Assembly (NCBI GenBank): GCA_902802905.1 | Contig: CADCNT010000009.1 | Coordinates: forward strand, 1 to 64,000 | Origin: an uncultured Erysipelotrichaceae bacterium | GTDB taxonomy: Bacteria; Bacillota_I; Bacilli_A; RFN20; CAG-826 | DNA: 64,000 nt | Direction of reading: 5' to 3' | Shown here: positions 1-64,000 of the stretch, piece after piece | Layout of the letters: the number at the start of each line of letters is the position of its first letter | How positions within the stretch are numbered: the stretch's first letter is position 1 | Notes under the pieces: model-generated | The model's database searches: none | Seen by the model: the letters and a program-made list of their open reading frames with translations, nothing else | Told to the model about the DNA's origin: nothing | Translations under genes and position numbers: made by a program

Positions 1-105
1 TCTAGCATCCTTGGATGTTAGTTAAGGATCTTCTTTCTTGGTTTACTTACGGTCTTATCTTATCCACGGATGAGTCTAAGAGTTAAATGAAAGGAGGAGG
101 TTACC

Positions 106-180
106 ATGGACATCATCGTAATTCTCGTTTTATTGTGTTGCCTGGTCAGCATAATAAAAGGGCCTAACCCAAAAGGTTAA
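106..180 (+). CDS. 24-residue hydrophobic mini-ORF, candidate small membrane peptide
   Basis: The frame opens with ATG five bases after a perfect Shine-Dalgarno (AAGGAGGAGG, 91-100) and ends at TAA 178-180. Residues 3-17 are almost entirely Ile, Val, Leu and Cys, enough for one short membrane helix, followed by a basic Gly/Pro-rich tail (KGPNPKG). The stop codon lies in the right arm of a hairpin at 161-183, and a minus-strand promoter at 198-226 fires towards it. That layout resembles type I toxin loci such as txpA/ratA and par-fst, where a short membrane peptide is opposed by an antisense RNA. No known family is recognised and no promoter for the plus strand was identified. It could instead be a leader peptide for something not visible here. 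Confidence 0.5.
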   Translation: MDIIVILVLLCCLVSIIKGPNPKG

Positions 181-191
181 GCCTCAAACCT
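152..191 (-). ncRNA. Predicted short antisense RNA opposing the mini-ORF
   Basis: The transcript would start about 7 bases after the -10 at 198-203 and run leftwards through the hairpin GGCTTAACC/GGTTAGGCC (183-161, one mismatch). A U-rich stretch (CTTTTATTATG) follows, giving an RNA of roughly 40 bases that overlaps the 3' end of the mini-ORF. Size and ends are inferred. A cassette of matching layout lies at 32675-32750. Confidence 0.4.
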
Positions 192-197
192 ATTTAT

Positions 198-226
198 AAA
201 GTAAACCAAGAAGCAGGAATTGTCAA
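198..226 (-). promoter_or_regulatory. Sigma-A-type promoter of the antisense RNA
   Basis: TTGACA (226-221), a 17-base spacer and TACTTT (203-198) read on the minus strand. The second cassette has TTGGCA, 17 bases and TACTTT, with CTTGGTT in the same place in the spacer, so the two promoters appear homologous. Confidence 0.55.
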
Positions 227-232
227 ACAAAG

Positions 233-262
233 ACAAAAAAAGAGGGAAATCAAATTCCCTCT
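233..262 (-). terminator. Intrinsic terminator of preT-preA
   Basis: On the minus strand an 8-bp stem AGAGGGAA/TTCCCTCT (262-255 with 248-241) is followed by a run of U. It lies 15 bases after the preA stop. Confidence 0.85.
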
Positions 263-277
263 TGAGTAATTGTTGAA

Positions 278-1525
278 TTATAGTCTAACGTCTTTAATTT
301 TTCTTCCTGGCTTTGCTGTCTTTTTGAAGACGATTTCACCTTTAGAAATAGCGCCGACAGGGCAGACATGTCCGCATAGCAAGCAACCAACACATTTATC
401 ATGGTTGCATGTTGGACGACGAGATTCTTCGTCCCATTCCATAGCTTGGTGAGCGCCATCATAACAAGAGATATAGCAACGTCCACAGCCAACGCATTTT
501 TCCTTATCGATTTCTGGATAGACAATATAGTCTCTATCAAGTTCTTCAGCAGGAATAATATTCTTATTGGCTTTGCCTACTAATTGTTCAAGACTATCGA
601 CTTTTTGTTCTTCCATGTAGTGTTGTAATCCGTTACATAAGTCTTCAACAATGCGGTAACCATATTGCATGATAGCAGTTGTAATTTGAATGGTCTTAGC
701 ACCAACTAAAATGAATTCAGCAGCGTCTTCCCAAGTTTCGCAGCCACCGATACCGGAGACTTCTAAGTTAGGAATTGCAGTTCTCATTTGTTGGATGAAT
801 CTTAAAGCGACTGGTTTAACAGCTTTTCCAGAATAACCAGAAATAGCGGATTTGCCGTTAACGATTGGCATACCAATCTTCTTATCTAAATCGATATTGC
901 AAATGGATTTAATGGTGTTAATCGCGGCAATACCATCTGCTCCACCTTCTAAACAGGCTTTGGCTACTGGCACCATATCAGTAATATTTGGTGTCATTTT
1001 CGCCATCATTGGGAGTTTAGATCCACGTTTGACTGCTTGGCAGTATCTCTTGCAGAGTTCAGCGTTAGCGCCGACATCACTACCCATCGCGTGAGATGTC
1101 ATTTGCGGACATGATAAGTTCATTTCAATCATATCCGCGCCGGCTTCTGTAACTTTACGGGCTAAGTCTTCCCAAGAAGCATCATCATTACCCATGATGG
1201 AGGCGATTAATACTTTGTCAGGATATTCTTTCTTTAATCTAGCTAAATCTCTTAAGTTCTCTTCAAGAGAATGTTCAGCGATTTGTTCCATGTTTTTGAA
1301 ACCAACAAATGGTTCGGCTTCTTTGGTTAATGTGTCAAATCTAGGAGAGACTTCATTAATCACATATGATTTAGGACCAATGGTTTTAAATACGATACCA
1401 CCCCAACCGACATCATATGCTTTTTTACACATGTCATAATCATTTCCAACAGGAGAAGATGATAGACAGAATGGGTTTGGGAATTTAACACCTAAGAAGG
1501 TAATACTTAAATCTTTCTTAACCAT
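278..1525 (-). CDS. preA: NAD(P)-dependent dihydropyrimidine dehydrogenase subunit PreA
   Basis: Catalytic subunit of the bacterial dihydropyrimidine dehydrogenase, which reduces uracil and thymine to their 5,6-dihydro forms. At 415 residues it is close to the E. coli protein (411). The first ~320 residues form the dihydroorotate-dehydrogenase-like FMN barrel ([20 protein letters not shown] near the N-terminus, MNLSCPQ near 135). Two 4Fe-4S motifs follow, CVGCGRC at about residue 344 and [11 protein letters not shown] at about 378. The ATG lies two bases after the preT stop and its AGGAGGT (1534-1540) is inside the end of preT, so the genes are translationally close. No dihydropyrimidinase or ureidopropionase gene is in the window. 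A dihydroorotate dehydrogenase role is less likely because of the ferredoxin tail and the preT partner. Confidence 0.93.
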
Positions 1526-1527
1526 TA

Positions 1528-2733
1528 TTATTTACCTCCTAAATATTTTTTCACTTTGTAAGCGACTTCTTTAGCGCTTCTAACTGCGTAGACCACAGTC
1601 TTTTCACCACTACCGATATCGCCACACACAAACACTTTACCGCTTGCGTTAGTGACTTCTTGCATCTTATTGACTTCAAAGCCTAATTTACCAGCTTCGG
1701 TATATTGACCGACAGCGAGAATAATTAAATCAGCTTTAACTTCAAGTTTCGCAGGAATGAAACGATGTTGGAACACCACTTTCTTTCCTTTAAGAGCGAC
1801 AGGAACATAACCATCAACGATGGAAACGCCTTGCTCTTGAGAATTTTGAAGTTCTTTCTTGCTAGCTTTGAATTCGGCAAATGTTTCATAAACCACATCT
1901 GTGACTTGTGGAACACCTAATAATTTGAGAGTTGTAACTGTATCCATAGCGACATCTCCGCCACCGATAACGAGTACGTTAGCAGGGACTTTGATGTTGC
2001 CTTTTCTTCTCTTAGCTTCGTGTAAGAAGTCAACTGCAGTTTTAACAAATCTCTTACCTTCAAACATTGGAAGCATTTTTCCTTTAGAATGACCGACAGC
2101 AACAACGACTGCGTCAAATTCTTTTTCTAATGCTTTTAAGTCTTCCACTGGATGGTTGCATAAAATCTCAACGCCTAATTTTTCAATGCGTTTGATTTCT
2201 TTATCAACGACTGGAGTTGGTAAACGATATTCAGGAATGCCGTATCTAAGATATCCGCCAGCTTTTGCTTCTTTTTCAAAAATAGTGACTTTATAGCCAT
2301 CTTGGGCTAAGAAACCAGCAATAGATAGTCCCGCAGGACCGCTACCAACGACAGCGACTTTCTTGCCGTTTGGTTTTTTAACTTCTAAGATATCCATCTT
2401 GCAAGCATCTTCAAAGTCAGTGATATAACGTTGAATTCTACCAATATCAATTGGCTTATCAATGCCACTTCTAGAACAGCCTTGTTGACAATATCTTTCA
2501 GTTGGGCAAACACGTGCACAAATGGCACCTAATACGTTATTAATACGTACGGTTTCCGCTGCACCTTTAAAGTTCTTAAAGCGTACAGAACGAATAAATT
2601 TAGCTGGATCCGTTCCAGCTGGACAGGCTTTAGAACATGGAGCGTCATGGCAAAGAAGACATCTAGATGCTTCTTCCATCACCAGTTTTGGTGTATATCC
2701 CGCTTCATATTCTTTTAAGTACTTTTCGGACAT
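1528..2733 (-). CDS. preT: Dihydropyrimidine dehydrogenase subunit PreT (FAD, NAD(P)H-accepting)
   Basis: Electron-input subunit that passes electrons from NAD(P)H through FAD and iron-sulfur clusters to PreA. It belongs to the glutamate-synthase small-chain-like family and has 401 residues (E. coli 412). The N-terminal cysteines C25, C28, C33 and C37, plus [16 protein letters not shown] near residue 71, supply cluster ligands. An FAD Rossmann motif ([12 protein letters not shown]) lies near 126, a second nucleotide-binding motif ([12 protein letters not shown]) near 253, and the C-terminal FAD contact is [12 protein letters not shown]. An AGGAGG precedes the ATG. This is the first gene of a two-gene operon ending at the terminator at 233-262. 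Confidence 0.92.
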
Positions 2734-2815
2734 AAAAATCCTCCTAATTCAGTATGTAAAAAGAATACCTATGTATTTATTCTATCTTAAATAGAAAACT
2801 TGCGCATTACTTTGT

Positions 2816-2845
2816 TAAAAAAGAAAGGAGCACTTTCAATGCTCC
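2816..2845 (-). terminator. Intrinsic terminator after the zinc-ribbon membrane gene
   Basis: Minus-strand hairpin GGAGCA/TGCTCC (2845-2827) with a 7-base loop, followed by TTTCTTTTTT. It ends the 5318-2854 operon. Confidence 0.8.
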
Positions 2846-2853
2846 GACTCTTT

Positions 2854-3357
2854 CTAATAACCTCTAAGTTGTCTTATCTTATTTTGACGTTTAGTAATCT
2901 TAATGGAATTAGGAACCGCTCCCACGATAATAACGGCAATGCCACCAGTAAGTAGAAACGCGGTAAGAATAATAAATAGATAATATAAGAGAATAACTCC
3001 ACTTAGTCTTCCTACATTTGGCTCCACTCCTGGATCAGGTATTTCATTCAAGATTCCAACTACAAGAAGAATAGTGAAGACAATAATACCAGCTAAGCCC
3101 ACTACAGACATAATAATGCCCCCGGTAATCATCGCTTTTCTTCTTTTTGAATAAATAGCGACTTCTTTTTCGTATTGTTCAATTAGCTTTTGGTCATTTG
3201 TTCTTTCTTCGGCACGAACTGCCTTTTCAGGTGCTTTGTCTACGACTTCACCTTCCACCACTTTGTCTTGAACATCTTTTATAGGACAGCCACAGTGAGG
3301 GCAGCTACCTGCTTTTGTGGATACTTCTTTTCCACATTCCGGACATTTAATTAACAT
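2854..3357 (-). CDS. Zinc-ribbon protein with two membrane segments
   Basis: A 167-residue protein starting with a zinc ribbon (C5, C8, C19, C22). A charged, probably coiled linker follows (about 30-72), then two hydrophobic segments at roughly 73-103 and 112-147, and a short basic tail. Such zinc_ribbon_2 membrane proteins are common in Bacillota and have no assigned function. The gene starts two bases after the stop of the glycosyltransferase fusion, so the two are co-transcribed and may both act at the membrane. Function unknown. Confidence 0.75.
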   Translation of the reverse strand: MLIKCPECGKEVSTKAGSCPHCGCPIKDVQDKVVEGEVVDKAPEKAVRAEERTNDQKLIEQYEKEVAIYSKRRKAMITGGIIMSVVGLAGIIVFTILLVVGILNEIPDPGVEPNVGRLSGVILLYYLFIILTAFLLTGGIAVIIVGAVPNSIKITKRQNKIRQLRGY

Positions 3358-3359
3358 AG

Positions 3360-5318
3360 TTATTTCCCCCTATTTTTTGGATTTAATTCTTTATATATAT
3401 TTAAGAGCTGTTTAGCCCACTTATCACTTGAGTATCTATTAACAGTCTTCTTTGCGTTAGCGATAACGTCTCTACAATCAGAGAACAATGCTCTTTCAAG
3501 TCTTTCCGTCCACTCGTTGAAGTCATCATAGATAAAAGCGTTTTCTCCATCGATGAAGATATTCTCAATCGCCTTATCTTTTTTCGCTAATATGAGAGTG
3601 CCACTCGCCGCGGCTTCAAAGTAGGTAAGACCTTGGGTTTCAAAGTTACTCGCGGTAACAAAAACATCAAATAAAGAATAGTAATATTTCAGCTTCGAAT
3701 TCTCAATTTCCCCAACAAAGACCACGTATTCTGCAATTCCTAACTTCTTTGCGGCCTTCTTTAAAACTGGTACTGCATCGCCAACTCCGACAATCACAAA
3801 GACAATATTTGGAATCTCATGTCTAATACGAGAAATAAAGTCTAAAGTCTCTAAGATGTTCTTCTCCATAGAGACTCTTCCAACATAACCTAAAACTTTT
3901 TTGTCTTTAAGATTATAGGCTTGACGGAGATTTTCCACTAAAGCTTTATCTTGCTTATCAGTTTCAAATCTTTCAATGTTGATTGGAGAAGGAATGATAC
4001 GAATATCTTTTTTGCTTTCCATATCGCTAGAAAGAATATCGTAGCTCTTATAAGAAGGAACAGTGATGATATCACTTTCTCTATATACTTGGTTGAATAA
4101 TAAGTTTTTCGCGGCTTTATAAGTAATATCACCAATGAGCTTACCAAACTTTTGTTCGTAATATAAATTCCACAAGGTGTGATAAGAATATAGTAACTTT
4201 ACTCCACTCATCTTTGATAACTTCAGAGCGATTTGACCCATCGAATATTCAGTGTGTAAATGGAGATAATCAAAGCCAAATAAACAGAGCATCTTCGCGT
4301 TTTTCATGAAGTTTAAGGTCTTCATCATTTGTAATTCTTTATAGCCTCTTAGGAAGGTCGCATAAGTGGCTTCTACTGGAATTAAATAACTATTAGGTAA
4401 TTCACGGTAATGAGTCTTTTTATTCCATAAAGCGACAACGTAGACTTCATAACCTAGCTTCTCTAATTCGTTTTGCAATAAGTCAGTAACCATCGCCACT
4501 CCATTGATGAATAATGGGCAAATATCCGTAAGCAGAGCCACTCTTTGTTTATTTGGTATATTCTCTAAATCATTCATAAAATGGATAAAGAATTGCTCGT
4601 TGAGAATAGCCTCTTCTGGAAGCGGTGAATTTTTATAAATGGAGCTACTACCAATTAATGGATTATAGCCAATCTTACGATAGGTTTCTTCTAAACGCTG
4701 AGAGAGAAGATCTTTGTAATATAAGTAATGCCCACAAGCAGGATAAGAAGAGAAACGAACATGAACATTTAAATGTCCTTTTTCATAAATCTTGTATCGG
4801 CTATCTAAAGGAACAACATTGTCACATTGCCCGTAATAAATAAAAGTAGGAATCTTTATTTTTTCAATTTCATCGGCGAGTTGATATTCATCTTTATATT
4901 GATTAATTGGAGACACTAATAAGAGTTTTTTTGGTTTGATATCTGGGTCGTTATGGAGTTTAGAAGCTAAATAAGCAGACACACCAAAACCCAATAAAGT
5001 AATTTCATCATCTTTAGCGATTAACTTATCTTCTTTCAAAGATACAACAATCTTTTTAAAGATGGAGTAATAATAAGAGAAGAATAATACTCGATCTTTT
5101 TTATTGAGCAATTTAACCACTATTAAACGATGCCCTTCGTTAATTACTGGGGCAAGTAAATCATAGAACTGTCTAAATCCATCGTAATGGAACAATGGAA
5201 AAATAATTACTTTACGAGATCTATCTTTTTTTAAATTATAGAAGCTTACCTCATAAGGATTATGATCTAATTCAACAGTTAAGGTTTTACATTTTAATTG
5301 GGGTCTTGGTTTAGCCAT
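3360..5318 (-). CDS. Alpha/beta-hydrolase-like domain fused to a GT4 glycosyltransferase (glucosyl-diacylglycerol synthase type)
   Basis: This 652-residue protein joins two enzymes. Residues 1-225 have the alpha/beta-hydrolase layout, with a beta strand and elbow (LLGFGVSAYLA, ~110-120), an acid strand (YYGQCDNVVP) and a His (CGHYLYY). The elbow has Gly where the nucleophile Ser belongs, so it is probably not a hydrolase. From about 258 a GT-B fold begins (RVALLTDICPLFINGVAMVT), with GYVGRVSMEKN and the E-x7-E motif ETQGLTYFEA typical of lipid alpha-glucosyltransferases such as A. laidlawii MGS. A likely role is glycolipid synthesis on the inner face of the membrane. No Shine-Dalgarno precedes the ATG; TAAAAT lies six bases upstream. 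Confidence 0.8.
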   Translation of the reverse strand: MAKPRPQLKCKTLTVELDHNPYEVSFYNLKKDRSRKVIIFPLFHYDGFRQFYDLLAPVINEGHRLIVVKLLNKKDRVLFFSYYYSIFKKIVVSLKEDKLIAKDDEITLLGFGVSAYLASKLHNDPDIKPKKLLLVSPINQYKDEYQLADEIEKIKIPTFIYYGQCDNVVPLDSRYKIYEKGHLNVHVRFSSYPACGHYLYYKDLLSQRLEETYRKIGYNPLIGSSSIYKNSPLPEEAILNEQFFIHFMNDLENIPNKQRVALLTDICPLFINGVAMVTDLLQNELEKLGYEVYVVALWNKKTHYRELPNSYLIPVEATYATFLRGYKELQMMKTLNFMKNAKMLCLFGFDYLHLHTEYSMGQIALKLSKMSGVKLLYSYHTLWNLYYEQKFGKLIGDITYKAAKNLLFNQVYRESDIITVPSYKSYDILSSDMESKKDIRIIPSPINIERFETDKQDKALVENLRQAYNLKDKKVLGYVGRVSMEKNILETLDFISRIRHEIPNIVFVIVGVGDAVPVLKKAAKKLGIAEYVVFVGEIENSKLKYYYSLFDVFVTASNFETQGLTYFEAAASGTLILAKKDKAIENIFIDGENAFIYDDFNEWTERLERALFSDCRDVIANAKKTVNRYSSDKWAKQLLNIYKELNPKNRGK

Positions 5319-5385
5319 ATTTTTATTTTAAAGGAATATTATCACTTAGTAATAATAAAAACACGTTTTTTCATGATTTTTAATA

Positions 5386-5416
5386 AACAAAAATCCCACC
5401 TTTTTCAGGCAGGATT
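5386..5416 (-). terminator. Intrinsic terminator of the ribosomal-protein operon
   Basis: Minus-strand stem AATCCTGCC/GGTGGGATT (two G-U pairs) around a TGAAAAA loop, then TTTTTG. It lies 23 bases beyond the L17 stop and closes the ~15-kb operon. Confidence 0.8.
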
Positions 5417-5438
5417 AGTTGTTTGTTTGAATGTTTAA

Positions 5439-5840
5439 TTAGTCAACCCAGGTGACTAAGACGATTGGAGCGTCATCACCGCGTCTATTTTCTAACTTTA
5501 ATCTACGGGTGTAACCGCCATTACGATCTTTGTATCTAGGACCGATTTCATTAAATAATTTGCTTAAAGCAGACACGCCTTTTTCATCGTCGATATTTCT
5601 AACGAATCTAGCAGCTTGTCTTTTAGCGTTCATCACATCTTCTTTTTTGGTTAAAGTGACTAATCTATCAGCTTCTTTAACGACGTCACGAGCGACGGCT
5701 TCTGTAACTTTTACAGATTCACGAATAATTAAATCAGTAACGACATTACGAAGCATGTTTTCATATTTGCTTTTGGTGTACGCGGCTTTAAATCTCACGC
5801 CGGTCTTACCATGTACATTTTTACGACCTTGTGCTGGCAT
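5439..5840 (-). CDS. rplQ: 50S ribosomal protein L17
   Basis: L17 of the large subunit, which binds 23S rRNA near the exit side. The family pattern is clear from the start: RKNVHGKTGVRFKAAY, LRNVVTDLIIRESVKVTEA and the C-terminal GGYTRRLKLENRRGDDAP. At 133 residues it is a little longer than the usual 120-127. It is the last gene of the operon, 19 bases after rpoA, with an AAGG-type Shine-Dalgarno. Confidence 0.97.
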   Translation of the reverse strand: MPAQGRKNVHGKTGVRFKAAYTKSKYENMLRNVVTDLIIRESVKVTEAVARDVVKEADRLVTLTKKEDVMNAKRQAARFVRNIDDEKGVSALSKLFNEIGPRYKDRNGGYTRRLKLENRRGDDAPIVLVTWVD

Positions 5841-5859
5841 AACTTATTTTCCTTTCTAA

Positions 5860-6825
5860 TTATTCAAAATCTTTGAATGATAAGCCGATACTGGCAAGTT
5901 TCTCTTTAATTTCTTTAAGGGATTTCTTACCTAAGTTCTTAACTTTCATCATTTCTTCTTCAGTCTTTTCAGTTAATTCTAAGACTGTGGAGATGGAAGC
6001 TCTCTTTAAGCAGTTATAGCTTCTAACGGATAAGTCGAGATCTTCAATAGTGATGTTCTCATATTTATTTTCTTCGACTTTTTCTTCTTCTTTTTCGATG
6101 TTAATGTCTTGAGTGACTTCCGCTAAGGAGAGGAATTTGTTGAGGTGTTCAATTAATAATTTAGCAGCCCAAACAACCGCTTCTTGTGGGAGAATGGAAC
6201 CATTGGTCCAAACTTCAAGAGTTAACTTATCGAATTTGGAATCGTGACCAACACGGGTGTTGTCAACGATGTAGTTGGCTTTTCTCACTGGAGAATAATT
6301 ACTATCAGTAGCAATCACACCAACTGGGAAATTAGGATGTAAGAGTTTATTTTGTTCACCAGTGAAATAGCCTCTACCATTTCTAGCGTGTAAAATGATA
6401 TGTAATTTACCACCTTCAGCAACGTGAGCGAGGACGACGTCTTTATTAACGACTTCTACGCCTGTTGGACAAACGATATCAGCACCGGTAACAACTTTAC
6501 TTTCTTCAACGTTAATTTCTAATCTTTTGTTTGCATCATCAGCTTCATCAATCTTTAAGACTAAATCTTTTAAATTGAGGATAATCGCGGTGACATCTTC
6601 TTCAACACCTTTTAAAGCGGAGAATTCGTGTTGTGCACCTTCGACTTCGATTGCATAGATGCTTGCTCCTGGTAAAGCACTTAATAAGACTCTTCTTAAA
6701 GCGTTACCAAGGGTTAAGCCAAAACCTCTTTCAAGTGGTTCAATGACGAAACGACCATAATTTTCATTGCCATCATAGTCGGCTTGGGTAATTCCAAATC
6801 TTTCAAATGGATTTGCAATTTTCAT
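5860..6825 (-). CDS. rpoA: DNA-directed RNA polymerase subunit alpha
   Basis: Alpha subunit, 321 residues. The N-terminal dimerisation domain includes [20 protein letters not shown] and [20 protein letters not shown] Glu/Lys-rich linker (around 240-258) leads to a helix-hairpin-helix C-terminal domain ([34 protein letters not shown]) that contacts UP elements and activators. It sits in the standard S11-alpha-L17 order. Confidence 0.98.
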
Positions 6826-6843
6826 GATAATTTCCTCCTAATA

Positions 6844-7227
6844 TTAACCACGTGGGCGTTTTGGTGGGCGGCAACCATTGTGTGGGATTGGGGTAGTATC
6901 AACGATACTTAAGATTTGTAAGCCCACAACCGCTAATGAACGGATAGCACCTTCTCTACCTGGACCTGGACCTTTGACATCAACGTCAACTTGTCTAATA
7001 CCTTGGTCATAGGCGCTTCTTCCTGCTGCTTCTGCTGCTTGTTGAGCGGCAAATGGAGTGGATTTTTTCGCTCCTTTGAAACCTAATGCACCAGCACTGC
7101 TCCAAGCGATGGCGTTACCATCGACGTCAGTAATGGTGATAATGGTGTTATTGAATGTGGAGTGAATGTGTGCCACGCCTCTAGTATATGAACGTTTGAC
7201 TTTCTTTTTACGAACTGCTTTTGCCAT
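6844..7227 (-). CDS. rpsK: 30S ribosomal protein S11
   Basis: Platform protein of the small subunit, 127 residues. Diagnostic sequence includes [35 protein letters not shown] and the C-terminal [18 protein letters not shown]. The basic N-terminus is normal. It lies between rpsM and rpoA with gaps of 18 bases. Confidence 0.98.
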
Positions 7228-7245
7228 GTTACATTACTCCTTTCT

Positions 7246-7620
7246 CTATTTAGGTGCGACTTTCTTATTCGCAATGGTCTTACGTGGACCTTTACGAGTA
7301 CGCGCATTTGTCTTGGTCTTTTGACCGCGGACTGGTAAACCTTTTTTATGTCTAACACCACGGTAGCAACCAATTTCAGTTAATCTTTTGATATTGAGGG
7401 CGACTTCTCTTCTTAAATCACCTTCGACTTTTAATTTAGCGACTTCAGCTCTGATTGCGTTCATTTGCGCATCGCTTAAGTCTTTCACTCTAATGGTTGG
7501 ATCAACTTTAGCGGCTTCGCAAATCTTTCTAGCGGTAGTTCTACCAATACCATAGATATAGGTAAGGGAGAAGGCCACTTGCTTGTCGTTAGGAATATCA
7601 ACACCAACGATACGTGCCAT
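7246..7620 (-). CDS. rpsM: 30S ribosomal protein S13
   Basis: Head protein of the small subunit contacting the P-site tRNA and bridge B1. It begins [13 protein letters not shown] and ends with the basic [16 protein letters not shown] tail. An in-frame TTG six bases upstream is possible, but the ATG at 7620 gives the canonical N-terminus and a better distance from GGAGG, so 124 residues are annotated. Confidence 0.97.
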
Positions 7621-7638
7621 ATTCAATTTTCCTCCTTA

Positions 7639-7752
7639 TTAACCTTGTCTTTGCTTGTGCTTTGGATCAGAGCAGATGACCATGACTTTGCCATGTCTTC
7701 TGATGACTCTGCACTTTGAGCAAATTGGTTTGACTGAAGGTCTGACTTTCAT
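7639..7752 (-). CDS. rpmJ: 50S ribosomal protein L36
   Basis: A 37-residue protein, [19 protein letters not shown] at the start. The zinc-binding set C11, C14, C27 and H32/33 is intact, so this is the zinc-containing (C+) form of L36. It sits in the expected place between infA and rpsM, with a strong AGGAGG upstream. Confidence 0.97.
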
Positions 7753-7784
7753 AATTTCTTTCCTCCTAATAGTTTTGACTAGGA

Positions 7785-8003
7785 CTATTTAAACCTAAAT
7801 GTTATTCGGCCCCGTGTTAAATCATAAGGCGAGATTTCTACGGTAACTTTATCACCTGGGAGAATGCGAATGTAATTCATTCGGATTTTACCAGAAACGG
7901 TAGCCAAGATTACCATGTCGTTTTCAAGTTTAACCCTAAACATTGCGTTAGGGAGTGTTTCCACTACGACCGCCTGTACTTCGATGACATCTGCTTTTGA
8001 CAT
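7785..8003 (-). CDS. infA: Translation initiation factor IF-1
   Basis: A single S1/OB-fold protein of 72 residues that occupies the ribosomal A site during initiation. Family sequence: [40 protein letters not shown] and [12 protein letters not shown]. It starts two bases after the map stop, so the genes are tightly coupled. Confidence 0.97.
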
Positions 8004-8005
8004 TC

Positions 8006-8767
8006 TTATTCTTCTCCTTCATACATGGTTATGATTTCATAACCGTTACTAGTAACTACTACAGTGTTTTCATAATGGGCTGTCAGTTTCTTATCTCTAG
8101 ATACTGCCGTCCAACCATCAGGTAACACGCGTAAGTCTTTTTTACCTTCCATGACCATTGGTTCGATACAAAGGGTCATACCAGGTCTAATTAGGACTCC
8201 AGTTCCTGCTTTTCCAAAGTTAGGAATTGAAGGGTCTTCGTGCATGTTTGCGCCAATGCCGTGTCCTGTATATTCTCTAGCAACGTTATAACCGTTACTT
8301 TCTACAAAGGTTTGTACTGCGTGAGATATATCCCCAATTGTATTTCCCACCACTACTTGTTTTAAGCCTTCAAAGAATGCATCTTTAGTGACTTTAACCA
8401 GTCTAGCGGCGTTTGGGGAGAGCTTGCCGACAGCGAATGTACGGCAAGCGTCCGCCATATAACCTTTGTAATTAGCCACTAAATCCACACTGACGATATC
8501 ACCTTCTTTAAGAAATTTACTCTTAGAAGGGATGCCGTGAACTAACTCCTCGTTAACAGACACACAGGCATTCGCAGGATAACCATAGTATCCCTTTTCT
8601 GCGGATGTACACCCGTTAGCGGCAAAAATTTGTTCAACAATAGAATCAACATCCATTGTGGTCATGCCTGGTCTAATCTTTTCGCCTATAACTTTGAAGG
8701 CTTGAGCGACCGCATAACCCGCTTTTTTCATTAATTCAATTTCACGTTCGGATTTAATGATAACCAT
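8006..8767 (-). CDS. map: Type I methionine aminopeptidase
   Basis: Removes the initiator Met from nascent proteins. At 253 residues without an N-terminal extension it is the type Ia form. The five metal ligands are present: the Asp pair in [20 protein letters not shown], His in [12 protein letters not shown], Glu in LCIEPMV and Glu in HYENTVVV. It lies two bases after adk in the adk-map-infA arrangement typical of Bacillota. Confidence 0.96.
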
Positions 8768-8769
8768 AA

Positions 8770-9420
8770 TTATTTGTTTAAGAAGTTTTTAACTTCATCG
8801 AAGAGTTGCTCTTTACCAACTAAAGAATCAAACGATTCTAATAAGCCTAATTTCTCATAGTAATCAAGAAGTGGCTTGGTTTCAGCAACATAGTGTTCCA
8901 ATCTCACTTTAAGAGCTTCTTCATTGTCGTCTTTTCTTTGATAGAGTGGACCGCCACATAAATCACAGACGCCTTCTGCTTTTGGCTTCATAGTGACCAC
9001 GTGATATGGAGCGCCACAATTCTTACAAACACGACGACCAGAGATTCTTCTCACAAGTTCTTCATTGTCGCAATCAAGATTAACGACAACTTCGATTGGT
9101 CGAGAGATTTGTTTAGCGATTTCTTCAAGAGCTTCAGCTTGAGGAAGAGTTCTTGGGAAACCGTCGAGTAAGAACCCGGCTTCACAATCTGGTTGACTTA
9201 ATCTCTCTTTAACAAGTCCGATTGTGACGTCATCAGGGACTAAATCGCCACGGTTAATATAACTAGCAGCGAGATTTCCGAGTTCTGTTTTGGCTTTTAT
9301 CGCATCACGGAACATATCTCCAGTGGAAATATGAACGAGATGTAAAGCTTCTTTTAATTGCTTAGCAAGGGTACCCTTGCCTGCACCAGGTGGACCCATT
9401 AATATAATGTTTTTCTTCAT
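8770..9420 (-). CDS. adk: Adenylate kinase, zinc-binding LID form
   Basis: Catalyses AMP + ATP = 2 ADP. The P-loop is GPPGAGKGT (residues ~9-17), and the AMP site includes STGDMFRDAI and LLDGFPRT. The long LID carries CKNCG and CDLCG, the four-Cys zinc knuckle of Gram-positive adenylate kinases. Length 216 is standard. It follows secY by five bases. Confidence 0.97.
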   Translation of the reverse strand: MKKNIILMGPPGAGKGTLAKQLKEALHLVHISTGDMFRDAIKAKTELGNLAASYINRGDLVPDDVTIGLVKERLSQPDCEAGFLLDGFPRTLPQAEALEEIAKQISRPIEVVVNLDCDNEELVRRISGRRVCKNCGAPYHVVTMKPKAEGVCDLCGGPLYQRKDDNEEALKVRLEHYVAETKPLLDYYEKLGLLESFDSLVGKEQLFDEVKNFLNK

Positions 9421-9425
9421 GATGA

Positions 9426-10796
9426 TTAATGACCTCCTGAGGCAACAACTTCATCAAATGATTTACCAGCGAGTAAACCATCAATTTGATTGTTAAGTTC
9501 TAAGCAGACACCGACAACGATGATCATACCAGTACCACCTAAGACTAAGGAATTGTCTCCGCCAAATACACCAGACAAAGTCAGGATACTTGGTAAGGAA
9601 GCAATTAAGACTAAGGCCACAGCACCTAAGAATGTAACACGATTTAAAACTTTTCTAATGTAACGTTCAGTTTCAATACCAGGTTTAACTCCAGGAATAT
9701 AACTGCCGTTCTTTTGGAAGTTTTCCGCCATCTGTTGTGGGTCGATTTGTAAGTTGGCATAGAAGAAGGTAAACGCAACGATGAGGACAATATAGATTAA
9801 TAAGCCCCAAGGCATTGACCAGCTTCCCATATCGTACATATCGCTGGTGGAGAAGATCTTAAGCCATTTCGCGTCTGTGTTACCATCAATGAAGGCAGCG
9901 ATGACGCTTGGTGCCATAAGAAGTGAACTTGCGAAGATGACAGGGATAACTCCAGCGCTATTAATCTTAATAGGTAAGAAGCTAGCTCTTGCCATCGATT
10001 GAGTTTGTCCACCACCTTTACCAGAATGTTGAATTGGAATCTTTCTTTGAGATAATTCAACGAAGGTAACGAAGGCGATAATGACGATATACGCAACAAC
10101 GTACAAGATGAATTTGAATACTCCAGCGATAACTAATGCATCAGGACTACCTTGTGTGGTAGCGATGTATGTAGTGAACGCGTGGGAGAATTGATTTGGC
10201 AAGGAACACACGATACCTGCAAAGATGATCATGGAAATGCCATTTCCGATACCTTTAACAGAGATTTGGTCACCTAACCACATCACGAGCATTGTACCTG
10301 CTAACATGACGATGATGATATAGAGATATCCTAACCATTCTAAGTTGGATGCCGCTAAGGTTTCCATAAGTGGGAAAGAGACGGTATCTGTTGAGTTTTG
10401 AATGGTTTTGATAATGCCATATGCTTGCACCGCACCTAACATTAATGTTAAGTAACGGGTAGCATATTCCATTTTTCTTCTTCCGTATTGGCCTTGGCGT
10501 CTAAGCTCGGAAAGAGCTGGAAGAACATCAGTACTTAGTAATTGAACAATAATCTGAGCAGTGATGTATGGAGAGACACCGAGGGCGAAGATGGAGAACG
10601 TTTGTAACGTTCCACCTCCCAATAGGTTCATAAGAGATAAGGCAGACCCAGAATTGAGATAATCGTTCAATCCATCGGTTTTAACACCTGGGACTGTTAT
10701 CTGTGCTCCGATACGGAAGATAAAGAGGATGAGAATCGTAAACAAAATACGATTCATGATCTCCTTATTTTTAAGAATCGAAGCAATCTTTTTCAT
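9426..10796 (-). CDS. secY: Protein translocase subunit SecY
   Basis: Pore subunit of the Sec translocon, 456 residues with ten predicted membrane helices. Family motifs include TVPGVKTDGL near the N-terminus, GVSPYITAQIIVQLLS (TM2), the plug-proximal region, RKIPIQHSGK in the cytosolic loop and SYIPGVKPG before TM9-10. It sits in the usual L15-SecY-Adk order with a one-base gap after rplO. Confidence 0.98.
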   Translation of the reverse strand: MKKIASILKNKEIMNRILFTILILFIFRIGAQITVPGVKTDGLNDYLNSGSALSLMNLLGGGTLQTFSIFALGVSPYITAQIIVQLLSTDVLPALSELRRQGQYGRRKMEYATRYLTLMLGAVQAYGIIKTIQNSTDTVSFPLMETLAASNLEWLGYLYIIIVMLAGTMLVMWLGDQISVKGIGNGISMIIFAGIVCSLPNQFSHAFTTYIATTQGSPDALVIAGVFKFILYVVAYIVIIAFVTFVELSQRKIPIQHSGKGGGQTQSMARASFLPIKINSAGVIPVIFASSLLMAPSVIAAFIDGNTDAKWLKIFSTSDMYDMGSWSMPWGLLIYIVLIVAFTFFYANLQIDPQQMAENFQKNGSYIPGVKPGIETERYIRKVLNRVTFLGAVALVLIASLPSILTLSGVFGGDNSLVLGGTGMIIVVGVCLELNNQIDGLLAGKSFDEVVASGGH

Positions 10797-10797
10797 A

Positions 10798-11238
10798 TTA
10801 GATTACCTCAGCGGTTCCACCAGCGGCTTTAATGGCCTCTTCTGCACTCTTAGAGAATTTAGCAGCTTGCACTGTTAATTTCTTTTCGAGTTTGCCTTTT
10901 CCAAGGACTTTAACACCGTGGTATTCTTTGCCGATTAAGCCGGCTTCTTTGAGTAAAGCAGAGTTAACGACTGTGCCATCATCGAATCTGTTTAAATCTT
11001 CGACGTTAACCACAGCGTATTCCACACGGTTGACATTCTTGAAGCCTCTTTTTGGGAGTCTTCTCCATAAAGGCATTTGTCCACCTTCAAAGCCAAGCGC
11101 GACGCCACCACCACTACGGGCGTTTTGTCCTTTATGACCTTTACCAGCGGTCTTGCCATTTCCGGAGCCGATGCCTCTACCTTTGCGGTATTTTTCGCTT
11201 CTGCTTCCTTCAGTAGCTTGTAATTCATGTAATTTCAT
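10798..11238 (-). CDS. rplO: 50S ribosomal protein L15
   Basis: Large-subunit assembly protein, 146 residues, with the Gly/Arg-rich [20 protein letters not shown] and [10 protein letters not shown] motifs. An in-frame GTG at 11244 would add two residues, but the ATG at 11238 gives the canonical MKLHEL start and nine bases from GGAGG. It follows rpsE directly: rpmD, normally between the two, is absent. Confidence 0.97.
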
Positions 11239-11252
11239 GTGCACAAACCTCC

Positions 11253-11882
11253 TTATTCTTTACCACGTAAAGCTTTCATTTCTTTGTAGCTCTTGAGGTT
11301 TTCTAAACCTTGATTGGTCGCTCTAATGATGTTGATTGGAGCGCGGCTACCATAGACTTTTGAGCACACGTTTTGGACACCTGCGAGTTCGAGGATAGCT
11401 CTGACTGGGCCACCGGCGATAATTCCAGTACCTTCAGGAGCTGGTTTTAAATAAACATTACAGGCACCATATTTTCCAACGATTTCGTGGGAAATAGTAT
11501 TACCTTTCACTAAGTGAATGGAATATAACTTTTTGCGAGCTTGTTCACTAGCCTTTTTGATGGCATCTGGGACTTCAGCGGCTTTGCTTAATGCAAATCC
11601 ATAGTGTCCTTTATGATCACCAACAACGACAAGGGCGGTGAATTTCATACGACGGCCACCTTTGACAGTCTTAGAAACACGGTTGATGAAGACGACTCTT
11701 TCTTCAAATTCGTCTTTCACTTCTCTTCTTTCTTTTCTGTCGCCACCTTTACGGTCAGGACGTGCGCCTTTACGGTCGCCATGTGGGCGTCTGTCTCCAC
11801 GAGGAGCTCTTTCTTCTTTAGGAGCCTCAGTAGCTGGAGCTTCTGCTTTTACTTCTTCAGTAACAACTTTTTCTTCTGCCAT
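11253..11882 (-). CDS. rpsE: 30S ribosomal protein S5 with a charged N-terminal extension
   Basis: S5 takes part in decoding accuracy and mRNA unwinding. The conserved core begins near residue 58 ([20 protein letters not shown]) and includes [20 protein letters not shown] and [18 protein letters not shown]. The preceding ~55 residues are a low-complexity tail rich in Ala, Glu, Arg, Lys and Pro ([18 protein letters not shown]), absent from typical S5 of about 165 residues. AAGGAG precedes the ATG, so the extension is probably translated. Related tails occur on L3, L5, L22, L23 and S17 in this operon. Confidence 0.96.
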
Positions 11883-11893
11883 TGTTTTTCTCC

Positions 11894-12250
11894 TTAGAAT
11901 TCTAAGCCAGCTTCACGAGCGGCTTCTGCAAGGGCTTTGACACGACCATGGTAGATATAACCAGATCTATCAAAGACAACCTTTTTAATTTTCTTAGCAA
12001 GGGCTTTTTTAGCGATATCAGCGCCAACTTTGCCTGCTGCTTCCACGTTGGAGCCGTTTTCAAGTTTCAAGCTCATAGAACTTGAAGCGACTAATGTGGT
12101 TTTATTCAAATCGTCAATGATTTGAGCTTCGATGTTTTTGTTAGAACGATAGACACATAATCTAGGACATTCTGGAGTGCCGTGAACTTTGGCTCTGACA
12201 CGAGCGTGTCTTCTAACTCTAGCGATGTTTTTGCTTTCTTTAGAAACCAT
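11894..12250 (-). CDS. rplR: 50S ribosomal protein L18
   Basis: 5S rRNA-binding protein, 118 residues. Family sequence: [37 protein letters not shown] and the C-terminal [20 protein letters not shown]. It lies 20 bases after rplF and 11 before rpsE. Confidence 0.97.
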
Positions 12251-12270
12251 TTTACATACCTACCTTTCTA

Positions 12271-12816
12271 TTATTTCTTACCGCCAGCACGTTTACCTTC
12301 TTTGGTAACGACGTGTTCGTCTTTGTAACGAATACCTTTACCTAAGTATGGTTCTGGTGGACGGACTTCACGGATTCTAGCAGCGGTTTGACCGACAGCT
12401 TGCTTATCAATACCTTCAACATCAATTTCAGTTGGGGAGACAAGAGTAATCTTGACACCTTCATTTGGATTGATGGTGATGGTGTGGCTATATCCAGCCC
12501 ATAAGACAACGGAAGTGCCTTGCATTTGAGCTTTATAACCAATACCACGCATTTCTAAGCTCTTTTTGTAACCTTGAGAGACACCGATAACTGCGTTATG
12601 GATGTTAGCTCTGGTTGTGCCGTGATTTTGTTTTGTTTGTTTTAATTCGTTTGCTCTTTTGCAAACAACGGTTGTACCTTCAACTTCAACGGTGATGCCT
12701 TTGTTGACTGGGACCACTACTGTGCCTTTTGGGCCGCTAACCTTAACGGTGCTGCCTTCAACGCTCACTGTGACACCTGCAGGAAGTTCAATATGTTTAT
12801 TACCAATACGTGACAT
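12271..12816 (-). CDS. rplF: 50S ribosomal protein L6
   Basis: Two-domain protein near the factor-binding site of the 50S subunit, 181 residues. Diagnostic stretches are MSRIGNKHIELPAGV at the start and RPPEPYLGKGIRY near the C-terminus. Standard length and position between rpsH and rplR. Confidence 0.98.
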   Translation of the reverse strand: MSRIGNKHIELPAGVTVSVEGSTVKVSGPKGTVVVPVNKGITVEVEGTTVVCKRANELKQTKQNHGTTRANIHNAVIGVSQGYKKSLEMRGIGYKAQMQGTSVVLWAGYSHTITINPNEGVKITLVSPTEIDVEGIDKQAVGQTAARIREVRPPEPYLGKGIRYKDEHVVTKEGKRAGGKK

Positions 12817-12827
12817 ATTTTTCCTCC

Positions 12828-13220
12828 TTACCAGACATAGGCGATTACTTCGCCACCGATTCCTAAGGTTCTTGCCTTAGCATCAGTCATCACACCTTGT
12901 GAAGTGGAGATGATAGCGATACCTAAACCTTTTAAAACTCTTGGGAGTTTGTCGCAGCCAACGTTAACACGTAAGCCTGGTTTAGAGATCTTCTTTAAGC
13001 CGGAGATAACTCTTGTGCCGTCTCCAGCGTATTTTAAGGTAAGAGTTAATTCTTTTTTGGTTTGACCTTTGACTTTATAGTCAACGATGAAACCTTCTTC
13101 TTTAAGAATCTTTGCAATTTCTACCTTCATCTTGCTAGAAGGCATTTTTACAGTTTCATATTTTAATGCGTTAGCATTTCTAATGCGGGTAAGCATATCC
13201 GCAATTGGATCTGTCATCAT
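12828..13220 (-). CDS. rpsH: 30S ribosomal protein S8
   Basis: 16S rRNA central-domain binder, 130 residues: [13 protein letters not shown] at the start, [20 protein letters not shown] and the C-terminal GGEVIAYVW. Two consecutive ATG codons are possible starts; the first is annotated and the second would remove one Met. In many bacteria S8 represses the spc operon; no separate spc leader is evident here. Confidence 0.97.
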
Positions 13221-13239
13221 AATCGATTTTGCCTCCTTA

Positions 13240-13425
13240 TTACCAAGATGATTTCTTTAAGCCTGGGATTTCACCCTTGTATGCGAGTTCACGAATACAA
13301 ATACGGCATAAATGGAATTTTGAATAGACAGCGTGAGGACGTCCGCAACGTTCACAACGTGTATATTCTCTAACTTTGTACTTTTTAGGTCTCGCACAGC
13401 GGACCTTTGCACTGGTTTTTGCCAT
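13240..13425 (-). CDS. rpsN: 30S ribosomal protein S14, zinc-binding type Z
   Basis: Short S14 of 61 residues with a complete zinc ribbon, CERCGR and CRICIREL. This is the ancestral zinc-containing form (rpsZ), used when zinc is sufficient. No zinc-free paralogue is present in the window. Confidence 0.97.
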
Positions 13426-13444
13426 GTACTATTGGGACTCCTTT

Positions 13445-14143
13445 CTATCTAGCGAATGGCATACCTAATAAATCTAATAAGGTATACGCTTCGTCGTCAG
13501 TTTTTGCGGTAGTGACGATAACGACGTCCATACCTCTGACTTTGGTGACTTTATCATAGTCAATTTCAGGGAAGATTAATTGTTCTTTGACACCTAAGGT
13601 GTAGTTACCACGACCATCAAAGGCGTTCTTGCTAACACCACGGAAGTCACGAACACGTGGGAGGGCGATAGAGACGAGCTTATCGTAGAAGTCCCACATT
13701 CTCACTCCTCTTAAAGTGACTTTACAGCCAATGCTTTGGCCTTCTCTTAATTTGAAGGAAGCGATGGATTTCTTAGCTTTGGTAATGATTGGTTTTTGAC
13801 CAGAGATTTGTGTTAATTCGGCCACTGCTTCTTCTAATCTTTTCGCGTCTTGGGTGGCGTCACCGACACCGATGTTGACGACGATTTTATTTAAGGCTGG
13901 GATTTCCATGACGGAGGAGTAATGATATTTCTCTAAAAGAGCTTTTCTAACTTCTTCTTCATATTTGACTTTTAATCTTGGTTGGATTGCAGCCTTTTTG
14001 TTTCCAGTCTTTTCTTTTTTTGCTTTTGGAGCAGCCTTTGGGGCTTCTTCCACTGGAGCAGCTTTAGGGGCTTCAGCTTTTGGTGCAGCTTTTTTTGCAG
14101 TACTTGCTGGTTTTTTAGCTGCTGGTTTCTTTTCTTCTGCCAT
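13445..14143 (-). CDS. rplE: 50S ribosomal protein L5 with an Ala/Lys/Pro-rich N-terminal tail
   Basis: 5S rRNA-binding protein of the central protuberance. The normal ~180-residue core starts around residue 52 ([20 protein letters not shown]) and includes [31 protein letters not shown] and the C-terminal [15 protein letters not shown]. The first ~50 residues are repetitive ([20 protein letters not shown]), basic and probably disordered. An AGGAGG sits just before the upstream ATG, so the tail is likely real. Confidence 0.96.
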
Positions 14144-14156
14144 TATTCACTCCTCC

Positions 14157-14462
14157 TTATAACTCAGTGCCGCTTCTTTTGGCGACTCTGACTTTCTTTC
14201 CTTTAACCACTTTGTGACCAATTCTTGTTGGTTTTTTGGTTTTTGGATCAACAAGCATCACGTTTGAAGCATCGATTGGAGCGTAGATCTCGACAACGCT
14301 TCCTTCTGGATTTTGTTGAGTTGGTTTTTTGTGTTTTTTACGAAGATTGACACCTTCGACAACGACACGGTTGGTTTTTGGGTCAACCTTTTGGATGACA
14401 CCAGTCTTACCTTTATCTTTGCCAGAGATGACAATGACTTTATCGCCTTTTAATAATTTCAT
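14157..14462 (-). CDS. rplX: 50S ribosomal protein L24
   Basis: Assembly-initiating KOW-domain protein, 101 residues: [20 protein letters not shown] at the N-terminus, then [20 protein letters not shown]. Standard length; 13-14 bases separate it from rplN and rplE. Confidence 0.97.
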
Positions 14463-14475
14463 TGGTCAATCCTCC

Positions 14476-14853
14476 TTATAACACTTCACTAGCGAGGGAT
14501 AAGATTTTCATAAATCCTTCTTCGCCTTTTTCTCTTAACTCACGAGCGACAGGTCCAAAGACACGGGTGCCGATTGGAGCATTATCATCGTTGATGATAA
14601 CAACTGCGTTGTCATCGAAGGCGATGGTGCTGCCATCTGCTCTAAGAGTTGGTTTCTTACATCTGACGATAACACATCTAACAACGTCACCTTTTTTCAC
14701 TTTTCCATTTGGAATCGCTTCTTTAACAGAACATTTGATGATGTCACCAATGTAAGAGGTTTTTCTTTTACTTCCTCCGTAGAGGGTGAAAGCACGAACT
14801 TTACGTGCGCCACTATTATCAGCGACGACGAGATTAGTTTCCTTTTGGATCAT
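14476..14853 (-). CDS. rplN: 50S ribosomal protein L14
   Basis: Large-subunit protein at the 30S interface, 125 residues. Conserved parts: [29 protein letters not shown] and [13 protein letters not shown]. Three extra residues relative to the usual 122 are not significant. Confidence 0.98.
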
Positions 14854-14856
14854 AAA

Positions 14857-15249
14857 CTATTCGGCCTCCTTTTCTTCTTTAGCTGGTTCAGCTTCTTCTT
14901 TCTCTACTGCAGGTTTCTCTTCGACTTCTTCAGTAGCAATTTCACCAGTTAAGATTTCTTCTTTAAGCTCTTTTTCAGCTTCTTTGACTGACAATTCAGC
15001 AGTCTTATCAATTGAGACTAATCTGAAGCGTTTGGTAGCAGAGAGTTTTCTAGTTTCCATAATGGTCACGACATCTCCGACTTTGGCTTCGTTATTCTCA
15101 TCGTGCGCGTAATATTTCTTTCTATATTTAACGCGCTTTCCATATTTGGCGTGTTTCTTGTGAGTTTCAACAAGGACTGCAATGGTCTTGTCGTTTTTGT
15201 TACTAACAACTACGCCTTGAATGGAACGTCTTAAATTTCTTTCTTCCAT
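14857..15249 (-). CDS. rpsQ: 30S ribosomal protein S17 with an acidic C-terminal tail
   Basis: 16S rRNA 5'-domain binder. Residues 1-85 are the usual OB-fold ([56 protein letters not shown]). The protein then continues for about 40 residues rich in Glu, Ala, Lys and Pro ([20 protein letters not shown]), whereas typical S17 stops near residue 87. Three bases separate it from rplN. Confidence 0.96.
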
Positions 15250-15262
15250 TTTTTGTCACTCC

Positions 15263-15463
15263 TTATTTGGCTTCACTTAATTCTCTTTCGCGTAACACCA
15301 TATTGACGCGAGCGATGTCTCTACGGACAGTAATGACATCTTCTCCTCTTTCAAGTGTACCGACGGCTTTTTTACGTCTTAACTCGAAGAGTTGTTCTTT
15401 TAATGAGTAGAGCTTTTCTTTGAGCTCACTCGTAGACATTGCACGAACTTCGCTAATTTTCAT
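15263..15463 (-). CDS. rpmC: 50S ribosomal protein L29
   Basis: Helical-hairpin protein at the exit tunnel, 66 residues: KISEVRAMSTSELKEKLYSL, LFELRRKKAVGTLERGEDV and RRDIARVNMVLRERE. Five bases downstream of rplP. Confidence 0.97.
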   Translation of the reverse strand: MKISEVRAMSTSELKEKLYSLKEQLFELRRKKAVGTLERGEDVITVRRDIARVNMVLRERELSEAK

Positions 15464-15468
15464 TGCTC

Positions 15469-15879
15469 TTACTCTCCTTTACTAACAACTTTACATTTGA
15501 TTGGGAGTTTGTAGGCCGCTAATCGAAGTGCTTCACGAGCAACTTCAGGGTCAACGCCTCCGATTTCAAACATAACACGTCCTTTTTGGACGACTGCCAC
15601 CCAATCCTCTGGTGAACCTTTTCCGGAACCCATACGAACTTCAGCAGGTTTTTTGGTTTTGGCTAAGTGAGGGAAAATTCTAATCCAAATTTGTCCTCCA
15701 CGTTTGGTGTATCTGGCAAGCACGATACGAGCAGCTTCGATTTGTCTTGTGGTGATCCATGCGCCTTCAAGAGCTTGAAGACCGAATTCACCGAAGCTAA
15801 TTTCAGCGCCACCTTTGGTGTGACCTTCATATCTAATGATATGTGGACGACGCCATTTCACTCTTTTTGGTTGTAACAT
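15469..15879 (-). CDS. rplP: 50S ribosomal protein L16
   Basis: A-site-proximal large-subunit protein, 136 residues. Conserved: [37 protein letters not shown] and [18 protein letters not shown]. It starts three bases after the S3 stop. Confidence 0.97.
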
Positions 15880-15882
15880 CGC

Positions 15883-16554
15883 TTACTCTCCTTTCTCGGA
15901 CTTGCGGAGTTCTGGACGGATTTCTCCTCTACAGATCCAGACTTTGACACCTAAACGTCCATATTGAGTAGCAGCTTCTGCCACCGCGTAATCGATATCG
16001 CTTCTAAGAGTGTGTAGAGGGATAACTCCTTCTTTATAGCCTTCACTACGAGCGATGTCAGCACCACCAAGTCTACCAGAGACCATGGTTCTACATCCTT
16101 TAGCGCCAGCTTTTCTAACTCTTTGAATCGCTTTCTTTTGCACGGTTCTAAAGCTTGCTCTTTCTTCTAATTGTTTTGCAATTGTTTGGGCAACGATGGT
16201 TGCGTCTAAGTCTGGGTTTTTGACTTCCACTACATCCACGCGCACGCTCTTATTATTAATTAATTTAACAAGAGCTTCTTTTAATGCAAGGATGTTTTTG
16301 CCGTCTTGACCGATGACCACGCCTGGGCGAGCCACGAAGACTTTGGCGACAACACTTGTGCCTTTATCAGTTTTGGTTCTTTCAATTTCAACGTGAGATA
16401 ACAAAGCTTCTTTAAGAGCTTTTTCAAGATATTTACGAATCTTAATGTCTTCGTTTAAGTAGACATGATATTCATTGTCATCAGCGTACCAACGAGAATT
16501 CCAATCCTTGTTGATACCGACACGCATGCCGACTGGATTAACTTTTTGACCCAT
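15883..16554 (-). CDS. rpsC: 30S ribosomal protein S3
   Basis: mRNA-entry protein of the 30S subunit, 223 residues. A KH domain carries VARPGVVIGQDGKNI, and the C-terminal domain contains RTMVSGRLGGADIARSEGYK and GVKVWICRGEI. The order S19-L22-S3-L16 is standard. Confidence 0.98.
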   Translation of the reverse strand: MGQKVNPVGMRVGINKDWNSRWYADDNEYHVYLNEDIKIRKYLEKALKEALLSHVEIERTKTDKGTSVVAKVFVARPGVVIGQDGKNILALKEALVKLINNKSVRVDVVEVKNPDLDATIVAQTIAKQLEERASFRTVQKKAIQRVRKAGAKGCRTMVSGRLGGADIARSEGYKEGVIPLHTLRSDIDYAVAEAATQYGRLGVKVWICRGEIRPELRKSEKGE

Positions 16555-16567
16555 TGTATCTTTCTCC

Positions 16568-17065
16568 TTATCTCATTTTCACTACCACAGTAATGTGGCA
16601 AGCTCTTTTCACTAAACCAGAAGCGGAACCTTTCGCTCTTGGTAAGTATCTTCTCATTCTTAAGCCGTCTGTAGCATAGATCTCTTTGATATATAATCTT
16701 TCTTGATCCATACCGAAGTTGTTGACGGCGTTGGCCACTGCGGACTTGAGTACTTTAGTAACTGGTTCGCTAGCAGCGCGGTTGATGTTTCTTAATAAAC
16801 CTAATGCGACTTTGACATCTTTACCTCTAATTTGGTCGATGACTAAGCGAGCTTTACGAGGAGTCACTCTCACGTTAGTAGCGACGGCTCTAGCTTCTGT
16901 TGGCATTGGCTTTTTAGGAGCTTCAACTTTCTTTTCTTCTTTTTTGGCCTTAGCGGCTTTTTTAGGAGCTTCTTCAACAGGTGCTTCTTCAACTTTTGCT
17001 TCTTCTACTTTAGCGGCTTTTTTAGGAGCAGCTTTCTTTGCAGGAGCTTTCTTTGTTTCTGCCAT
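16568..17065 (-). CDS. rplV: 50S ribosomal protein L22 with an Ala/Lys/Glu-rich N-terminal tail
   Basis: Exit-tunnel protein. The core from about residue 60 is normal (RAVATNVRVTPRKARLVIDQ, QERLYIKEIYATDGLRMRRY, PRAKGSASGLVKRACHITVV). About 55 residues precede it, with repeats of KKAAPKKAA and EEAP. The ATG at 17065 is chosen because GGAGGT lies five bases upstream; a further in-frame ATG at 17080 overlaps the S19 stop and would put that GGAGGT inside the reading frame. In Mycoplasma pneumoniae, L22 and several other ribosomal proteins also carry extra tails, so this may be a lineage trait. Confidence 0.95.
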   Translation of the reverse strand: MAETKKAPAKKAAPKKAAKVEEAKVEEAPVEEAPKKAAKAKKEEKKVEAPKKPMPTEARAVATNVRVTPRKARLVIDQIRGKDVKVALGLLRNINRAASEPVTKVLKSAVANAVNNFGMDQERLYIKEIYATDGLRMRRYLPRAKGSASGLVKRACHITVVVKMR

Positions 17066-17079
17066 GTTTTTACCTCCCA

Positions 17080-17373
17080 TTATTTAGCGGCTGCTGCTGC
17101 TTTATCTTCAGCAGTGTGGCCAGTATGACCGGTGTATTTTCTGGTTGGAGAGAATTCACCGAGTTTATGTCCTACCATATCGTCTGTGACGTACACGGAG
17201 ATGTGTTCTTTTCCGTTGTAAACCGCGAAGGTGTGTCCGACAAATGATGGATAGATTGTGCTACGGCGGGACCATGTCTTGATCACTTCTTTTTTGCCAG
17301 CAGCGTTTAAAGCTTCGACTTTTTTCATTAAGTGAGCATCGACGAATGCGCCTTTTTTCAAACTTCTTGCCAT
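17080..17373 (-). CDS. rpsS: 30S ribosomal protein S19
   Basis: Head protein of the 30S subunit, 97 residues: [40 protein letters not shown] and [18 protein letters not shown]. The last few residues ([10 protein letters not shown]) are a short Ala-rich end. Confidence 0.97.
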
Positions 17374-17386
17374 TTGCGTTTACCTC

Positions 17387-18220
17387 CTATTTCGCGTTAC
17401 GTCTACGAACGATTAACTTAGTAGACTTTTTCTTGTTATTTCTGGTCTTGACACCCATTGCACGTTTGCCCCAAGGTGTTCTTGGTGCATCACGTCCGAC
17501 TGGGGACTTACCTTCACCACCACCATGTGGGTGGTCGCATGGGTTCATAACTGAACCTCTAACTGTTGGTCTTGTGCCATACCATCTAGTTTTACCGGCT
17601 TTACCAAGATTGATTAAGTTCCAATCTTCGTTACCGACTGTACCGATTGTAGCTCTACAAGTGCCTAACACTTTTCTCATTTCACCACTGGCTAATCTGA
17701 CCATTGTGTATTTGCCTTCGCTACCAAGCACTTGGGCAGCAGCTCCAGCAGCTCTACATAATTGTCCGCCTTTACCTGGGATTAATTCGACGTTGTGGAC
17801 GAATGTACCTTCAGGAATGTTTTTAAGTGGTAAGGCGTTTCCGATTTTAATATCAACGGATTCGCCAGATATGATTTTATCCCCGACTTTGAGATCTTTT
17901 GGTGCGAGAATGTATCTCTTTTCACCGTCCAAATATGCAACTAAGCAAATGTTAGCGTTTCTATTTGGGTCATACTCAACAGTCTTTACAACAGCAGGGA
18001 TATTGTCCTTATTACGTTTGAAGTCAATTAAACGGTATTTACGTTTGTGACCTCCACCAATGTGGCGGCAGGTGATAACGCCTTGGTTATTTCTTCCGCC
18101 AGATTTGGATAAACTGACTAATAAACTTTTTTCAGGAGTGCTTGTTGTAATTTCTTCGAATGTCGAGTTTGTCATGCTACGTCTACTTGGAGATGTAGGC
18201 TTGTAAGTTCTAATTGACAT
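17387..18220 (-). CDS. rplB: 50S ribosomal protein L2
   Basis: Core 23S rRNA-binding protein required for subunit association, 277 residues. Signatures: [35 protein letters not shown] and [20 protein letters not shown], containing the conserved His near the peptidyl-transferase centre. Confidence 0.98.
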
Positions 18221-18257
18221 TACTTTTTCCTCCTATAATTTGAGAATATGAACTTGA

Positions 18258-18599
18258 TTATTCTCTGAATAAGTCGATTGCTTCACCTTCAGCGATGGTG
18301 ACAATCGCTTTCTTATAACCTTGGATATGTCCGTGATAACGGGTTCCTCTGGTTGTAGCTTTTGGATGAACGTTTGAGATTTGAACATCAACGACTTTCA
18401 CTTGGAAGATTCTTTCAAATGCGAGTTTGACTTCAGTCTTGTTTGCATCCTTAGCAACTTTCACTGTGACCTTGTTTAAGTTTTGCATACCGGCCATAGA
18501 CTTTTCAGTGATGACTGGTTTTAAGATAACAGCGAAGTCTTTTTCTGTTGGTTTTTGGAAGCTACTTTTTGGAGCTTCAACTTTCTTTTTGGCTGCCAT
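18258..18599 (-). CDS. rplW: 50S ribosomal protein L23 with a short basic N-terminal tail
   Basis: Exit-site protein that docks SRP and trigger factor. The core starts near residue 20 (DFAVILKPVITEKSMAGM), with ANKTEVKLAFERIFQVKV and GHIQGYKKAIVTI. About 18 extra residues (MAAKKKVEAPKSSFQKPTEK) precede it. A start two bases after rplD indicates coupling. Confidence 0.96.
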   Translation of the reverse strand: MAAKKKVEAPKSSFQKPTEKDFAVILKPVITEKSMAGMQNLNKVTVKVAKDANKTEVKLAFERIFQVKVVDVQISNVHPKATTRGTRYHGHIQGYKKAIVTIAEGEAIDLFRE

Positions 18600-18601
18600 A
18601 A

Positions 18602-19240
18602 TTATTTAAGTGCCTCCTCAACTTGTTTGGTAGCGGCTTGGCTGAGCACTAACTTGTCGGCGTTTAACACGTCATAGACAGAGACGTTATCAGCGGTGAC
18701 CACTCTTGCGTAATCAACATTACGTGCGCTGGCGAATAAATTTTCATCAATTTCGCTCACGACCACTAAAGTCTTAACTTCAGATTTGAGAGCTTTTAAC
18801 ATCTTGACGAAGTCTTTAGTCTTTTTGCCACCGAATTTGATTTCATCAACAACGACGAGATCAGCTGGGGTTTTAAGAGAAAGAGCACTTCTTAAGGCTA
18901 ATTGATGTTCTTTTCTGTTTTGGGAAATGATGAAGTTTTGGTTACCAACTGGTCCAAAGACGGTTCCACCACCGACCCACACTGGGGATCTGGAGCTACC
19001 AGCACGAGCTCTACCGGTTCCCTTTTGTCTCCATGGCTTTTTGCCACCGCCAGAGACTTCATGTCTAACCTTTGTCTTTGCAGTTGCTTGACGTTGGTTA
19101 GCTTGTTCGACTTGGACGGCGTTGAACATTGCTTGCTTATGAGGTTCGATACCGAACACAGATGCGGCTAAGCTGATTTTGCCGACTTCTTCGCCGGCCA
19201 TGTTAACTAACTTAACACTGACGGATTTCTTTTCTGCCAT
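18602..19240 (-). CDS. rplD: 50S ribosomal protein L4
   Basis: Tunnel-lining protein and, in several bacteria, the autogenous repressor of the S10 operon. 212 residues: GKISLAASVFGIEPHKQAMF, the tunnel loop GGGKKPWRQKGTGRARAGS and a Rossmann-like C-terminal half. If the leader at 20331-20455 is an L4-binding leader, this is its ligand; that is inference. Confidence 0.97.
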   Translation of the reverse strand: MAEKKSVSVKLVNMAGEEVGKISLAASVFGIEPHKQAMFNAVQVEQANQRQATAKTKVRHEVSGGGKKPWRQKGTGRARAGSSRSPVWVGGGTVFGPVGNQNFIISQNRKEHQLALRSALSLKTPADLVVVDEIKFGGKKTKDFVKMLKALKSEVKTLVVVSEIDENLFASARNVDYARVVTADNVSVYDVLNADKLVLSQAATKQVEEALK

Positions 19241-19260
19241 AAATCTGTTCTCCTTTCGTC

Positions 19261-20004
19261 CTATTCGCTTTTGGCTTCTTCAGCGGCTGGAGCTTCTTCA
19301 ACAGGAGCTTCGACGGCTTTAGGAGCTTCAACCTTCACTCTTTCGATTAAAGGTTTAACACTTTCTTTGTTCTTTACAGTCTTAACTGCGGTACGGATTG
19401 TAACGATGCTCTTCTTGGAGCCTGGTAATCCACCTTTAATTAAGATGTAACCTTTTTCGGCATCAACTTTGACCACTAATAAGTTTAATAATGTGGCGGA
19501 TTTGTTGCCGTGGTGACCAGACATGTGTTTGCCTGGCATAACACCGTGGTTGTAACGACCATTGTTAGCGAAGGAACCTTGTCCTCTATGGTAACCTGAA
19601 CCATGGCCTTTTGGACCAATGGTCATGTGCCATCTCTTAATGGTGCCGCTATAACCGTGACCTTTACTAGTTCCGATAACATCAACGATGTCACCAGCTT
19701 GGAACATATCAGCTTTGATTAAGTCACCTAATTGGTAGGAACCCATTTCATCGCCTCTTAATTCCGCGGACACGTAATGTGGAACGGTATTGGCTTTCTT
19801 GGCAATGCCTTTTTCTGCTTTGTTAGCACGGGATTCTTTCTTTTCTTCGTAGCCAACTTGAACAGCGACATAGCCATCTTTCTCTAAGGTTTTAACTTGT
19901 GTAACAACGTTTGGTAAGACTTCAACGACTGTCACTGGGTATAAGGTACCATCTTCAGCGAAGACAGATGTCATGCCCATTTTACGACCTAAAATTGCTT
20001 TCAT
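19261..20004 (-). CDS. rplC: 50S ribosomal protein L3 with an Ala/Glu/Pro-rich C-terminal tail
   Basis: Early-assembly 23S-binding protein. Conserved: MKAILGRKMGMTSVFAEDGT, TSKGHGYSGTIKRWHM, GSGYHRGQGSFANNGRYNHG and GKHMSGHHGNK. The normal protein ends near residue 212; here about 30 further residues (KVEAPKAVEAPVEEAPAAEE) follow, resembling the tails on L5 and L22. Confidence 0.96.
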   Translation of the reverse strand: MKAILGRKMGMTSVFAEDGTLYPVTVVEVLPNVVTQVKTLEKDGYVAVQVGYEEKKESRANKAEKGIAKKANTVPHYVSAELRGDEMGSYQLGDLIKADMFQAGDIVDVIGTSKGHGYSGTIKRWHMTIGPKGHGSGYHRGQGSFANNGRYNHGVMPGKHMSGHHGNKSATLLNLLVVKVDAEKGYILIKGGLPGSKKSIVTIRTAVKTVKNKESVKPLIERVKVEAPKAVEAPVEEAPAAEEAKSE

Positions 20005-20018
20005 TTTGTCTTACCTCC

Positions 20019-20330
20019 TTAAAGTTTGATTTCGATATCTACTCCTGAAGGAAGATCTAAGTTCTTGAGAGCATCAAGAGTTTCTTTCTTTGGATTTGTA
20101 ATATCGATAATACGTTTGTGTGTTCTAATTTCGAATTGTTCACGAGAATCTTTGTACTTGTGGACAGCTCTTAAGATTGTAAACACTTGTTTTTCCGTTG
20201 GTAGTGGGATAGGGCCGACAACGGTTGCCCCAGAGTTCTTCGCTACTTGAACGATTCTTTCAGCGGATTGATCAAGATTGACATGATCATAGGCTTTAAG
20301 ACGAACTCTAATCTTAGTAGTTTTTGCCAT
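20019..20330 (-). CDS. rpsJ: 30S ribosomal protein S10
   Basis: S10 is the first gene of the operon and also NusE of the antitermination complex. 103 residues: [40 protein letters not shown] and a C-terminal [13 protein letters not shown]. The frame stays open another 37 codons upstream, but only the ATG at 20330 has AGGAGG at proper distance and gives the family N-terminus; the upstream part is the structured leader. Confidence 0.97.
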
Positions 20331-20455
20331 GAAATTTCCTCCTATATCACTTTCAGGCTTTGACCTCACTCTCTCAATGCGAATTACCGGATGCACCTTC
20401 ATGACAACGCCTGTGGGTGTGTCCGCAACCTCGCACGTCATCGAGAGCAGTCAAC
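20331..20455 (-). promoter_or_regulatory. Structured leader of the S10 operon (candidate ribosomal-protein-binding leader)
   Basis: The ~125-base leader contains a long-range 9-bp stem CTCTCGATG (20447-20439) with CATTGAGAG (20379-20371), including one G-U pair. It encloses ~59 bases with further short pairings (for example GACA/TGTC near 20421 and 20402), followed by the rpsJ Shine-Dalgarno. Bacillota S10 operons are known to carry an L4-type leader in this place. Whether this one matches that consensus cannot be judged by eye. Confidence 0.5.
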
Positions 20456-20461
20456 GTTCAA

Positions 20462-20491
20462 ATACTACTCTTATGCGTATATGTGTGTCAA
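20462..20491 (-). promoter_or_regulatory. Promoter of the S10-spc-alpha operon
   Basis: TTGACA (20491-20486), an 18-base spacer and TAGTAT (20467-20462) on the minus strand, with very AT-rich DNA upstream (20492-20520) that could act as an UP element. The predicted start is near 20455. Confidence 0.7.
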
Positions 20492-20703
20492 TATATTTAT
20501 AAAATATTTTTTAAAGGCAATTTTCGAGCAGAAAAAAACCACCTCAATTTGATGAAAATTTTCTTCTTTTTCAACAAATTTTAGTGATTTTTTATATCAA
20601 TTTTTAACTTTTTTACCCTAAAAATTTATCGATTTTTTTAAGATAAATTATTCATTAGATAATCATGAATTTTAATAGCAAAATTTGCTATTAATTTTTG
20701 CGA
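20492..20703. other. AT-rich intergenic region with a hairpin
   Basis: No gene is seen. The stretch is dominated by A and T runs. A perfect hairpin TAATAGCAAA/TTTGCTATTA (20673-20693) lies 11 bases beyond the ABC permease stop and is a plausible but U-poor terminator for that minus-strand operon. The right-hand part before it may contain only the UP-like DNA of the S10 promoter. Confidence 0.6.
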
Positions 20704-21561
20704 TTATTTAACATCACGTTTCACAAAGATTAATGTGCCTAATGCTGTGAAAATAGCGCTCCAACCAAGATTACAAATGGTAGTTGCTAGCAAGTGATAA
20801 TCAGACACCACGAAAGTCGATTTCCAATAGTACATTTCAGGTGTTTGAATCTCTTCAACAATCCTTTCTGGATTACCAATTACTTGGAATGGATTTAAGA
20901 ATAAAACTGAATCTCCAAGTTTTCTTGCAACATCTGGAATTTGAGAAATCATTGGGAAGAAAGCACCTAACAACATCGCAACAATAATGCAAAGCGGAAT
21001 ACATGGACCAACGTTTCTAAAGAGTGTTGAAACGAAAATTGCAAAAGATGTAACTGTAATGTAAACAAGAATATTTGCGACAACATATCTCCAAATAAAA
21101 TCTGGAGACATTACGGTAGACCAGTCAGTAGCAATAACGCCAAGCATCGCTCTACCATTAGCGTTAAAGCCGCCAATAATTGTTCCTAATAAAGTGCTTA
21201 AGCCAACATAAGCAAAAAGTAATGTTAAGCTGAATATTAAGCCTGTTAAAAATAGGCTTATATAAATTTTACATTTAGAATTTCCGGCAACAATTTTATT
21301 TCTGATAATACCATGTGTGAATTCCAAAACAGTGAAGGATACAAGATTAATTGGAATCGCTAATCCAAAGTTTTGTGAAGGGTTAAATGAACTGACAAAC
21401 ATGTTATTTCCAGTACATAAGAAATGAGCACCACCAATGCCATCAATCATCATGTAAAGGAACATCATGAAAAATGCCATGCCAAGACCAATGAACAAGG
21501 TTACTCGAAAAGTAATATCTCTAGCTAATTTGAAAAAGAAAGCTCTAAATAAATTAATCAT
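20704..21561 (-). CDS. ABC-2 type transporter permease
   Basis: A 285-residue membrane protein with about six hydrophobic segments (near 12-38, 65-85, 103-130, 155-180, 188-210 and 260-280). Its ATG overlaps the stop of the ATPase gene (ATGA, 21558-21561), so both form one exporter. The arrangement of one ATPase of the BcrA class plus one ABC-2 permease is typical of bacitracin/lantibiotic self-protection or lipid-linked export systems. The substrate is unknown. It is the last gene of the seven-gene operon from 26752. Confidence 0.8.
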   Translation of the reverse strand: MINLFRAFFFKLARDITFRVTLFIGLGMAFFMMFLYMMIDGIGGAHFLCTGNNMFVSSFNPSQNFGLAIPINLVSFTVLEFTHGIIRNKIVAGNSKCKIYISLFLTGLIFSLTLLFAYVGLSTLLGTIIGGFNANGRAMLGVIATDWSTVMSPDFIWRYVVANILVYITVTSFAIFVSTLFRNVGPCIPLCIIVAMLLGAFFPMISQIPDVARKLGDSVLFLNPFQVIGNPERIVEEIQTPEMYYWKSTFVVSDYHLLATTICNLGWSAIFTALGTLIFVKRDVK

Positions 21562-22475
21562 TCTTTTTTACCTCCATTCACTAAGTTTAAGTAGTATTCT
21601 TCAACACTTTCGTCAGTGGAGTTAATGGATAAGATCTTTAACTTTTTGTCATGAAGTTTTGAAACAAATTCACCAATATCGAGATCATCAAAAATTTTCA
21701 CATCACCATTAGGGAATGTTTTGAAATCTTGTACATTAAGTTCTTTTAGAACTTTGTAAGCTTGTTCAATATCTGCAAATTTAATTGTAGTAGATTTTCT
21801 ACATTTGTCTTGAAGCTCCTCAACAGTTAATTCCTCAATAATTTTTCCATGAGAAATAAAACCATAATAAGTAGCAATTTTCTCTAATTCAGAAAGAATG
21901 TGAGATGAAATTAAAATTGTAATGCCTTGCTCTCGATTAATTTCAATCAACAAATCTCTAAGTTCGGCAATACCTTGAGGGTCTAAACCATTCATAGGTT
22001 CGTCTAGAAGCATGAATTTAGGATTATTCATTAACGCTAGGGCAATTCCCATACGTTGTCTCATACCTAAAGAGAAGTTTCTAACTTTTTTCTTGCCCAC
22101 TTCATCTAAGTGAACAACTTTTAATAATTCTTGTCTTCTCTCAGGAGTAAGTTTGATGCCAAGATAGATTTCTTGGAACTTAATGTTGTCTAACGCTGTC
22201 ATGGTTGGAACCAAAGAAACAGTTTCAACAATAGCGGAAATTTCTTTACGCTTTGCATAAATTCCTGGGTCTGTGTTTTTTACACCAAACATCTCAAAGG
22301 AACCGCTACTAGGTCTAGCAATACCCGTTAGAAGTCTCATAATTGTTGTTTTACCTGATCCGTTTTCACCAACGAATCCGTAAATCGAACCTTCAGGAAT
22401 ATGCATGTTTACATGATCAACAACAGCTTTTCCACTATATCTTTTTGTCAAATCATGTGTTTCGACAATAAACAT
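21558..22475 (-). CDS. ABC transporter ATP-binding protein (BcrA-like)
   Basis: A 305-residue ATPase driving the neighbouring permease. Walker A is GENGSGKTT (residues ~37-45), the signature motif is NFSLGMRQRMG and Walker B is FMLLDEP, followed by the H-loop ILISSHILSELEKIA. After the ATPase core comes a ~90-residue C-terminal domain common in export ATPases. The gene lies two bases after queH, so it shares the tRNA-modification operon without an obvious functional link. Confidence 0.88.
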   Translation of the reverse strand: MFIVETHDLTKRYSGKAVVDHVNMHIPEGSIYGFVGENGSGKTTIMRLLTGIARPSSGSFEMFGVKNTDPGIYAKRKEISAIVETVSLVPTMTALDNIKFQEIYLGIKLTPERRQELLKVVHLDEVGKKKVRNFSLGMRQRMGIALALMNNPKFMLLDEPMNGLDPQGIAELRDLLIEINREQGITILISSHILSELEKIATYYGFISHGKIIEELTVEELQDKCRKSTTIKFADIEQAYKVLKELNVQDFKTFPNGDVKIFDDLDIGEFVSKLHDKKLKILSINSTDESVEEYYLNLVNGGKKE

Positions 22476-22477
22476 GC

Positions 22478-23125
22478 CTAATCACCTTCCTTATTTTTAT
22501 CGTGCTTTATTATATACTTCTCATAACTATATTTACATCCACAATATTCTTGGAAATACATCTGATTTTCTTTGATGACTACTAAAGATTTTTCATAACC
22601 GTTGTTTTTCTTGAAATCAGCGTATAACCATTTAACTGTAGGGTAGTTATTTTGAAGTGATTCACCTATTTTATTAATATCTTGAGCATTTTTATAGCGA
22701 GATATCGTCATCACAGTTCCGTAATACTCAAACCCATTCTTACTCGCATATTCAAAACCCTGTGTTAGACGTTTTTTAAAACATATACGACATCTCTCAT
22801 GTCCTTCACTTTCATCTTTATGAGGCTCAAGATCTAAATTGTATCTTTCATTGTCATAAGGGAATTCTAGTACCTTAATATTTTCACCAATTGTTTTGAT
22901 ATATGTCTTTAGTTCTTCAAGCCTTCTATCGTGTTCTTCTTTTGGGTAAATATTAGAATTATTATAGATGATGGTAATATCAAAATAGTCCTTTAATATT
23001 TCATAAGGAATAGTGAAGCAAGGGCCACAGCATGCATGAAGCAATAATTTAGGCTTTTTGCCACTTTTTTTAATATTTTCTAGTTCAAATTCCAAATATT
23101 TTTGATAATTTTTATTATTTTGCAT
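22478..23125 (-). CDS. queH: Epoxyqueuosine reductase QueH
   Basis: Last step of queuosine synthesis: reduces epoxyqueuosine to queuosine in tRNA. QueH is the non-homologous replacement of QueG, with iron-sulfur and metal cysteines: [18 protein letters not shown] near residue 27 and CRICFKKRL near 110. The start at 23125 gives the short N-terminus usual for the family and overlaps queA by 11 bases; a longer frame to 23194 lies inside queA and is unlikely. With tgt and queA it completes the late queuosine pathway; no preQ1 synthesis gene is nearby, so preQ1 may be imported. Confidence 0.88.
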
Positions 23126-24145
23126 AGATAAACATCGAATCTCCAAAAGAGAAAAATCTATATCTTTCATCAACAGCGTGTTTATAAACTTCAAGAGTAA
23201 ATTCTCTTCCTAAGAAGGCAGAGACAAGCATAATTAATGTAGATTTTGGGAGATGGAAATTTGTGATAATGCAGTCCACTCCTTTAAATTCATAACCAGG
23301 TTTGATAAAGATGTTTGTTTCTTTTTTAATAGGGGTAAATTTACCAAATTCTTGGATATTTGCTTCTAAAGTTCTAACCGAAGTTGTCCCAATCGCAATA
23401 ATTCTTCTATTTTCATTTTTAGCTTTGTTTAATTTGTTAGCAGCTTCTTCTGAAATCTCATATAATTCGCTGTGCATAACATGATTATCTGTGTCTGCTA
23501 CTTTAACAGGTCTAAAAGTTCCTAACCCAATATGTAGTGTAATGTCAACAACTTCAATTCCCTTGGCTTTTATCTGCTTGAAAAGCTCTTCAGTAAAGTG
23601 AAAACCAGCAGTTGGAGCAGCAGCACTGCCTTCATATTTAGCGTAAACTGTTTGATATCTGTCATTTCCGCATAATTGTTCTTTGATATATGGAGGAAGA
23701 GGCATTTTTCCTAAAGAATCAAGCACTTCAAGAAAGATTCCTTTATAGATGAATTTAACTAGTCTAAGCCCTTCATCTCTTTCTTCCACTACTTCACCAA
23801 TTAATTTGCCATCACCAAAGTTTACTCTAGCTCCTACTTTTAAAGATTTAGCAGGTTTGGTTAAGCATTCCCAAACATCGTCTCTAACTTGTTTTAAAAG
23901 TAAAAGTTCACAGTGTGCGCCTGTTACTTCTTTAACACCAATTAATCTAGCTGGAATAACCTTAGTGTTGTTTCTTACTAAGACATCACCAGGTCTAAGA
24001 TAATCAATTATGTTATAGAAGACTTTGTCTTCATAAGTTTTATTGTCTTTATTGATTGCTAATAAACGCGAATGATCTCTTTTATCACTTGGTTTTTGCG
24101 CAATTAGTTCTTCAGGAAGATAGAAATCAAATAAATTAATATCCA

Positions 24146-24146
<1 letters not shown>
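23115..24146 (-). CDS. queA: S-adenosylmethionine:tRNA ribosyltransferase-isomerase QueA
   Basis: Converts preQ1 in tRNA to epoxyqueuosine using the ribosyl part of SAM. 343 residues with [20 protein letters not shown] at the N-terminus, [34 protein letters not shown] and GDSMFIY at the C-terminus. It overlaps the tgt stop by one base. GAGG precedes the ATG. Confidence 0.96.
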
Positions 24147-26169
<2,023 letters not shown>

Positions 26170-26170
26170 A

Positions 26171-26752
26171 CTATTGATAATATTTACAGGTCGTTAAGAC
26201 CATTTCCTTATTCACTGCATATTCTTCTTTAATTCTAGTTTTATCGAACAAAATTCCATTATTTTCGTAAAATTTAAGCAAATCCTTGGTAAAAAACCAT
26301 TGAGAAAGTTTGGCTTTGGTAAAGTCATTATTAGGATTATATTTATCGCAAAAATCATCAACGTAATAAAGGTCTTGACCCACTAACATCCACTTGTCTA
26401 AGGAAAAGTCTAAAGTCAAGCCAACAACTCTAGCCATATAGGCATTTAAGAAGATTTTTTTATAAATGTTATCATCAAAATCATGATCCAAAATATAATC
26501 AGAAATTAATGTGCCTTCAATGAACTCTTTAACGATGTAACCACTCTTTTTATCAACTAATTTTAGCTTCGGTTGACATACATTAGTTTGTCCTATTCTT
26601 TGTGCCATATTAAAACGTAATCTACTATCAGAGTTCTCTAAATCATATTTTTTTATAAAATAGAGTTTATTTTTGTAAGAACATTTAAAGGCATCATCTT
26701 TGATGATTTCTAATATTTCAAATTCTTTATGTTTAATCTTGAATGAGTCCAT
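26171..26752 (-). CDS. Small protein of kinase-like (APH/Kdo-kinase) appearance
   Basis: A 193-residue protein. A beta strand with a paired Lys (LYFIKKYD), a hinge-like YIVKEFIEGTLI and LDFSLDKWMLVGQDLYYVDD resemble the N-lobe, hinge and catalytic/metal loops of small-molecule kinases. The canonical HGD and metal Asn are not present, so it could be an inactive or very divergent kinase. This is a visual resemblance only. It heads the operon prs-tgt-queA-queH-ABC. Its start codon is seven bases after TATAAT (26765-26760) and lacks a Shine-Dalgarno, so a leaderless mRNA is expected. Confidence 0.5.
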   Translation of the reverse strand: MDSFKIKHKEFEILEIIKDDAFKCSYKNKLYFIKKYDLENSDSRLRFNMAQRIGQTNVCQPKLKLVDKKSGYIVKEFIEGTLISDYILDHDFDDNIYKKIFLNAYMARVVGLTLDFSLDKWMLVGQDLYYVDDFCDKYNPNNDFTKAKLSQWFFTKDLLKFYENNGILFDKTRIKEEYAVNKEMVLTTCKYYQ

Positions 26753-26759
26753 TGGAGAT

Positions 26760-26765
26760 ATTATA
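26760..26765 (-). promoter_or_regulatory. -10 box placing the operon start at the ATG
   Basis: TATAAT preceded by GTG, seven bases from the ATG at 26752. The expected transcription start coincides with the start codon. Confidence 0.6.
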
Positions 26766-26898
26766 CACTATTTAATAAATTAAATATATTGTTATATCAA
26801 AACACACAAAAATCAGGCTTTGAAATTTATCATTAGTAGGTTACTTTTCGTATTTTTCACAAATTACATATTATTGCTGTATTATTTATAATCTTTGC

Positions 26899-26904
26899 TA
26901 TAAT
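26899..26904 (+). promoter_or_regulatory. Extended -10 promoter of the DtxR-type regulator
   Basis: TGCTATAAT is an extended -10 (TGnTATAAT). The ATG at 26912 begins seven bases later, so a leaderless transcript is predicted. A weak TTGCTG lies 19 bases upstream. Confidence 0.6.
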
Positions 26905-26911
26905 AGAAAAG

Positions 26912-27277
26912 ATGAAACTTTACGAAAGTGCTGAAGATTATTTAGAGAGAATTTTAATTCTTTCTAACCAATTAGAAGTTGTCCGTGCAATCGATATTGC
27001 TAGAGACATGTCTTTTTCTAAGCCAAGTGTTTCGGTTGCGATGCACAAGTTGGAAGATAATGGCTATATCAAAATCAAATCCGATGGCGCCATTGTTTTG
27101 ACTGAAAAAGGCTTAAAAATAGCGCAAGCAGTTTATGAAAGACATTTAGTTTTGTCCAAAGCACTTATGGCAATAGGAGTTTCTGAAGAACAAGCAAAAA
27201 TTGATGCATGTAAAGTTGAACACGATATTTCTGCAGAAACATTTGAAGCAATAAAGAGACATATGGGTGGTAAATAA
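26912..27277 (+). CDS. DtxR/MntR-family metal-dependent transcriptional regulator
   Basis: A 121-residue metalloregulator of manganese or iron homeostasis genes. The canonical start MKLYESAEDYLERIL is followed by a winged helix (DIARDMSFSKPSVSVAMHKL) and a dimerisation/metal domain with ERH and the C-x2-E-H ligand set (ACKVEHDIS). It is shorter than MntR (~140) but has both metal-site regions and no SH3 domain. No metal transporter gene is in the window. A leaderless mRNA is predicted from TATAAT seven bases upstream. Confidence 0.85.
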   Translation: MKLYESAEDYLERILILSNQLEVVRAIDIARDMSFSKPSVSVAMHKLEDNGYIKIKSDGAIVLTEKGLKIAQAVYERHLVLSKALMAIGVSEEQAKIDACKVEHDISAETFEAIKRHMGGK

Positions 27278-27278
27278 T

Positions 27279-28472
27279 ATGGATAGTTTAGAAAGATTTA
27301 TTCGTTATGTAAAAATTGATACACAAGCCAGTGATCAAACAGGAACAACACCTAGTACCGAAAAACAAAAGGATTTAGGTGTTTTGCTTGTAAAAGAACT
27401 CCTTGATTTAGGTTTAGAAGATGCTCATATGGATGAATATGGCGTTGTCTATGCTCATTTAGAAGGTAAAGGTACAAGGATCGGCTTAAATGCTCATATG
27501 GATACTGCTTTAGAAGTAACTGATACAAATGTTAAGCCACATTTAATCAAAGACTATAAAGGCGGAACAATCAAATTAGCAAACGGATTTGAAATGTCTC
27601 CTGCTCAATTCCCTGTTTTAAGAAAACATGTTGGGCACGATTTAGTGGTTACTGATGGGAATACACTTTTAGGCGCAGATGATAAGGCAGGCATTGCTAT
27701 TATCATGTCAGCTCTTCAATATTTCCACGATAATCCAAAAGTGCAACATAACACAATTTGTGTTGCTTTTACAGTTGACGAAGAAATTGGTGAAGGACCA
27801 CTACATTTCAATTATCGTAAATTTAATGCAAAATACGCATACACAATTGATGGCAGCGATCCATCAATGATTGAAGCTGAAAACTTTAACGCATATGCAG
27901 CCAAAGTTAATATTACTGGTGTTTCTATCCATCCAGGAGAAGCAAAAGGCAAATTAATCAACGCTTTACTTATTGCAAATGAATTAGTGAGTATGTTGCC
28001 TGTTAAAGAAACTCCATTTGATAGTGAAGGCAAACAAGGCTATTGGCATTTAGGTGGATTAAATGGTGATAGTGAAAATGCATCTATGTCATTCATTCTT
28101 AGAGATTTTAAAGATGATGGCATTAAAAACAGAATTAACGTCTTAAAAGACGCTATTAATAAACTACAGGATAAATATCCGCAAGCCAAAATTTCTATCG
28201 AATTCAAAGAGCAATACCGCAACATGAAAAAGTTTGTCGATAAAAAGCCAATTGCTCTCAAGCGTGCTCGTGCAGTCATGCGTAAGAATGGCATTGAACC
28301 TGTAAGTGCGGCAATTAGAGGTGGCACCGACGGCGCTACCTTCTCTAGAAACGGCTTAATTACCCCTAATTTAGGTACCGGAAGTTATAACCACCACGGA
28401 CGTTTTGAATTCCTTGATATTCAAGAATTTAACAAGATGATATCAGTGGTTATTGACTTAATGAAAAAGTAA
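27279..28472 (+). CDS. pepT: Peptidase T (tripeptide aminopeptidase)
   Basis: Zinc tripeptidase of the M20 family, removing N-terminal residues from tripeptides. 397 residues. Metal and catalytic residues: His and Asp in GLNAHMDTA, Asp in LLGADDKAG, Glu-Glu in TVDEEIGEG, Asp in YTIDGSD and His in GSYNHHGRFEF. The ATG at 27279 after a GGTGG site is preferred to the GTG at 27267, which would overlap the regulator. Confidence 0.94.
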   Translation: MDSLERFIRYVKIDTQASDQTGTTPSTEKQKDLGVLLVKELLDLGLEDAHMDEYGVVYAHLEGKGTRIGLNAHMDTALEVTDTNVKPHLIKDYKGGTIKLANGFEMSPAQFPVLRKHVGHDLVVTDGNTLLGADDKAGIAIIMSALQYFHDNPKVQHNTICVAFTVDEEIGEGPLHFNYRKFNAKYAYTIDGSDPSMIEAENFNAYAAKVNITGVSIHPGEAKGKLINALLIANELVSMLPVKETPFDSEGKQGYWHLGGLNGDSENASMSFILRDFKDDGIKNRINVLKDAINKLQDKYPQAKISIEFKEQYRNMKKFVDKKPIALKRARAVMRKNGIEPVSAAIRGGTDGATFSRNGLITPNLGTGSYNHHGRFEFLDIQEFNKMISVVIDLMKK

Positions 28473-28520
28473 ATACTTTAAATTTATTTAAACTACAACC
28501 AATTTAATCTAAAAAATAAA

Positions 28521-28577
28521 GAGCAAAATGGCCAATTTTGGACAGTGTCTAAAATTTAGGAAAAATGCTCTTTTTTT
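28521..28577 (+). terminator. Branched terminator after pepT
   Basis: A closing stem GAGCA/TGCTC (28521-28525, 28566-28570) encloses two small hairpins, CCAA/TTGG (28532-28541) and CTAAA/TTTAG (28549-28559), and is followed by TTTTTTT (28571-28577). Confidence 0.65.
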
Positions 28578-28620
28578 AGTTGCTAATATTTCATATTTTG
28601 CTATGCTTTTTATACTGCCG

Positions 28621-28635
28621 AATTATCCGATAATT
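28621..28635. promoter_or_regulatory. Perfect inverted repeat upstream of nrdD (candidate operator)
   Basis: AATTATC-C-GATAATT, a perfect 7-bp inverted repeat, lies just after a TATACT (-10-like) and about 38 bases before the nrdD start codon. It does not match the NrdR box, so it may be bound by another regulator. Confidence 0.4.
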
Positions 28636-28672
28636 TAGGATTTATGGAAGTGAAAGAAAGAGGTAAATACAA

Positions 28673-31033
28673 ATGTTAAGTATTCGTAAAAGAGATGGCT
28701 CACTTCAAGACTTTGATTTAACTAAAATTTCCAAAGCGATTGAAAAAGCCTTTATGGCAGATCACAAATTCTATAACGATGACATTATCAATATGTTGTC
28801 CTTAAGAGTGGTCGCCCAAATGAACTCCAAAATTAATAATGATGTAATTGATATCGAAGACGTTCAAGACGCAGTTGAAGTTACATTAATTCAAGCTGGT
28901 TATGTTGACGTTGCTCGTAGTTATATTCTTTATAGAAAAGCGCGCGCGAATTTAAGAGATCAAAAAGCCACAGAATTAGACTATAAGAAGACTGTTGATA
29001 ACTACTTAAAGATTAATGACTGGAGAGTTAAAGAAAACTCCACAGTTACATACTCTGTTGGTGGTCTTATCTTATCTAACTCTGGCGCTGTTACTGCTAA
29101 CTATTGGTTAAGCGAAGTTTATGATCAAGAAATCGGCCAAGCTCATAAGAACGCTGATATTCATATTCATGACTTATCAATGTTAACTGGATACTGTGCA
29201 GGTTGGTCCTTAAAACAATTAATCCAAGAAGGTTTAGGCGGTGTTGTTGGCAAGATTACATCTGCTCCAGCAAATCACTTATCCACTTTATGTAACCAAA
29301 TGGTTAACTTCTTAGGAATTATGCAAAACGAATGGGCTGGTGCACAAGCATTCTCCTCTTTCGATACTTATTTAGCTCCATTTGTTAAAAAAGATAACTT
29401 AACTTATAAAGAAGTTAAACAATGCATTCAATCCTTCATCTATGGTGTTAATACACCATCTAGATGGGGTACACAAGCACCATTCACCAACATTACATTA
29501 GACTGGGTTGTGCCAAACGATATGGCAGAGCTCAACGCTATCGTTGGTGGCAAAGAATGCGATTTCAAATACAAAGATTGTGTTGAAGAAATGGCAATGA
29601 TTAACAAAGCCTTCATCGAAGTTATGATTGAAGGTGACGCTAACGGAAGAGGATTCCAATATCCAATCCCAACATATTCCATCACCCGTACATTTGACTG
29701 GTCCGAAACCGAGAATAATAAGTTATTATTCGAAATGACTGCCAAATACGGAACTCCATATTTCTCCAACTACATCAATAGCGATATGGAACCAAGTGAT
29801 GTTAGAAGTATGTGCTGCCGCTTAAGACTCGACTTAAGAGAATTAAGAAAGAAATCTGGTGGCTTCTTCGGTTCTGGCGAATCCACTGGTTCTGTCGGTG
29901 TTGTCACCATTAACATGCCACGTATCGCTTATTTAGCAGTTGATAAGGCTGATTTCTATGATCGTTTAGACAAGATTATGGATATTGCTGCTAGAAGCTT
30001 AAAAGTCAAGAGAAACACCATTACAAAGTTACTTGATGCTGGCTTATATCCATACACCAAGAGATATCTTGGAACATTCAATAACCACTTCTCCACAATT
30101 GGTTTAGTTGGTATGAATGAAGCATGTTTAAATGCTAGATGGATTAGACAAGATTTAACCAATGCTGATGCTCAAGAATTCACCAAAGAAGTTCTCAATC
30201 ACATGAGAAATAAACTCTCTGATTATCAAGAATTATATGGTGACTTATATAACTTAGAAGCTACACCAGCAGAATCTACAGCTTATCGTTTAGCAAAACA
30301 CGATAAAGAAAAATATCCAGATATCATTACTGCAAGCGAAGAAGGAAGAACTCCTTACTACACCAATTCAAGCCACTTACCAGTTGGCTTCACTGATGAC
30401 ATCTTCACCGCTCTTGATATTCAAGATGAATTACAAACACTCTATACCTCTGGTACAGTCTTCCATGCCTTCTTAGGTGAGAAATTACCAACATGGAAAT
30501 CTTGTATGAATCTTGTTAGAAAGATTGCAGAAAACTATCATTTACCATACTACACAATGTCTCCTACATACTCCGTATGTAAAGAACATGGTTACTTAAT
30601 TGGTGAACAATATGTCTGCCCAAAATGTGGTAGCAGAACTGAGGTTTATTCCCGTATTACTGGTTACTATCGTCCAATTCAAAACTGGAACGACGGTAAG
30701 AGTGAAGAATTCATCAACAGAAAGACCTATAACATCAAGACCAGCAAATTAACTCATGGCATTAAAGAAGAATGTGTTGAAGAAGAACACACTCAAACAT
30801 TAAATGAGACTCTCTTATTCGGTACAAAGACATGTCCAAACTGCAAAATGGCCAAGATGTTATTAGAAAAAGCCGGTATTCCATATAAATGGATTGACGC
30901 TGAAGAAAACGTTGAATTAACCACTTCTATGGGTGTTAAGAAAGCCCCAACATTATTAGTGCCAGAAGATGGCGAAATTAAAGTCTTTGAAAACGCTAGT
31001 AATATCAAAGGATATATCGAAAGCAAAAAATAA
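28673..31033 (+). CDS. nrdD: Anaerobic (class III) ribonucleoside-triphosphate reductase fused to a glutaredoxin-like domain
   Basis: Glycyl-radical enzyme making deoxyribonucleotides without oxygen. Residues 1-95 form an ATP-cone (LSIRKRDGSLQDFDLTKISK), then the ten-stranded barrel. The C-terminal zinc site uses C636, H639, C649 and C652, and the glycyl radical is Gly664 (SRITGYYRP). After it, residues ~709-786 form an extra glutaredoxin/NrdH-like domain with CPNC (C721, C724) and cis-Pro (APTLL). The fusion and the trxB gene two bases downstream suggest reduction by the thioredoxin system rather than formate. The activase is encoded convergently at 31941-32630. The Shine-Dalgarno is AAAGAGG. 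Confidence 0.93.
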   Translation: MLSIRKRDGSLQDFDLTKISKAIEKAFMADHKFYNDDIINMLSLRVVAQMNSKINNDVIDIEDVQDAVEVTLIQAGYVDVARSYILYRKARANLRDQKATELDYKKTVDNYLKINDWRVKENSTVTYSVGGLILSNSGAVTANYWLSEVYDQEIGQAHKNADIHIHDLSMLTGYCAGWSLKQLIQEGLGGVVGKITSAPANHLSTLCNQMVNFLGIMQNEWAGAQAFSSFDTYLAPFVKKDNLTYKEVKQCIQSFIYGVNTPSRWGTQAPFTNITLDWVVPNDMAELNAIVGGKECDFKYKDCVEEMAMINKAFIEVMIEGDANGRGFQYPIPTYSITRTFDWSETENNKLLFEMTAKYGTPYFSNYINSDMEPSDVRSMCCRLRLDLRELRKKSGGFFGSGESTGSVGVVTINMPRIAYLAVDKADFYDRLDKIMDIAARSLKVKRNTITKLLDAGLYPYTKRYLGTFNNHFSTIGLVGMNEACLNARWIRQDLTNADAQEFTKEVLNHMRNKLSDYQELYGDLYNLEATPAESTAYRLAKHDKEKYPDIITASEEGRTPYYTNSSHLPVGFTDDIFTALDIQDELQTLYTSGTVFHAFLGEKLPTWKSCMNLVRKIAENYHLPYYTMSPTYSVCKEHGYLIGEQYVCPKCGSRTEVYSRITGYYRPIQNWNDGKSEEFINRKTYNIKTSKLTHGIKEECVEEEHTQTLNETLLFGTKTCPNCKMAKMLLEKAGIPYKWIDAEENVELTTSMGVKKAPTLLVPEDGEIKVFENASNIKGYIESKK

Positions 31034-31035
31034 TT

Positions 31036-31944
31036 ATGACTTACGATATTATCATTATTGGTGGCGGTCCTGCAGGAATGACTGCAGCTCTATATGCCTT
31101 AAGAAATGAAAAATCAGTCTTAATTCTTGAAAAAGAGGGATTCGGTGGACAAATCGCCACCTCCCCTCGACTAGAGAATTTCCCAACCATTCAATCCATT
31201 TCTGGAAGTGAATGGAGCGATCGTTTATTTGAGCAAATCACTGAATTAGGCGCGGAGTTCGAATTAGAAGAAGTTGAATCAATTGAAAAAGTTGATAACG
31301 TATTCCACGTGAAAACAAACTATGGCGAACACGAATCATTAACAGTGATTGTTGCTAACGGAGTCAAGCCAAGAAAAACTGGTTTAGAAAATGAAGACTA
31401 TTACGTGGGGAAAGGCGTCTCCTACTGCGCAGTCTGTGACGGACCATTCTATAAAGGAAAAGAGATTTATTTAATCGGTGACGCAAATACTGCTTTGCAG
31501 TACGCACTTCTCCTTTCTGGATATTGTCCAAAAGTTCACATGCTCACATTATTTGATAAATTATTTGGTGATCCAATCCTTATCAATAGAGTGTTGCAAA
31601 CTGAAAACATTGATATTAGACACAATTTACTTCTTAAATCATTAAACGGAGAAGATCAATTAGAGTCTATTGAAATGGAAGACACTATTAGTCATGAAAT
31701 TCATAAGTTTGAAACAAACAATGTCTTCATCGCTATTGGACAAGTTCCTCAAAACGATTTCTTAAGTGGATTATTAGAGTTAGACCATGGCTTCATTGTT
31801 ACTGATGACGCGATGGCAACTTCTGTTCCAGGTTTATTCGCCGCTGGAGACACAAGAAAAAAAGACAGTAAACAAGTTATTACTGCCTGTAATGATGGAG
31901 CAATTGCAGCATTAAGCGCTGCTAAGTATATCAATACTCTTTAA
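31036..31944 (+). CDS. trxB: Thioredoxin reductase (NADPH), TrxB-like
   Basis: FAD-dependent disulfide reductase, 302 residues. FAD motif IIIGGGPAGMTAALYA, redox site CAVCDGPFY (C-x2-C), NADP region IYLIGDANTALQYA and C-terminal FAD contact GLFAAGDTRKKD. The NADP motif GDANTA departs from the usual GGGNSA, so cofactor preference is open. Being just behind NrdD-Grx, it most likely feeds electrons to the fused glutaredoxin domain. Confidence 0.87.
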   Translation: MTYDIIIIGGGPAGMTAALYALRNEKSVLILEKEGFGGQIATSPRLENFPTIQSISGSEWSDRLFEQITELGAEFELEEVESIEKVDNVFHVKTNYGEHESLTVIVANGVKPRKTGLENEDYYVGKGVSYCAVCDGPFYKGKEIYLIGDANTALQYALLLSGYCPKVHMLTLFDKLFGDPILINRVLQTENIDIRHNLLLKSLNGEDQLESIEMEDTISHEIHKFETNNVFIAIGQVPQNDFLSGLLELDHGFIVTDDAMATSVPGLFAAGDTRKKDSKQVITACNDGAIAALSAAKYINTL

Positions 31945-32630
31945 TAGCCTCTAAGCTCTACTTCATCGATAAAGTGAGATAAAATCTCAACGTATCTATT
32001 CGCAATACCTTCATCCACTGGATGGAGGTTTTTATTTAATACACCATCAGATACCTTGAATTGTTGAAGGTAAAACCTTTTTGCTCCGTTAAGAAGTTCA
32101 GCAATCTTATTGATAACATTTTCAGAATGATATTCTTCAATCAAAGTAATACGGAATTCATAATCGATCTGATTTTGTTTTAATAAGTCTATAGTCTTCT
32201 TTACATTTTCAATTAATTGATCTGATTTAACAAATCGGTGGTAGTCGTCTAAAGAAGATTTAATATCCATAGCTACATAATCAATTAAGCCCTGTGAAAT
32301 GAGCGATTCCACTACTTCTGGATTTGTACCATTTGTGTCTAATTTCACTGCGTAGCCCAACTCTTTTATCTTTTTAATCTTGCTTTCAAGATCTGGCATA
32401 AGTGTTGGCTCACCGCCTGAAATGACCACTCCATCAAGCACTCCCACTCTCTTGTTTAAGAATGAAAGAATATCATTAAAGAATAGGTCATCATTATCCT
32501 TTGGCGCGATTAAAGTATTCCAGTTATGACAATACTCACAACAAAAGTTACAAACATCAACATATAAAATAGCGGCAACCTTACCAGGATAGTCTAATAG
32601 AGATAGTTTATTAATACCCTTAAATTCCAT
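31941..32630 (-). CDS. nrdG: Anaerobic ribonucleotide reductase activase (NrdG2-type radical SAM)
   Basis: Radical-SAM enzyme that makes the glycyl radical in NrdD. 229 residues: KLSLLDYPGKVAAILYVDVC, the CxxxCxxC cluster site CNFCCEYC, VISGGEPTL and DIKSSLDDY. It is of the longer NrdG2 class. The start at 32630 (MEFKGINKLSLLDYPGK) is chosen because TATAAT lies only six bases upstream (32642-32637); a longer frame to 32681 would span the promoter. It overlaps the trxB stop by four bases, tail to tail. Confidence 0.88.
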   Translation of the reverse strand: MEFKGINKLSLLDYPGKVAAILYVDVCNFCCEYCHNWNTLIAPKDNDDLFFNDILSFLNKRVGVLDGVVISGGEPTLMPDLESKIKKIKELGYAVKLDTNGTNPEVVESLISQGLIDYVAMDIKSSLDDYHRFVKSDQLIENVKKTIDLLKQNQIDYEFRITLIEEYHSENVINKIAELLNGAKRFYLQQFKVSDGVLNKNLHPVDEGIANRYVEILSHFIDEVELRGY

Positions 32631-32636
32631 GAGATA

Positions 32637-32642
32637 ATTATA
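32637..32642 (-). promoter_or_regulatory. -10 box of the nrdG gene, leaderless arrangement
   Basis: GTG-TATAAT with six bases to the ATG at 32630, the same layout as upstream of 26752. Confidence 0.6.
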
Positions 32643-32674
32643 CACTTTTATTATATAAAAGAGTAAAAATTGAT

Positions 32675-32703
32675 TTGGCAATTGTCGATACTTGGTTTAC
32701 TTT
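32675..32703 (+). promoter_or_regulatory. Promoter of the second short-RNA cassette
   Basis: TTGGCA (32675-32680), a 17-base spacer ending CTTGGTT, and TACTTT (32698-32703). It matches the minus-strand promoter at 198-226 in both boxes and in the spacer end. Confidence 0.55.
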
Positions 32704-32708
32704 TCAAT

Positions 32709-32750
32709 TAAGATGATTGCCCTTACCTACGGTTTGGGGCTTATCTTATT
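32709..32750 (+). ncRNA. Predicted short RNA with terminal hairpin
   Basis: From a start near 32710 the transcript would hold a hairpin GCCC...GGGC (32719-32740) followed by TTATCTTATT, giving ~40 bases. It lies antisense to, and ends inside, the 3' end of the mini-ORF at 32741-32785. Same size and layout as the RNA predicted at 152-191. Ends are inferred. Confidence 0.4.
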
Positions 32751-32785
32751 ACTTCAATAACAAAAGATAGTAGGTCTACAGTCAT
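32741..32785 (-). CDS. 14-codon mini-ORF opposing the short RNA
   Basis: ATG at 32785, stop at 32741; MTVDLLSFVIEVIR. The beginning resembles the start of Bacillota holin-like type I toxins (MxxYEALxxM pattern), and the stop directly abuts the hairpin, as in those loci. It has no convincing Shine-Dalgarno and is very short, so it may be a decayed copy or not translated. Confidence 0.25.
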   Translation of the reverse strand: MTVDLLSFVIEVIR

Positions 32786-32874
32786 ACCGCAAATGGAGCA
32801 AAAAAACTTACATGCGTTATTTAAACGCATATAAAATTTTGCTACAATATTCTTACTTTGACGAGGTCGACTAT

Positions 32875-33351
32875 ATGAAAAAATACGACAACATTTCTTG
32901 GGATGAATATTTCATGGGTATGGCAGTCCTATCTTCTTTAAGAAGTAAAGACCCATCCACAAAAGTTGGTGCAGTTATTGTTAGTCCAACAAATAAAGTT
33001 ATTTCTATTGGATATAATGGTATGCCTGCAAACTTAGATGAAGAACAATTGACATGGAATAAGGGTGAAGGATTAGATTCTAAATATCTTTATGTTTGTC
33101 ACGCTGAGTTTAACGCAATATTAAATACTCAAGTTGGTGGAACACTTAAAGATGCTAGAGTATATGTCACTTTATTCCCATGTAACGAATGTACAAAAGC
33201 CATCATTCAAACTGGAATTAAGGAAATTATCTATTTATCAGACAAATATGCCGAAACAGTTGGTATCCAAGCAAGTAAAAAGATGCTTGATTTAGCAGGT
33301 ATCAAATATAGACAATTCAGTGTTGATAATTTAGAAATCAGAAAGAAATAA
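32875..33351 (+). CDS. dCMP deaminase (ComEB-like)
   Basis: Zinc deaminase converting dCMP to dUMP, supplying thymidylate synthesis. 158 residues from the ATG at 32875. Zinc and proton-shuttle residues are His and Glu in YVCHAEFNAIL and the two Cys in LFPCNECTKA. The start is chosen by family N-terminus (YFMGMAVLSSLRSKDPSTKV soon after) and a weak GAGG; the frame is open back to 32812. A TACAAT at 32843-32848 is the likely -10. It is followed directly by folD in a nucleotide/one-carbon operon. Confidence 0.9.
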   Translation: MKKYDNISWDEYFMGMAVLSSLRSKDPSTKVGAVIVSPTNKVISIGYNGMPANLDEEQLTWNKGEGLDSKYLYVCHAEFNAILNTQVGGTLKDARVYVTLFPCNECTKAIIQTGIKEIIYLSDKYAETVGIQASKKMLDLAGIKYRQFSVDNLEIRKK

Positions 33352-34142
33352 TGAATATAAAAGAATATGTCGCTAAAAGAAAAAGCGAAATAAAAGAGTA
33401 TGTTGCAGGCTTAGAAGTTAAGCCATATTTAGTCGTCATCCAGGTCAATGAAGATGCTGGTAGCAATGCCTATGTCAAAGGCAAATTAAAAGACTGTGCT
33501 GAGCTCGGTATTAGAGCAGATCTAATCAAGCTTCCAATAGACACAACTGAAGAGAATTTGCTAAAAATAATCGAGAATTGCAATAAAAATCCAGAAATTA
33601 CGGGATTTATCGTGCAAATGCCACTTCCAAAACAAATCGATGAAGAGAAGGTAAAAATAGCCGTTGACCCTAGTAAAGATGTTGATGGCTTCCATCCACT
33701 TTCACCTCTTAATCCATGCACTCCACAAGGTGTTATGGACTACCTCAAAAACGAACAAGTGGAAATGCTAGGTAAGAACGCTTTAGTTATTGGAAGAAGC
33801 AATATCGTTGGTAAGCCAATGGCGAAACTTTTATTGAAAGAAAGTTGCAATGTCACAGTCGTACATTCCAAAACTTCTTTTGAAGATATGTCTAGATATA
33901 TAGCTAACGCCGATATAATTGTCATTGCTATTGGAAGACAAGGTTATTTAGATAACAAATATCAATATAAACCATCTGCAGTAATTGTTGATGTCGGTAT
34001 TTCAAGAGACGAGACTGGTTTACATGGTGACGCTGTTCCAGGTTTGCCAGTTAGATTACAAACACCAGTTCCAGGTGGAGTTGGATTATTAACTCGTTTA
34101 TCCCTTATTGAGAATCTTTTAAAGATTTACAAAGGTCTTTAA
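33351..34142 (+). CDS. folD: Bifunctional methylenetetrahydrofolate dehydrogenase/cyclohydrolase
   Basis: Interconverts methylene- and formyl-tetrahydrofolate. 263 residues. Tyr-x3-Lys of the active site is in SNAYVKGKLKD; GFIVQMPLPKQ, DVDGFHP and the NADP motif VIGRSNIVGKPMA follow, with TPVPGGVGLLTR near the end. Its ATG overlaps the deaminase stop by one base. It is slightly shorter than the usual ~285. Confidence 0.95.
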   Translation: MNIKEYVAKRKSEIKEYVAGLEVKPYLVVIQVNEDAGSNAYVKGKLKDCAELGIRADLIKLPIDTTEENLLKIIENCNKNPEITGFIVQMPLPKQIDEEKVKIAVDPSKDVDGFHPLSPLNPCTPQGVMDYLKNEQVEMLGKNALVIGRSNIVGKPMAKLLLKESCNVTVVHSKTSFEDMSRYIANADIIVIAIGRQGYLDNKYQYKPSAVIVDVGISRDETGLHGDAVPGLPVRLQTPVPGGVGLLTRLSLIENLLKIYKGL

Positions 34143-34151
34143 AATATAAAT

Positions 34152-35069
34152 ATGAACAAACAAAAGATTATTATTGATTGCGATCCAGGTCATGATGATG
34201 CGATTGCGCTTTTAATTGCAGCCTATTCAGATAAATTAGATTTAGTAGGCGTATCTACTTGCGCCGGCAATCAAACAATCGACAAGACAAGTAAAAATGC
34301 TTTAAATCTTTTGCAGTTCTTTAACTCTCCGATAAAAGTAGCTAAAGGTGAAACTGATCCAATCAAAAGAAAAGTTAAAACATGTCCAGAAGTCCATGGA
34401 GAAAGTGGATTAGATGGTTACACTTTCCCAGGCTATAAGGAAGAATACGATTCAAGAAAAGCATATCAGTTCATTATCGATACAGTTTTAGCTAATCCAG
34501 GAATCATAGTAGTAACTACTGGACCAATGACAAACCTTGCTTTAGCAATCATTAAGAATCCAACTATTACTAAAAACATCAAAGAAATAGTCCTCATGGG
34601 AGGAAGCACCACTAGAGGAAACATTACTCCTGAAGCAGAATTCAACATTTTTGTTGACCCTGAAGCTGCTGATATATGTTTTAAATCTGGTGTACCATTA
34701 AGAATGCTCGGATTAAATGTCACTAGACAAATACTTGTGACTAACAAAGTTATAGAAGAAGCAGCGAAGTTAAACACCAGAGGGAGTGACCTATTTGTTA
34801 AATTAATGAAAGTATTCAATGAGAATCAACATACATTCTTTGGCTTAGAATATGGTCCACTACATGATCCTGCCACTGTCATTTCATTATTAAATGAAAA
34901 GGCATTTAAATTTGAATCAATGAATGTTGAAATTGATACAAGTGAAACAGAGTGTTTAGGTAAAACGCGTTGTAGCAAAAATAAGCCATTTAACTGTGAA
35001 GTTGCAGTTGAAGTTAATCTCGAAGAATATTGGTCAGAAGTATATAAACATTTAAAGAGGTGCAACTAA
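34152..35069 (+). CDS. Nucleoside hydrolase (IUNH family)
   Basis: Cleaves ribonucleosides to base and ribose. 305 residues with the calcium-binding N-terminus IIIDCDPGHDDAIALL, MGGSTTRGNITPEAEFN in the middle and YGPLHDPATV near the C-terminus, which supplies the catalytic-site His. Substrate (pyrimidine or purine nucleoside) cannot be fixed from sequence. The stop overlaps the ribokinase ATG (TAATG), so released ribose is likely phosphorylated by the next gene product. Confidence 0.92.
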   Translation: MNKQKIIIDCDPGHDDAIALLIAAYSDKLDLVGVSTCAGNQTIDKTSKNALNLLQFFNSPIKVAKGETDPIKRKVKTCPEVHGESGLDGYTFPGYKEEYDSRKAYQFIIDTVLANPGIIVVTTGPMTNLALAIIKNPTITKNIKEIVLMGGSTTRGNITPEAEFNIFVDPEAADICFKSGVPLRMLGLNVTRQILVTNKVIEEAAKLNTRGSDLFVKLMKVFNENQHTFFGLEYGPLHDPATVISLLNEKAFKFESMNVEIDTSETECLGKTRCSKNKPFNCEVAVEVNLEEYWSEVYKHLKRCN

Positions 35070-35953
35070 TGAATAAAAGAATTTTAGTTATTGGCTCTAT
35101 CGCTATTGATAACACCATTTTTACACAAAAATTGCCTAGTGCTGGCACCACCACAATCGCAGATAGTTATATGACCAATATCGGTGGAAAAGGAGCAAAC
35201 CAAGCGTGCTCCGCTTTATTTTTAGGTGCAAATGTCACATTTATCGGAGCAGTAGGCAAAGACAAAAATGGTGAAATGGTTTTGGATTTCCTAAAAGAAA
35301 AAGGTTTGGATGCAAGAATCAAACAAAGTGAAAAGCCAACCGGAGTTGCCTTCATTATTCTTGATGAATCAAATGCTGAAAATCGCATCTTAATTGTTCA
35401 AGGCGCAAATACCGACATTAGCATTGAAGACATCGATAGTAATTTAGATTTATTCCGTGAAGGAGATATTCTTTTAACTCAATTCGAAAACTCCATGGAA
35501 ACAGTCGAACACATAATAAAAACTGCTAAAGAAAGAGGTATGACTGTTGTTGTAAATCCTGCACCAATCAAAAAATTCAATGAATCTTATTATCAATATA
35601 TTGATTACCTTATTCCTAATGAACACGAACTTGAATCATTGTCAAAATGTTCAGATCCATTAAAAGGTTGTAAGAAATTACTTTCTAGAGGCGCAAAAAA
35701 CGTTATTGTTACACTTGGTGAAAAAGGTTCGATGCTTGTTAATGAAAAAGAAACAATTAAAGTTGAACCTCATAAAGTTAATGCAGTTGACACTACCGCT
35801 GCTGGAGATAGTTATCTAGGAGCGTTTGTTAGCAAATTATCAGAAGACAAATCTATAAAAGAAGCCATGGAATTTGCCTCTCTAGCCTCAAGCTACACAG
35901 TAACAAAAAAAGGAGCTATAATCTCGCTCCCTCATCTAGAAGATTTAAAATAG
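35069..35953 (+). CDS. rbsK: Ribokinase (PfkB family)
   Basis: Phosphorylates ribose to ribose-5-phosphate. 294 residues: first PfkB signature GGKGANQACSALFLGANV, second signature DTTAAGDSYLGAFVSKL with the catalytic Asp. The ATG at 35069 follows AGAGGTG and overlaps the hydrolase stop; a GTG at 35060 is a less likely start. Together with the nucleoside hydrolase and the Prs at 25273 it can turn nucleoside ribose into PRPP. Confidence 0.92.
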   Translation: MNKRILVIGSIAIDNTIFTQKLPSAGTTTIADSYMTNIGGKGANQACSALFLGANVTFIGAVGKDKNGEMVLDFLKEKGLDARIKQSEKPTGVAFIILDESNAENRILIVQGANTDISIEDIDSNLDLFREGDILLTQFENSMETVEHIIKTAKERGMTVVVNPAPIKKFNESYYQYIDYLIPNEHELESLSKCSDPLKGCKKLLSRGAKNVIVTLGEKGSMLVNEKETIKVEPHKVNAVDTTAAGDSYLGAFVSKLSEDKSIKEAMEFASLASSYTVTKKGAIISLPHLEDLK

Positions 35954-35974
35954 CAACCGTAAGGTTGTTTTTTT
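35953..35974 (+). terminator. Terminator after the ribokinase gene
   Basis: Stem CAACC/GGTTG with a GTAA tetraloop followed by seven T; it begins at the ribokinase stop and ends at the convergent small gene. Confidence 0.8.
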
Positions 35975-36206
35975 ACTCGATAAGCATTAGGTCTTCTTTG
36001 AAATATAAGAAGAAACAATCAATAAAACAAGGAATCCATGTCCAACCTAATAAGATAAATACGATTAGACCAATAATATGTTTTTTACTATGAAGTCTAA
36101 TCAAAGCAAAAATTCTAACACCAATCTCTATAAGCCAACCAATTACAGGAATAATCACAAAGATGACTTGTGTGAGGTATGATTGTTGTGCAAACCATTT
36201 TTCCAT
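35973..36206 (-). CDS. Small membrane protein with two hydrophobic segments
   Basis: 77 residues; hydrophobic stretches at about 12-36 (VIFVIIPVIGWLIEIGVRIF) and 45-67 (IIGLIVFILLGWTWIPCFID). The LLGWTWI pattern recalls the superinfection-immunity/YqaE-like small proteins, but this is not certain. The second ATG at 36206 is preferred: TATAAT is seven bases before it (36219-36214), while the upstream ATG overlaps that box. Function unknown. Confidence 0.6.
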   Translation of the reverse strand: MEKWFAQQSYLTQVIFVIIPVIGWLIEIGVRIFALIRLHSKKHIIGLIVFILLGWTWIPCFIDCFFLYFKEDLMLIE

Positions 36207-36252
36207 GCCAAACATTATACAACTTTTGAATTAATCAAAAAGGGAATAATGT

Positions 36253-36258
36253 TATAAT
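36253..36258 (+). promoter_or_regulatory. -10 promoter of the GT2 gene, very short leader
   Basis: TGTTATAAT (extended -10) with 11 bases to the ATG at 36270, predicting a leader of only about four bases and no Shine-Dalgarno. Confidence 0.55.
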
Positions 36259-36269
36259 GTCAACAAAGT

Positions 36270-37286
36270 ATGAAAAACAATGATGTAGTTATCTTAATCC
36301 CATCATATGAACCAGATCACTATTTAGTGAACACTGTTAAGAGTCTTTTTGATGAAGGCTTTCCAATTTTAGTTGTTAATGACGGATCATCTGAAGAGTA
36401 TGATGAGATTTTTTCTCAAGTCGAACCATTTGCGAGTTACATTAAGTATAGAGTTAATCGTGGAAAAGGTGGCGCATTAAAAGAAGGTTACTCTCAAGTA
36501 TCTACACTATTTCCAGAATCAAAGTATGTTATAACCGCTGACGGGGACGGACAACACTCCATTAAAGATATTAAAAAATGTTATGAATTGTTAAAACAAC
36601 ACGATGAACTAATTCTAGGCGTTAGGAAATTTGATAAATCTGCTCCATGGAAAAGTAGAAACGGCAATTTCTGGTCAAAATTAAATCGTTGCTTATTAAC
36701 CAAACAATATGTTGAAGACGACCAATGTGGACTACGTGGTTTTCCAATTAGATATATCCCTGAATTATTAAAAATAAGGGGTCTCCGCTATGATTACGAG
36801 ATGAATCAACTCACTTCTTTTCAACTAAGAGACTATAAAATTATCACTTTCCCAATTGATGTTATATATATTGAAAGTAATAGAAATACTCACTTTGCAG
36901 CGTTCAAAGATACTATAAGAATTCATTTGAAAATCATTATTCCAGGAATACCTGCTTTGTTATGTTTATTACTAACGATAGGTGGACTAATAACTCTATA
37001 TCATTTTAACTTAAGTTATTACCATCTAATGGTGTTCCCTGTTTATTTTGCTTCCACATTGCTTTATGAATGTATGCTCGCAATTATTCAACCAAGCAAA
37101 ACTAAAGCTAAAAGATTTTTAAAAGAAATCTTATTTGCGATAATAAAGATGACTACTGTATTCATGCTCATGTATCTATTTGTGGATGCATTTAAGATGC
37201 CATATTTCGTTGCTATACCAATTCTTGTTATTGCAGCATGCTTATACAACTTGGCCTTGCCAAGAATATTCAAAAAAGGAGAATAG
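36270..37286 (+). CDS. Membrane-bound family 2 glycosyltransferase (DPM/GtrB-like with membrane tail)
   Basis: 338 residues. A GT-A domain (1-~225) has VILIPSYEPDHYLVNTVKSL, VVNDGSS and the metal motif ADGDGQH. It is followed by four hydrophobic segments (from ~228) like the GtrA part of polyprenyl-phosphate sugar transferases. It probably transfers a sugar to a lipid carrier at the inner membrane face. The next gene, a lipoprotein, starts four bases later. Sugar and acceptor unknown. Confidence 0.85.
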   Translation: MKNNDVVILIPSYEPDHYLVNTVKSLFDEGFPILVVNDGSSEEYDEIFSQVEPFASYIKYRVNRGKGGALKEGYSQVSTLFPESKYVITADGDGQHSIKDIKKCYELLKQHDELILGVRKFDKSAPWKSRNGNFWSKLNRCLLTKQYVEDDQCGLRGFPIRYIPELLKIRGLRYDYEMNQLTSFQLRDYKIITFPIDVIYIESNRNTHFAAFKDTIRIHLKIIIPGIPALLCLLLTIGGLITLYHFNLSYYHLMVFPVYFASTLLYECMLAIIQPSKTKAKRFLKEILFAIIKMTTVFMLMYLFVDAFKMPYFVAIPILVIAACLYNLALPRIFKKGE

Positions 37287-37289
37287 TTT

Positions 37290-38597
37290 ATGAAAAAACT
37301 AGCATTACTATTAGCGTTAACTTCCGCGATGATTGTGTCGTGTTCACAGGGTGGTAACACCAAGCCTAAAAGCACATATCGTATAGATTGCACAACTAGT
37401 ATTACTGAAGTTCCTATCGAATATTATGTTGATGTTCAATATAGTCTTTCGGATTTTGATAAAAGTTCCTTTACTTTTAATAAGTCAATTGCGTTATTAT
37501 CTTTAGCTGCTTCTTTAAAAGCAAATGACAAAACTCAACTTCAGACCTTCTACACCGCTATCGGATTTAGTGGAATAGTTTATTCTGCGGATTATGATTT
37601 GCCAGATGATAAAGATGCAGTCAAGTTTACAATGGCTCATTACGAAACAAGTAAATATCACTTAGTAAGTGTAGTAGCAAACGGAACAAGTTATGAAAAA
37701 CCATGGGAAAGTAATTTTATTATTGGTGCAGAAGGAGACGCTACAGGTTTTGCTACTGGTGCAGAAAAAGTATTAGCAGGCATCAGAAACTACATTGCTC
37801 CATTTAGCGATAAACAAGTTAAACTCTGGCTAATCGGATACTCTAGAACCGGTGCAATTGCAGATATTGCAGCCTATCGTTTAATTGATGATAATACCAT
37901 CAAAGAAGAAAATATGTTTGCTTATACCTTTGAGGCTCCTCAAGCGGTATCATCAACTAACACCAAAGAATATAAATCAATTTTCAATATTTTAAATAGC
38001 GGTGATCTTGTGACACATGTTGCTCCAAGTAAATATGGCCTAAAAAGAATAGGAAAAGACATCGATTTATATAGTAAGAACATCGATAAATACTTAAAAC
38101 AAGTTGATAATAGATTCCGTATCACTTCCTATAAGCAAGATTCTAGTTACGCCAATGAAAGTGAAATGGTCGAATTATTATTAAATGCAATGAGCAAGAA
38201 AATGTCTGATCCTTCGATTCACGACATGTCTACTAGAGAAAACTATTATCAATTTTTTGAAGGTAATGTTTCATTCTTAATTGGCTTATTTATGACGCTC
38301 AAGAGTTCAACAGTTAAACAAATCACAACAGCGTTAAGCAACATGCAAACATATGAATATATATATCTTCTTCAAGAAGATGGCATGTACAAATTCCTTA
38401 AACCAATTTTAGATAATAATAGTGAAGTCTATGACGATGCAAAATTAAAAGAGTCCACTAACACTTTAGCGACTCTTGCGGCCAACAATGCTGAATTATT
38501 AAGTTTTGCAATGAACGCTAGTTCCAGAAACAATCTTCAAAGAAGCATTAGCTTTCACTATTTAGAAGTTGGTCTTGTGTTACTTAATCGTTATTAG
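37290..38597 (+). CDS. Lipoprotein with a lipase-like alpha/beta-hydrolase domain
   Basis: 435 residues. The signal peptide MKKLALLLALTSAMIVSC ends with a lipobox, lipidated at C18. The middle has a nucleophile elbow GYSRTGAIADIAAYRL (Ser-Arg-Thr), followed by TFEAPQAV and NILNSGDLVTHVAP, the acid-loop pattern of Mbeg1/class-3-lipase-like hydrolases. The C-terminal ~170 residues are not recognised. It would act outside the membrane, perhaps on lipids or glycolipids; co-transcription with the glycosyltransferase supports that only loosely. AAAGGAG precedes the ATG. Confidence 0.7.
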   Translation: MKKLALLLALTSAMIVSCSQGGNTKPKSTYRIDCTTSITEVPIEYYVDVQYSLSDFDKSSFTFNKSIALLSLAASLKANDKTQLQTFYTAIGFSGIVYSADYDLPDDKDAVKFTMAHYETSKYHLVSVVANGTSYEKPWESNFIIGAEGDATGFATGAEKVLAGIRNYIAPFSDKQVKLWLIGYSRTGAIADIAAYRLIDDNTIKEENMFAYTFEAPQAVSSTNTKEYKSIFNILNSGDLVTHVAPSKYGLKRIGKDIDLYSKNIDKYLKQVDNRFRITSYKQDSSYANESEMVELLLNAMSKKMSDPSIHDMSTRENYYQFFEGNVSFLIGLFMTLKSSTVKQITTALSNMQTYEYIYLLQEDGMYKFLKPILDNNSEVYDDAKLKESTNTLATLAANNAELLSFAMNASSRNNLQRSISFHYLEVGLVLLNRY

Positions 38598-38811
38598 TAT
38601 CTTCTTCTTCAACTTCTTCAGATGCTTTCTTCTTTCTTTTATAGATGATGAAAGCTTCAAAGAATATACCAGCTAAACCTAGCAAAGTGACCCCGGCAAA
38701 AATCAGGGTCATTTTTGTATTTCTTCCAGCGTAGCTAATCATCATGTAGAAACCTACAAACATACAGGCAAAGAAGATGATAGAAATTAAAGTAAGTAAG
38801 AATTTCTTCAT
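38584..38811 (-). CDS. Small membrane protein with acidic C-terminal tail
   Basis: 75 residues from the ATG at 38811: two hydrophobic helices (about 4-25 and 35-57), a Lys-rich stop-transfer (YKRKKK) and a Glu/Asp/Asn tail. It overlaps the 3' end of the lipoprotein gene tail to tail by 14 bases. The upstream ATG at 38838 is less likely; TATGAT lies nine bases before the chosen start. Function unknown. Confidence 0.5.
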   Translation of the reverse strand: MKKFLLTLISIIFFACMFVGFYMMISYAGRNTKMTLIFAGVTLLGLAGIFFEAFIIYKRKKKASEEVEEEDTNND

Positions 38812-38839
38812 AACGAAATAATCATAACCTAAAGGCAAG

Positions 38840-38873
38840 AAAAAACCCAGCCATAACTGAATTGACTGGGTTT
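38840..38873 (-). terminator. Terminator of the tandem-AAA protease operon
   Basis: Minus-strand stem AAACCCAG/CTGGGTTT (38873-38843) followed by a run of T, 13 bases beyond the protease stop. Confidence 0.8.
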
Positions 38874-38885
38874 CCGTTTGATTTT

Positions 38886-41800
38886 CTATTCGTAAACTAG
38901 TTCTGAATCAGGAACAATCTCTTCACATTCATCGCCAATGAGCGATTGTTTATCATAGAGAGCTTGAGATAGTTTATCAAGATTCTTTAAGTTCAAAGTC
39001 AATAATCTTATAGCTCTATCATATTGCTCTTTTAAGATTTTATTAACTTCGTTAAAGATTACTGGATTATCCATAGCTTTTTCAAAGTTAGGCATAACCG
39101 CCAAAGACTCGCTACCCATGCCAACACAAGTAACCATATATAAAGCGTTATTTGACGCGCTTTCAATGTCACTAGAGATGCCAACATTAATTCCTTTTTC
39201 TTCACCAGCGTGAATTACTTCTGCTGCACGTCCACCGAAAGAGACACAAATTCTATTTAATATATATTGCTTTGTGTAGTCTTCGTTAATATCGGAGATT
39301 TCAGACAAAGTGTATCCGCCATAATTCCCACGAGCGACGATTGTAACAAATGGAGGTTTCTTGCCAAACAATCTATGGAGCAAATAATGGCCCATTTCAT
39401 GATAAGAAGTATTCATAATAGTTTCTTCGGTTGATTTTTTAGCAGAAACATCACCAGATTTATATAGGTCGAGAGAATCAGTTAATAACTTATCTGTTAA
39501 TTCTTTTCCTTGAGCGAAATGAATTGCAAAATCAAGAATATTATTTAGTTCAAGATAATCCGCAAAATAACATCTAGCAGCGAAGTTATTAATCACTGTT
39601 TCTGAAATTTTTTCAATGTGGTGTTTTGCAAAATATTTCTTAATATAAACAACTTTATCCGCCACTGTAGGCTCTTCAAGTAAGATAAATCTTAGTCCAA
39701 GACCTTTTAAAGCTTTGGCAACAGGTGCTTCAGGTGTACACTCTGCTACTAATAAAATTGGATGAGCCACATCACCTAAAGAATAGTCGATTTCATTTCT
39801 TAATAATGGCAATAAAGCAATATTAGCCGCTGATTCACCTGGAGTGATGAGATAGTTAATCTCTTCAATATGCAAAATGGCAGGCGCGTTTCTTCTGGCT
39901 TTTTTGAAAGCTTCTTTGAAACGATCAGCTATTTGATCTGTGTTACTACATTCCATTATTACTTTCTTGCCACTTAATTTAACTAAGTTACAACCAACTT
40001 CTTTGGCAAGTGCTTTAACTAAGCTTGTTTTACCTAAGTTATGGTAATAGGAACGAAGCAAGATTCCTTTAGGAATAGCAAATCCTTCTTGGACAAACTT
40101 GTGAGGATTACTTAAATATCTTCCATATTTCATCAAGACTTCTTTTGCGATGCTATTTCCAACAACATCATCAAAGCCGTTAATATTTCTTAATTCATAA
40201 TCATCATCTAAGTCACTAGAAAGCACTCTACTTAATACGAAATTGTCTAATGTTACCTTAACATCAGTGGTGCCGGATTTGTTTTGCACTAACTGTTGAA
40301 TTGGGTTACATTCAAGTCTAAGTCTTTCTTTTCTTAAGAATTTGATATCTACATGTAAATCCCAGTTCACGATTGCCTTAGATAAAACAGAGATAAAAGT
40401 TTCTGGATGTTCTCTTTCTAAATAAATAACATCTTTTGCGCCTTTAAGTAATAGAGTTTGATAAGCAGTTTGAGGAACTTGATATTCTTTAATGCTCAAT
40501 AAGTATAAAGGTAATTGATGATAGTATTTGTTAAGTGTATCAAAGATGTCATTACCTAAAGAGTCTACATCCTCTAAATCTAAAACAGAGGTTTTGCCAC
40601 GAATGCTATATAAAGGATCAAGAACGACAACATCGATACCGTTTTTAATCTTGGTAAGGACTTCATTCTTACTTCTAGCAAAGACAAAATTCACATTATC
40701 AACTTTAAGGGTTTTAATAAACTCACTGCTATCTTTGTCAGCAACCACTAAAACATCGAGTGGTTCAACATCGAATAGCTTCTTAACTTTTTCGTCTTTC
40801 TTTTTACTAACAAGACCAATATGAATGTTTTTCACAATGCTTAAGAAAGTATGTCCACTTTCAGGATCAACATTCTTTGCTAAATAAGAAACTTGTTCGT
40901 CTAAGACATTTTCAGAATATTTCTTTAAGACATTGAGATTAGTTTCTTCAGGGTTGCAATATAAGACAAATCTAGCGAGTTCATCATAATTAGCGTCCAC
41001 AAAAATGCCAGTTTTATTAGTGAAGTTTTTAGCGTGCTTTTCAATATGAGCCGCAATGATTTGATGAATAGAGTAATAGTCTAATGCATTGAGCATTGCG
41101 ACATTTTCTTTTGCCAACATATCTAAAAGATATGGGTTATATCTTGGGTTACCACTCTTAGCGTATTCTTCCTTAAGAGATCTAATAATTTCTTCTGTGC
41201 TGAAAGAAGAGAAGTTAGATAATCCACTATCAAGGTAGATTTTCTTTCCACCGGTTGTAGTGAAAAAGACAATAGTTTTAGAGAAATCTACACCGCTATA
41301 TTTGCCGGTGTATAACATATTGAAAACTAATGGATAGAATTCACCATCAAAGTCTTCAAATTCATTAAAGATAATAATTCCACGAGGATTTTTATTTACA
41401 AAGGAGAATAAACGTCCAATTTGTCTGCCATTAACATAATCTGGAGCGTTAAAAGAAATTACAGGCATATTACTAATGCGTGCAAACTCTTCACAAATCG
41501 AAGTTTTTCCAGAACTGGCTGGACCACAGAATAAATAAGTTTGAGCGGGCTTTGTACTATTTTCGCTCACAAATGTTTGGTTTTTAACATAACCGTTAAT
41601 TAGAACATCAACAACATGTCTTTGACCAATAATGACTTTATTTAGTTCTTCTCTAATCTTATTGGCTTTATCTAAGTCGTTGCCTAAAACACCCTTGCCA
41701 AAACCTAAGGATGTGAAGCTAAAAGTAGGATTGTAGTTATAGATTGATAAGAACGCTCCTTCATGATCCGCAATACCTAATTGCTCATATAAGAAGTCAT

Positions 41801-42002
41801 AGAATCTAGCGGTGTCTATTGGGTTATCTTTATCATTAACTTCAATAACAACGTTATATTCATCACGACTGACAATCTTAACTTCCATGCCTTCTAAGGC
41901 TTTATTAAGAATATCTAAAGCAAAGTCAAAAAAGTCATTGCCGGTTTCTTCTTTAAAACTAGAAATAAATGGAGCGATTGCATTTAATTGAATTCTTTTC
42001 AT
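38886..42002 (-). CDS. Soluble tandem-AAA protein with receiver-like middle and FtsH-type M41 metalloprotease
   Basis: 1038 residues, no membrane segment. An unrecognised N-domain (1-~115) is followed by AAA module 1: Clp-like entry VIIGQRHVVDVLI, Walker A GPASSGKTS (160-168), Walker B IIIFNE (209-214, Asn for Asp). A receiver-like stretch (~412-550: LDVLVVADKD, DVVVLDPLY) lacks clear phosphorylation chemistry. Module 2 is FtsH-like (NGFDDVVGNSI, ~608) with a degenerate P-loop (SYYHNLGKTS, 651-660) and Walker B ILHIEE. The M41 peptidase is intact: HEMGH (H868, E869, H872), GGRAAE and the third ligand Asp945 (GISSDIESA). ATP use is therefore likely in module 1 and uncertain in module 2. Real FtsH is membrane-anchored with one AAA module. 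The ATG at 42002 follows AAGGAG; a TTG at 42023 is rejected. Confidence 0.85.
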   Translation of the reverse strand: MKRIQLNAIAPFISSFKEETGNDFFDFALDILNKALEGMEVKIVSRDEYNVVIEVNDKDNPIDTARFYDFLYEQLGIADHEGAFLSIYNYNPTFSFTSLGFGKGVLGNDLDKANKIREELNKVIIGQRHVVDVLINGYVKNQTFVSENSTKPAQTYLFCGPASSGKTSICEEFARISNMPVISFNAPDYVNGRQIGRLFSFVNKNPRGIIIFNEFEDFDGEFYPLVFNMLYTGKYSGVDFSKTIVFFTTTGGKKIYLDSGLSNFSSFSTEEIIRSLKEEYAKSGNPRYNPYLLDMLAKENVAMLNALDYYSIHQIIAAHIEKHAKNFTNKTGIFVDANYDELARFVLYCNPEETNLNVLKKYSENVLDEQVSYLAKNVDPESGHTFLSIVKNIHIGLVSKKKDEKVKKLFDVEPLDVLVVADKDSSEFIKTLKVDNVNFVFARSKNEVLTKIKNGIDVVVLDPLYSIRGKTSVLDLEDVDSLGNDIFDTLNKYYHQLPLYLLSIKEYQVPQTAYQTLLLKGAKDVIYLEREHPETFISVLSKAIVNWDLHVDIKFLRKERLRLECNPIQQLVQNKSGTTDVKVTLDNFVLSRVLSSDLDDDYELRNINGFDDVVGNSIAKEVLMKYGRYLSNPHKFVQEGFAIPKGILLRSYYHNLGKTSLVKALAKEVGCNLVKLSGKKVIMECSNTDQIADRFKEAFKKARRNAPAILHIEEINYLITPGESAANIALLPLLRNEIDYSLGDVAHPILLVAECTPEAPVAKALKGLGLRFILLEEPTVADKVVYIKKYFAKHHIEKISETVINNFAARCYFADYLELNNILDFAIHFAQGKELTDKLLTDSLDLYKSGDVSAKKSTEETIMNTSYHEMGHYLLHRLFGKKPPFVTIVARGNYGGYTLSEISDINEDYTKQYILNRICVSFGGRAAEVIHAGEEKGINVGISSDIESASNNALYMVTCVGMGSESLAVMPNFEKAMDNPVIFNEVNKILKEQYDRAIRLLTLNLKNLDKLSQALYDKQSLIGDECEEIVPDSELVYE

Positions 42003-42012
42003 AACGCACTCC

Positions 42013-42444
42013 TTACTTGGCAATAATGGTTAATGGCCTAAAGAATGTATTGACTCTATCGGAATAAATACAGTTCATAATTTTATCAAAAGCAGCAACA
42101 CCGCTATCTTCATCAGCAACATGGAATCTATTGCTGGAAACATAGAGGAATAACCTTCCACGATTGTCTTCTCTCATGTATGCTTTGAATTCGTCGACAT
42201 TCTGGTTAAAGTCATTCATCAATAAAAGTGTGTCTTCATTTCCTCTAACTTGATTGAGCTTATACATCACTTCTAGTGAATCGGAATAAAGATAAACATC
42301 AAGTAGAGCACCTTGGAAATTTGGCAAATTAATTTCCGCATATATGTTTGCGCCATCACCTTTAAATTCATCGTTTTCTTTCCACGATAAACCCTTCGGT
42401 CCTGTAGCAGCAATTAAGCGTGCTTTAAAACTGTCAATATTCAT
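42013..42444 (-). CDS. Small protein of YbjN/secretion-chaperone-like appearance, partner of the AAA protease
   Basis: 143 residues, no signal or membrane segment. Alternating beta strands and helices (GALLDVYLYSDSLEVMYKLN, LLLMNDFNQNV, GRLFLYVSSNRFHV) look like the T3SS-chaperone/YbjN fold, a weak visual match. The stop is 10 bases before the AAA-protease ATG and carries the Shine-Dalgarno for it, so the two are one operon. It could be an adaptor or regulator of that protease; this is inference. A TATAAT at 42474-42469 gives a ~18-base leader starting with GGGAG. Confidence 0.6.
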   Translation of the reverse strand: MNIDSFKARLIAATGPKGLSWKENDEFKGDGANIYAEINLPNFQGALLDVYLYSDSLEVMYKLNQVRGNEDTLLLMNDFNQNVDEFKAYMREDNRGRLFLYVSSNRFHVADEDSGVAAFDKIMNCIYSDRVNTFFRPLTIIAK

Positions 42445-42453
42445 ATAAATAAA

Positions 42454-42474
42454 AATCTCCCTGAGATTATTATA
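42454..42474 (-). promoter_or_regulatory. Promoter of the protease operon with overlapping inverted repeat
   Basis: TATAAT at 42474-42469. Directly after it, AATCTC-AGG-GAGATT (42468-42454) forms an inverted repeat that includes the predicted start point and could be an operator rather than an RNA hairpin. Confidence 0.45.
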
Positions 42475-42523
42475 ACAAATCTATGCATATGCGAAATAAA
42501 AAGTTGAGTTTTAAACCCAACTT

Positions 42524-43744
42524 TTATTTTTGTTTTTTCTTATGTTCTTTTTTGTTACGATACATATCTTCATCCGACAGCACAATTGCGTTTTCGAATG
42601 TAGTTTTATTGGAGTTCAATGTAAAGCTTCCGATCGATAATTCAAGAGCAAATCTTTTATTTTTAAATAGAGGAACTGCCTTTTCGATTTTCTCCACAAT
42701 CTTCTTAGCTTGCACTTTTGTGGTATGAGGAACAATCGCTAAGAATTCATCTCCGCCCATTCTAAATAGAGTAGAGCGTTTTGGTAACCCCCTCTTGAGA
42801 GCGTCTCTTGCGTAGTTAATATATTGGTCACCAGCAGTATGACCAAATTTATCATTGATATCTTTTAAGCCGTCACAGTCAGCGGAGATAATAGTGACAG
42901 GAAACTCTAAATCTTTGTTATCAGAACGAATGAACTCATCAAAATAAACACGATTATATAATCCGGTTAATGCATCAGTAATGGATTTGATACGAAGTTC
43001 TTGCTTAAGCAATTCAGAATCGGTGACATTATTGATGATAGCGATAATACCATATACTTCATCATTTTCATCTTTAAGAGGTTCTTTAATAATTTGGAGA
43101 TAATCGGTTCCTTCCTCATCTTCCTCTTTGATGATATATCTTTTGCCTTTTCCAGTTTCAATAACTTCAAGGTCCGATTGGCGAGCGATAGCGGCGTTCT
43201 TCTTATCTTTACGAATATCGAAATCAGTTAAACCTCTAATAGATTGATCTTTATAAACATGATGCCAGTGTTGTGAACAGAAAGCATATCTTCCTTCTCT
43301 ATCCTTAAGATAGAGAAGTGAAGGTAGCACTTTTAATTTATCAGAGAAATCATCAAAGCTTGTTGAGTTAGCAGCTTTAATCGCATTGCTAATTCTTCTT
43401 AAAATCAGTCTTTCTGAGTCATTAGAGAAAAGAACATCCACGACAGGAGAATTTAAAAATAAGACATCATTATCAATATTCTCAGTATCAGTCAAAATCA
43501 AGACTGGTAAGTTAAACATGAAGTTATTTCTGCTTTTAATATATTCGAGAAGATAACCAATATCTTGTTTTGTTGAAGGAGTGTCAATAATTAAACATGC
43601 AAGATGATCAAATTCACGTTGGACAAAAGAGTCGGCCTCCATCATGTCGTGACCTTCAATAATCTCGTATTCTCTACTAATTTTTTCTCTAATTGCTTCC
43701 ATTCTTGGAGAATTTGGACCGCAAACAATAAAAATCTTTTCCAT
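42524..43744 (-). CDS. Diguanylate cyclase: receiver-like - PAS - GGDEF
   Basis: 406 residues, no membrane segment. Residues 1-~125 look like a receiver fold (KIFIVCGPNSPRMEAIREKI, ACLIIDTPS), though a full phospho-acceptor set is not clear. A PAS-like domain (~140-245, LPSLLYLKDREGRYAFCSQ) follows, then a GGDEF domain (~255-400) with an intact MGGDEF, so it should make cyclic di-GMP. No RxxD inhibitory site is seen five residues before GGDEF. It overlaps the HD-GYP gene stop (TAATG at 43744), giving a synthesis/breakdown pair in one operon. Confidence 0.88.
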   Translation of the reverse strand: MEKIFIVCGPNSPRMEAIREKISREYEIIEGHDMMEADSFVQREFDHLACLIIDTPSTKQDIGYLLEYIKSRNNFMFNLPVLILTDTENIDNDVLFLNSPVVDVLFSNDSERLILRRISNAIKAANSTSFDDFSDKLKVLPSLLYLKDREGRYAFCSQHWHHVYKDQSIRGLTDFDIRKDKKNAAIARQSDLEVIETGKGKRYIIKEEDEEGTDYLQIIKEPLKDENDEVYGIIAIINNVTDSELLKQELRIKSITDALTGLYNRVYFDEFIRSDNKDLEFPVTIISADCDGLKDINDKFGHTAGDQYINYARDALKRGLPKRSTLFRMGGDEFLAIVPHTTKVQAKKIVEKIEKAVPLFKNKRFALELSIGSFTLNSNKTTFENAIVLSDEDMYRNKKEHKKKQK

Positions 43745-45063
43745 TATTTATTATCCTTTTCCACAATGGTTGCGTTAATCTTGGCAAAGATATCTTTATG
43801 ATGTAAAAATACTTCCGCTAAATATGGATCGAAGTGGTTTCCTGCATCTTTTTCGATAATTTCGAATGCTTTTTCAACAGGGACAGGTTCCTTATAACAA
43901 CGCTTAGAAACAAGGGCATCAAAGACATCCGCAAACGCCATAATGCGAGCGCATAACGGGATCTCTTCGCCCTTCAAACCTTTTGGATAACCTGTGCCAT
44001 CCCACTTCTCGTGATGATACATAGCGATGTCACTAGCAAAAGAGACATATTCCTCATCAGAAATATCGGCTAAAATTTGTCTAACAACTTGGCCACCAAA
44101 TTCGGCGTGCTTTTTAATTTCTTCAAATTCCTCTGGTGTTAATTTTCCAGGTTTTCTTAGAAGAGTATCACTAATTAAAATCTTGCCAACATCGTGCATA
44201 GGCGCAAGTGTATAAAGCAAGTCAATGAAGTGATCACTAATTTGGTCGGTGTAAACTAAATCCTCTCTAGCACACTTTGCTAATGCTTTAGCGTATGCAC
44301 TAGTACGTGCAACATGTAAACCAGTATCGATGTCACGGCTTTCAATTAAGTTAGCAAGACCAGAAATGATATGAACTTGCATATTATTGATTTCTTTTTG
44401 CTTTCTCATTAATTCAGCACGTGTATCTTGCTGCACTATATCGTTATAGTAAACATAGCAAAGAGCGGAAGTAATACCGACTGCGCAATAGGCAATATGG
44501 ATTTGATATAAAGACATAGGGATGATGCCGCCTGCTAAAACAACAAGCACCATGATAATTGTGCCGATATCTCTAGCTTTAAATCTAATTCCAACAAGCA
44601 CTAATGTGCCGATGATATAAAGCATGCTACCGATATATGTAATGGTATAAATGATGAAGTACGGTCCACGATGATATAAGCCAGTTTCATCAAAATAGAA
44701 GATGTATCCATTAGGAGCGCAACTAATTTGAATAATCAAACAAATGCCTAAGCTAATTAAAGCGGCTTTAATTTGATGTTTAAAACCTAACGCACCAGCA
44801 AAAAGCATCGCGAAACTTGGAGCAATAGAGAACTGTAAGACAGTTAATATTGTAATCGCGATATTAAATCTTGGATCATGATATCCACAGTGGATAGCTA
44901 GCTCCGCCAAAGCACAGAATGTAATTGTGGCAAAGGTAACAATAAACCACTTCTTTTGTTTTTTATTGAAACCAGGATATGACAAAACATGAATGCTTAA
45001 TGCAACCATCATCAAAGTAAGAATTAATGTCATGAAGTAGTAATAAAGAAGGTTAGGATCCAT
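43744..45063 (-). CDS. Membrane HD-GYP phosphodiesterase
   Basis: 439 residues. About seven membrane helices (1-~205), a short coiled linker, then an HD-GYP domain. Metal and signature residues are intact: GLHVARTSAYAKAL, MHDVGKI, HHEKWDGTGYP and ARIMAFADVFDAL. HD-GYP proteins hydrolyse cyclic di-GMP to GMP. The N-terminal seven-helix part may sense a ligand or the membrane. A TATAAG lies eight bases before the ATG and no Shine-Dalgarno is present. Confidence 0.88.
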   Translation of the reverse strand: MDPNLLYYYFMTLILTLMMVALSIHVLSYPGFNKKQKKWFIVTFATITFCALAELAIHCGYHDPRFNIAITILTVLQFSIAPSFAMLFAGALGFKHQIKAALISLGICLIIQISCAPNGYIFYFDETGLYHRGPYFIIYTITYIGSMLYIIGTLVLVGIRFKARDIGTIIMVLVVLAGGIIPMSLYQIHIAYCAVGITSALCYVYYNDIVQQDTRAELMRKQKEINNMQVHIISGLANLIESRDIDTGLHVARTSAYAKALAKCAREDLVYTDQISDHFIDLLYTLAPMHDVGKILISDTLLRKPGKLTPEEFEEIKKHAEFGGQVVRQILADISDEEYVSFASDIAMYHHEKWDGTGYPKGLKGEEIPLCARIMAFADVFDALVSKRCYKEPVPVEKAFEIIEKDAGNHFDPYLAEVFLHHKDIFAKINATIVEKDNK

Positions 45064-45163
45064 AACGTTTACTTATAAATATGATACAAAAAATTTTTAT
45101 TTAAAAAAATAATAATTTTATAGATGGATATAATATGAACACTATAATTCGATAGTAAAAAAG

Positions 45164-45193
45164 CGTAAAAGAAAATCGTGGATAACCACGATT
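45164..45193 (-). terminator. Terminator after the XRE regulator gene
   Basis: Perfect minus-strand stem AATCGTGG/CCACGATT (45193-45174) with a TTAT loop, followed by TTCTTTT. It overlaps the stop codon by two bases. Confidence 0.85.
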
Positions 45194-45971
45194 ATTCTCT
45201 TGCTTCTTCGGCTTGTTTTTCGTCTTCATCATCTTCTTCGTCATCATCATCCTTCTTGCCAAGGATTTTGTTGATACTTCCAAAGAAGGCATGGTAGATA
45301 GGAATCGCTAAGAAGACGACCCACATTGGATGCCACAAGTTAGCGGACATGCCTGGGATAAACATACATACAAAGAAGAATACAAAGCAAGACAAGAACG
45401 CCATATTGAATTTGTTTGGATTTTTCTTATAAATGCATCTTGCGATTGAACACAGGATACCCGGAACAAATAAGAAAATCCAACCATTGACCCACATGTT
45501 AAGTAAAGCACCTAATAATACATATAGGACAATTGTACATAAGAACAAGAATCCTTCAATCACATCAATAATGATTGAACCCTTATCACGAACTGGGTGT
45601 CTAATTTCTTTTTTATGTCCGTTCTTATCTACGCATGTAACGCAACCTTTTTCAATATGTACTGAGCTACCATCGTCATCTGTAATATGAATGCTGTCAT
45701 TGCCTTTATCGATCTTAATGTTCTTTTCATCTTTCTTGACTTGTTCTTCTACGATGGTGTCAACATCTTCATCAGTGGAAAGAAGTTCATCAAGAGATAC
45801 ACCATATAGTTTTGCTAAACAAATAAGATTATCTGTATCTGGGCTTGCTTCCGCGCGTTCCCATTTACTTACTGCTTGTCTTGATAAGCCTAACTTATCT
45901 GCAAGTTCTTCTTGTGATAGTCCGTGTTTCTTTCTAAGTTTGATTAATCTATCAGCGATTTCGATTGTCAT
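45192..45971 (-). CDS. XRE-family regulator with membrane domain
   Basis: 259 residues from the ATG at 45971, which follows GGAGGA. Residues 3-60 are a Cro/CI helix-turn-helix (LRKKHGLSQEELADKLGLSR, QAVSKWERAEASPDTDNLIC). A linker rich in Asp and Lys follows, then several hydrophobic segments (~135-235) and a strongly acidic tail (DDDDEEDDEDE). Membrane-anchored XRE regulators of this type are frequent in Bacillota and usually unassigned. It stands between the two cyclic-di-GMP operons and might link membrane state to their expression. Confidence 0.8.
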   Translation of the reverse strand: MTIEIADRLIKLRKKHGLSQEELADKLGLSRQAVSKWERAEASPDTDNLICLAKLYGVSLDELLSTDEDVDTIVEEQVKKDEKNIKIDKGNDSIHITDDDGSSVHIEKGCVTCVDKNGHKKEIRHPVRDKGSIIIDVIEGFLFLCTIVLYVLLGALLNMWVNGWIFLFVPGILCSIARCIYKKNPNKFNMAFLSCFVFFFVCMFIPGMSANLWHPMWVVFLAIPIYHAFFGSINKILGKKDDDDEEDDEDEKQAEEARE

Positions 45972-46017
45972 AAATCTGTCCTCCGTTTTTGACTGACAAC
46001 AATTTATCATTATGCAC

Positions 46018-46090
46018 TCGGTTGCATCTACATATTCTAGTTAGAATTTACGCAACTTTTGGTTGCAAAATCAATTTTACGCTGGTTGCG
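46018..46090. promoter_or_regulatory. Repeated GGTTGC motifs upstream of the XRE gene (candidate operator)
   Basis: GGTTGC occurs at 46020, 46061 and 46084. Two copies sit in inverted repeats, GCAAC-TTTTG-GTTGC (46052-46066) and TACGC/GCGTA (46078-46092). They surround the probable minus-strand promoter, as expected for autoregulation. Confidence 0.4.
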
Positions 46091-46176
46091 TATCGTTTTT
46101 TAGTCTTTTTTTATCTTTTTAAATAGAAAAGAAAAACAACAACCTTTCAGTCATTGTTTTACTCATTTTAAGCTCC

Positions 46177-47883
46177 TTAGCAATCAACTTGAGAGTAATA
46201 TTCTTCTAGTTTTGGTCTAGCTCTCACATAGTAGATTTCCAGATTTTTATCAAAGTGTTTACCCATGCCTTCCATAATGATTTGGTTAGCTTGTTCAAAA
46301 GACATTTTGTCCTTATAAACACGTTTAGAGACCAAAGCATCATAGACATCAGCGATTGCCATAATACGGGCTTCGATTGGAATCTCATCACCAAGAAGAT
46401 GATGTGGATAGCCACTACCATCCATACGTTCATGATGATAATGAGCAACATTGACGGCAATCCTCATAAATTCTTTATCATCTGTACCTTCTAAAATTTT
46501 AGCAACGATTCTTGCACCTTGCTCCGCATGGGTCTTCATTATCTCAAATTCTTCAGGTGTAAATTTTCCTGGTTTTCTTAAAATCGCATCATCAACTGCG
46601 ATCTTGCCTAAATCATGCATTGGAGCAGCTTTGATTAAATCGTTACAAAATTCATCGCTGAGATTGAATTTATTATCTTTTTTGATTTCATCAACGAGTA
46701 TACGAATGCAGTCACTAGTTCTTTTAATATGGCCACCAGTAGAATTGTCTCTACTTTCAACCATTGTTGCCATACCCATAACTAGTTTCTCTTGCATTTG
46801 AATAATGTGTTCTGTCTTTTGGGCAACCTCATCTTCAAGCTGAGTATTATATTTTTTAATGAGATTAATATATTGTTGATTAGCGGTGTCATCACTAATT
46901 AAGAATTGATAACCGCGTTTAATTCCACTAATTAATAAACGATTAGCCTTAACCAAATAGATTTTGTCATTTCTTTCAAAATAGAATTGTTCGTTATTAT
47001 TGTCTTTTTCGTATTCTTTAACCCAAGATAAAAGATTGTTTTCTAACCAACCATTATCTTTAATGTGATGGTCAATTCTTAGTGTTTGTAACTCAGGAAT
47101 CATTTTTCTAGCAGTCTCATTACTGCCTAAATATCTAATCTTGTTATCAAAAGAGATGAAACCAGTATCACCTTTTTCAACAAGCGAATCAGTAACTGAA
47201 TCAGAAGCATCATATAAACGTAATCTAGAGGCGATGATTAAATAAATAATCATTCCTAAGTTATAAGTTGCTGGGAGCGATTCAAATTCATGAGTAATTA
47301 GTCTGCCTCCAAAGAAACCAATAACAGAAATAGAAATAGATATTACAATTAAAACCAAAACACTTTTTGGAACTTGTTTCTTTTTAAAGAAGCTATAAAT
47401 AACCACTCCTACTGTAGCTAAATAAAACGCCCCAACCATGATGTAGAAGATGGTGTGCATAAAGCCATAATGCTTATTAGTGATATAAGCCGCTCCATAA
47501 GCATAGGCTAAGTCCGGCATGCCTTGATAAAAGATATCACTATGACCAATGCTTAATGTAGTAGCGTACACTCCAGCAGAAAAAGCAACAATAATCACTC
47601 TTACCCAAGAAGGAAGTTTAACTCCACAAATATTGAAAATTAAGAACATCGAGCTTAATAAAACACAACATCCACCAATATAAGTTAATCTAAGAGCAAT
47701 GAGTGCTTCACCTATAGTGTTGGCGCTGCCCATTAAAACAAACCCCAAGTTAATAACTGGGATTAAAATGGTCATAATCGTTAAGTTAGCGTCAAAGTGT
47801 TTATGAAAAATGTATGCGTATATCACTACCATGAGAAGCGAAATTGCAAACATTAAGTAATAAAAGATTAAAGCGCCGCCCAT
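46177..47883 (-). CDS. Membrane HD-GYP phosphodiesterase with 7TM and PAS-like sensor
   Basis: 568 residues. An N-terminal seven-helix sensor of the histidine-kinase 7TM type (1-~220) is followed by a PAS-like region (~235-330: GFISFDNKIRYLGSNETARK), a coiled linker and an HD-GYP domain (~360-560). GGHIKRTSDCIRILV, MHDLGKI, HHERMDGSGYP and ARIMAIADVYDAL are all intact. It lies five bases after the GGDEF gene at 47889, forming the second synthesis/breakdown pair, in the opposite gene order to the first. Confidence 0.9.
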   Translation of the reverse strand: MGGALIFYYLMFAISLLMVVIYAYIFHKHFDANLTIMTILIPVINLGFVLMGSANTIGEALIALRLTYIGGCCVLLSSMFLIFNICGVKLPSWVRVIIVAFSAGVYATTLSIGHSDIFYQGMPDLAYAYGAAYITNKHYGFMHTIFYIMVGAFYLATVGVVIYSFFKKKQVPKSVLVLIVISISISVIGFFGGRLITHEFESLPATYNLGMIIYLIIASRLRLYDASDSVTDSLVEKGDTGFISFDNKIRYLGSNETARKMIPELQTLRIDHHIKDNGWLENNLLSWVKEYEKDNNNEQFYFERNDKIYLVKANRLLISGIKRGYQFLISDDTANQQYINLIKKYNTQLEDEVAQKTEHIIQMQEKLVMGMATMVESRDNSTGGHIKRTSDCIRILVDEIKKDNKFNLSDEFCNDLIKAAPMHDLGKIAVDDAILRKPGKFTPEEFEIMKTHAEQGARIVAKILEGTDDKEFMRIAVNVAHYHHERMDGSGYPHHLLGDEIPIEARIMAIADVYDALVSKRVYKDKMSFEQANQIIMEGMGKHFDKNLEIYYVRARPKLEEYYSQVDC

Positions 47884-47888
47884 AAGGT

Positions 47889-49385
47889 TTATCTTGATTT
47901 AAAGATGGTAAATCCACACTTACCACCGAACTTAGTTTCATACAAAGCGTGGTCAGCGTTATTGAATAATTCTTCTGCGTTTTCAGCATCACGACCATAT
48001 GCTCCACCAGCAGAAATAGATGTAGGTGGTAAGTCTCTAGCAAATTTAGTCAATTCACGATTGATGTTATTAATTCTTTCGCCCACTGTGCCAACCATAT
48101 GGTCATCAACATTTGGCATGATAACAGCAAATTCATCCCCACCAATACGACAGACAAAATCTTCATCACGGAAGTGAGAACAAATAGAATCTGTGATTTT
48201 TATTAATGATTTATCACCGACAGCGTGTCCGTATTGGTCATTGATTTGTTTAAAGGAGTCGCCATCAATTAACACTAAGAACACTTTGCTTAATACCACT
48301 TGCTCCATAAGAGCGTCAAATCCAGCACGATTAAAAATCTTAGTTAAAGCATCATGTTTAGCGTTATATGTTTCCACCATTAATTTTCTTTGTTCTTCAG
48401 AGTTATCACGAATGCTTAAGTAGAAACCAACTACTCTTTCTTTATGATCGGCAACCGCGTGTTTTTCAATAGCATAGCTATTTAATCCTTCACCTTCACC
48501 AGTAGTAACAGTCTTAGTCCACTCATCCGCACTTTTACCAAAGTCACCAATCTTATCAGTTAAGATAGATGTAACTTTATAAAGTTCATTTGGTTCAATA
48601 TTTAATAATTCATATGCCTTGTTATTAGCCCAAATGCATCTTCCATTCTTGTCAAAGAATATTAATGCTTCAGACATTTTAGAAGCAATTGCCGCTAACA
48701 TTCTATCCATAAGTCGAAGTGGACGATAGTAAATTGCAAGAAGGAAAACTAAAACACCAAATACGGCAAAGCCAATCATTGAGTAGTCGATTTGAGTTCT
48801 ATTAATAATGGAGTAAGTTTGCCATCCACCAAAGGCAACCATAGCCAATAAAATGACTAAGTATTTTTCAGAGTAGACCTTTGGAGTAATAATAGTTTTT
48901 ACCACAAAAACCACCAGAACCCCGCCTAAAATCACATAGTCGACCACACGGTGAATGGTTTGTCCGACAAGTGCAGCAAACGAATAATAATAGTTACCAT
49001 CCACATAGAACGGTTCAAGTAAGACGAATGCATGGTGAGTAAAGATATTGACCAAAAGTTGGATCATATCTAACGTAAGAATGATATATAAAGTTAACTT
49101 AATTGCTTTCTTATGCCATGTAAGACTGCAATAGTCAAAAGTAAATCTCACTAATGCCATCATCACAAGGTCCATACCTAAAAAATAGATATAACAACCT
49201 GCTAATGATAATTGTTCAACTGGAGAAGCAATGATACATAAATTGCCAATAACCGGAGGCATTAACGCCACCATGAGTAAAGCAACCGATTTACCAATTG
49301 GTTTACGTGATCTAGAAGAAATAAATGCGCAAACTCCAAGGATTGCAACAAGTAATGCAAAAACGATTGATAAAGCTATTCTCAT
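47889..49385 (-). CDS. Membrane diguanylate cyclase: 7TM - PAS - GGDEF
   Basis: 498 residues. Seven or eight membrane helices (1-~225), a PAS domain (~235-330: ALIFFDKNGRCIWANNKAYE) and a GGDEF domain (~335-498) with intact IGGDEF and GYxxGD-like HAVGDKSLIK. It should synthesise cyclic di-GMP in response to a membrane or ligand signal. It heads the operon; TATAAA lies six bases and TATACT fourteen bases upstream of the ATG, and no Shine-Dalgarno is present. Confidence 0.9.
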   Translation of the reverse strand: MRIALSIVFALLVAILGVCAFISSRSRKPIGKSVALLMVALMPPVIGNLCIIASPVEQLSLAGCYIYFLGMDLVMMALVRFTFDYCSLTWHKKAIKLTLYIILTLDMIQLLVNIFTHHAFVLLEPFYVDGNYYYSFAALVGQTIHRVVDYVILGGVLVVFVVKTIITPKVYSEKYLVILLAMVAFGGWQTYSIINRTQIDYSMIGFAVFGVLVFLLAIYYRPLRLMDRMLAAIASKMSEALIFFDKNGRCIWANNKAYELLNIEPNELYKVTSILTDKIGDFGKSADEWTKTVTTGEGEGLNSYAIEKHAVADHKERVVGFYLSIRDNSEEQRKLMVETYNAKHDALTKIFNRAGFDALMEQVVLSKVFLVLIDGDSFKQINDQYGHAVGDKSLIKITDSICSHFRDEDFVCRIGGDEFAVIMPNVDDHMVGTVGERINNINRELTKFARDLPPTSISAGGAYGRDAENAEELFNNADHALYETKFGGKCGFTIFKSR

Positions 49386-49432
49386 AGGCCGTTTATATTA
49401 GTATACACCTATTTATTATATAGATAACACCT

Positions 49433-49777
49433 CTACTTAATGATTATATGTTTAAAGTACTTTTCTTGAAAGTGAACTTGAGCTTCTATCTCTTCTTTTG
49501 AATAGTCTTTTCCAATAGGAGCAACTACAAGCTTGTCCTCAATGTCATTAAGTCGATGAATGATAGCAATAACCACACCTTGGAAATCAATCAATGGAAT
49601 ATCTGAGCCAAGAAAATAAGCATCTTGATATTCGCCGTCCCTAGCCATCATTTCAGGGATAAAGCCATAGTTTACTTCGTAGACCATATCTATATGTTTA
49701 GGATGACAGCTCCCTAGAGGACGGTCAACAATACCGTAGACCATATTTCCGATTAAATTTTTCAGTTTTTCTCTCAT
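49433..49777 (-). CDS. Short inorganic-pyrophosphatase-like protein
   Basis: 114 residues, shorter than family I pyrophosphatases (~170). VNYGFIPEMMARDGEYQDAY and FQGVVIAIIHRLND match the core beta barrel, but the DxDPxD metal cluster is only partly recognisable (DGEYQDAYFLG). It may be an active minimal enzyme or a related phosphatase with another substrate. The start at 49777 is taken because TATAAT (49789-49784) lies six bases upstream; the longer frame to 49852 runs through the promoter. Divergent from the PH-domain gene. Confidence 0.65.
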   Translation of the reverse strand: MREKLKNLIGNMVYGIVDRPLGSCHPKHIDMVYEVNYGFIPEMMARDGEYQDAYFLGSDIPLIDFQGVVIAIIHRLNDIEDKLVVAPIGKDYSKEEIEAQVHFQEKYFKHIIIK

Positions 49778-49841
49778 GTTATAATTATACATCCTTGATA
49801 ATATCTGTTTTGAAATATAATATATTTCGCGAGGAATAATT

Positions 49842-50486
49842 ATGGCAAACATTGATCAAGACTATTTCCAATTAGATGAAAATATTAAGCAAAACAAAAT
49901 TGAAGACATTCTTACAGAAGATGAAACGATTTTAGTTAGACTCAAACCAGATAGAAAGACATATGTACTAGAGTCTATATTTAAAGGTCTCCCATTAGCT
50001 TTAGTGTGGCTCGGTTTTGATGCTTTCTTTATTTTTATGATAATTACTCAAAACGTTGCAGCACATATCGGTGGTTGGTTCATTGCTTTCATGATTCTAT
50101 TTTTTGGAATCCACCTGATCCCTGTATGGTTATTCGTTTATAATCTCATTAAAAAACTTGCGGGTTATAAGAACCTTGAATATGTTTTCACTGACAAAAG
50201 AATTATTATCCGTTCTGGTGTTATCGGAGTGGATTTCAAATTCATTTACTACGAAGAAATTCAATCAGTTCTAGTCAAGGTTGGTGTTTTTGATCGCTTA
50301 TTCAAAGTTGGTGACCTCTATATTAAAACAGAATCACAAACTGGAATCATTGAAGACATTAAGGCCCCTTATCAATATTCCACAAAGATTCAAAAGATTG
50401 CGCAAGACATCAAAACTGATATTAACTATCCAAACGACTTAAGACCTGATGAAAATCATGGTTATAACACAAAATTGAAAAGCTAA
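49842..50486 (+). CDS. Membrane protein with bacterial PH domain
   Basis: 214 residues: a soluble N-terminus, two membrane helices (~52-76 and 82-108), then a bPH2 domain (LEYVFTDKRIIIRSGVIGVD, YYEEIQSVLVKVGVFDRLF, GDLYIKTES). YdbS/YdbT-like proteins of this type are common and poorly understood. TATAAT (49816-49821) and GAGG precede the ATG. Function unknown. Confidence 0.75.
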   Translation: MANIDQDYFQLDENIKQNKIEDILTEDETILVRLKPDRKTYVLESIFKGLPLALVWLGFDAFFIFMIITQNVAAHIGGWFIAFMILFFGIHLIPVWLFVYNLIKKLAGYKNLEYVFTDKRIIIRSGVIGVDFKFIYYEEIQSVLVKVGVFDRLFKVGDLYIKTESQTGIIEDIKAPYQYSTKIQKIAQDIKTDINYPNDLRPDENHGYNTKLKS

Positions 50487-50490
50487 AGAA

Positions 50491-50517
50491 AACTAGGCTT
50501 AGCCTAGTTCTTTTTTT
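50491..50517. terminator. Bidirectional terminator
   Basis: Perfect 8-bp stem AACTAGGC/GCCTAGTT with a TTA loop and TCTTTTTTT on the plus strand. It lies between the convergent PH-domain and TfoX-like genes. Confidence 0.85.
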
Positions 50518-50806
50518 ATTTACTTAATTCTTTGACGATTGTGTCCACTATTTCTTTGACGACATCTGGATCTTCGCTATCCATTTGTAGCATTGGTTTT
50601 GCTCCTGGATACGGGATTGCTTCTTTTAATCTTAAAGAAGACGAGTACTCAGTTTTCTTAACTAAGAAACGATTATCATAAATTCCACCAAAAATGATTG
50701 GTCCACAATAAAGGATATATTCACCCATCATCTTTTTATGGTAAACTCCATCGACTTCTCTAAGGAGTTCCATAACGTATGTGAGATATTCTTGAGAACT
50801 TGCCAT
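50516..50806 (-). CDS. TfoX/Sxy N-terminal domain protein
   Basis: 96 residues matching the TfoX N-terminal domain alone: YHKKMMGEYILYCGPIIFGG and DNRFLVKKTEYSSS. In proteobacteria the full TfoX drives competence. Stand-alone N-domains in Bacillota have no proven role. TAAAAT (50818-50813) lies six bases before the ATG and no Shine-Dalgarno is visible, so the mRNA is probably leaderless. Confidence 0.8.
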   Translation of the reverse strand: MASSQEYLTYVMELLREVDGVYHKKMMGEYILYCGPIIFGGIYDNRFLVKKTEYSSSLRLKEAIPYPGAKPMLQMDSEDPDVVKEIVDTIVKELSK

Positions 50807-50840
50807 GCAAATATTTTACTATATCTTCTATAATATAGGC
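50807..50840. promoter_or_regulatory. 34-bp divergent promoter region, both sides leaderless
   Basis: TAAAAT (minus strand, 50818-50813) and TATAAT (plus strand, 50829-50834) each lie six bases from their ATG. The -35 region of each promoter must overlap the other promoter or the opposite gene, so the two start sites probably compete. Confidence 0.6.
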
Positions 50841-53162
50841 ATGAAACAATCACTTAATTTTAATTGGAGATTTTCTCCATCGTTCCAAGACGAATTCTTG
50901 AAAAAAACAGACGACACTTTTGAAATAGTTAATATTCCTCACGCCGCTAAGCAAGTGCCATATAACTACTTTAATGAAAAAGATTATCAAATAGTGTCAA
51001 CTTACGAAAAAGTATTTGATGTTGAAGAAGACATTAAAGATAAAACCGTTATCTTAAACTTCGATGGCTTCATGCTTAAAGCAAAAATTTATTTAAATGA
51101 TGTAGATTTAGGCGAACACATCTCAGGCTATGTAAAAGTCAGAATTGATGTCACTAACTGTGTTAAGCAAAAAGAAAATAGACTATTAGTTATCCTAAAC
51201 TCTAGAGAGGACAACGATATTCCTCCTTTTGGCTACGCAGTCGACTATCTCACATTCTCAGGTATATATAGAGAAGTTTCTTTGGAAGTACACCCAAGAA
51301 CATATTTAGAAAATATCTTTGTTCGTGGTGACATGAAAGGTAATGTAAAAGTTTCATATGACAAAATCGGAGATGAGGAAGCAGAAATCCGTCACGAGTT
51401 ATTTTTCGATAACATTTCCATTAAAGAAACGGAATTAAGTGAATTTAAAATTGAAGACACACAACTTTGGGATATAGACCACCCAAATCTATACACATTA
51501 AGAACCGTGATTGTGTCTAAAGACGGAAAAGAAGTCTATCTCACAAGATTTGGTTTTAGAACTGCAGTCTTCAAAAAAGATGGTTTCTATCTCAATGATA
51601 AGAAGATAAAACTTATTGGTTTAAACAGACATCAAGGTTATCCATTTGTTGGTTACGCGATGCCTAAGTCCGCTCAAGAAGAAGATGCAGAAATTCTTAA
51701 ATATAAAATAGGTATAAATATTGTTAGACAATCCCACTATCCGCAAAGCGAACACTTCTTAAATCGCTGTGATGAAATAGGTCTATTGACTGTCGATGAA
51801 GTGCCAGGATGGCAATATATCGGCAAGGGAGAAGTCTGGAGAAATAACCTCTATGAATTCACCAAAAAGATGGTCCTTGCTCAAAGAAATCACCCATCCT
51901 TAATTGCCCATGGAGTGAGGATTGATGAATCACAAGATGACCACGAATTATACGAAAAAACCAATCAAATCGCACATTTTTTTGATGAAACTCGTCAAAC
52001 TCTAGGTGTTAGGAACTTCAAACATAGTGAGCTGTTAGAAGACATTTATGCCTATAATGACTTCTCCTGTGAAAACATGAAAACTGGCTTACTCCCAAGA
52101 AGAAAAGTCACTAAAGAAAACAAACCATACATAGTAACCGAATATCTCGGACACATGATTCCCGTGAAGCCTACTAGTGACGAAGTTAAGAAGTCAGAAG
52201 TCGCTCAAAGACACGCAAGAGTGATTGATGATAATTTCAAATATAATGACATCGCAGGAGCAATTGGGTGGTGTGCATTTGACTATCACACTCATGTTGA
52301 TTTTGGTTCCGGTGATCACATCTGTCCTCATGGTGTTTATGATATGTATCGTAATCCAAAACATTCCGCTTATTCCTATGCTTCTCAAGCAGAGGAAACA
52401 CCAATGTTAGAAGTTTTGTCCAACATGAAGCCAGGTGACTACATTGAAGCTAGATACTACGACATTCATGTTGCCACCAACTGTGATTACTTTGATTTAT
52501 ATAAGAACAATCAATTTGTAAAAAGATATTATCCAAAAAGAGATGTCTTTAAATACATGCCACATCCTCTTATAAAAGTTGATGACTTAGTGGGAGAAAC
52601 TTTCCAAGAAGAAAGATTTGATAAGAAAATATGGCCACAGATTGCTAAGATGCTCACTCATGCCGCTATCGACGGATTCAATTCATTATCTTTAAAAGAA
52701 AAACTCTTCTTAGCAGTCACTATGATGAAATATAAAGTCACTTACGCTGAACTAGTGGACTTATATAACAAGCATGTTGGTTCATGGGGTGGTATCGCTA
52801 AGACGTATACTTTTAAGGGATATAAAAACGATCAACTCGTTGTGACAAAAGAAATCGGTCCATCAAAGAAATTTGATTTAGAAGTTATTCCTCAAAAGGC
52901 TGAGTTAGTGAATGCAGAAACTTATGATTCCACTAGAATTGCACTTAGATATGTTGATGAACACGGCTCATTAATGCAATACGCTAATAGAGTTGTCTCC
53001 ATAGAAACAAGCGGGCCTATCATTGTGTTAGGCGATAAGCATCAAGCTTTATTAGGCGGGCAATTATCTCTATTTGTTCTATCTAAGAACGAAAAAGGAA
53101 AAGCAAAAATAAAAATCACCATCGATAACATGGTGAAAGAAATTGAATTGTCGGTTAAATAA
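50841..53162 (+). CDS. GH2 family glycosidase (beta-galactosidase-like)
   Basis: 773 residues, no signal peptide, so cytoplasmic. The N-terminal jelly roll, an Ig-like domain and a TIM barrel are followed by a C-terminal Ig-like extension. The acid/base region is HPSLIAHGVRIDESQDD, with Asp-Glu in place of the usual Asn-Glu; the nucleophile region is KPYIVTEYLGHM. GWCAFDYHTHVDFGSGD is typical of this GH2 subgroup. Galactosides released by the GH53 lipoproteins at 61459-64000 could be its substrates, but beta-glucuronides or other sugars are not excluded. TATAAT is six bases before the ATG at 50841, which is preferred to the in-frame ATG at 50805. Confidence 0.85.
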   Translation: MKQSLNFNWRFSPSFQDEFLKKTDDTFEIVNIPHAAKQVPYNYFNEKDYQIVSTYEKVFDVEEDIKDKTVILNFDGFMLKAKIYLNDVDLGEHISGYVKVRIDVTNCVKQKENRLLVILNSREDNDIPPFGYAVDYLTFSGIYREVSLEVHPRTYLENIFVRGDMKGNVKVSYDKIGDEEAEIRHELFFDNISIKETELSEFKIEDTQLWDIDHPNLYTLRTVIVSKDGKEVYLTRFGFRTAVFKKDGFYLNDKKIKLIGLNRHQGYPFVGYAMPKSAQEEDAEILKYKIGINIVRQSHYPQSEHFLNRCDEIGLLTVDEVPGWQYIGKGEVWRNNLYEFTKKMVLAQRNHPSLIAHGVRIDESQDDHELYEKTNQIAHFFDETRQTLGVRNFKHSELLEDIYAYNDFSCENMKTGLLPRRKVTKENKPYIVTEYLGHMIPVKPTSDEVKKSEVAQRHARVIDDNFKYNDIAGAIGWCAFDYHTHVDFGSGDHICPHGVYDMYRNPKHSAYSYASQAEETPMLEVLSNMKPGDYIEARYYDIHVATNCDYFDLYKNNQFVKRYYPKRDVFKYMPHPLIKVDDLVGETFQEERFDKKIWPQIAKMLTHAAIDGFNSLSLKEKLFLAVTMMKYKVTYAELVDLYNKHVGSWGGIAKTYTFKGYKNDQLVVTKEIGPSKKFDLEVIPQKAELVNAETYDSTRIALRYVDEHGSLMQYANRVVSIETSGPIIVLGDKHQALLGGQLSLFVLSKNEKGKAKIKITIDNMVKEIELSVK

Positions 53163-53178
53163 CCACAATTCTTTTTTT
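53145..53178 (+). terminator. Terminator after the GH2 gene
   Basis: Stem GAATTG-TC-GGTT / AACC-AC-AATTC with a bulge, spanning the stop codon, then TTTTTTT. Confidence 0.75.
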
Positions 53179-54550
53179 ATTTCAAAACTAGTTTAAGTTT
53201 ATATCCGTATTTTTTACGTTTGAAAAATATAAACGAGATAGTCATTATCATTGCGAAGAATTCCGCGAAGATAATGGACACCCAAATTCCATCTACGCCC
53301 ATAAGTAAAGGAAGTACGAAAACAAAACTGGTTTGGAAGATAAGAGTTCTACAAAATGATATCAGAGCGCTGATCAAGCCATTGTTTAAAGCAGTAAAGA
53401 AAGCTGAACCAAACATCGAGAATCCCGCAAGCATATAGCAAACAGAATAAATTCTCATTGCTCTAGTTCCTAACTCTAATAAATCTGGATAATCGTTTGC
53501 GAAGATATATGTAAGTGGCCATGCTAAGGCAATTGATAACGAAGTCATAATTGTTCCTGCAATCAAAATAATTAAGAAACTCTTTCCGAGGATAGAGGTG
53601 ATTTCATCCTTGTTGCCACTGCCATAGTTGTAGGCAACAACTGGAGCTATGCCAACTGAGTAGCCAATAAAGATGCTGAAGAAAACAAAACATACATAAG
53701 CGATAATGCCGTATGCGGATACGCCATTCTCTCCAAGATACTTTAAAAGCTGAATATTAAAAACAATAGTAACTATACTTCCACTGACATTAGCGACAAA
53801 TTCACTACTGCCATTAGTCATACTTTTTAAGATGTCTTTATAGTTCCATGACGGAGTTCCCAATCGAATGAGATTGCCTTTAGCAAATCTAAAGAATAAG
53901 AATGGCCCAACTGCAGATATCAGCATGCCACTAAGTGAAGCAATCGCAGCACCTACAACTCCAAGTTTGAATACACCAATTAACAAGAAATCAAAGAGCA
54001 TATTTGTAAGTCCACTTACAAGGGTAAATTGGAATCCTACAAAGCTTGTTTCGTTAGTGGAAAAGAAAGCATGGAAGTATCCTTGCATAACATAAAGGAA
54101 AACTCCACCAATCATGATTTGGCCGTAGATCGTTGCGTTATTGATCATTTCTTCGCTAGTTTGAATAGAGTTAATAGAAGCAAATCCTATTGCGATTGGC
54201 CTCACCAAAAACACAAATGCAAGTGAGAGAATTATTCCAATAACTAATGTTGAGTACGTAACAAAAGAGAATGTTTTGTTAGCGCCTTCTTTGTCTCCTT
54301 GACCTAGTTTCTTGCCTACTAGAGCCGCTCCGCCAGCGCCAAACATAAAGCCAACGCAGGCAACAATCATCACAACTGGGAAAATAAGGTTTACTCCTGC
54401 AAATGCAGAAGCACCAACATAATTAGAGATAAAGAAGCCATCCACTATCCAATAAATAGATGTGAAAAGCATCATTAAAATAGGAGATATTACAAATCTA
54501 AATATCTTTTTGAAAGTAAAGTGATCATATAAGTGAATCTTCTCTCTCAT
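53177..54550 (-). CDS. MATE family multidrug efflux transporter
   Basis: 457 residues with twelve predicted membrane helices. Family features: SPILMMLFTSIYWIVDGFFI at the start and the GAGGAALVGKKLGQGDKEGA loop after TM2, with a related pattern in the second half (YNYGSGNKDEI). MATE proteins export cationic compounds with Na+ or H+. TATAGT is eight bases before the ATG and no Shine-Dalgarno is present. A single-gene unit. Confidence 0.9.
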   Translation of the reverse strand: MREKIHLYDHFTFKKIFRFVISPILMMLFTSIYWIVDGFFISNYVGASAFAGVNLIFPVVMIVACVGFMFGAGGAALVGKKLGQGDKEGANKTFSFVTYSTLVIGIILSLAFVFLVRPIAIGFASINSIQTSEEMINNATIYGQIMIGGVFLYVMQGYFHAFFSTNETSFVGFQFTLVSGLTNMLFDFLLIGVFKLGVVGAAIASLSGMLISAVGPFLFFRFAKGNLIRLGTPSWNYKDILKSMTNGSSEFVANVSGSIVTIVFNIQLLKYLGENGVSAYGIIAYVCFVFFSIFIGYSVGIAPVVAYNYGSGNKDEITSILGKSFLIILIAGTIMTSLSIALAWPLTYIFANDYPDLLELGTRAMRIYSVCYMLAGFSMFGSAFFTALNNGLISALISFCRTLIFQTSFVFVLPLLMGVDGIWVSIIFAEFFAMIMTISFIFFKRKKYGYKLKLVLK

Positions 54551-54565
54551 AGGTAATAACTATAT

Positions 54566-54592
54566 CACAAAAGAAAAAGCCATAAAGGCTAT
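54566..54592 (-). terminator. Terminator after the toxin gene
   Basis: Minus-strand AGCC-TTTAT-GGCT followed by TTTTCTTTT, seven bases beyond the yoeB stop. Confidence 0.65.
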
Positions 54593-54598
54593 TTCTTG

Positions 54599-54856
54599 TT
54601 ATTCATAATGGGTCCACATGCGAATAACTACAACTACATTCTCATTTTTTCTAACTTCATAGACCAATCTATGCTGAACATTAATTCGTCTAGAATAGAC
54701 ATTTTCAAATCCAATTAGCTTTTCGTATGTTGGTGGTGTTTCAAAAGGGTTTCTTTCAAGCAGCTCTACTAATGATCTTGCTTTCTCATTTAGCGTTGGA
54801 AATTGTTTTAATTTTTCAGCATCTTTTAACGCTTGTTTTGTAAAGACTATTTCCAT
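54599..54856 (-). CDS. yoeB: YoeB-type mRNA interferase toxin
   Basis: 85 residues of the RelE/YoeB superfamily, which cleave mRNA at the ribosomal A site. RNPFETPPTYEKL, YSRRINVQHRLVYEV and the C-terminal THYE supply the expected Glu, Arg, His and Tyr. It overlaps the antitoxin gene by 10 bases, the standard order antitoxin-toxin. Confidence 0.93.
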   Translation of the reverse strand: MEIVFTKQALKDAEKLKQFPTLNEKARSLVELLERNPFETPPTYEKLIGFENVYSRRINVQHRLVYEVRKNENVVVVIRMWTHYE

Positions 54857-55092
54857 GGTGATTCTTTGGAAAACTCAGAAGTAGGAGTTTTAACTGCTTC
54901 CTCGATATCCTCATAAACACCTTTGATACCCGCTAAATAGAGAGACTCGATTAAACTATTGTAATCATCTTGACTTAAAAGTATCACATTGCCCTCTTTG
55001 GTACTGATATTGACAACATCATTGTATCTGATACAAGAAGACGCTAACTTGTAAAGTTCATCCCTGGCATTACTAATATTAATATTAACCAT
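54847..55092 (-). CDS. yefM: YefM/Phd-type antitoxin
   Basis: 81 residues: an N-terminal DNA-binding Phd fold (NINISNARDELYKLASSCIR, GNVILLSQDDYNSLIESLYL) and a flexible acidic C-terminal part that neutralises YoeB. The ATG at 55092 follows AGGAGGAC; an in-frame ATG at 55107 would include that site in the reading frame and is unlikely. Autoregulation is expected through the operator at 55117-55139. Confidence 0.92.
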   Translation of the reverse strand: MVNINISNARDELYKLASSCIRYNDVVNISTKEGNVILLSQDDYNSLIESLYLAGIKGVYEDIEEAVKTPTSEFSKESPWK

Positions 55093-55111
55093 AAGTCCTC
55101 CTTTCACTACT

Positions 55112-55140
55112 ATATTATCGTACGTATTTTCGTACGTAAA
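55112..55140 (-). promoter_or_regulatory. yefM-yoeB promoter with two CGTACG operator palindromes
   Basis: TTTACG (55140-55135), a 17-base spacer and TAATAT (55117-55112). CGTACG palindromes at 55119-55124 and 55131-55136 occupy the spacer and overlap the -35, 12 bases (about one helix turn) apart. In E. coli the YefM operator has paired TGTACA palindromes, so the architecture is conserved with a changed core. Confidence 0.75.
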
Positions 55141-55251
55141 GTAAAAAGATTATTATTTTTAAACATGTTTATTCTACTTTAATTGATAAGAGCATTTTGA
55201 TTGTTATAATAAAGTTGTCTAGTTGTTATATACAACAAGAGGTAATACATC

Positions 55252-57144
55252 ATGCACTATAACTATTATTTCGAATTATGTAGTCTAGTATTCTTAGTCT
55301 TAATAGCGGTTGCCTATTATACAAGAAAGAAATTTCCTATACCTATTTTCAGAATTTTTGGAGTATGTATTGGCGTTGTAATAGTTAACGTATCCTGTAA
55401 TATTGCCGCTAGTGTGATGCTTGAAACTCCTGGAATTTCAATAGGTGCGCATGAATTCATAAATGAGTTTTATTATTTCACACAAATATTTTTGTCCTAT
55501 CTTTTGTTTGGTTATGTATTCTATGGCATTGGAAAGTCATTTAAGTATTCCCCGATATATCTTCTAACTGCAGGCCCGTCATTAGTTACAACATTCATTA
55601 TTTTTTCAAATTCAGGTCATCATTTATTCTTTAATCTCGTAGAAAACGCAAACGGAACTTTTAATGTAGTCCATGAGTCTGCCTTTTATTTAATATATGT
55701 TGTCAGTGGTCTTAATATTCTATCTACACTTATTTATTCAATTTACTTTAGGAAAAAACTAACTAGAAAAGCGGTTGTCGTTCTTTTCTCAGTAGTCTTA
55801 CTAGTATCCGCTGGTATGATTATTCAATTCTGGCTACCACAATATCTTTTAGCGGGTCTTACATATACCTTATCTATGATAATTGCCATTATCACAGTTA
55901 ATGATCCAGATGAAAAGGTAGATAGAATTTCCATGGCGTTTAATAATGATGCTTTCGTTGAATATATCAATAACCAAAGATATGAGTGGCAAAGAAAATA
56001 CTATGTTATCTTTGAAATTGAAAGCTTTGGCATGTTTAATAAGATGTTTGGTCATTTAGAAGCTAACCAACTTTTATTCACAGTTCGTAAGATTGTAGAA
56101 GACATCAATAAGAGAGCGTTTATCTTTAAAACTAAGTCTGCAAGATTTGTAATTCTTTTGAGAAACGAAGAAGATCAAATCCAAATGGTCAAAGCCATTA
56201 AAAAGAAATTCTCTGAGCCTATAATGGTCAACGATAACTACGTAAATGTTTCTATCCACTTATTCTATTTTGTGAACGAAAATGTCTTTGTAAATTCCGA
56301 TACATATAATGAATTTATCGCACGTACCTTGGCTATTTTGAATTTTAAAGATAATAATTACATCAATCTTGATTCCGGATTCTTAGGAAGAATTAATCGT
56401 GATAGAAAGATAAAAGACATATTAGAAGGATGTCTTAAAACTAAATCAGGTTTATACATGGTGTATCAGCCTATCTATGATGTTAAAAAGAAGACTTTTA
56501 ACCATTTTGAAGCGCTTATTAGACTCGCTAATACTGAATTAGGTTATGTCGGCCCAGCCGAATTTATTCCAGTCGCAGAAAGCGCAGGTCTCGCTAATGA
56601 AATTGATAACTTCGTGTTTGAAGAAACATGTGCGTTCTTATCTAGAAATCCAAATGTAGAAATCCTAGAAATCAATATCTCCTGTGCCGAATTTTTCAAT
56701 AACCCAAGTTCTAGATTTATTAAGGTGATTGAAAAATATAAAGTTGACCCAAGAAGAATCTGCTTAGAAATTACAGAAACAGTCGCTGTTAGGTATCCAG
56801 AAAAAACTCAAGAATTTATGTCTGATTTAGGCAAATATGGCGTCCAATTCGCTATGGATGATTTTGGAAGTGGATATTCAAACGTTGCAAGATTTATTAC
56901 TCTGCCGTTCTCTATTGCTAAATTAGATAAATCTTTATTACAAGAATCAGAAAGAATTCAAATATTCTTAGATTCCGCAATAAGCCTATTTAAAAATCTA
57001 AATATTCCTATCGTTATTGAAGGTGTAGAAAATAAGAAACAATTAGATTTATCAATCTCAAAAGGCATTGATTATATACAAGGTTATTATTTCTCAAAAC
57101 CTTTAGGGGAAGACCTTCTAAAAGATTTCCTTAAAAAAAATTAA
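55252..57144 (+). CDS. Membrane EAL phosphodiesterase with degenerate GGDEF
   Basis: 630 residues: seven membrane helices (1-~215), a GGDEF-like domain (~225-390) that has lost the motif (KSARF in place of GGDEF) and an EAL domain (~397-630). The EAL active-site residues are intact: FEALIRL, EINISCAEF, LEITETVA, MDDFGSGYSN, IAKLDKS, IEGVEN and DYIQGYYFSKPL. It should hydrolyse cyclic di-GMP to pGpG, with the dead GGDEF perhaps as a GTP sensor. GAGG precedes the ATG; TATAAT lies ~45 bases upstream. Confidence 0.9.
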   Translation: MHYNYYFELCSLVFLVLIAVAYYTRKKFPIPIFRIFGVCIGVVIVNVSCNIAASVMLETPGISIGAHEFINEFYYFTQIFLSYLLFGYVFYGIGKSFKYSPIYLLTAGPSLVTTFIIFSNSGHHLFFNLVENANGTFNVVHESAFYLIYVVSGLNILSTLIYSIYFRKKLTRKAVVVLFSVVLLVSAGMIIQFWLPQYLLAGLTYTLSMIIAIITVNDPDEKVDRISMAFNNDAFVEYINNQRYEWQRKYYVIFEIESFGMFNKMFGHLEANQLLFTVRKIVEDINKRAFIFKTKSARFVILLRNEEDQIQMVKAIKKKFSEPIMVNDNYVNVSIHLFYFVNENVFVNSDTYNEFIARTLAILNFKDNNYINLDSGFLGRINRDRKIKDILEGCLKTKSGLYMVYQPIYDVKKKTFNHFEALIRLANTELGYVGPAEFIPVAESAGLANEIDNFVFEETCAFLSRNPNVEILEINISCAEFFNNPSSRFIKVIEKYKVDPRRICLEITETVAVRYPEKTQEFMSDLGKYGVQFAMDDFGSGYSNVARFITLPFSIAKLDKSLLQESERIQIFLDSAISLFKNLNIPIVIEGVENKKQLDLSISKGIDYIQGYYFSKPLGEDLLKDFLKKN

Positions 57145-57165
57145 TTGATTGATAATTAAGCCACA

Positions 57166-57202
57166 CAAAAAGGACCGGAGCCAAAACTCTGGTCCTCTTT
57201 TG
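57166..57202. terminator. Bidirectional terminator between EAL and pullulanase genes
   Basis: Ten-base-pair stem AGGACCGGAG/CTCTGGTCCT (57171-57196, one G-U pair) flanked by A5 on the left and CTTTT on the right, so it can stop transcription from both sides. Confidence 0.85.
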
Positions 57203-57212
57203 AATTGCATTT

Positions 57213-59822
57213 TTAGATTGCTCTATAGACCACTAAGGTCTCGTATTTTGCAAGAGAGGTTTGAGTGCTTAAGACTTTTGAATCACCTTCAATTGTGGAC
57301 CAATATAGTGTATATCCGCTGAGGTCATAGCTACTTGTATCGCCTAATCCGTTAACATGGATGAATAGATATTCTCTATTCGTCTCTTGATCAACAAGAC
57401 TATATTTAATTGTTCCGCCTGAAGAAGACATAGTTACATCAATATCGTTGATGTGATCTTTATCTAAATGTAAGCAAGAGAGGTTTTGTTTTAAAGCAAT
57501 CATCATTTGATATGATTTGAACATATTCATGTGTTTAACTTTTAATGAATAGTCTAATTCGTTAACTTGATAACTTGCATTATATGAATTGTCATTTCCG
57601 TATTTAGTTCTTAAGAACTCTTCGCCAGCAAGCATGAAAGAAGTACCTTGTGAAGAGAAGATAACGGAGTTTGCTAATACATTCATTTTTGCTAAGACTT
57701 CTTCATCGCCTTCTGTGTATAAGCCAGTAGCAATCAATCTGTCATATAAGGTGTAGTTGTCATGGCAGGTTACGTAGTTTGTGGATTTATCAGGATCATT
57801 AATCGCGCCTGAAGAGGCAGCAGTAATACCCAAAATACCTTTAGTAAGTTTATTAATATCACTTTGTTCCACTTTATTTGTTCTATTGCCAATCCAGCCG
57901 ACATCTGTTTTCGCGTTTAAGCCACCCTTGATTAAGGAATCACGGATTGCATCATTAAATGCTCCATAGCCAACAAACTTGTTGCCATTTGCTTGGTCAG
58001 CTTGTTTAGAAGGATCTAATGGTGTAGAGCCACCTTCCCAAGGCTCACCGTAAATAGTGACGTGTTCGTTAATAGCTTTTGCTTCTGCAACGAGAGCGTT
58101 CATTGTATCAATATCATGTAGTCCCATTAAATCAAATCTGAAACCACCTAATTTATATTCTGATAACCAGAATTTTACTGAGTCAATCATGAATTTTCTC
58201 ATCATATAGTTTTCAGAAGCGGTTTCATTGCCACAACCTGAACCATTAGATAATTCGCCTGAAGAAGTGTATCGATAATAATATCCAGGCATAAGGACAT
58301 CAAAATTAGAGTCGATAGCTCCATTAACGTGGTTGTAAACGACGTCCATAATAATTTCTATACCAGCGTCATGATATGCTTTAACTAATTCTTTAAATTC
58401 TTTAATGCGGGCATATCCATCATATGGATCAGAAGAATAGCCACCTTCTAACGCGTTATAGTTAAGTGGGTTATAGCCCCAGTTAAATGTCATCTTATCA
58501 GGTCTTTCGTCATTGGCTTGATCAAAAATTGGGATTAACTGAACGGCATTAACACCTAATTCTTTAATATGGTCAAAGCCAGTTTTCACTGTTTTTCCGC
58601 CACTAGTGTATGTTGTACCAGCCTCGTAGAATCCTTTGAATAATTTTTGATTTGCAGGGGTACCATTCCATGTTGAAGAAGAAGTTAAATCTGCCACATG
58701 GGTTTCATAAACCGTTAATTCTTTACGATCATATGGTAAGTAATTAACATCATTCCAACCAGTAGGATTAGTCTTGGTGAAATCAACAACCATTCCTCTT
58801 AAGCCATTAATACCAGTAGATTTAGCATATGGATCAACAACTTCTGTTCCATTGTGTTCTCCACCATAAACAGCGTAAGTATAATATTTTCCTTCTAAAT
58901 CTCCAGAAACTGTAGCAGACCAAACGCCCTTTTCACCTTTAGTCATTTCGGAATTAAGGATAGCAGTGTCTGAACCACCTAGGCTAAGAGGTGTACCTGT
59001 ATTATAAATTTTTAAAACAATGCGTTTCGCAGCTGGAGACCAAACTTTAAACATGCTCTCAGATTGAGAATATGTTACGCCTAAGTCATTTCCATCATAA
59101 GCATATTGTTCTTCAAATGTTTCGGTGTTAAATAATAAATTCTTACTTATAACTGATGATAAATTATCACCATTTTCTAATTCAACATACGCAATATAAG
59201 TTGAAGCAAAATCAACGGTTGCACCATCAGGCAAATTAGCCTCGACTCTACGTTTTGGAGAATTATAAGTTTCTTTGAGAATTTCAACATCATCTTGTGT
59301 GACACGATACGACTTGATTCCTAAGTTTGCAGAAATGACAAGTCGTGTCATGGTGCTAAATGTACAAAGCTTCAAGGCACCAGTCATACTTCCATCTGCA
59401 TCTGTATAGATATTAGCGTCACCTTGTTTTAAATAGACGTGATATGTTCGATAATCATCCAGTTTCAAAAGAGAGAAATCAATATAACGATCGGTTTCTA
59501 CATCCTTTTGGGACCATTCGTTCAATCTGACAATAAAGCCTAACTTATTGGTGATTGGGTCATTCCATGTAGATAATGGATAATAAGCAACCACACCATA
59601 ATCATCTTTTTTATTAAAGTCAAATCGAGCTCCGTCGTGTCCACCTTCCCAGAGCCATAAGTTCCAGCCATTATAATCACTTTTTTCTCTTTGATAATGG
59701 ATTGAAAGCATGTCTTCGGTTGGCATAGGAGTGCCACCGCCTCCACCGCCGCCGCCGCAGCTAACTAACGAGCTAACGGCTAGGGTAATTGCAGCTAAAG
59801 TAATCAGTTTTTTGTTTTTCAT
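57213..59822 (-). CDS. Lipoprotein type I pullulanase (GH13)
   Basis: Debranching enzyme cleaving alpha-1,6 bonds in pullulan, glycogen or starch. 869 residues from the ATG at 59822 (GGGAGG upstream). A lipobox (SLVSC) is followed by an eight-Gly spacer. Then come a CBM41-like domain (~35-150, NGWNLWLWEGGHDGARFDF), a CBM48 domain (~245-340) and the GH13 barrel with the pullulanase signature FNWGYNPLNY. The catalytic residues are Asp in GGFRFDLMG, Glu in IYGEPWEG and the transition-state Asp in TCHDNYTLYD. It would act on the cell surface. Confidence 0.93.
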   Translation of the reverse strand: MKNKKLITLAAITLAVSSLVSCGGGGGGGGTPMPTEDMLSIHYQREKSDYNGWNLWLWEGGHDGARFDFNKKDDYGVVAYYPLSTWNDPITNKLGFIVRLNEWSQKDVETDRYIDFSLLKLDDYRTYHVYLKQGDANIYTDADGSMTGALKLCTFSTMTRLVISANLGIKSYRVTQDDVEILKETYNSPKRRVEANLPDGATVDFASTYIAYVELENGDNLSSVISKNLLFNTETFEEQYAYDGNDLGVTYSQSESMFKVWSPAAKRIVLKIYNTGTPLSLGGSDTAILNSEMTKGEKGVWSATVSGDLEGKYYTYAVYGGEHNGTEVVDPYAKSTGINGLRGMVVDFTKTNPTGWNDVNYLPYDRKELTVYETHVADLTSSSTWNGTPANQKLFKGFYEAGTTYTSGGKTVKTGFDHIKELGVNAVQLIPIFDQANDERPDKMTFNWGYNPLNYNALEGGYSSDPYDGYARIKEFKELVKAYHDAGIEIIMDVVYNHVNGAIDSNFDVLMPGYYYRYTSSGELSNGSGCGNETASENYMMRKFMIDSVKFWLSEYKLGGFRFDLMGLHDIDTMNALVAEAKAINEHVTIYGEPWEGGSTPLDPSKQADQANGNKFVGYGAFNDAIRDSLIKGGLNAKTDVGWIGNRTNKVEQSDINKLTKGILGITAASSGAINDPDKSTNYVTCHDNYTLYDRLIATGLYTEGDEEVLAKMNVLANSVIFSSQGTSFMLAGEEFLRTKYGNDNSYNASYQVNELDYSLKVKHMNMFKSYQMMIALKQNLSCLHLDKDHINDIDVTMSSSGGTIKYSLVDQETNREYLFIHVNGLGDTSSYDLSGYTLYWSTIEGDSKVLSTQTSLAKYETLVVYRAI

Positions 59823-59832
59823 AAGACCTCCC

Positions 59833-61452
59833 TTATTTAATAACAACTGTAGAATATCTGCCTAAACGAAGTTTTCCATCTTTAATTTCAGGAACTCTTC
59901 TTGCCGTGTTAATTTCATCAACAATCTCTTCTCCTGGAGCGGTAACTTCTAAATTGTATTCGCTTAAATTATGAACGACATAAATGTATTCATGGGTTTT
60001 TGTATCTTCAATTTTATACGCAATTACTGACTGCAAATCAGTTTCCAAAAGTGATTGAGCTGATGTCATTAGTCCATTTTTTATAAATGGATATTTATTT
60101 CTAACGTTAATCACTTTCTTGTAGTGATTGAGTAAAGAATAATTTGCTTTAAGTTGATCATAAACACCTAGTTCAACTTGGTCGACATTATCTAAATCTT
60201 TTCTTTCAGGTTGAGGAAAACTACACTCACCAGTCTTATCGTTTTTAGACCAAACAAGAGGCAATCTTCTTTTCACATCAGTGCCATCATCTTTTAAGCC
60301 AGTAGTCCTTGTTCCCACCAATTGAATTTCTTCACCATAATACATAAATGATGTACCTGGTAGTAATCCTAGAATAGAGGCTGCCACTTTATTTTGAGTT
60401 TCATCAAAATTTTTGGAGATACGATCTTGGTCATGATTGCTTAAAAAATATGATGAATATGCATTAGGGTTGTTTTGTTTAATATTTTTTTCATATTTAT
60501 ACATAGAATTGAAAATATTAGTTGCGTTAAACCCTTTAGCAACATTAATTAAAGATTTGTCTCCACCAGACGCATTATCAAATCTAAAGAATGATTCCAT
60601 AGTTGAAGCACTATAGCCAGTTAAAACAGCGTCACCAATCCACGCCTCACCAACCATATAGAAGTTTGAATTATATTTTTTAACAACACTATCTAGCCAA
60701 CTAAGGAATTCTACATTTCTTGCAGTGTTAGTGTTGTAATAATGATACACAGCATCGAGCCTAAATCCTTTAATACCGTGTTCCTGTATCCAGAACTTAC
60801 AAATATTTTCTATTTCAGCACGAAGAGTTGTGCTGTCAAGATTAAGGTCTGGCATGTCACTGCCAAATCCACATTCATAATATAACTCGCCATATTTAGC
60901 ACCGATGTTTGTTGTGGACCAGTTGTACCAATCTTTCTTAGAATCCGCTGATGTATTGTTGTTAATATAATCATTGTATGATTGTCTAAAATTAGGATGG
61001 CTTCTAGAAGAGTGGTTAAAAACCATATCAAGCATAATGTCGATGTTTAAGGAATTAGCTTCGCGAACCAAATTATCTAAATCTTGTAGAGTTCCGTAAT
61101 CAGGGTTGACATTATAGTAATCTTTAATGTCATAGCCATGATAGCTTGGCGAAGGATGTATTGGCATTAACCAAACAGTTTTAATTCCCATTTCTTGGAG
61201 ATACGGGAGTTTAGCAGTAACGCCATTAAGATCTCCAACACCATTTCCATCTGAATCATAAAATGATCTGACAAAAATTTCATAACTCATCGAACCGCTT
61301 TCATTAGTGGATTCACTATCAAAAACATAGTTGGAATGAGTGTCTTTTTTTAATTTAACTTTTTGGCCTTCATCTCCAGCGTAAGGATCACTCCTACCAC
61401 ACGAAGATAAAACCAAAACTGATAGAGCAAGAAATAAAGCACTACGTTTCAT
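59833..61452 (-). CDS. Lipoprotein alpha-amylase family (GH13) enzyme
   Basis: 539 residues, lipidated at C18 (VLSSC). Catalytic residues: nucleophile Asp233 (GFRLDAV), acid/base Glu269 (VGEAW), His340-Asp341 (SNHDQDR); also MPDLNLD and SYHGYDIKDYYNVNPDYG. It resembles surface alpha-amylases or oligo-glucosidases (GH13_36-like); the subfamily is uncertain. It lies 10 bases before the pullulanase gene, so the two lipoproteins probably degrade starch or glycogen together at the surface. Export of the product is not encoded here. Confidence 0.9.
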   Translation of the reverse strand: MKRSALFLALSVLVLSSCGRSDPYAGDEGQKVKLKKDTHSNYVFDSESTNESGSMSYEIFVRSFYDSDGNGVGDLNGVTAKLPYLQEMGIKTVWLMPIHPSPSYHGYDIKDYYNVNPDYGTLQDLDNLVREANSLNIDIMLDMVFNHSSRSHPNFRQSYNDYINNNTSADSKKDWYNWSTTNIGAKYGELYYECGFGSDMPDLNLDSTTLRAEIENICKFWIQEHGIKGFRLDAVYHYYNTNTARNVEFLSWLDSVVKKYNSNFYMVGEAWIGDAVLTGYSASTMESFFRFDNASGGDKSLINVAKGFNATNIFNSMYKYEKNIKQNNPNAYSSYFLSNHDQDRISKNFDETQNKVAASILGLLPGTSFMYYGEEIQLVGTRTTGLKDDGTDVKRRLPLVWSKNDKTGECSFPQPERKDLDNVDQVELGVYDQLKANYSLLNHYKKVINVRNKYPFIKNGLMTSAQSLLETDLQSVIAYKIEDTKTHEYIYVVHNLSEYNLEVTAPGEEIVDEINTARRVPEIKDGKLRLGRYSTVVIK

Positions 61453-61458
61453 AAATAA

Positions 61459-63465
61459 TTACTCCACGAAGTTAAGCATGACATCATCAATGTCGCCCCA
61501 AATTCCTTTTAAACTTGATTCAACATGCATACCAACAGTAACTTTATCACCAGCATTAACGGTAATACCGGTAATCTTGATATCAGTCCATGATTTATAA
61601 ACTGTAACTTTTCCAGATTGTTGTGCAACAAGAACGTCATTTACTTTGATGTATAAATACATGTTTTGCTCTGTTTCAGGAACAGTGTCACCGGTTGGTC
61701 CGCCACCCATTAAAGAAGCTTGGGCTTTATATGTACCAGCAGCAGTAAGATTAACGGATTGTTCAACTTCAAATTTACAAGTATCAGCTGCATCGCACCA
61801 GAAGTGGAATGCATAAGATCCGGTTTGAGGATTTTCAGTTGTTGGTTTAACTTTATATCCGCTATCTGAGAATGGAACATCTGGATTCAAGTTTGTCACT
61901 GTCCAATTAGATGAATCTCCAGTTTCAAATCCATAATTCTCCAAGAAATTCTTTTCTAATATTGTTAAGTTACAATAAACATCTCTACGTTCAGCAACGC
62001 CGTGGATACGATATTTACCATTTCCTGCAGCTTTTGCTGCTGGAATATCAAATGCGTCCCAAACAACAGGAACTGCTCTTTTTTCGTTAGTGTTATAAAC
62101 AACATTAACAGTTTCAGGTAAAGAGAAGTCCTCATAAGTGTAGTAAGAGACATTAGCGTCTTCAATACCATCTACGTATTCAGGAGCATCATTACCTTTC
62201 TTTAAGAATTTGAAAGTCTTTAATGACTCTAAAGCTCTACCATTGTGATCAAATAAGGCTTGGTTTTCAACTGCACAGCCACCATAATATTTGCCAGCGT
62301 CATTTGGATCATATTCAATTGCATAAGGTGTGGCCCAACCAGAACCATATTCATACCATAATTTAGAATTCTCTTCATAAGATGGTTGGTTAACAGAAAC
62401 CCATGTTCCTTCCCAATAGAAAACACCAATACCGTTTTTAGTATGAGCAATTGTGTCTACCACATCTCTGATTTCATTTGCTTGTCCAGCAATTGTAAAT
62501 GGATATGGTTTTACATTATATCCACTGGTTTCCCCGATTGTGTTATTGAAGAAATCAGTATTTTCGCTAGAGAAAGCGTAGGATGTTTCTAAACATGCAA
62601 CCTTCTTATTATATTTAGTAGCAATTTGACTTAATACATCAGATAAATTTTCAAGCGTTCCATGCCAATAAGGATAATAAGAGCTTCCAAAAACATCATA
62701 TTTAACATCGAGTTCATGCAATTGTTCAGCCCAATTAAGATAGTTTTGAGTCTTTTCAGGATTAGCAAAGTGTACAGCGACTAAAGCGTTTGGAAATACT
62801 TTTTTTACAGCTTTATAGCCACTATTAACCAAACCAGCAAAGAAAGAGAATCTTGTTTCTCCTGCCATTTTACCACCATTGGTTTCATTACCGACTTGGA
62901 CCATGCCAACTTTTACACCATTGGATTTAAGTTTTTGCAAGCTTTCAACTGTAAAATCATATAAAGCGTCACACTTTTCAAAATAATCCATGTTTTTCCA
63001 AGCCTTAGGAACCATTTGTTTTGATGGGTCAGCCCAGAAATCGGAATAATGGAAATCGACTAAAAGTTTCATGCCGTATTGAGTGGCTCTTTTACCAATT
63101 TCAACTGCCTTGTTGATGTCATTATTGCCACCACCATAGCCTTTGCCACTGCTGTTGTATGGATCATTCCAAACACGGACACGAATATAATTCACACCAT
63201 TATCAGCAAGAATTTTGAAGACATCTTCTTCTTCACCTTCGTGGTTGTAATACTTAACGCCACTATCTTCTAATGAAATAACACTAGAAGCATCCATGCC
63301 TAGCATAAAGCTATCTTTTAGTCCGTCGACTTTTTTCACATACAAAGTATCGGAAGTGATATCGGTTCTCGGCTTATAACCAGGCGCTTCAGAATTACCG
63401 CAACCAACTAATAGACCAGCGCACATACCAACAAGTGGAATGAGCAAATTGATTTTTCTTTTCAT
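61459..63465 (-). CDS. Lipoprotein endo-beta-1,4-galactanase (GH53)
   Basis: Arabinogalactan endo-1,4-galactanase that cuts the backbone of type I (arabino)galactan in plant pectin. 668 residues: lipobox LLVGC (C22), then the GH53 barrel (~52-400) with acid/base Glu194 (VGNETNGG) and nucleophile Glu293 (CLETSYAF). The C-terminus has a Big_4-like region (~430-500) and a carbohydrate-binding-like beta sandwich (~505-668, FLENYGFETGDSSNWTV). It shares a terminator-free junction of six bases with the amylase gene downstream. Confidence 0.92.
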   Translation of the reverse strand: MKRKINLLIPLVGMCAGLLVGCGNSEAPGYKPRTDITSDTLYVKKVDGLKDSFMLGMDASSVISLEDSGVKYYNHEGEEEDVFKILADNGVNYIRVRVWNDPYNSSGKGYGGGNNDINKAVEIGKRATQYGMKLLVDFHYSDFWADPSKQMVPKAWKNMDYFEKCDALYDFTVESLQKLKSNGVKVGMVQVGNETNGGKMAGETRFSFFAGLVNSGYKAVKKVFPNALVAVHFANPEKTQNYLNWAEQLHELDVKYDVFGSSYYPYWHGTLENLSDVLSQIATKYNKKVACLETSYAFSSENTDFFNNTIGETSGYNVKPYPFTIAGQANEIRDVVDTIAHTKNGIGVFYWEGTWVSVNQPSYEENSKLWYEYGSGWATPYAIEYDPNDAGKYYGGCAVENQALFDHNGRALESLKTFKFLKKGNDAPEYVDGIEDANVSYYTYEDFSLPETVNVVYNTNEKRAVPVVWDAFDIPAAKAAGNGKYRIHGVAERRDVYCNLTILEKNFLENYGFETGDSSNWTVTNLNPDVPFSDSGYKVKPTTENPQTGSYAFHFWCDAADTCKFEVEQSVNLTAAGTYKAQASLMGGGPTGDTVPETEQNMYLYIKVNDVLVAQQSGKVTVYKSWTDIKITGITVNAGDKVTVGMHVESSLKGIWGDIDDVMLNFVE

Positions 63466-63935
63466 GATTTTTTGTTCCTTTCATTTGAATATGGATATAT
63501 GTAGAAAAATATAGAATACGTAAGAATAGTTAATGAAGCATTGATAATTAAATAAATCAACACTATTGGGAAATTAAATACAGGCATTTGAGGAATGAAA
63601 AGCGATAAAAAGAAGTAACCGAACAACACAAATGCTAATGTTCCTAGCGAAATAATAATTGCCCGAGCAGTATAGCTGATTGCGTGAACGGAATTTCTTT
63701 GATACACCATTGCTTTAATAACCATAGAACCATAAGTTATGGCACGAATAGTTAATGCCAAAGCAGTTACCAAAATGACAAAATAGAATACGTATGCAAC
63801 GAGCTCAAAAATATTGTCATTAACTTTGCCACTACTAGCAAGATTAATAGAAAATATAACTACCGAACCAACACTAATAATTAGCAATGCAATAGTTGTT
63901 AATAATAAAGTTAAGAAAAATCTTCTTTCTCTCAT
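63462..63935 (-). CDS. Four-helix membrane protein between two galactanase genes
   Basis: 157 residues with four hydrophobic segments (about 7-30, 43-65, 88-113 and 120-148). The start overlaps the upstream galactanase stop and its stop overlaps the next galactanase start, both as ATGA. It is thus translationally coupled to both enzymes. No family is recognised. A role in anchoring, folding or uptake connected with the lipoprotein galactanases is possible but not shown. Confidence 0.7.
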   Translation of the reverse strand: MRERRFFLTLLLTTIALLIISVGSVVIFSINLASSGKVNDNIFELVAYVFYFVILVTALALTIRAITYGSMVIKAMVYQRNSVHAISYTARAIIISLGTLAFVLFGYFFLSLFIPQMPVFNFPIVLIYLIINASLTILTYSIFFYIYPYSNERNKKS

Positions 63936-64000
63936 AGTTTATATTCGTCTAATGCTGGTAAGGCATTACCTTGATAATCAAATAGACATTGATTAGCCCA
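63932..64000 (-). CDS. 3' end of a second GH53 galactanase gene (partial)
   Basis: The last 22 codons of a minus-strand frame that enters from the right edge. The ending WANQCLFDYQGNALPALDEY closely follows the end of the GH53 barrel in the galactanase at 61459 (ENQALFDHNGRALESLKTFK), so this is very probably a second galactanase without the C-terminal binding domains. Its TGA overlaps the ATG of the membrane protein. The rest of the gene is outside the window. Confidence 0.7.
   Translation of the reverse strand, partial: WANQCLFDYQGNALPALDEYKL

Follow-up and report, generated by a model that had tools for sequence, protein, structure and literature searches.

The window, by which we mean the whole 64,000-nucleotide stretch of DNA analyzed, carries on its minus strand, at positions 38886 to 42002, the gene of a soluble tandem-AAA M41 protease; all features located below by window position lie on this strand. 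The gene was delimited by translation, by Pfam and NCBIfam matches, and by comparison with a full-length ortholog in a second genome (G194). Translation from the ATG start gives a protein of 1038 amino acids, in which an N-domain is followed by a Clp-type AAA module (D1), a receiver-like domain, an FtsH-type AAA module (D2), and a peptidase M41 domain. Pfam matched Peptidase_M41 at residues 862-1029 (E 1e-22) and AAA at residues 656-739 (E 4e-18). The FtsH arrangement of an FtsH-type AAA module followed by M41, with HExxH and an Asp as third ligand, is present, and the best solved relatives of the C-terminal half are YME1 (6az0) and FtsH (7zbh). The FtsH equivalog model TIGR01241 scored 118.7 bits, below its cut-off of 600, and no whole-protein family in NCBIfam or Pfam matched the domain order. 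The 19-residue Kyte-Doolittle maximum over the 1038 residues was 1.18, indicating that the protein has no transmembrane segment, and no N-terminal membrane anchors were found by hydropathy across the whole chain. An AlphaFold2 model of the full-length protein, built on the alignment of the two orthologs, reached a pLDDT of 40; it was unusable and left out of the fold search, and the loop positions and ring arrangement given below are predictions from sequence.

Besides this protease, the host genome encodes a normal FtsH (C7) and one more AAA-M41 protein, which is soluble and 508 residues long (C12). Short soluble single-AAA proteins with M41, of 433 to 508 amino acids and without obvious anchors, were observed at G000:C12:26297-26806 (L100:6286-7812) and at loci L034, L035, and L036. 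By eye, the neighbors of the genes at L035 and L036 include a WYL-like regulator and nuclease-like proteins, and PADLOC IetA models gave weak to moderate matches to the proteins of L034, L035, and L036. The PADLOC similarity was confined to IetA-type AAA and does not amount to a defense assignment.

The catalytic end of the protein is intact. The M41 domain (residues 853-1032; 38907 to 39446) scored 81.3 bits against a Pfam cut-off of 29.9, and a motif check located the HEMGH zinc-binding and catalytic motif at residues 868-872 (39387 to 39401) and the third zinc ligand, Asp945, at 39168 to 39170. The ligands H868, H872, and D945 and the catalytic E869 are present, and the equivalent residues are complete in all three tandem proteins found, namely, the window protein, the G194 ortholog, and a 941-residue relative in genome G053. 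With 51% identity to the ortholog, M41 is the best-conserved part, every other part being 30 to 40% identical. This conservation, together with the complete site, implies that catalysis is what selection keeps; selection thus appears to maintain the peptidase while the motor erodes. At the other end, the N-terminal domain (residues 1-105; 41688 to 42002) is 30% identical in the ortholog, is missing from the 941-residue relative, and belongs to no known family. Profile comparison of this domain with YbjN, receiver, and Clp profiles gave no signal, and a relationship to any of the three was rejected.

D1 with its lid spans residues 106-400 (40803 to 41687), as defined by Clp-model matches, alignments, and a motif check. 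It was recognized through the ClpA, ClpV, and ClpB models over residues 108-367 (NCBIfam, 3e-10 to 2e-7), with AAA_2 of Pfam under its cut-off. A motif check placed its Walker A motif, GPASSGKT, at residues 160-167 (41502 to 41525), and the motif alignment showed it to be kept in all three tandem proteins. In both orthologs, that is, the window and G194 proteins, Walker B reads NE or DD, the stretch that would hold the canonical Clp pore loop 1 (GYVG) is shortened by ~17 residues and pore loop 2 by 6, and the alignment shows neither the Arg finger nor the sensor-2 Arg. Lacking the GYVG loop, the Arg finger, and sensor 2, D1 resembles Clp at the level of module similarity only. The shortened loop contains Tyr-Val-Asn, with Tyr-Thr-Asn as its counterpart in the ortholog, and could still face the pore and play a pore-loop role; judging from the alignments, the loss of all gripping is likely but not certain.

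D2 with its lid (residues 607-852; 39447 to 40184) was delimited by Pfam, alignment, and a motif check and is degenerate. It does not retain the set that marks a working FtsH motor (Walker A and B, the FVG pore loop, sensor 1, and two Arg fingers). The first Gly of the P-loop is lost in the window protein, where the motif check located the remnant SYYHNLGKT at residues 651-659 (40026 to 40052). In both orthologs, the FVG pore loop is replaced (CSN; KQRD), the sensor-1 Asn is Cys, and one Arg finger is missing, whereas the Walker loss differs between them, affecting Walker A in the window protein and Walker B in the ortholog (QN for DE). This degenerate motor pattern is known from the two orthologs only. 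The 941-residue relative retains nearly all motor motifs, with Walker A and B, sensor 1, and the Arg fingers kept in both modules, and serves as an internal control for the motif alignments. Because this relative keeps the motifs, the motor losses go with the YbjN-paired form of the protease.

Between the two AAA modules lies the receiver-like domain (residues 412-547; 40362 to 40769). When a profile built from all three tandem proteins was compared by hhalign with 16 genuine receivers, the score was 37.4, the probability 86%, and the E value 5.5e-6; the best of 100 column-shuffled controls scored 20.4, and AAA, M41, and Clp profiles gave probabilities below 0.4%. As read from the sequence, strands and helices alternate in this region as they do in a receiver, and Pfam Response_reg did not match the protease. 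In the alignment, Asp462 (40617 to 40619) occupies the phospho-acceptor position and is kept, with Asp422, in both orthologs; Ser503 is present, and the conserved Lys is absent. The absence of this Lys makes phosphorylation of the domain doubtful.

These data uphold most of the architecture given in the original prediction: a 1038-residue protein at these coordinates without a membrane segment, a Clp-like first AAA module, a receiver-like middle, and a complete M41 site. The predicted second, FtsH-like module with a damaged P-loop was also found, but the damage is wider than proposed, with many motifs lost from both D1 and D2.

Upstream of the protease gene, at 42013 to 42444, lies a gene for a 143-amino-acid protein with the YbjN, or class I type III chaperone, fold, assigned from an AlphaFold2 model, PDB matches, and the ortholog. 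The model, built from two sequences, had a pLDDT of 84.7, and its best PDB matches were Escherichia coli YbjN, AmyR, and DR1245, with class I type III secretion chaperones also matched. Foldseek placed YbjN first (E 3.6e-3, probability 1.0), and VIA gave Z scores of 11.6 for DR1245 and 10.6 for YbjN (each with an rmsd of 3.0 over 128 aligned residues). Pfam YbjN (PF10722) gave no direct match above its cut-off on the partner; an intermediate relative in genome G062, found at E 9e-10, scored 23.2 against the cut-off of 22, and the pair of partner proteins matched the YbjN family by profile at E 1e-18. The partners from the window and G194 are about 30 to 31% identical to each other and at most 25% identical to other family members. 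According to one proposal, YbjN relatives bind unfolded chains in the manner of class I chaperones (PMC5398634). In G062, the YbjN-family gene (Pfam 23.2 bits; locus L083 [C19] 5056-8865, minus strand) stands beside a gene for a 498-amino-acid AAA ATPase and also adjoins a gene for a coiled-coil/membrane protein. A YbjN-AAA neighborhood therefore occurs more than once, in the window pair and in G062.

The protease ATG lies 10 bases past the stop codon of the 143-residue gene, with a Shine-Dalgarno sequence between the two. On the other side of the small gene, an extended -10-like element, TGTTATAAT (42470 to 42480), was read directly, by consensus only, ~30 bases 5' of its ATG, and a terminator-like hairpin with a T-run follows the GGDEF gene at 42495 to 42529 (MFE -11.4 kcal/mol, z -6.7, with 0 of 200 shuffles as stable); a consensus terminator scan did not flag this hairpin. 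From these elements, we conclude that the protease and its partner are a two-gene unit with its own predicted terminator-promoter boundary. The composition of the pair (GC 0.32 to 0.35) is like that of its surroundings and gives no sign of recent foreign origin. An operon shared with the upstream GGDEF and HD-GYP genes was rejected, given the intervening hairpin and T-run and the other neighbors in the ortholog. Those upstream genes form a cyclic di-GMP turnover cluster at 42524 to 49385, in which the GGDEF protein (42524 to 43744) has an N-terminal receiver-like stretch matched by OKR_DC_1_N, as well as a PAS match.

Among 279 genomes of the order, the only full-length ortholog was that of G194, the metagenome-assembled genome RGIG3315 of a goat-reticulum member of the Bacilli (contig JAFSNY010000045.1). 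It has 1039 residues compared with 1038, an identical domain order, and 37% identity over residues 1-1037, and a 143-residue partner gene ends 11 bases upstream of it. The neighbors differ, being housekeeping genes in G194 and GGDEF and HD-GYP genes in the window. Since the same linkage and spacing recur in unrelated surroundings, the pair is a conserved unit. The full-length protease is accompanied by the partner in both known cases, but the reverse does not hold: partner-family matches occurred in 22 of the 279 genomes, mostly without a tandem protease, which 3 genomes have.

The 941-residue protein of G053 is the third with the same domain order; it lacks the N-domain and the YbjN gene, and a DUF1292-like small gene stands where the YbjN gene would be. 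At this locus (L032 [C12] 3524-7747), the protease is flanked by the DUF1292-like gene (99 amino acids, weak Pfam match) and by a 367-amino-acid gene whose product combines acidic repeats with a winged helix of FtsK-gamma-like type (weak Pfam match). By its gene content, the locus is a putative, differently partnered version of the protease system. In a D2-M41 tree, the three tandem proteins group together (96/88) on very long branches, and this grouping was not relied on.

Searches with the receiver region and its flanks, which are free of Clp background, covered 392 phylum-level and 395 class-level genomes and found no further tandem proteases; because these sets overlap with each other and with that of the order, the distinct genomes covered number fewer than about 1,000, and the rarity of the tandem protease rests on species-representative genomes. 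A contig scan with narrow peptide patterns, in which absence is weak evidence, returned the known ortholog only. Viral contigs contained Clp-like AAA fragments only and no whole-protein relative, and tblastn against phages and plasmids found FtsH or separate clpK and ftsH genes, with no record covering 80% of the query.

The original prediction of a YbjN-like 143-residue gene is borne out by the fold matches and by the intermediate relative above the Pfam cut-off, and the predicted linkage holds in the one full-length ortholog, the 941-residue relative being without a YbjN gene. The proposed shared operon stands for the two genes 10 bases apart but seems not to extend to the GGDEF and HD-GYP genes upstream. 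The suggestion of a dedicated protease with a small partner is supported by the linked pair (10 and 11 bases) and the chaperone- or adaptor-type fold, whereas control through the receiver-like region is not established, as its Lys is absent.

The reading we favor, with a probability of roughly 0.45, is that the pair encodes an M41 counterpart of LonC, in which a peptidase would sit on a nucleotide-binding, non-pulling AAA scaffold and be supplied by a chaperone-fold partner. On this view, the products of the two genes would form a single small proteolytic system. The protease would be a soluble zinc peptidase of the M41 type that presumably assembles into a hexameric ring, as its FtsH relatives do, and neither of its AAA layers would work any longer as a pulling motor. 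The intact P-loop of D1 probably still allows nucleotide binding, presumably without pulling; D2 would be a structural layer, a pseudo-ATPase lying between D1 and the chamber of the peptidase, and the receiver-like domain a spacer or docking domain between the rings. Like LonC, such an enzyme would not unfold folded proteins but would cleave polypeptides that are already unfolded or extended. Type III-type chaperones bind extended segments of their clients. The YbjN-fold partner may choose clients, hold them, and pass them to the protease, or it may gate the protease through the unique N-terminal domain. In favor of this reading are the complete and best-conserved M41 site, the motor losses in both orthologs, the linkage of the pair, and the fold of the partner; against it stand the good P-loop of D1, the Tyr-Val-Asn in its shortened loop, the restriction of the degenerate pattern to two orthologs, and the YbjN-like genes that most of their host genomes carry with no such protease.

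A rather unlikely alternative is a working ATP-driven protease with D1 as the motor, D2 as a passive ring, the YbjN-fold protein as an adaptor, and the receiver-like domain switched by phosphorylation. The Walker A motif of D1 in all three proteins, a Tyr-Val-Asn that possibly faces the pore, the receiver similarity supported by hhalign, and the retention of Asp462 and Asp422 in both orthologs would suit such a machine, and RssB (PMC7226468) is a receiver-fold adaptor of an AAA protease. However, neither ortholog has an Arg finger, sensor 2, or a normal Walker B in its D1, the Lys expected of a receiver is absent, and the operon of the pair contains no histidine kinase gene. The lack of motor parts in both AAA modules argues against an ordinary ATP-driven unfoldase-protease. 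Less probable again is a regulatory or inhibitory pair, in which the YbjN-fold protein stabilizes the protease or keeps it inactive, as a holdase or anti-activator, until released by stress. YbjN proteins have been argued to act by binding and blocking or stabilizing partners (PMC5398634), and the one-to-one gene linkage is consistent with this role, but the sequences do not separate it from delivery. It is very improbable that a former FtsH-like machine is simply losing function in two lineages, its AAA layers without a present role: many motif losses and a very patchy distribution would fit, but two frames of 1038 and 1039 residues have stayed open, free of stops and frameshifts, at an identity of 37%, the peptidase is 51% identical, and most losses are common to both orthologs, a degree of preservation over such divergence that a gene in decay would not show.

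In the current understanding, an AAA protease couples a motor to a peptidase. If the LonC-like reading is true, an M41 enzyme that sheds its motor and keeps its peptidase would reveal roles of AAA rings besides pulling, it would parallel LonC in an unrelated peptidase family, and the widespread, functionally obscure YbjN family would gain a testable molecular partner. More tentatively, this may be the first M41 protease whose AAA layers are all non-pulling and which is fed by a co-encoded protein of the YbjN/type III chaperone fold, ATP-gated rather than ATP-driven, giving the YbjN family a concrete role in degradation.

LonC (MtaLonC), the closest precedent in its principle of operation, likewise has a peptidase fused to an AAA-like layer without motor motifs, in which nucleotide binding may remain; with six nucleotides bound per hexamer, it shows no ATPase activity and can degrade only substrates that are unfolded (PMC3391209). 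In contrast, the Lon peptidase is unrelated to the zinc M41 family, and the window protease, read from its sequence, has two AAA modules and a partner gene. With FtsH, the i-AAA, and the m-AAA proteases (TIGR01241, MEROPS M41), it shares an FtsH-type AAA directly before M41, HExxH, and a distal Asp; unlike them, it has no membrane anchors, a degenerate D2, and an extra Clp-type AAA, receiver-like domain, and N-domain in front. D1 aligns with the C-terminal (second) AAA module of ClpA, ClpB, and ClpC, including the lid, but lacks canonical pore loops, the Arg finger, and sensor 2; the window protease also differs in having its own fused peptidase and hence needs no ClpP partner. The small protein shares fold, length, and, by profile through intermediates, family membership with YbjN, AmyR, and DR1245. 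No described member of this family is reported to be co-encoded with an AAA protease, while DR1245 has peptidase-gene neighbors and was suggested, on neighborhood grounds alone, to work with these in protein degradation (PMC3575483). MoxR-vWA ternary systems with FtsH also have tandem AAA domains of which one is inactive (PMC7159879). Their dead module is N-terminal and both are FtsH-type, whereas the window protease has a Clp-type D1, shows the greater decay in D2, and carries M41; no MoxR or vWA genes were seen beside it. The plasmid-borne clpK-ftsH heat-resistance loci likewise encode a Clp ATPase and an FtsH protease together, but as separate genes, whereas the window gene joins the two kinds of module in one soluble chain.
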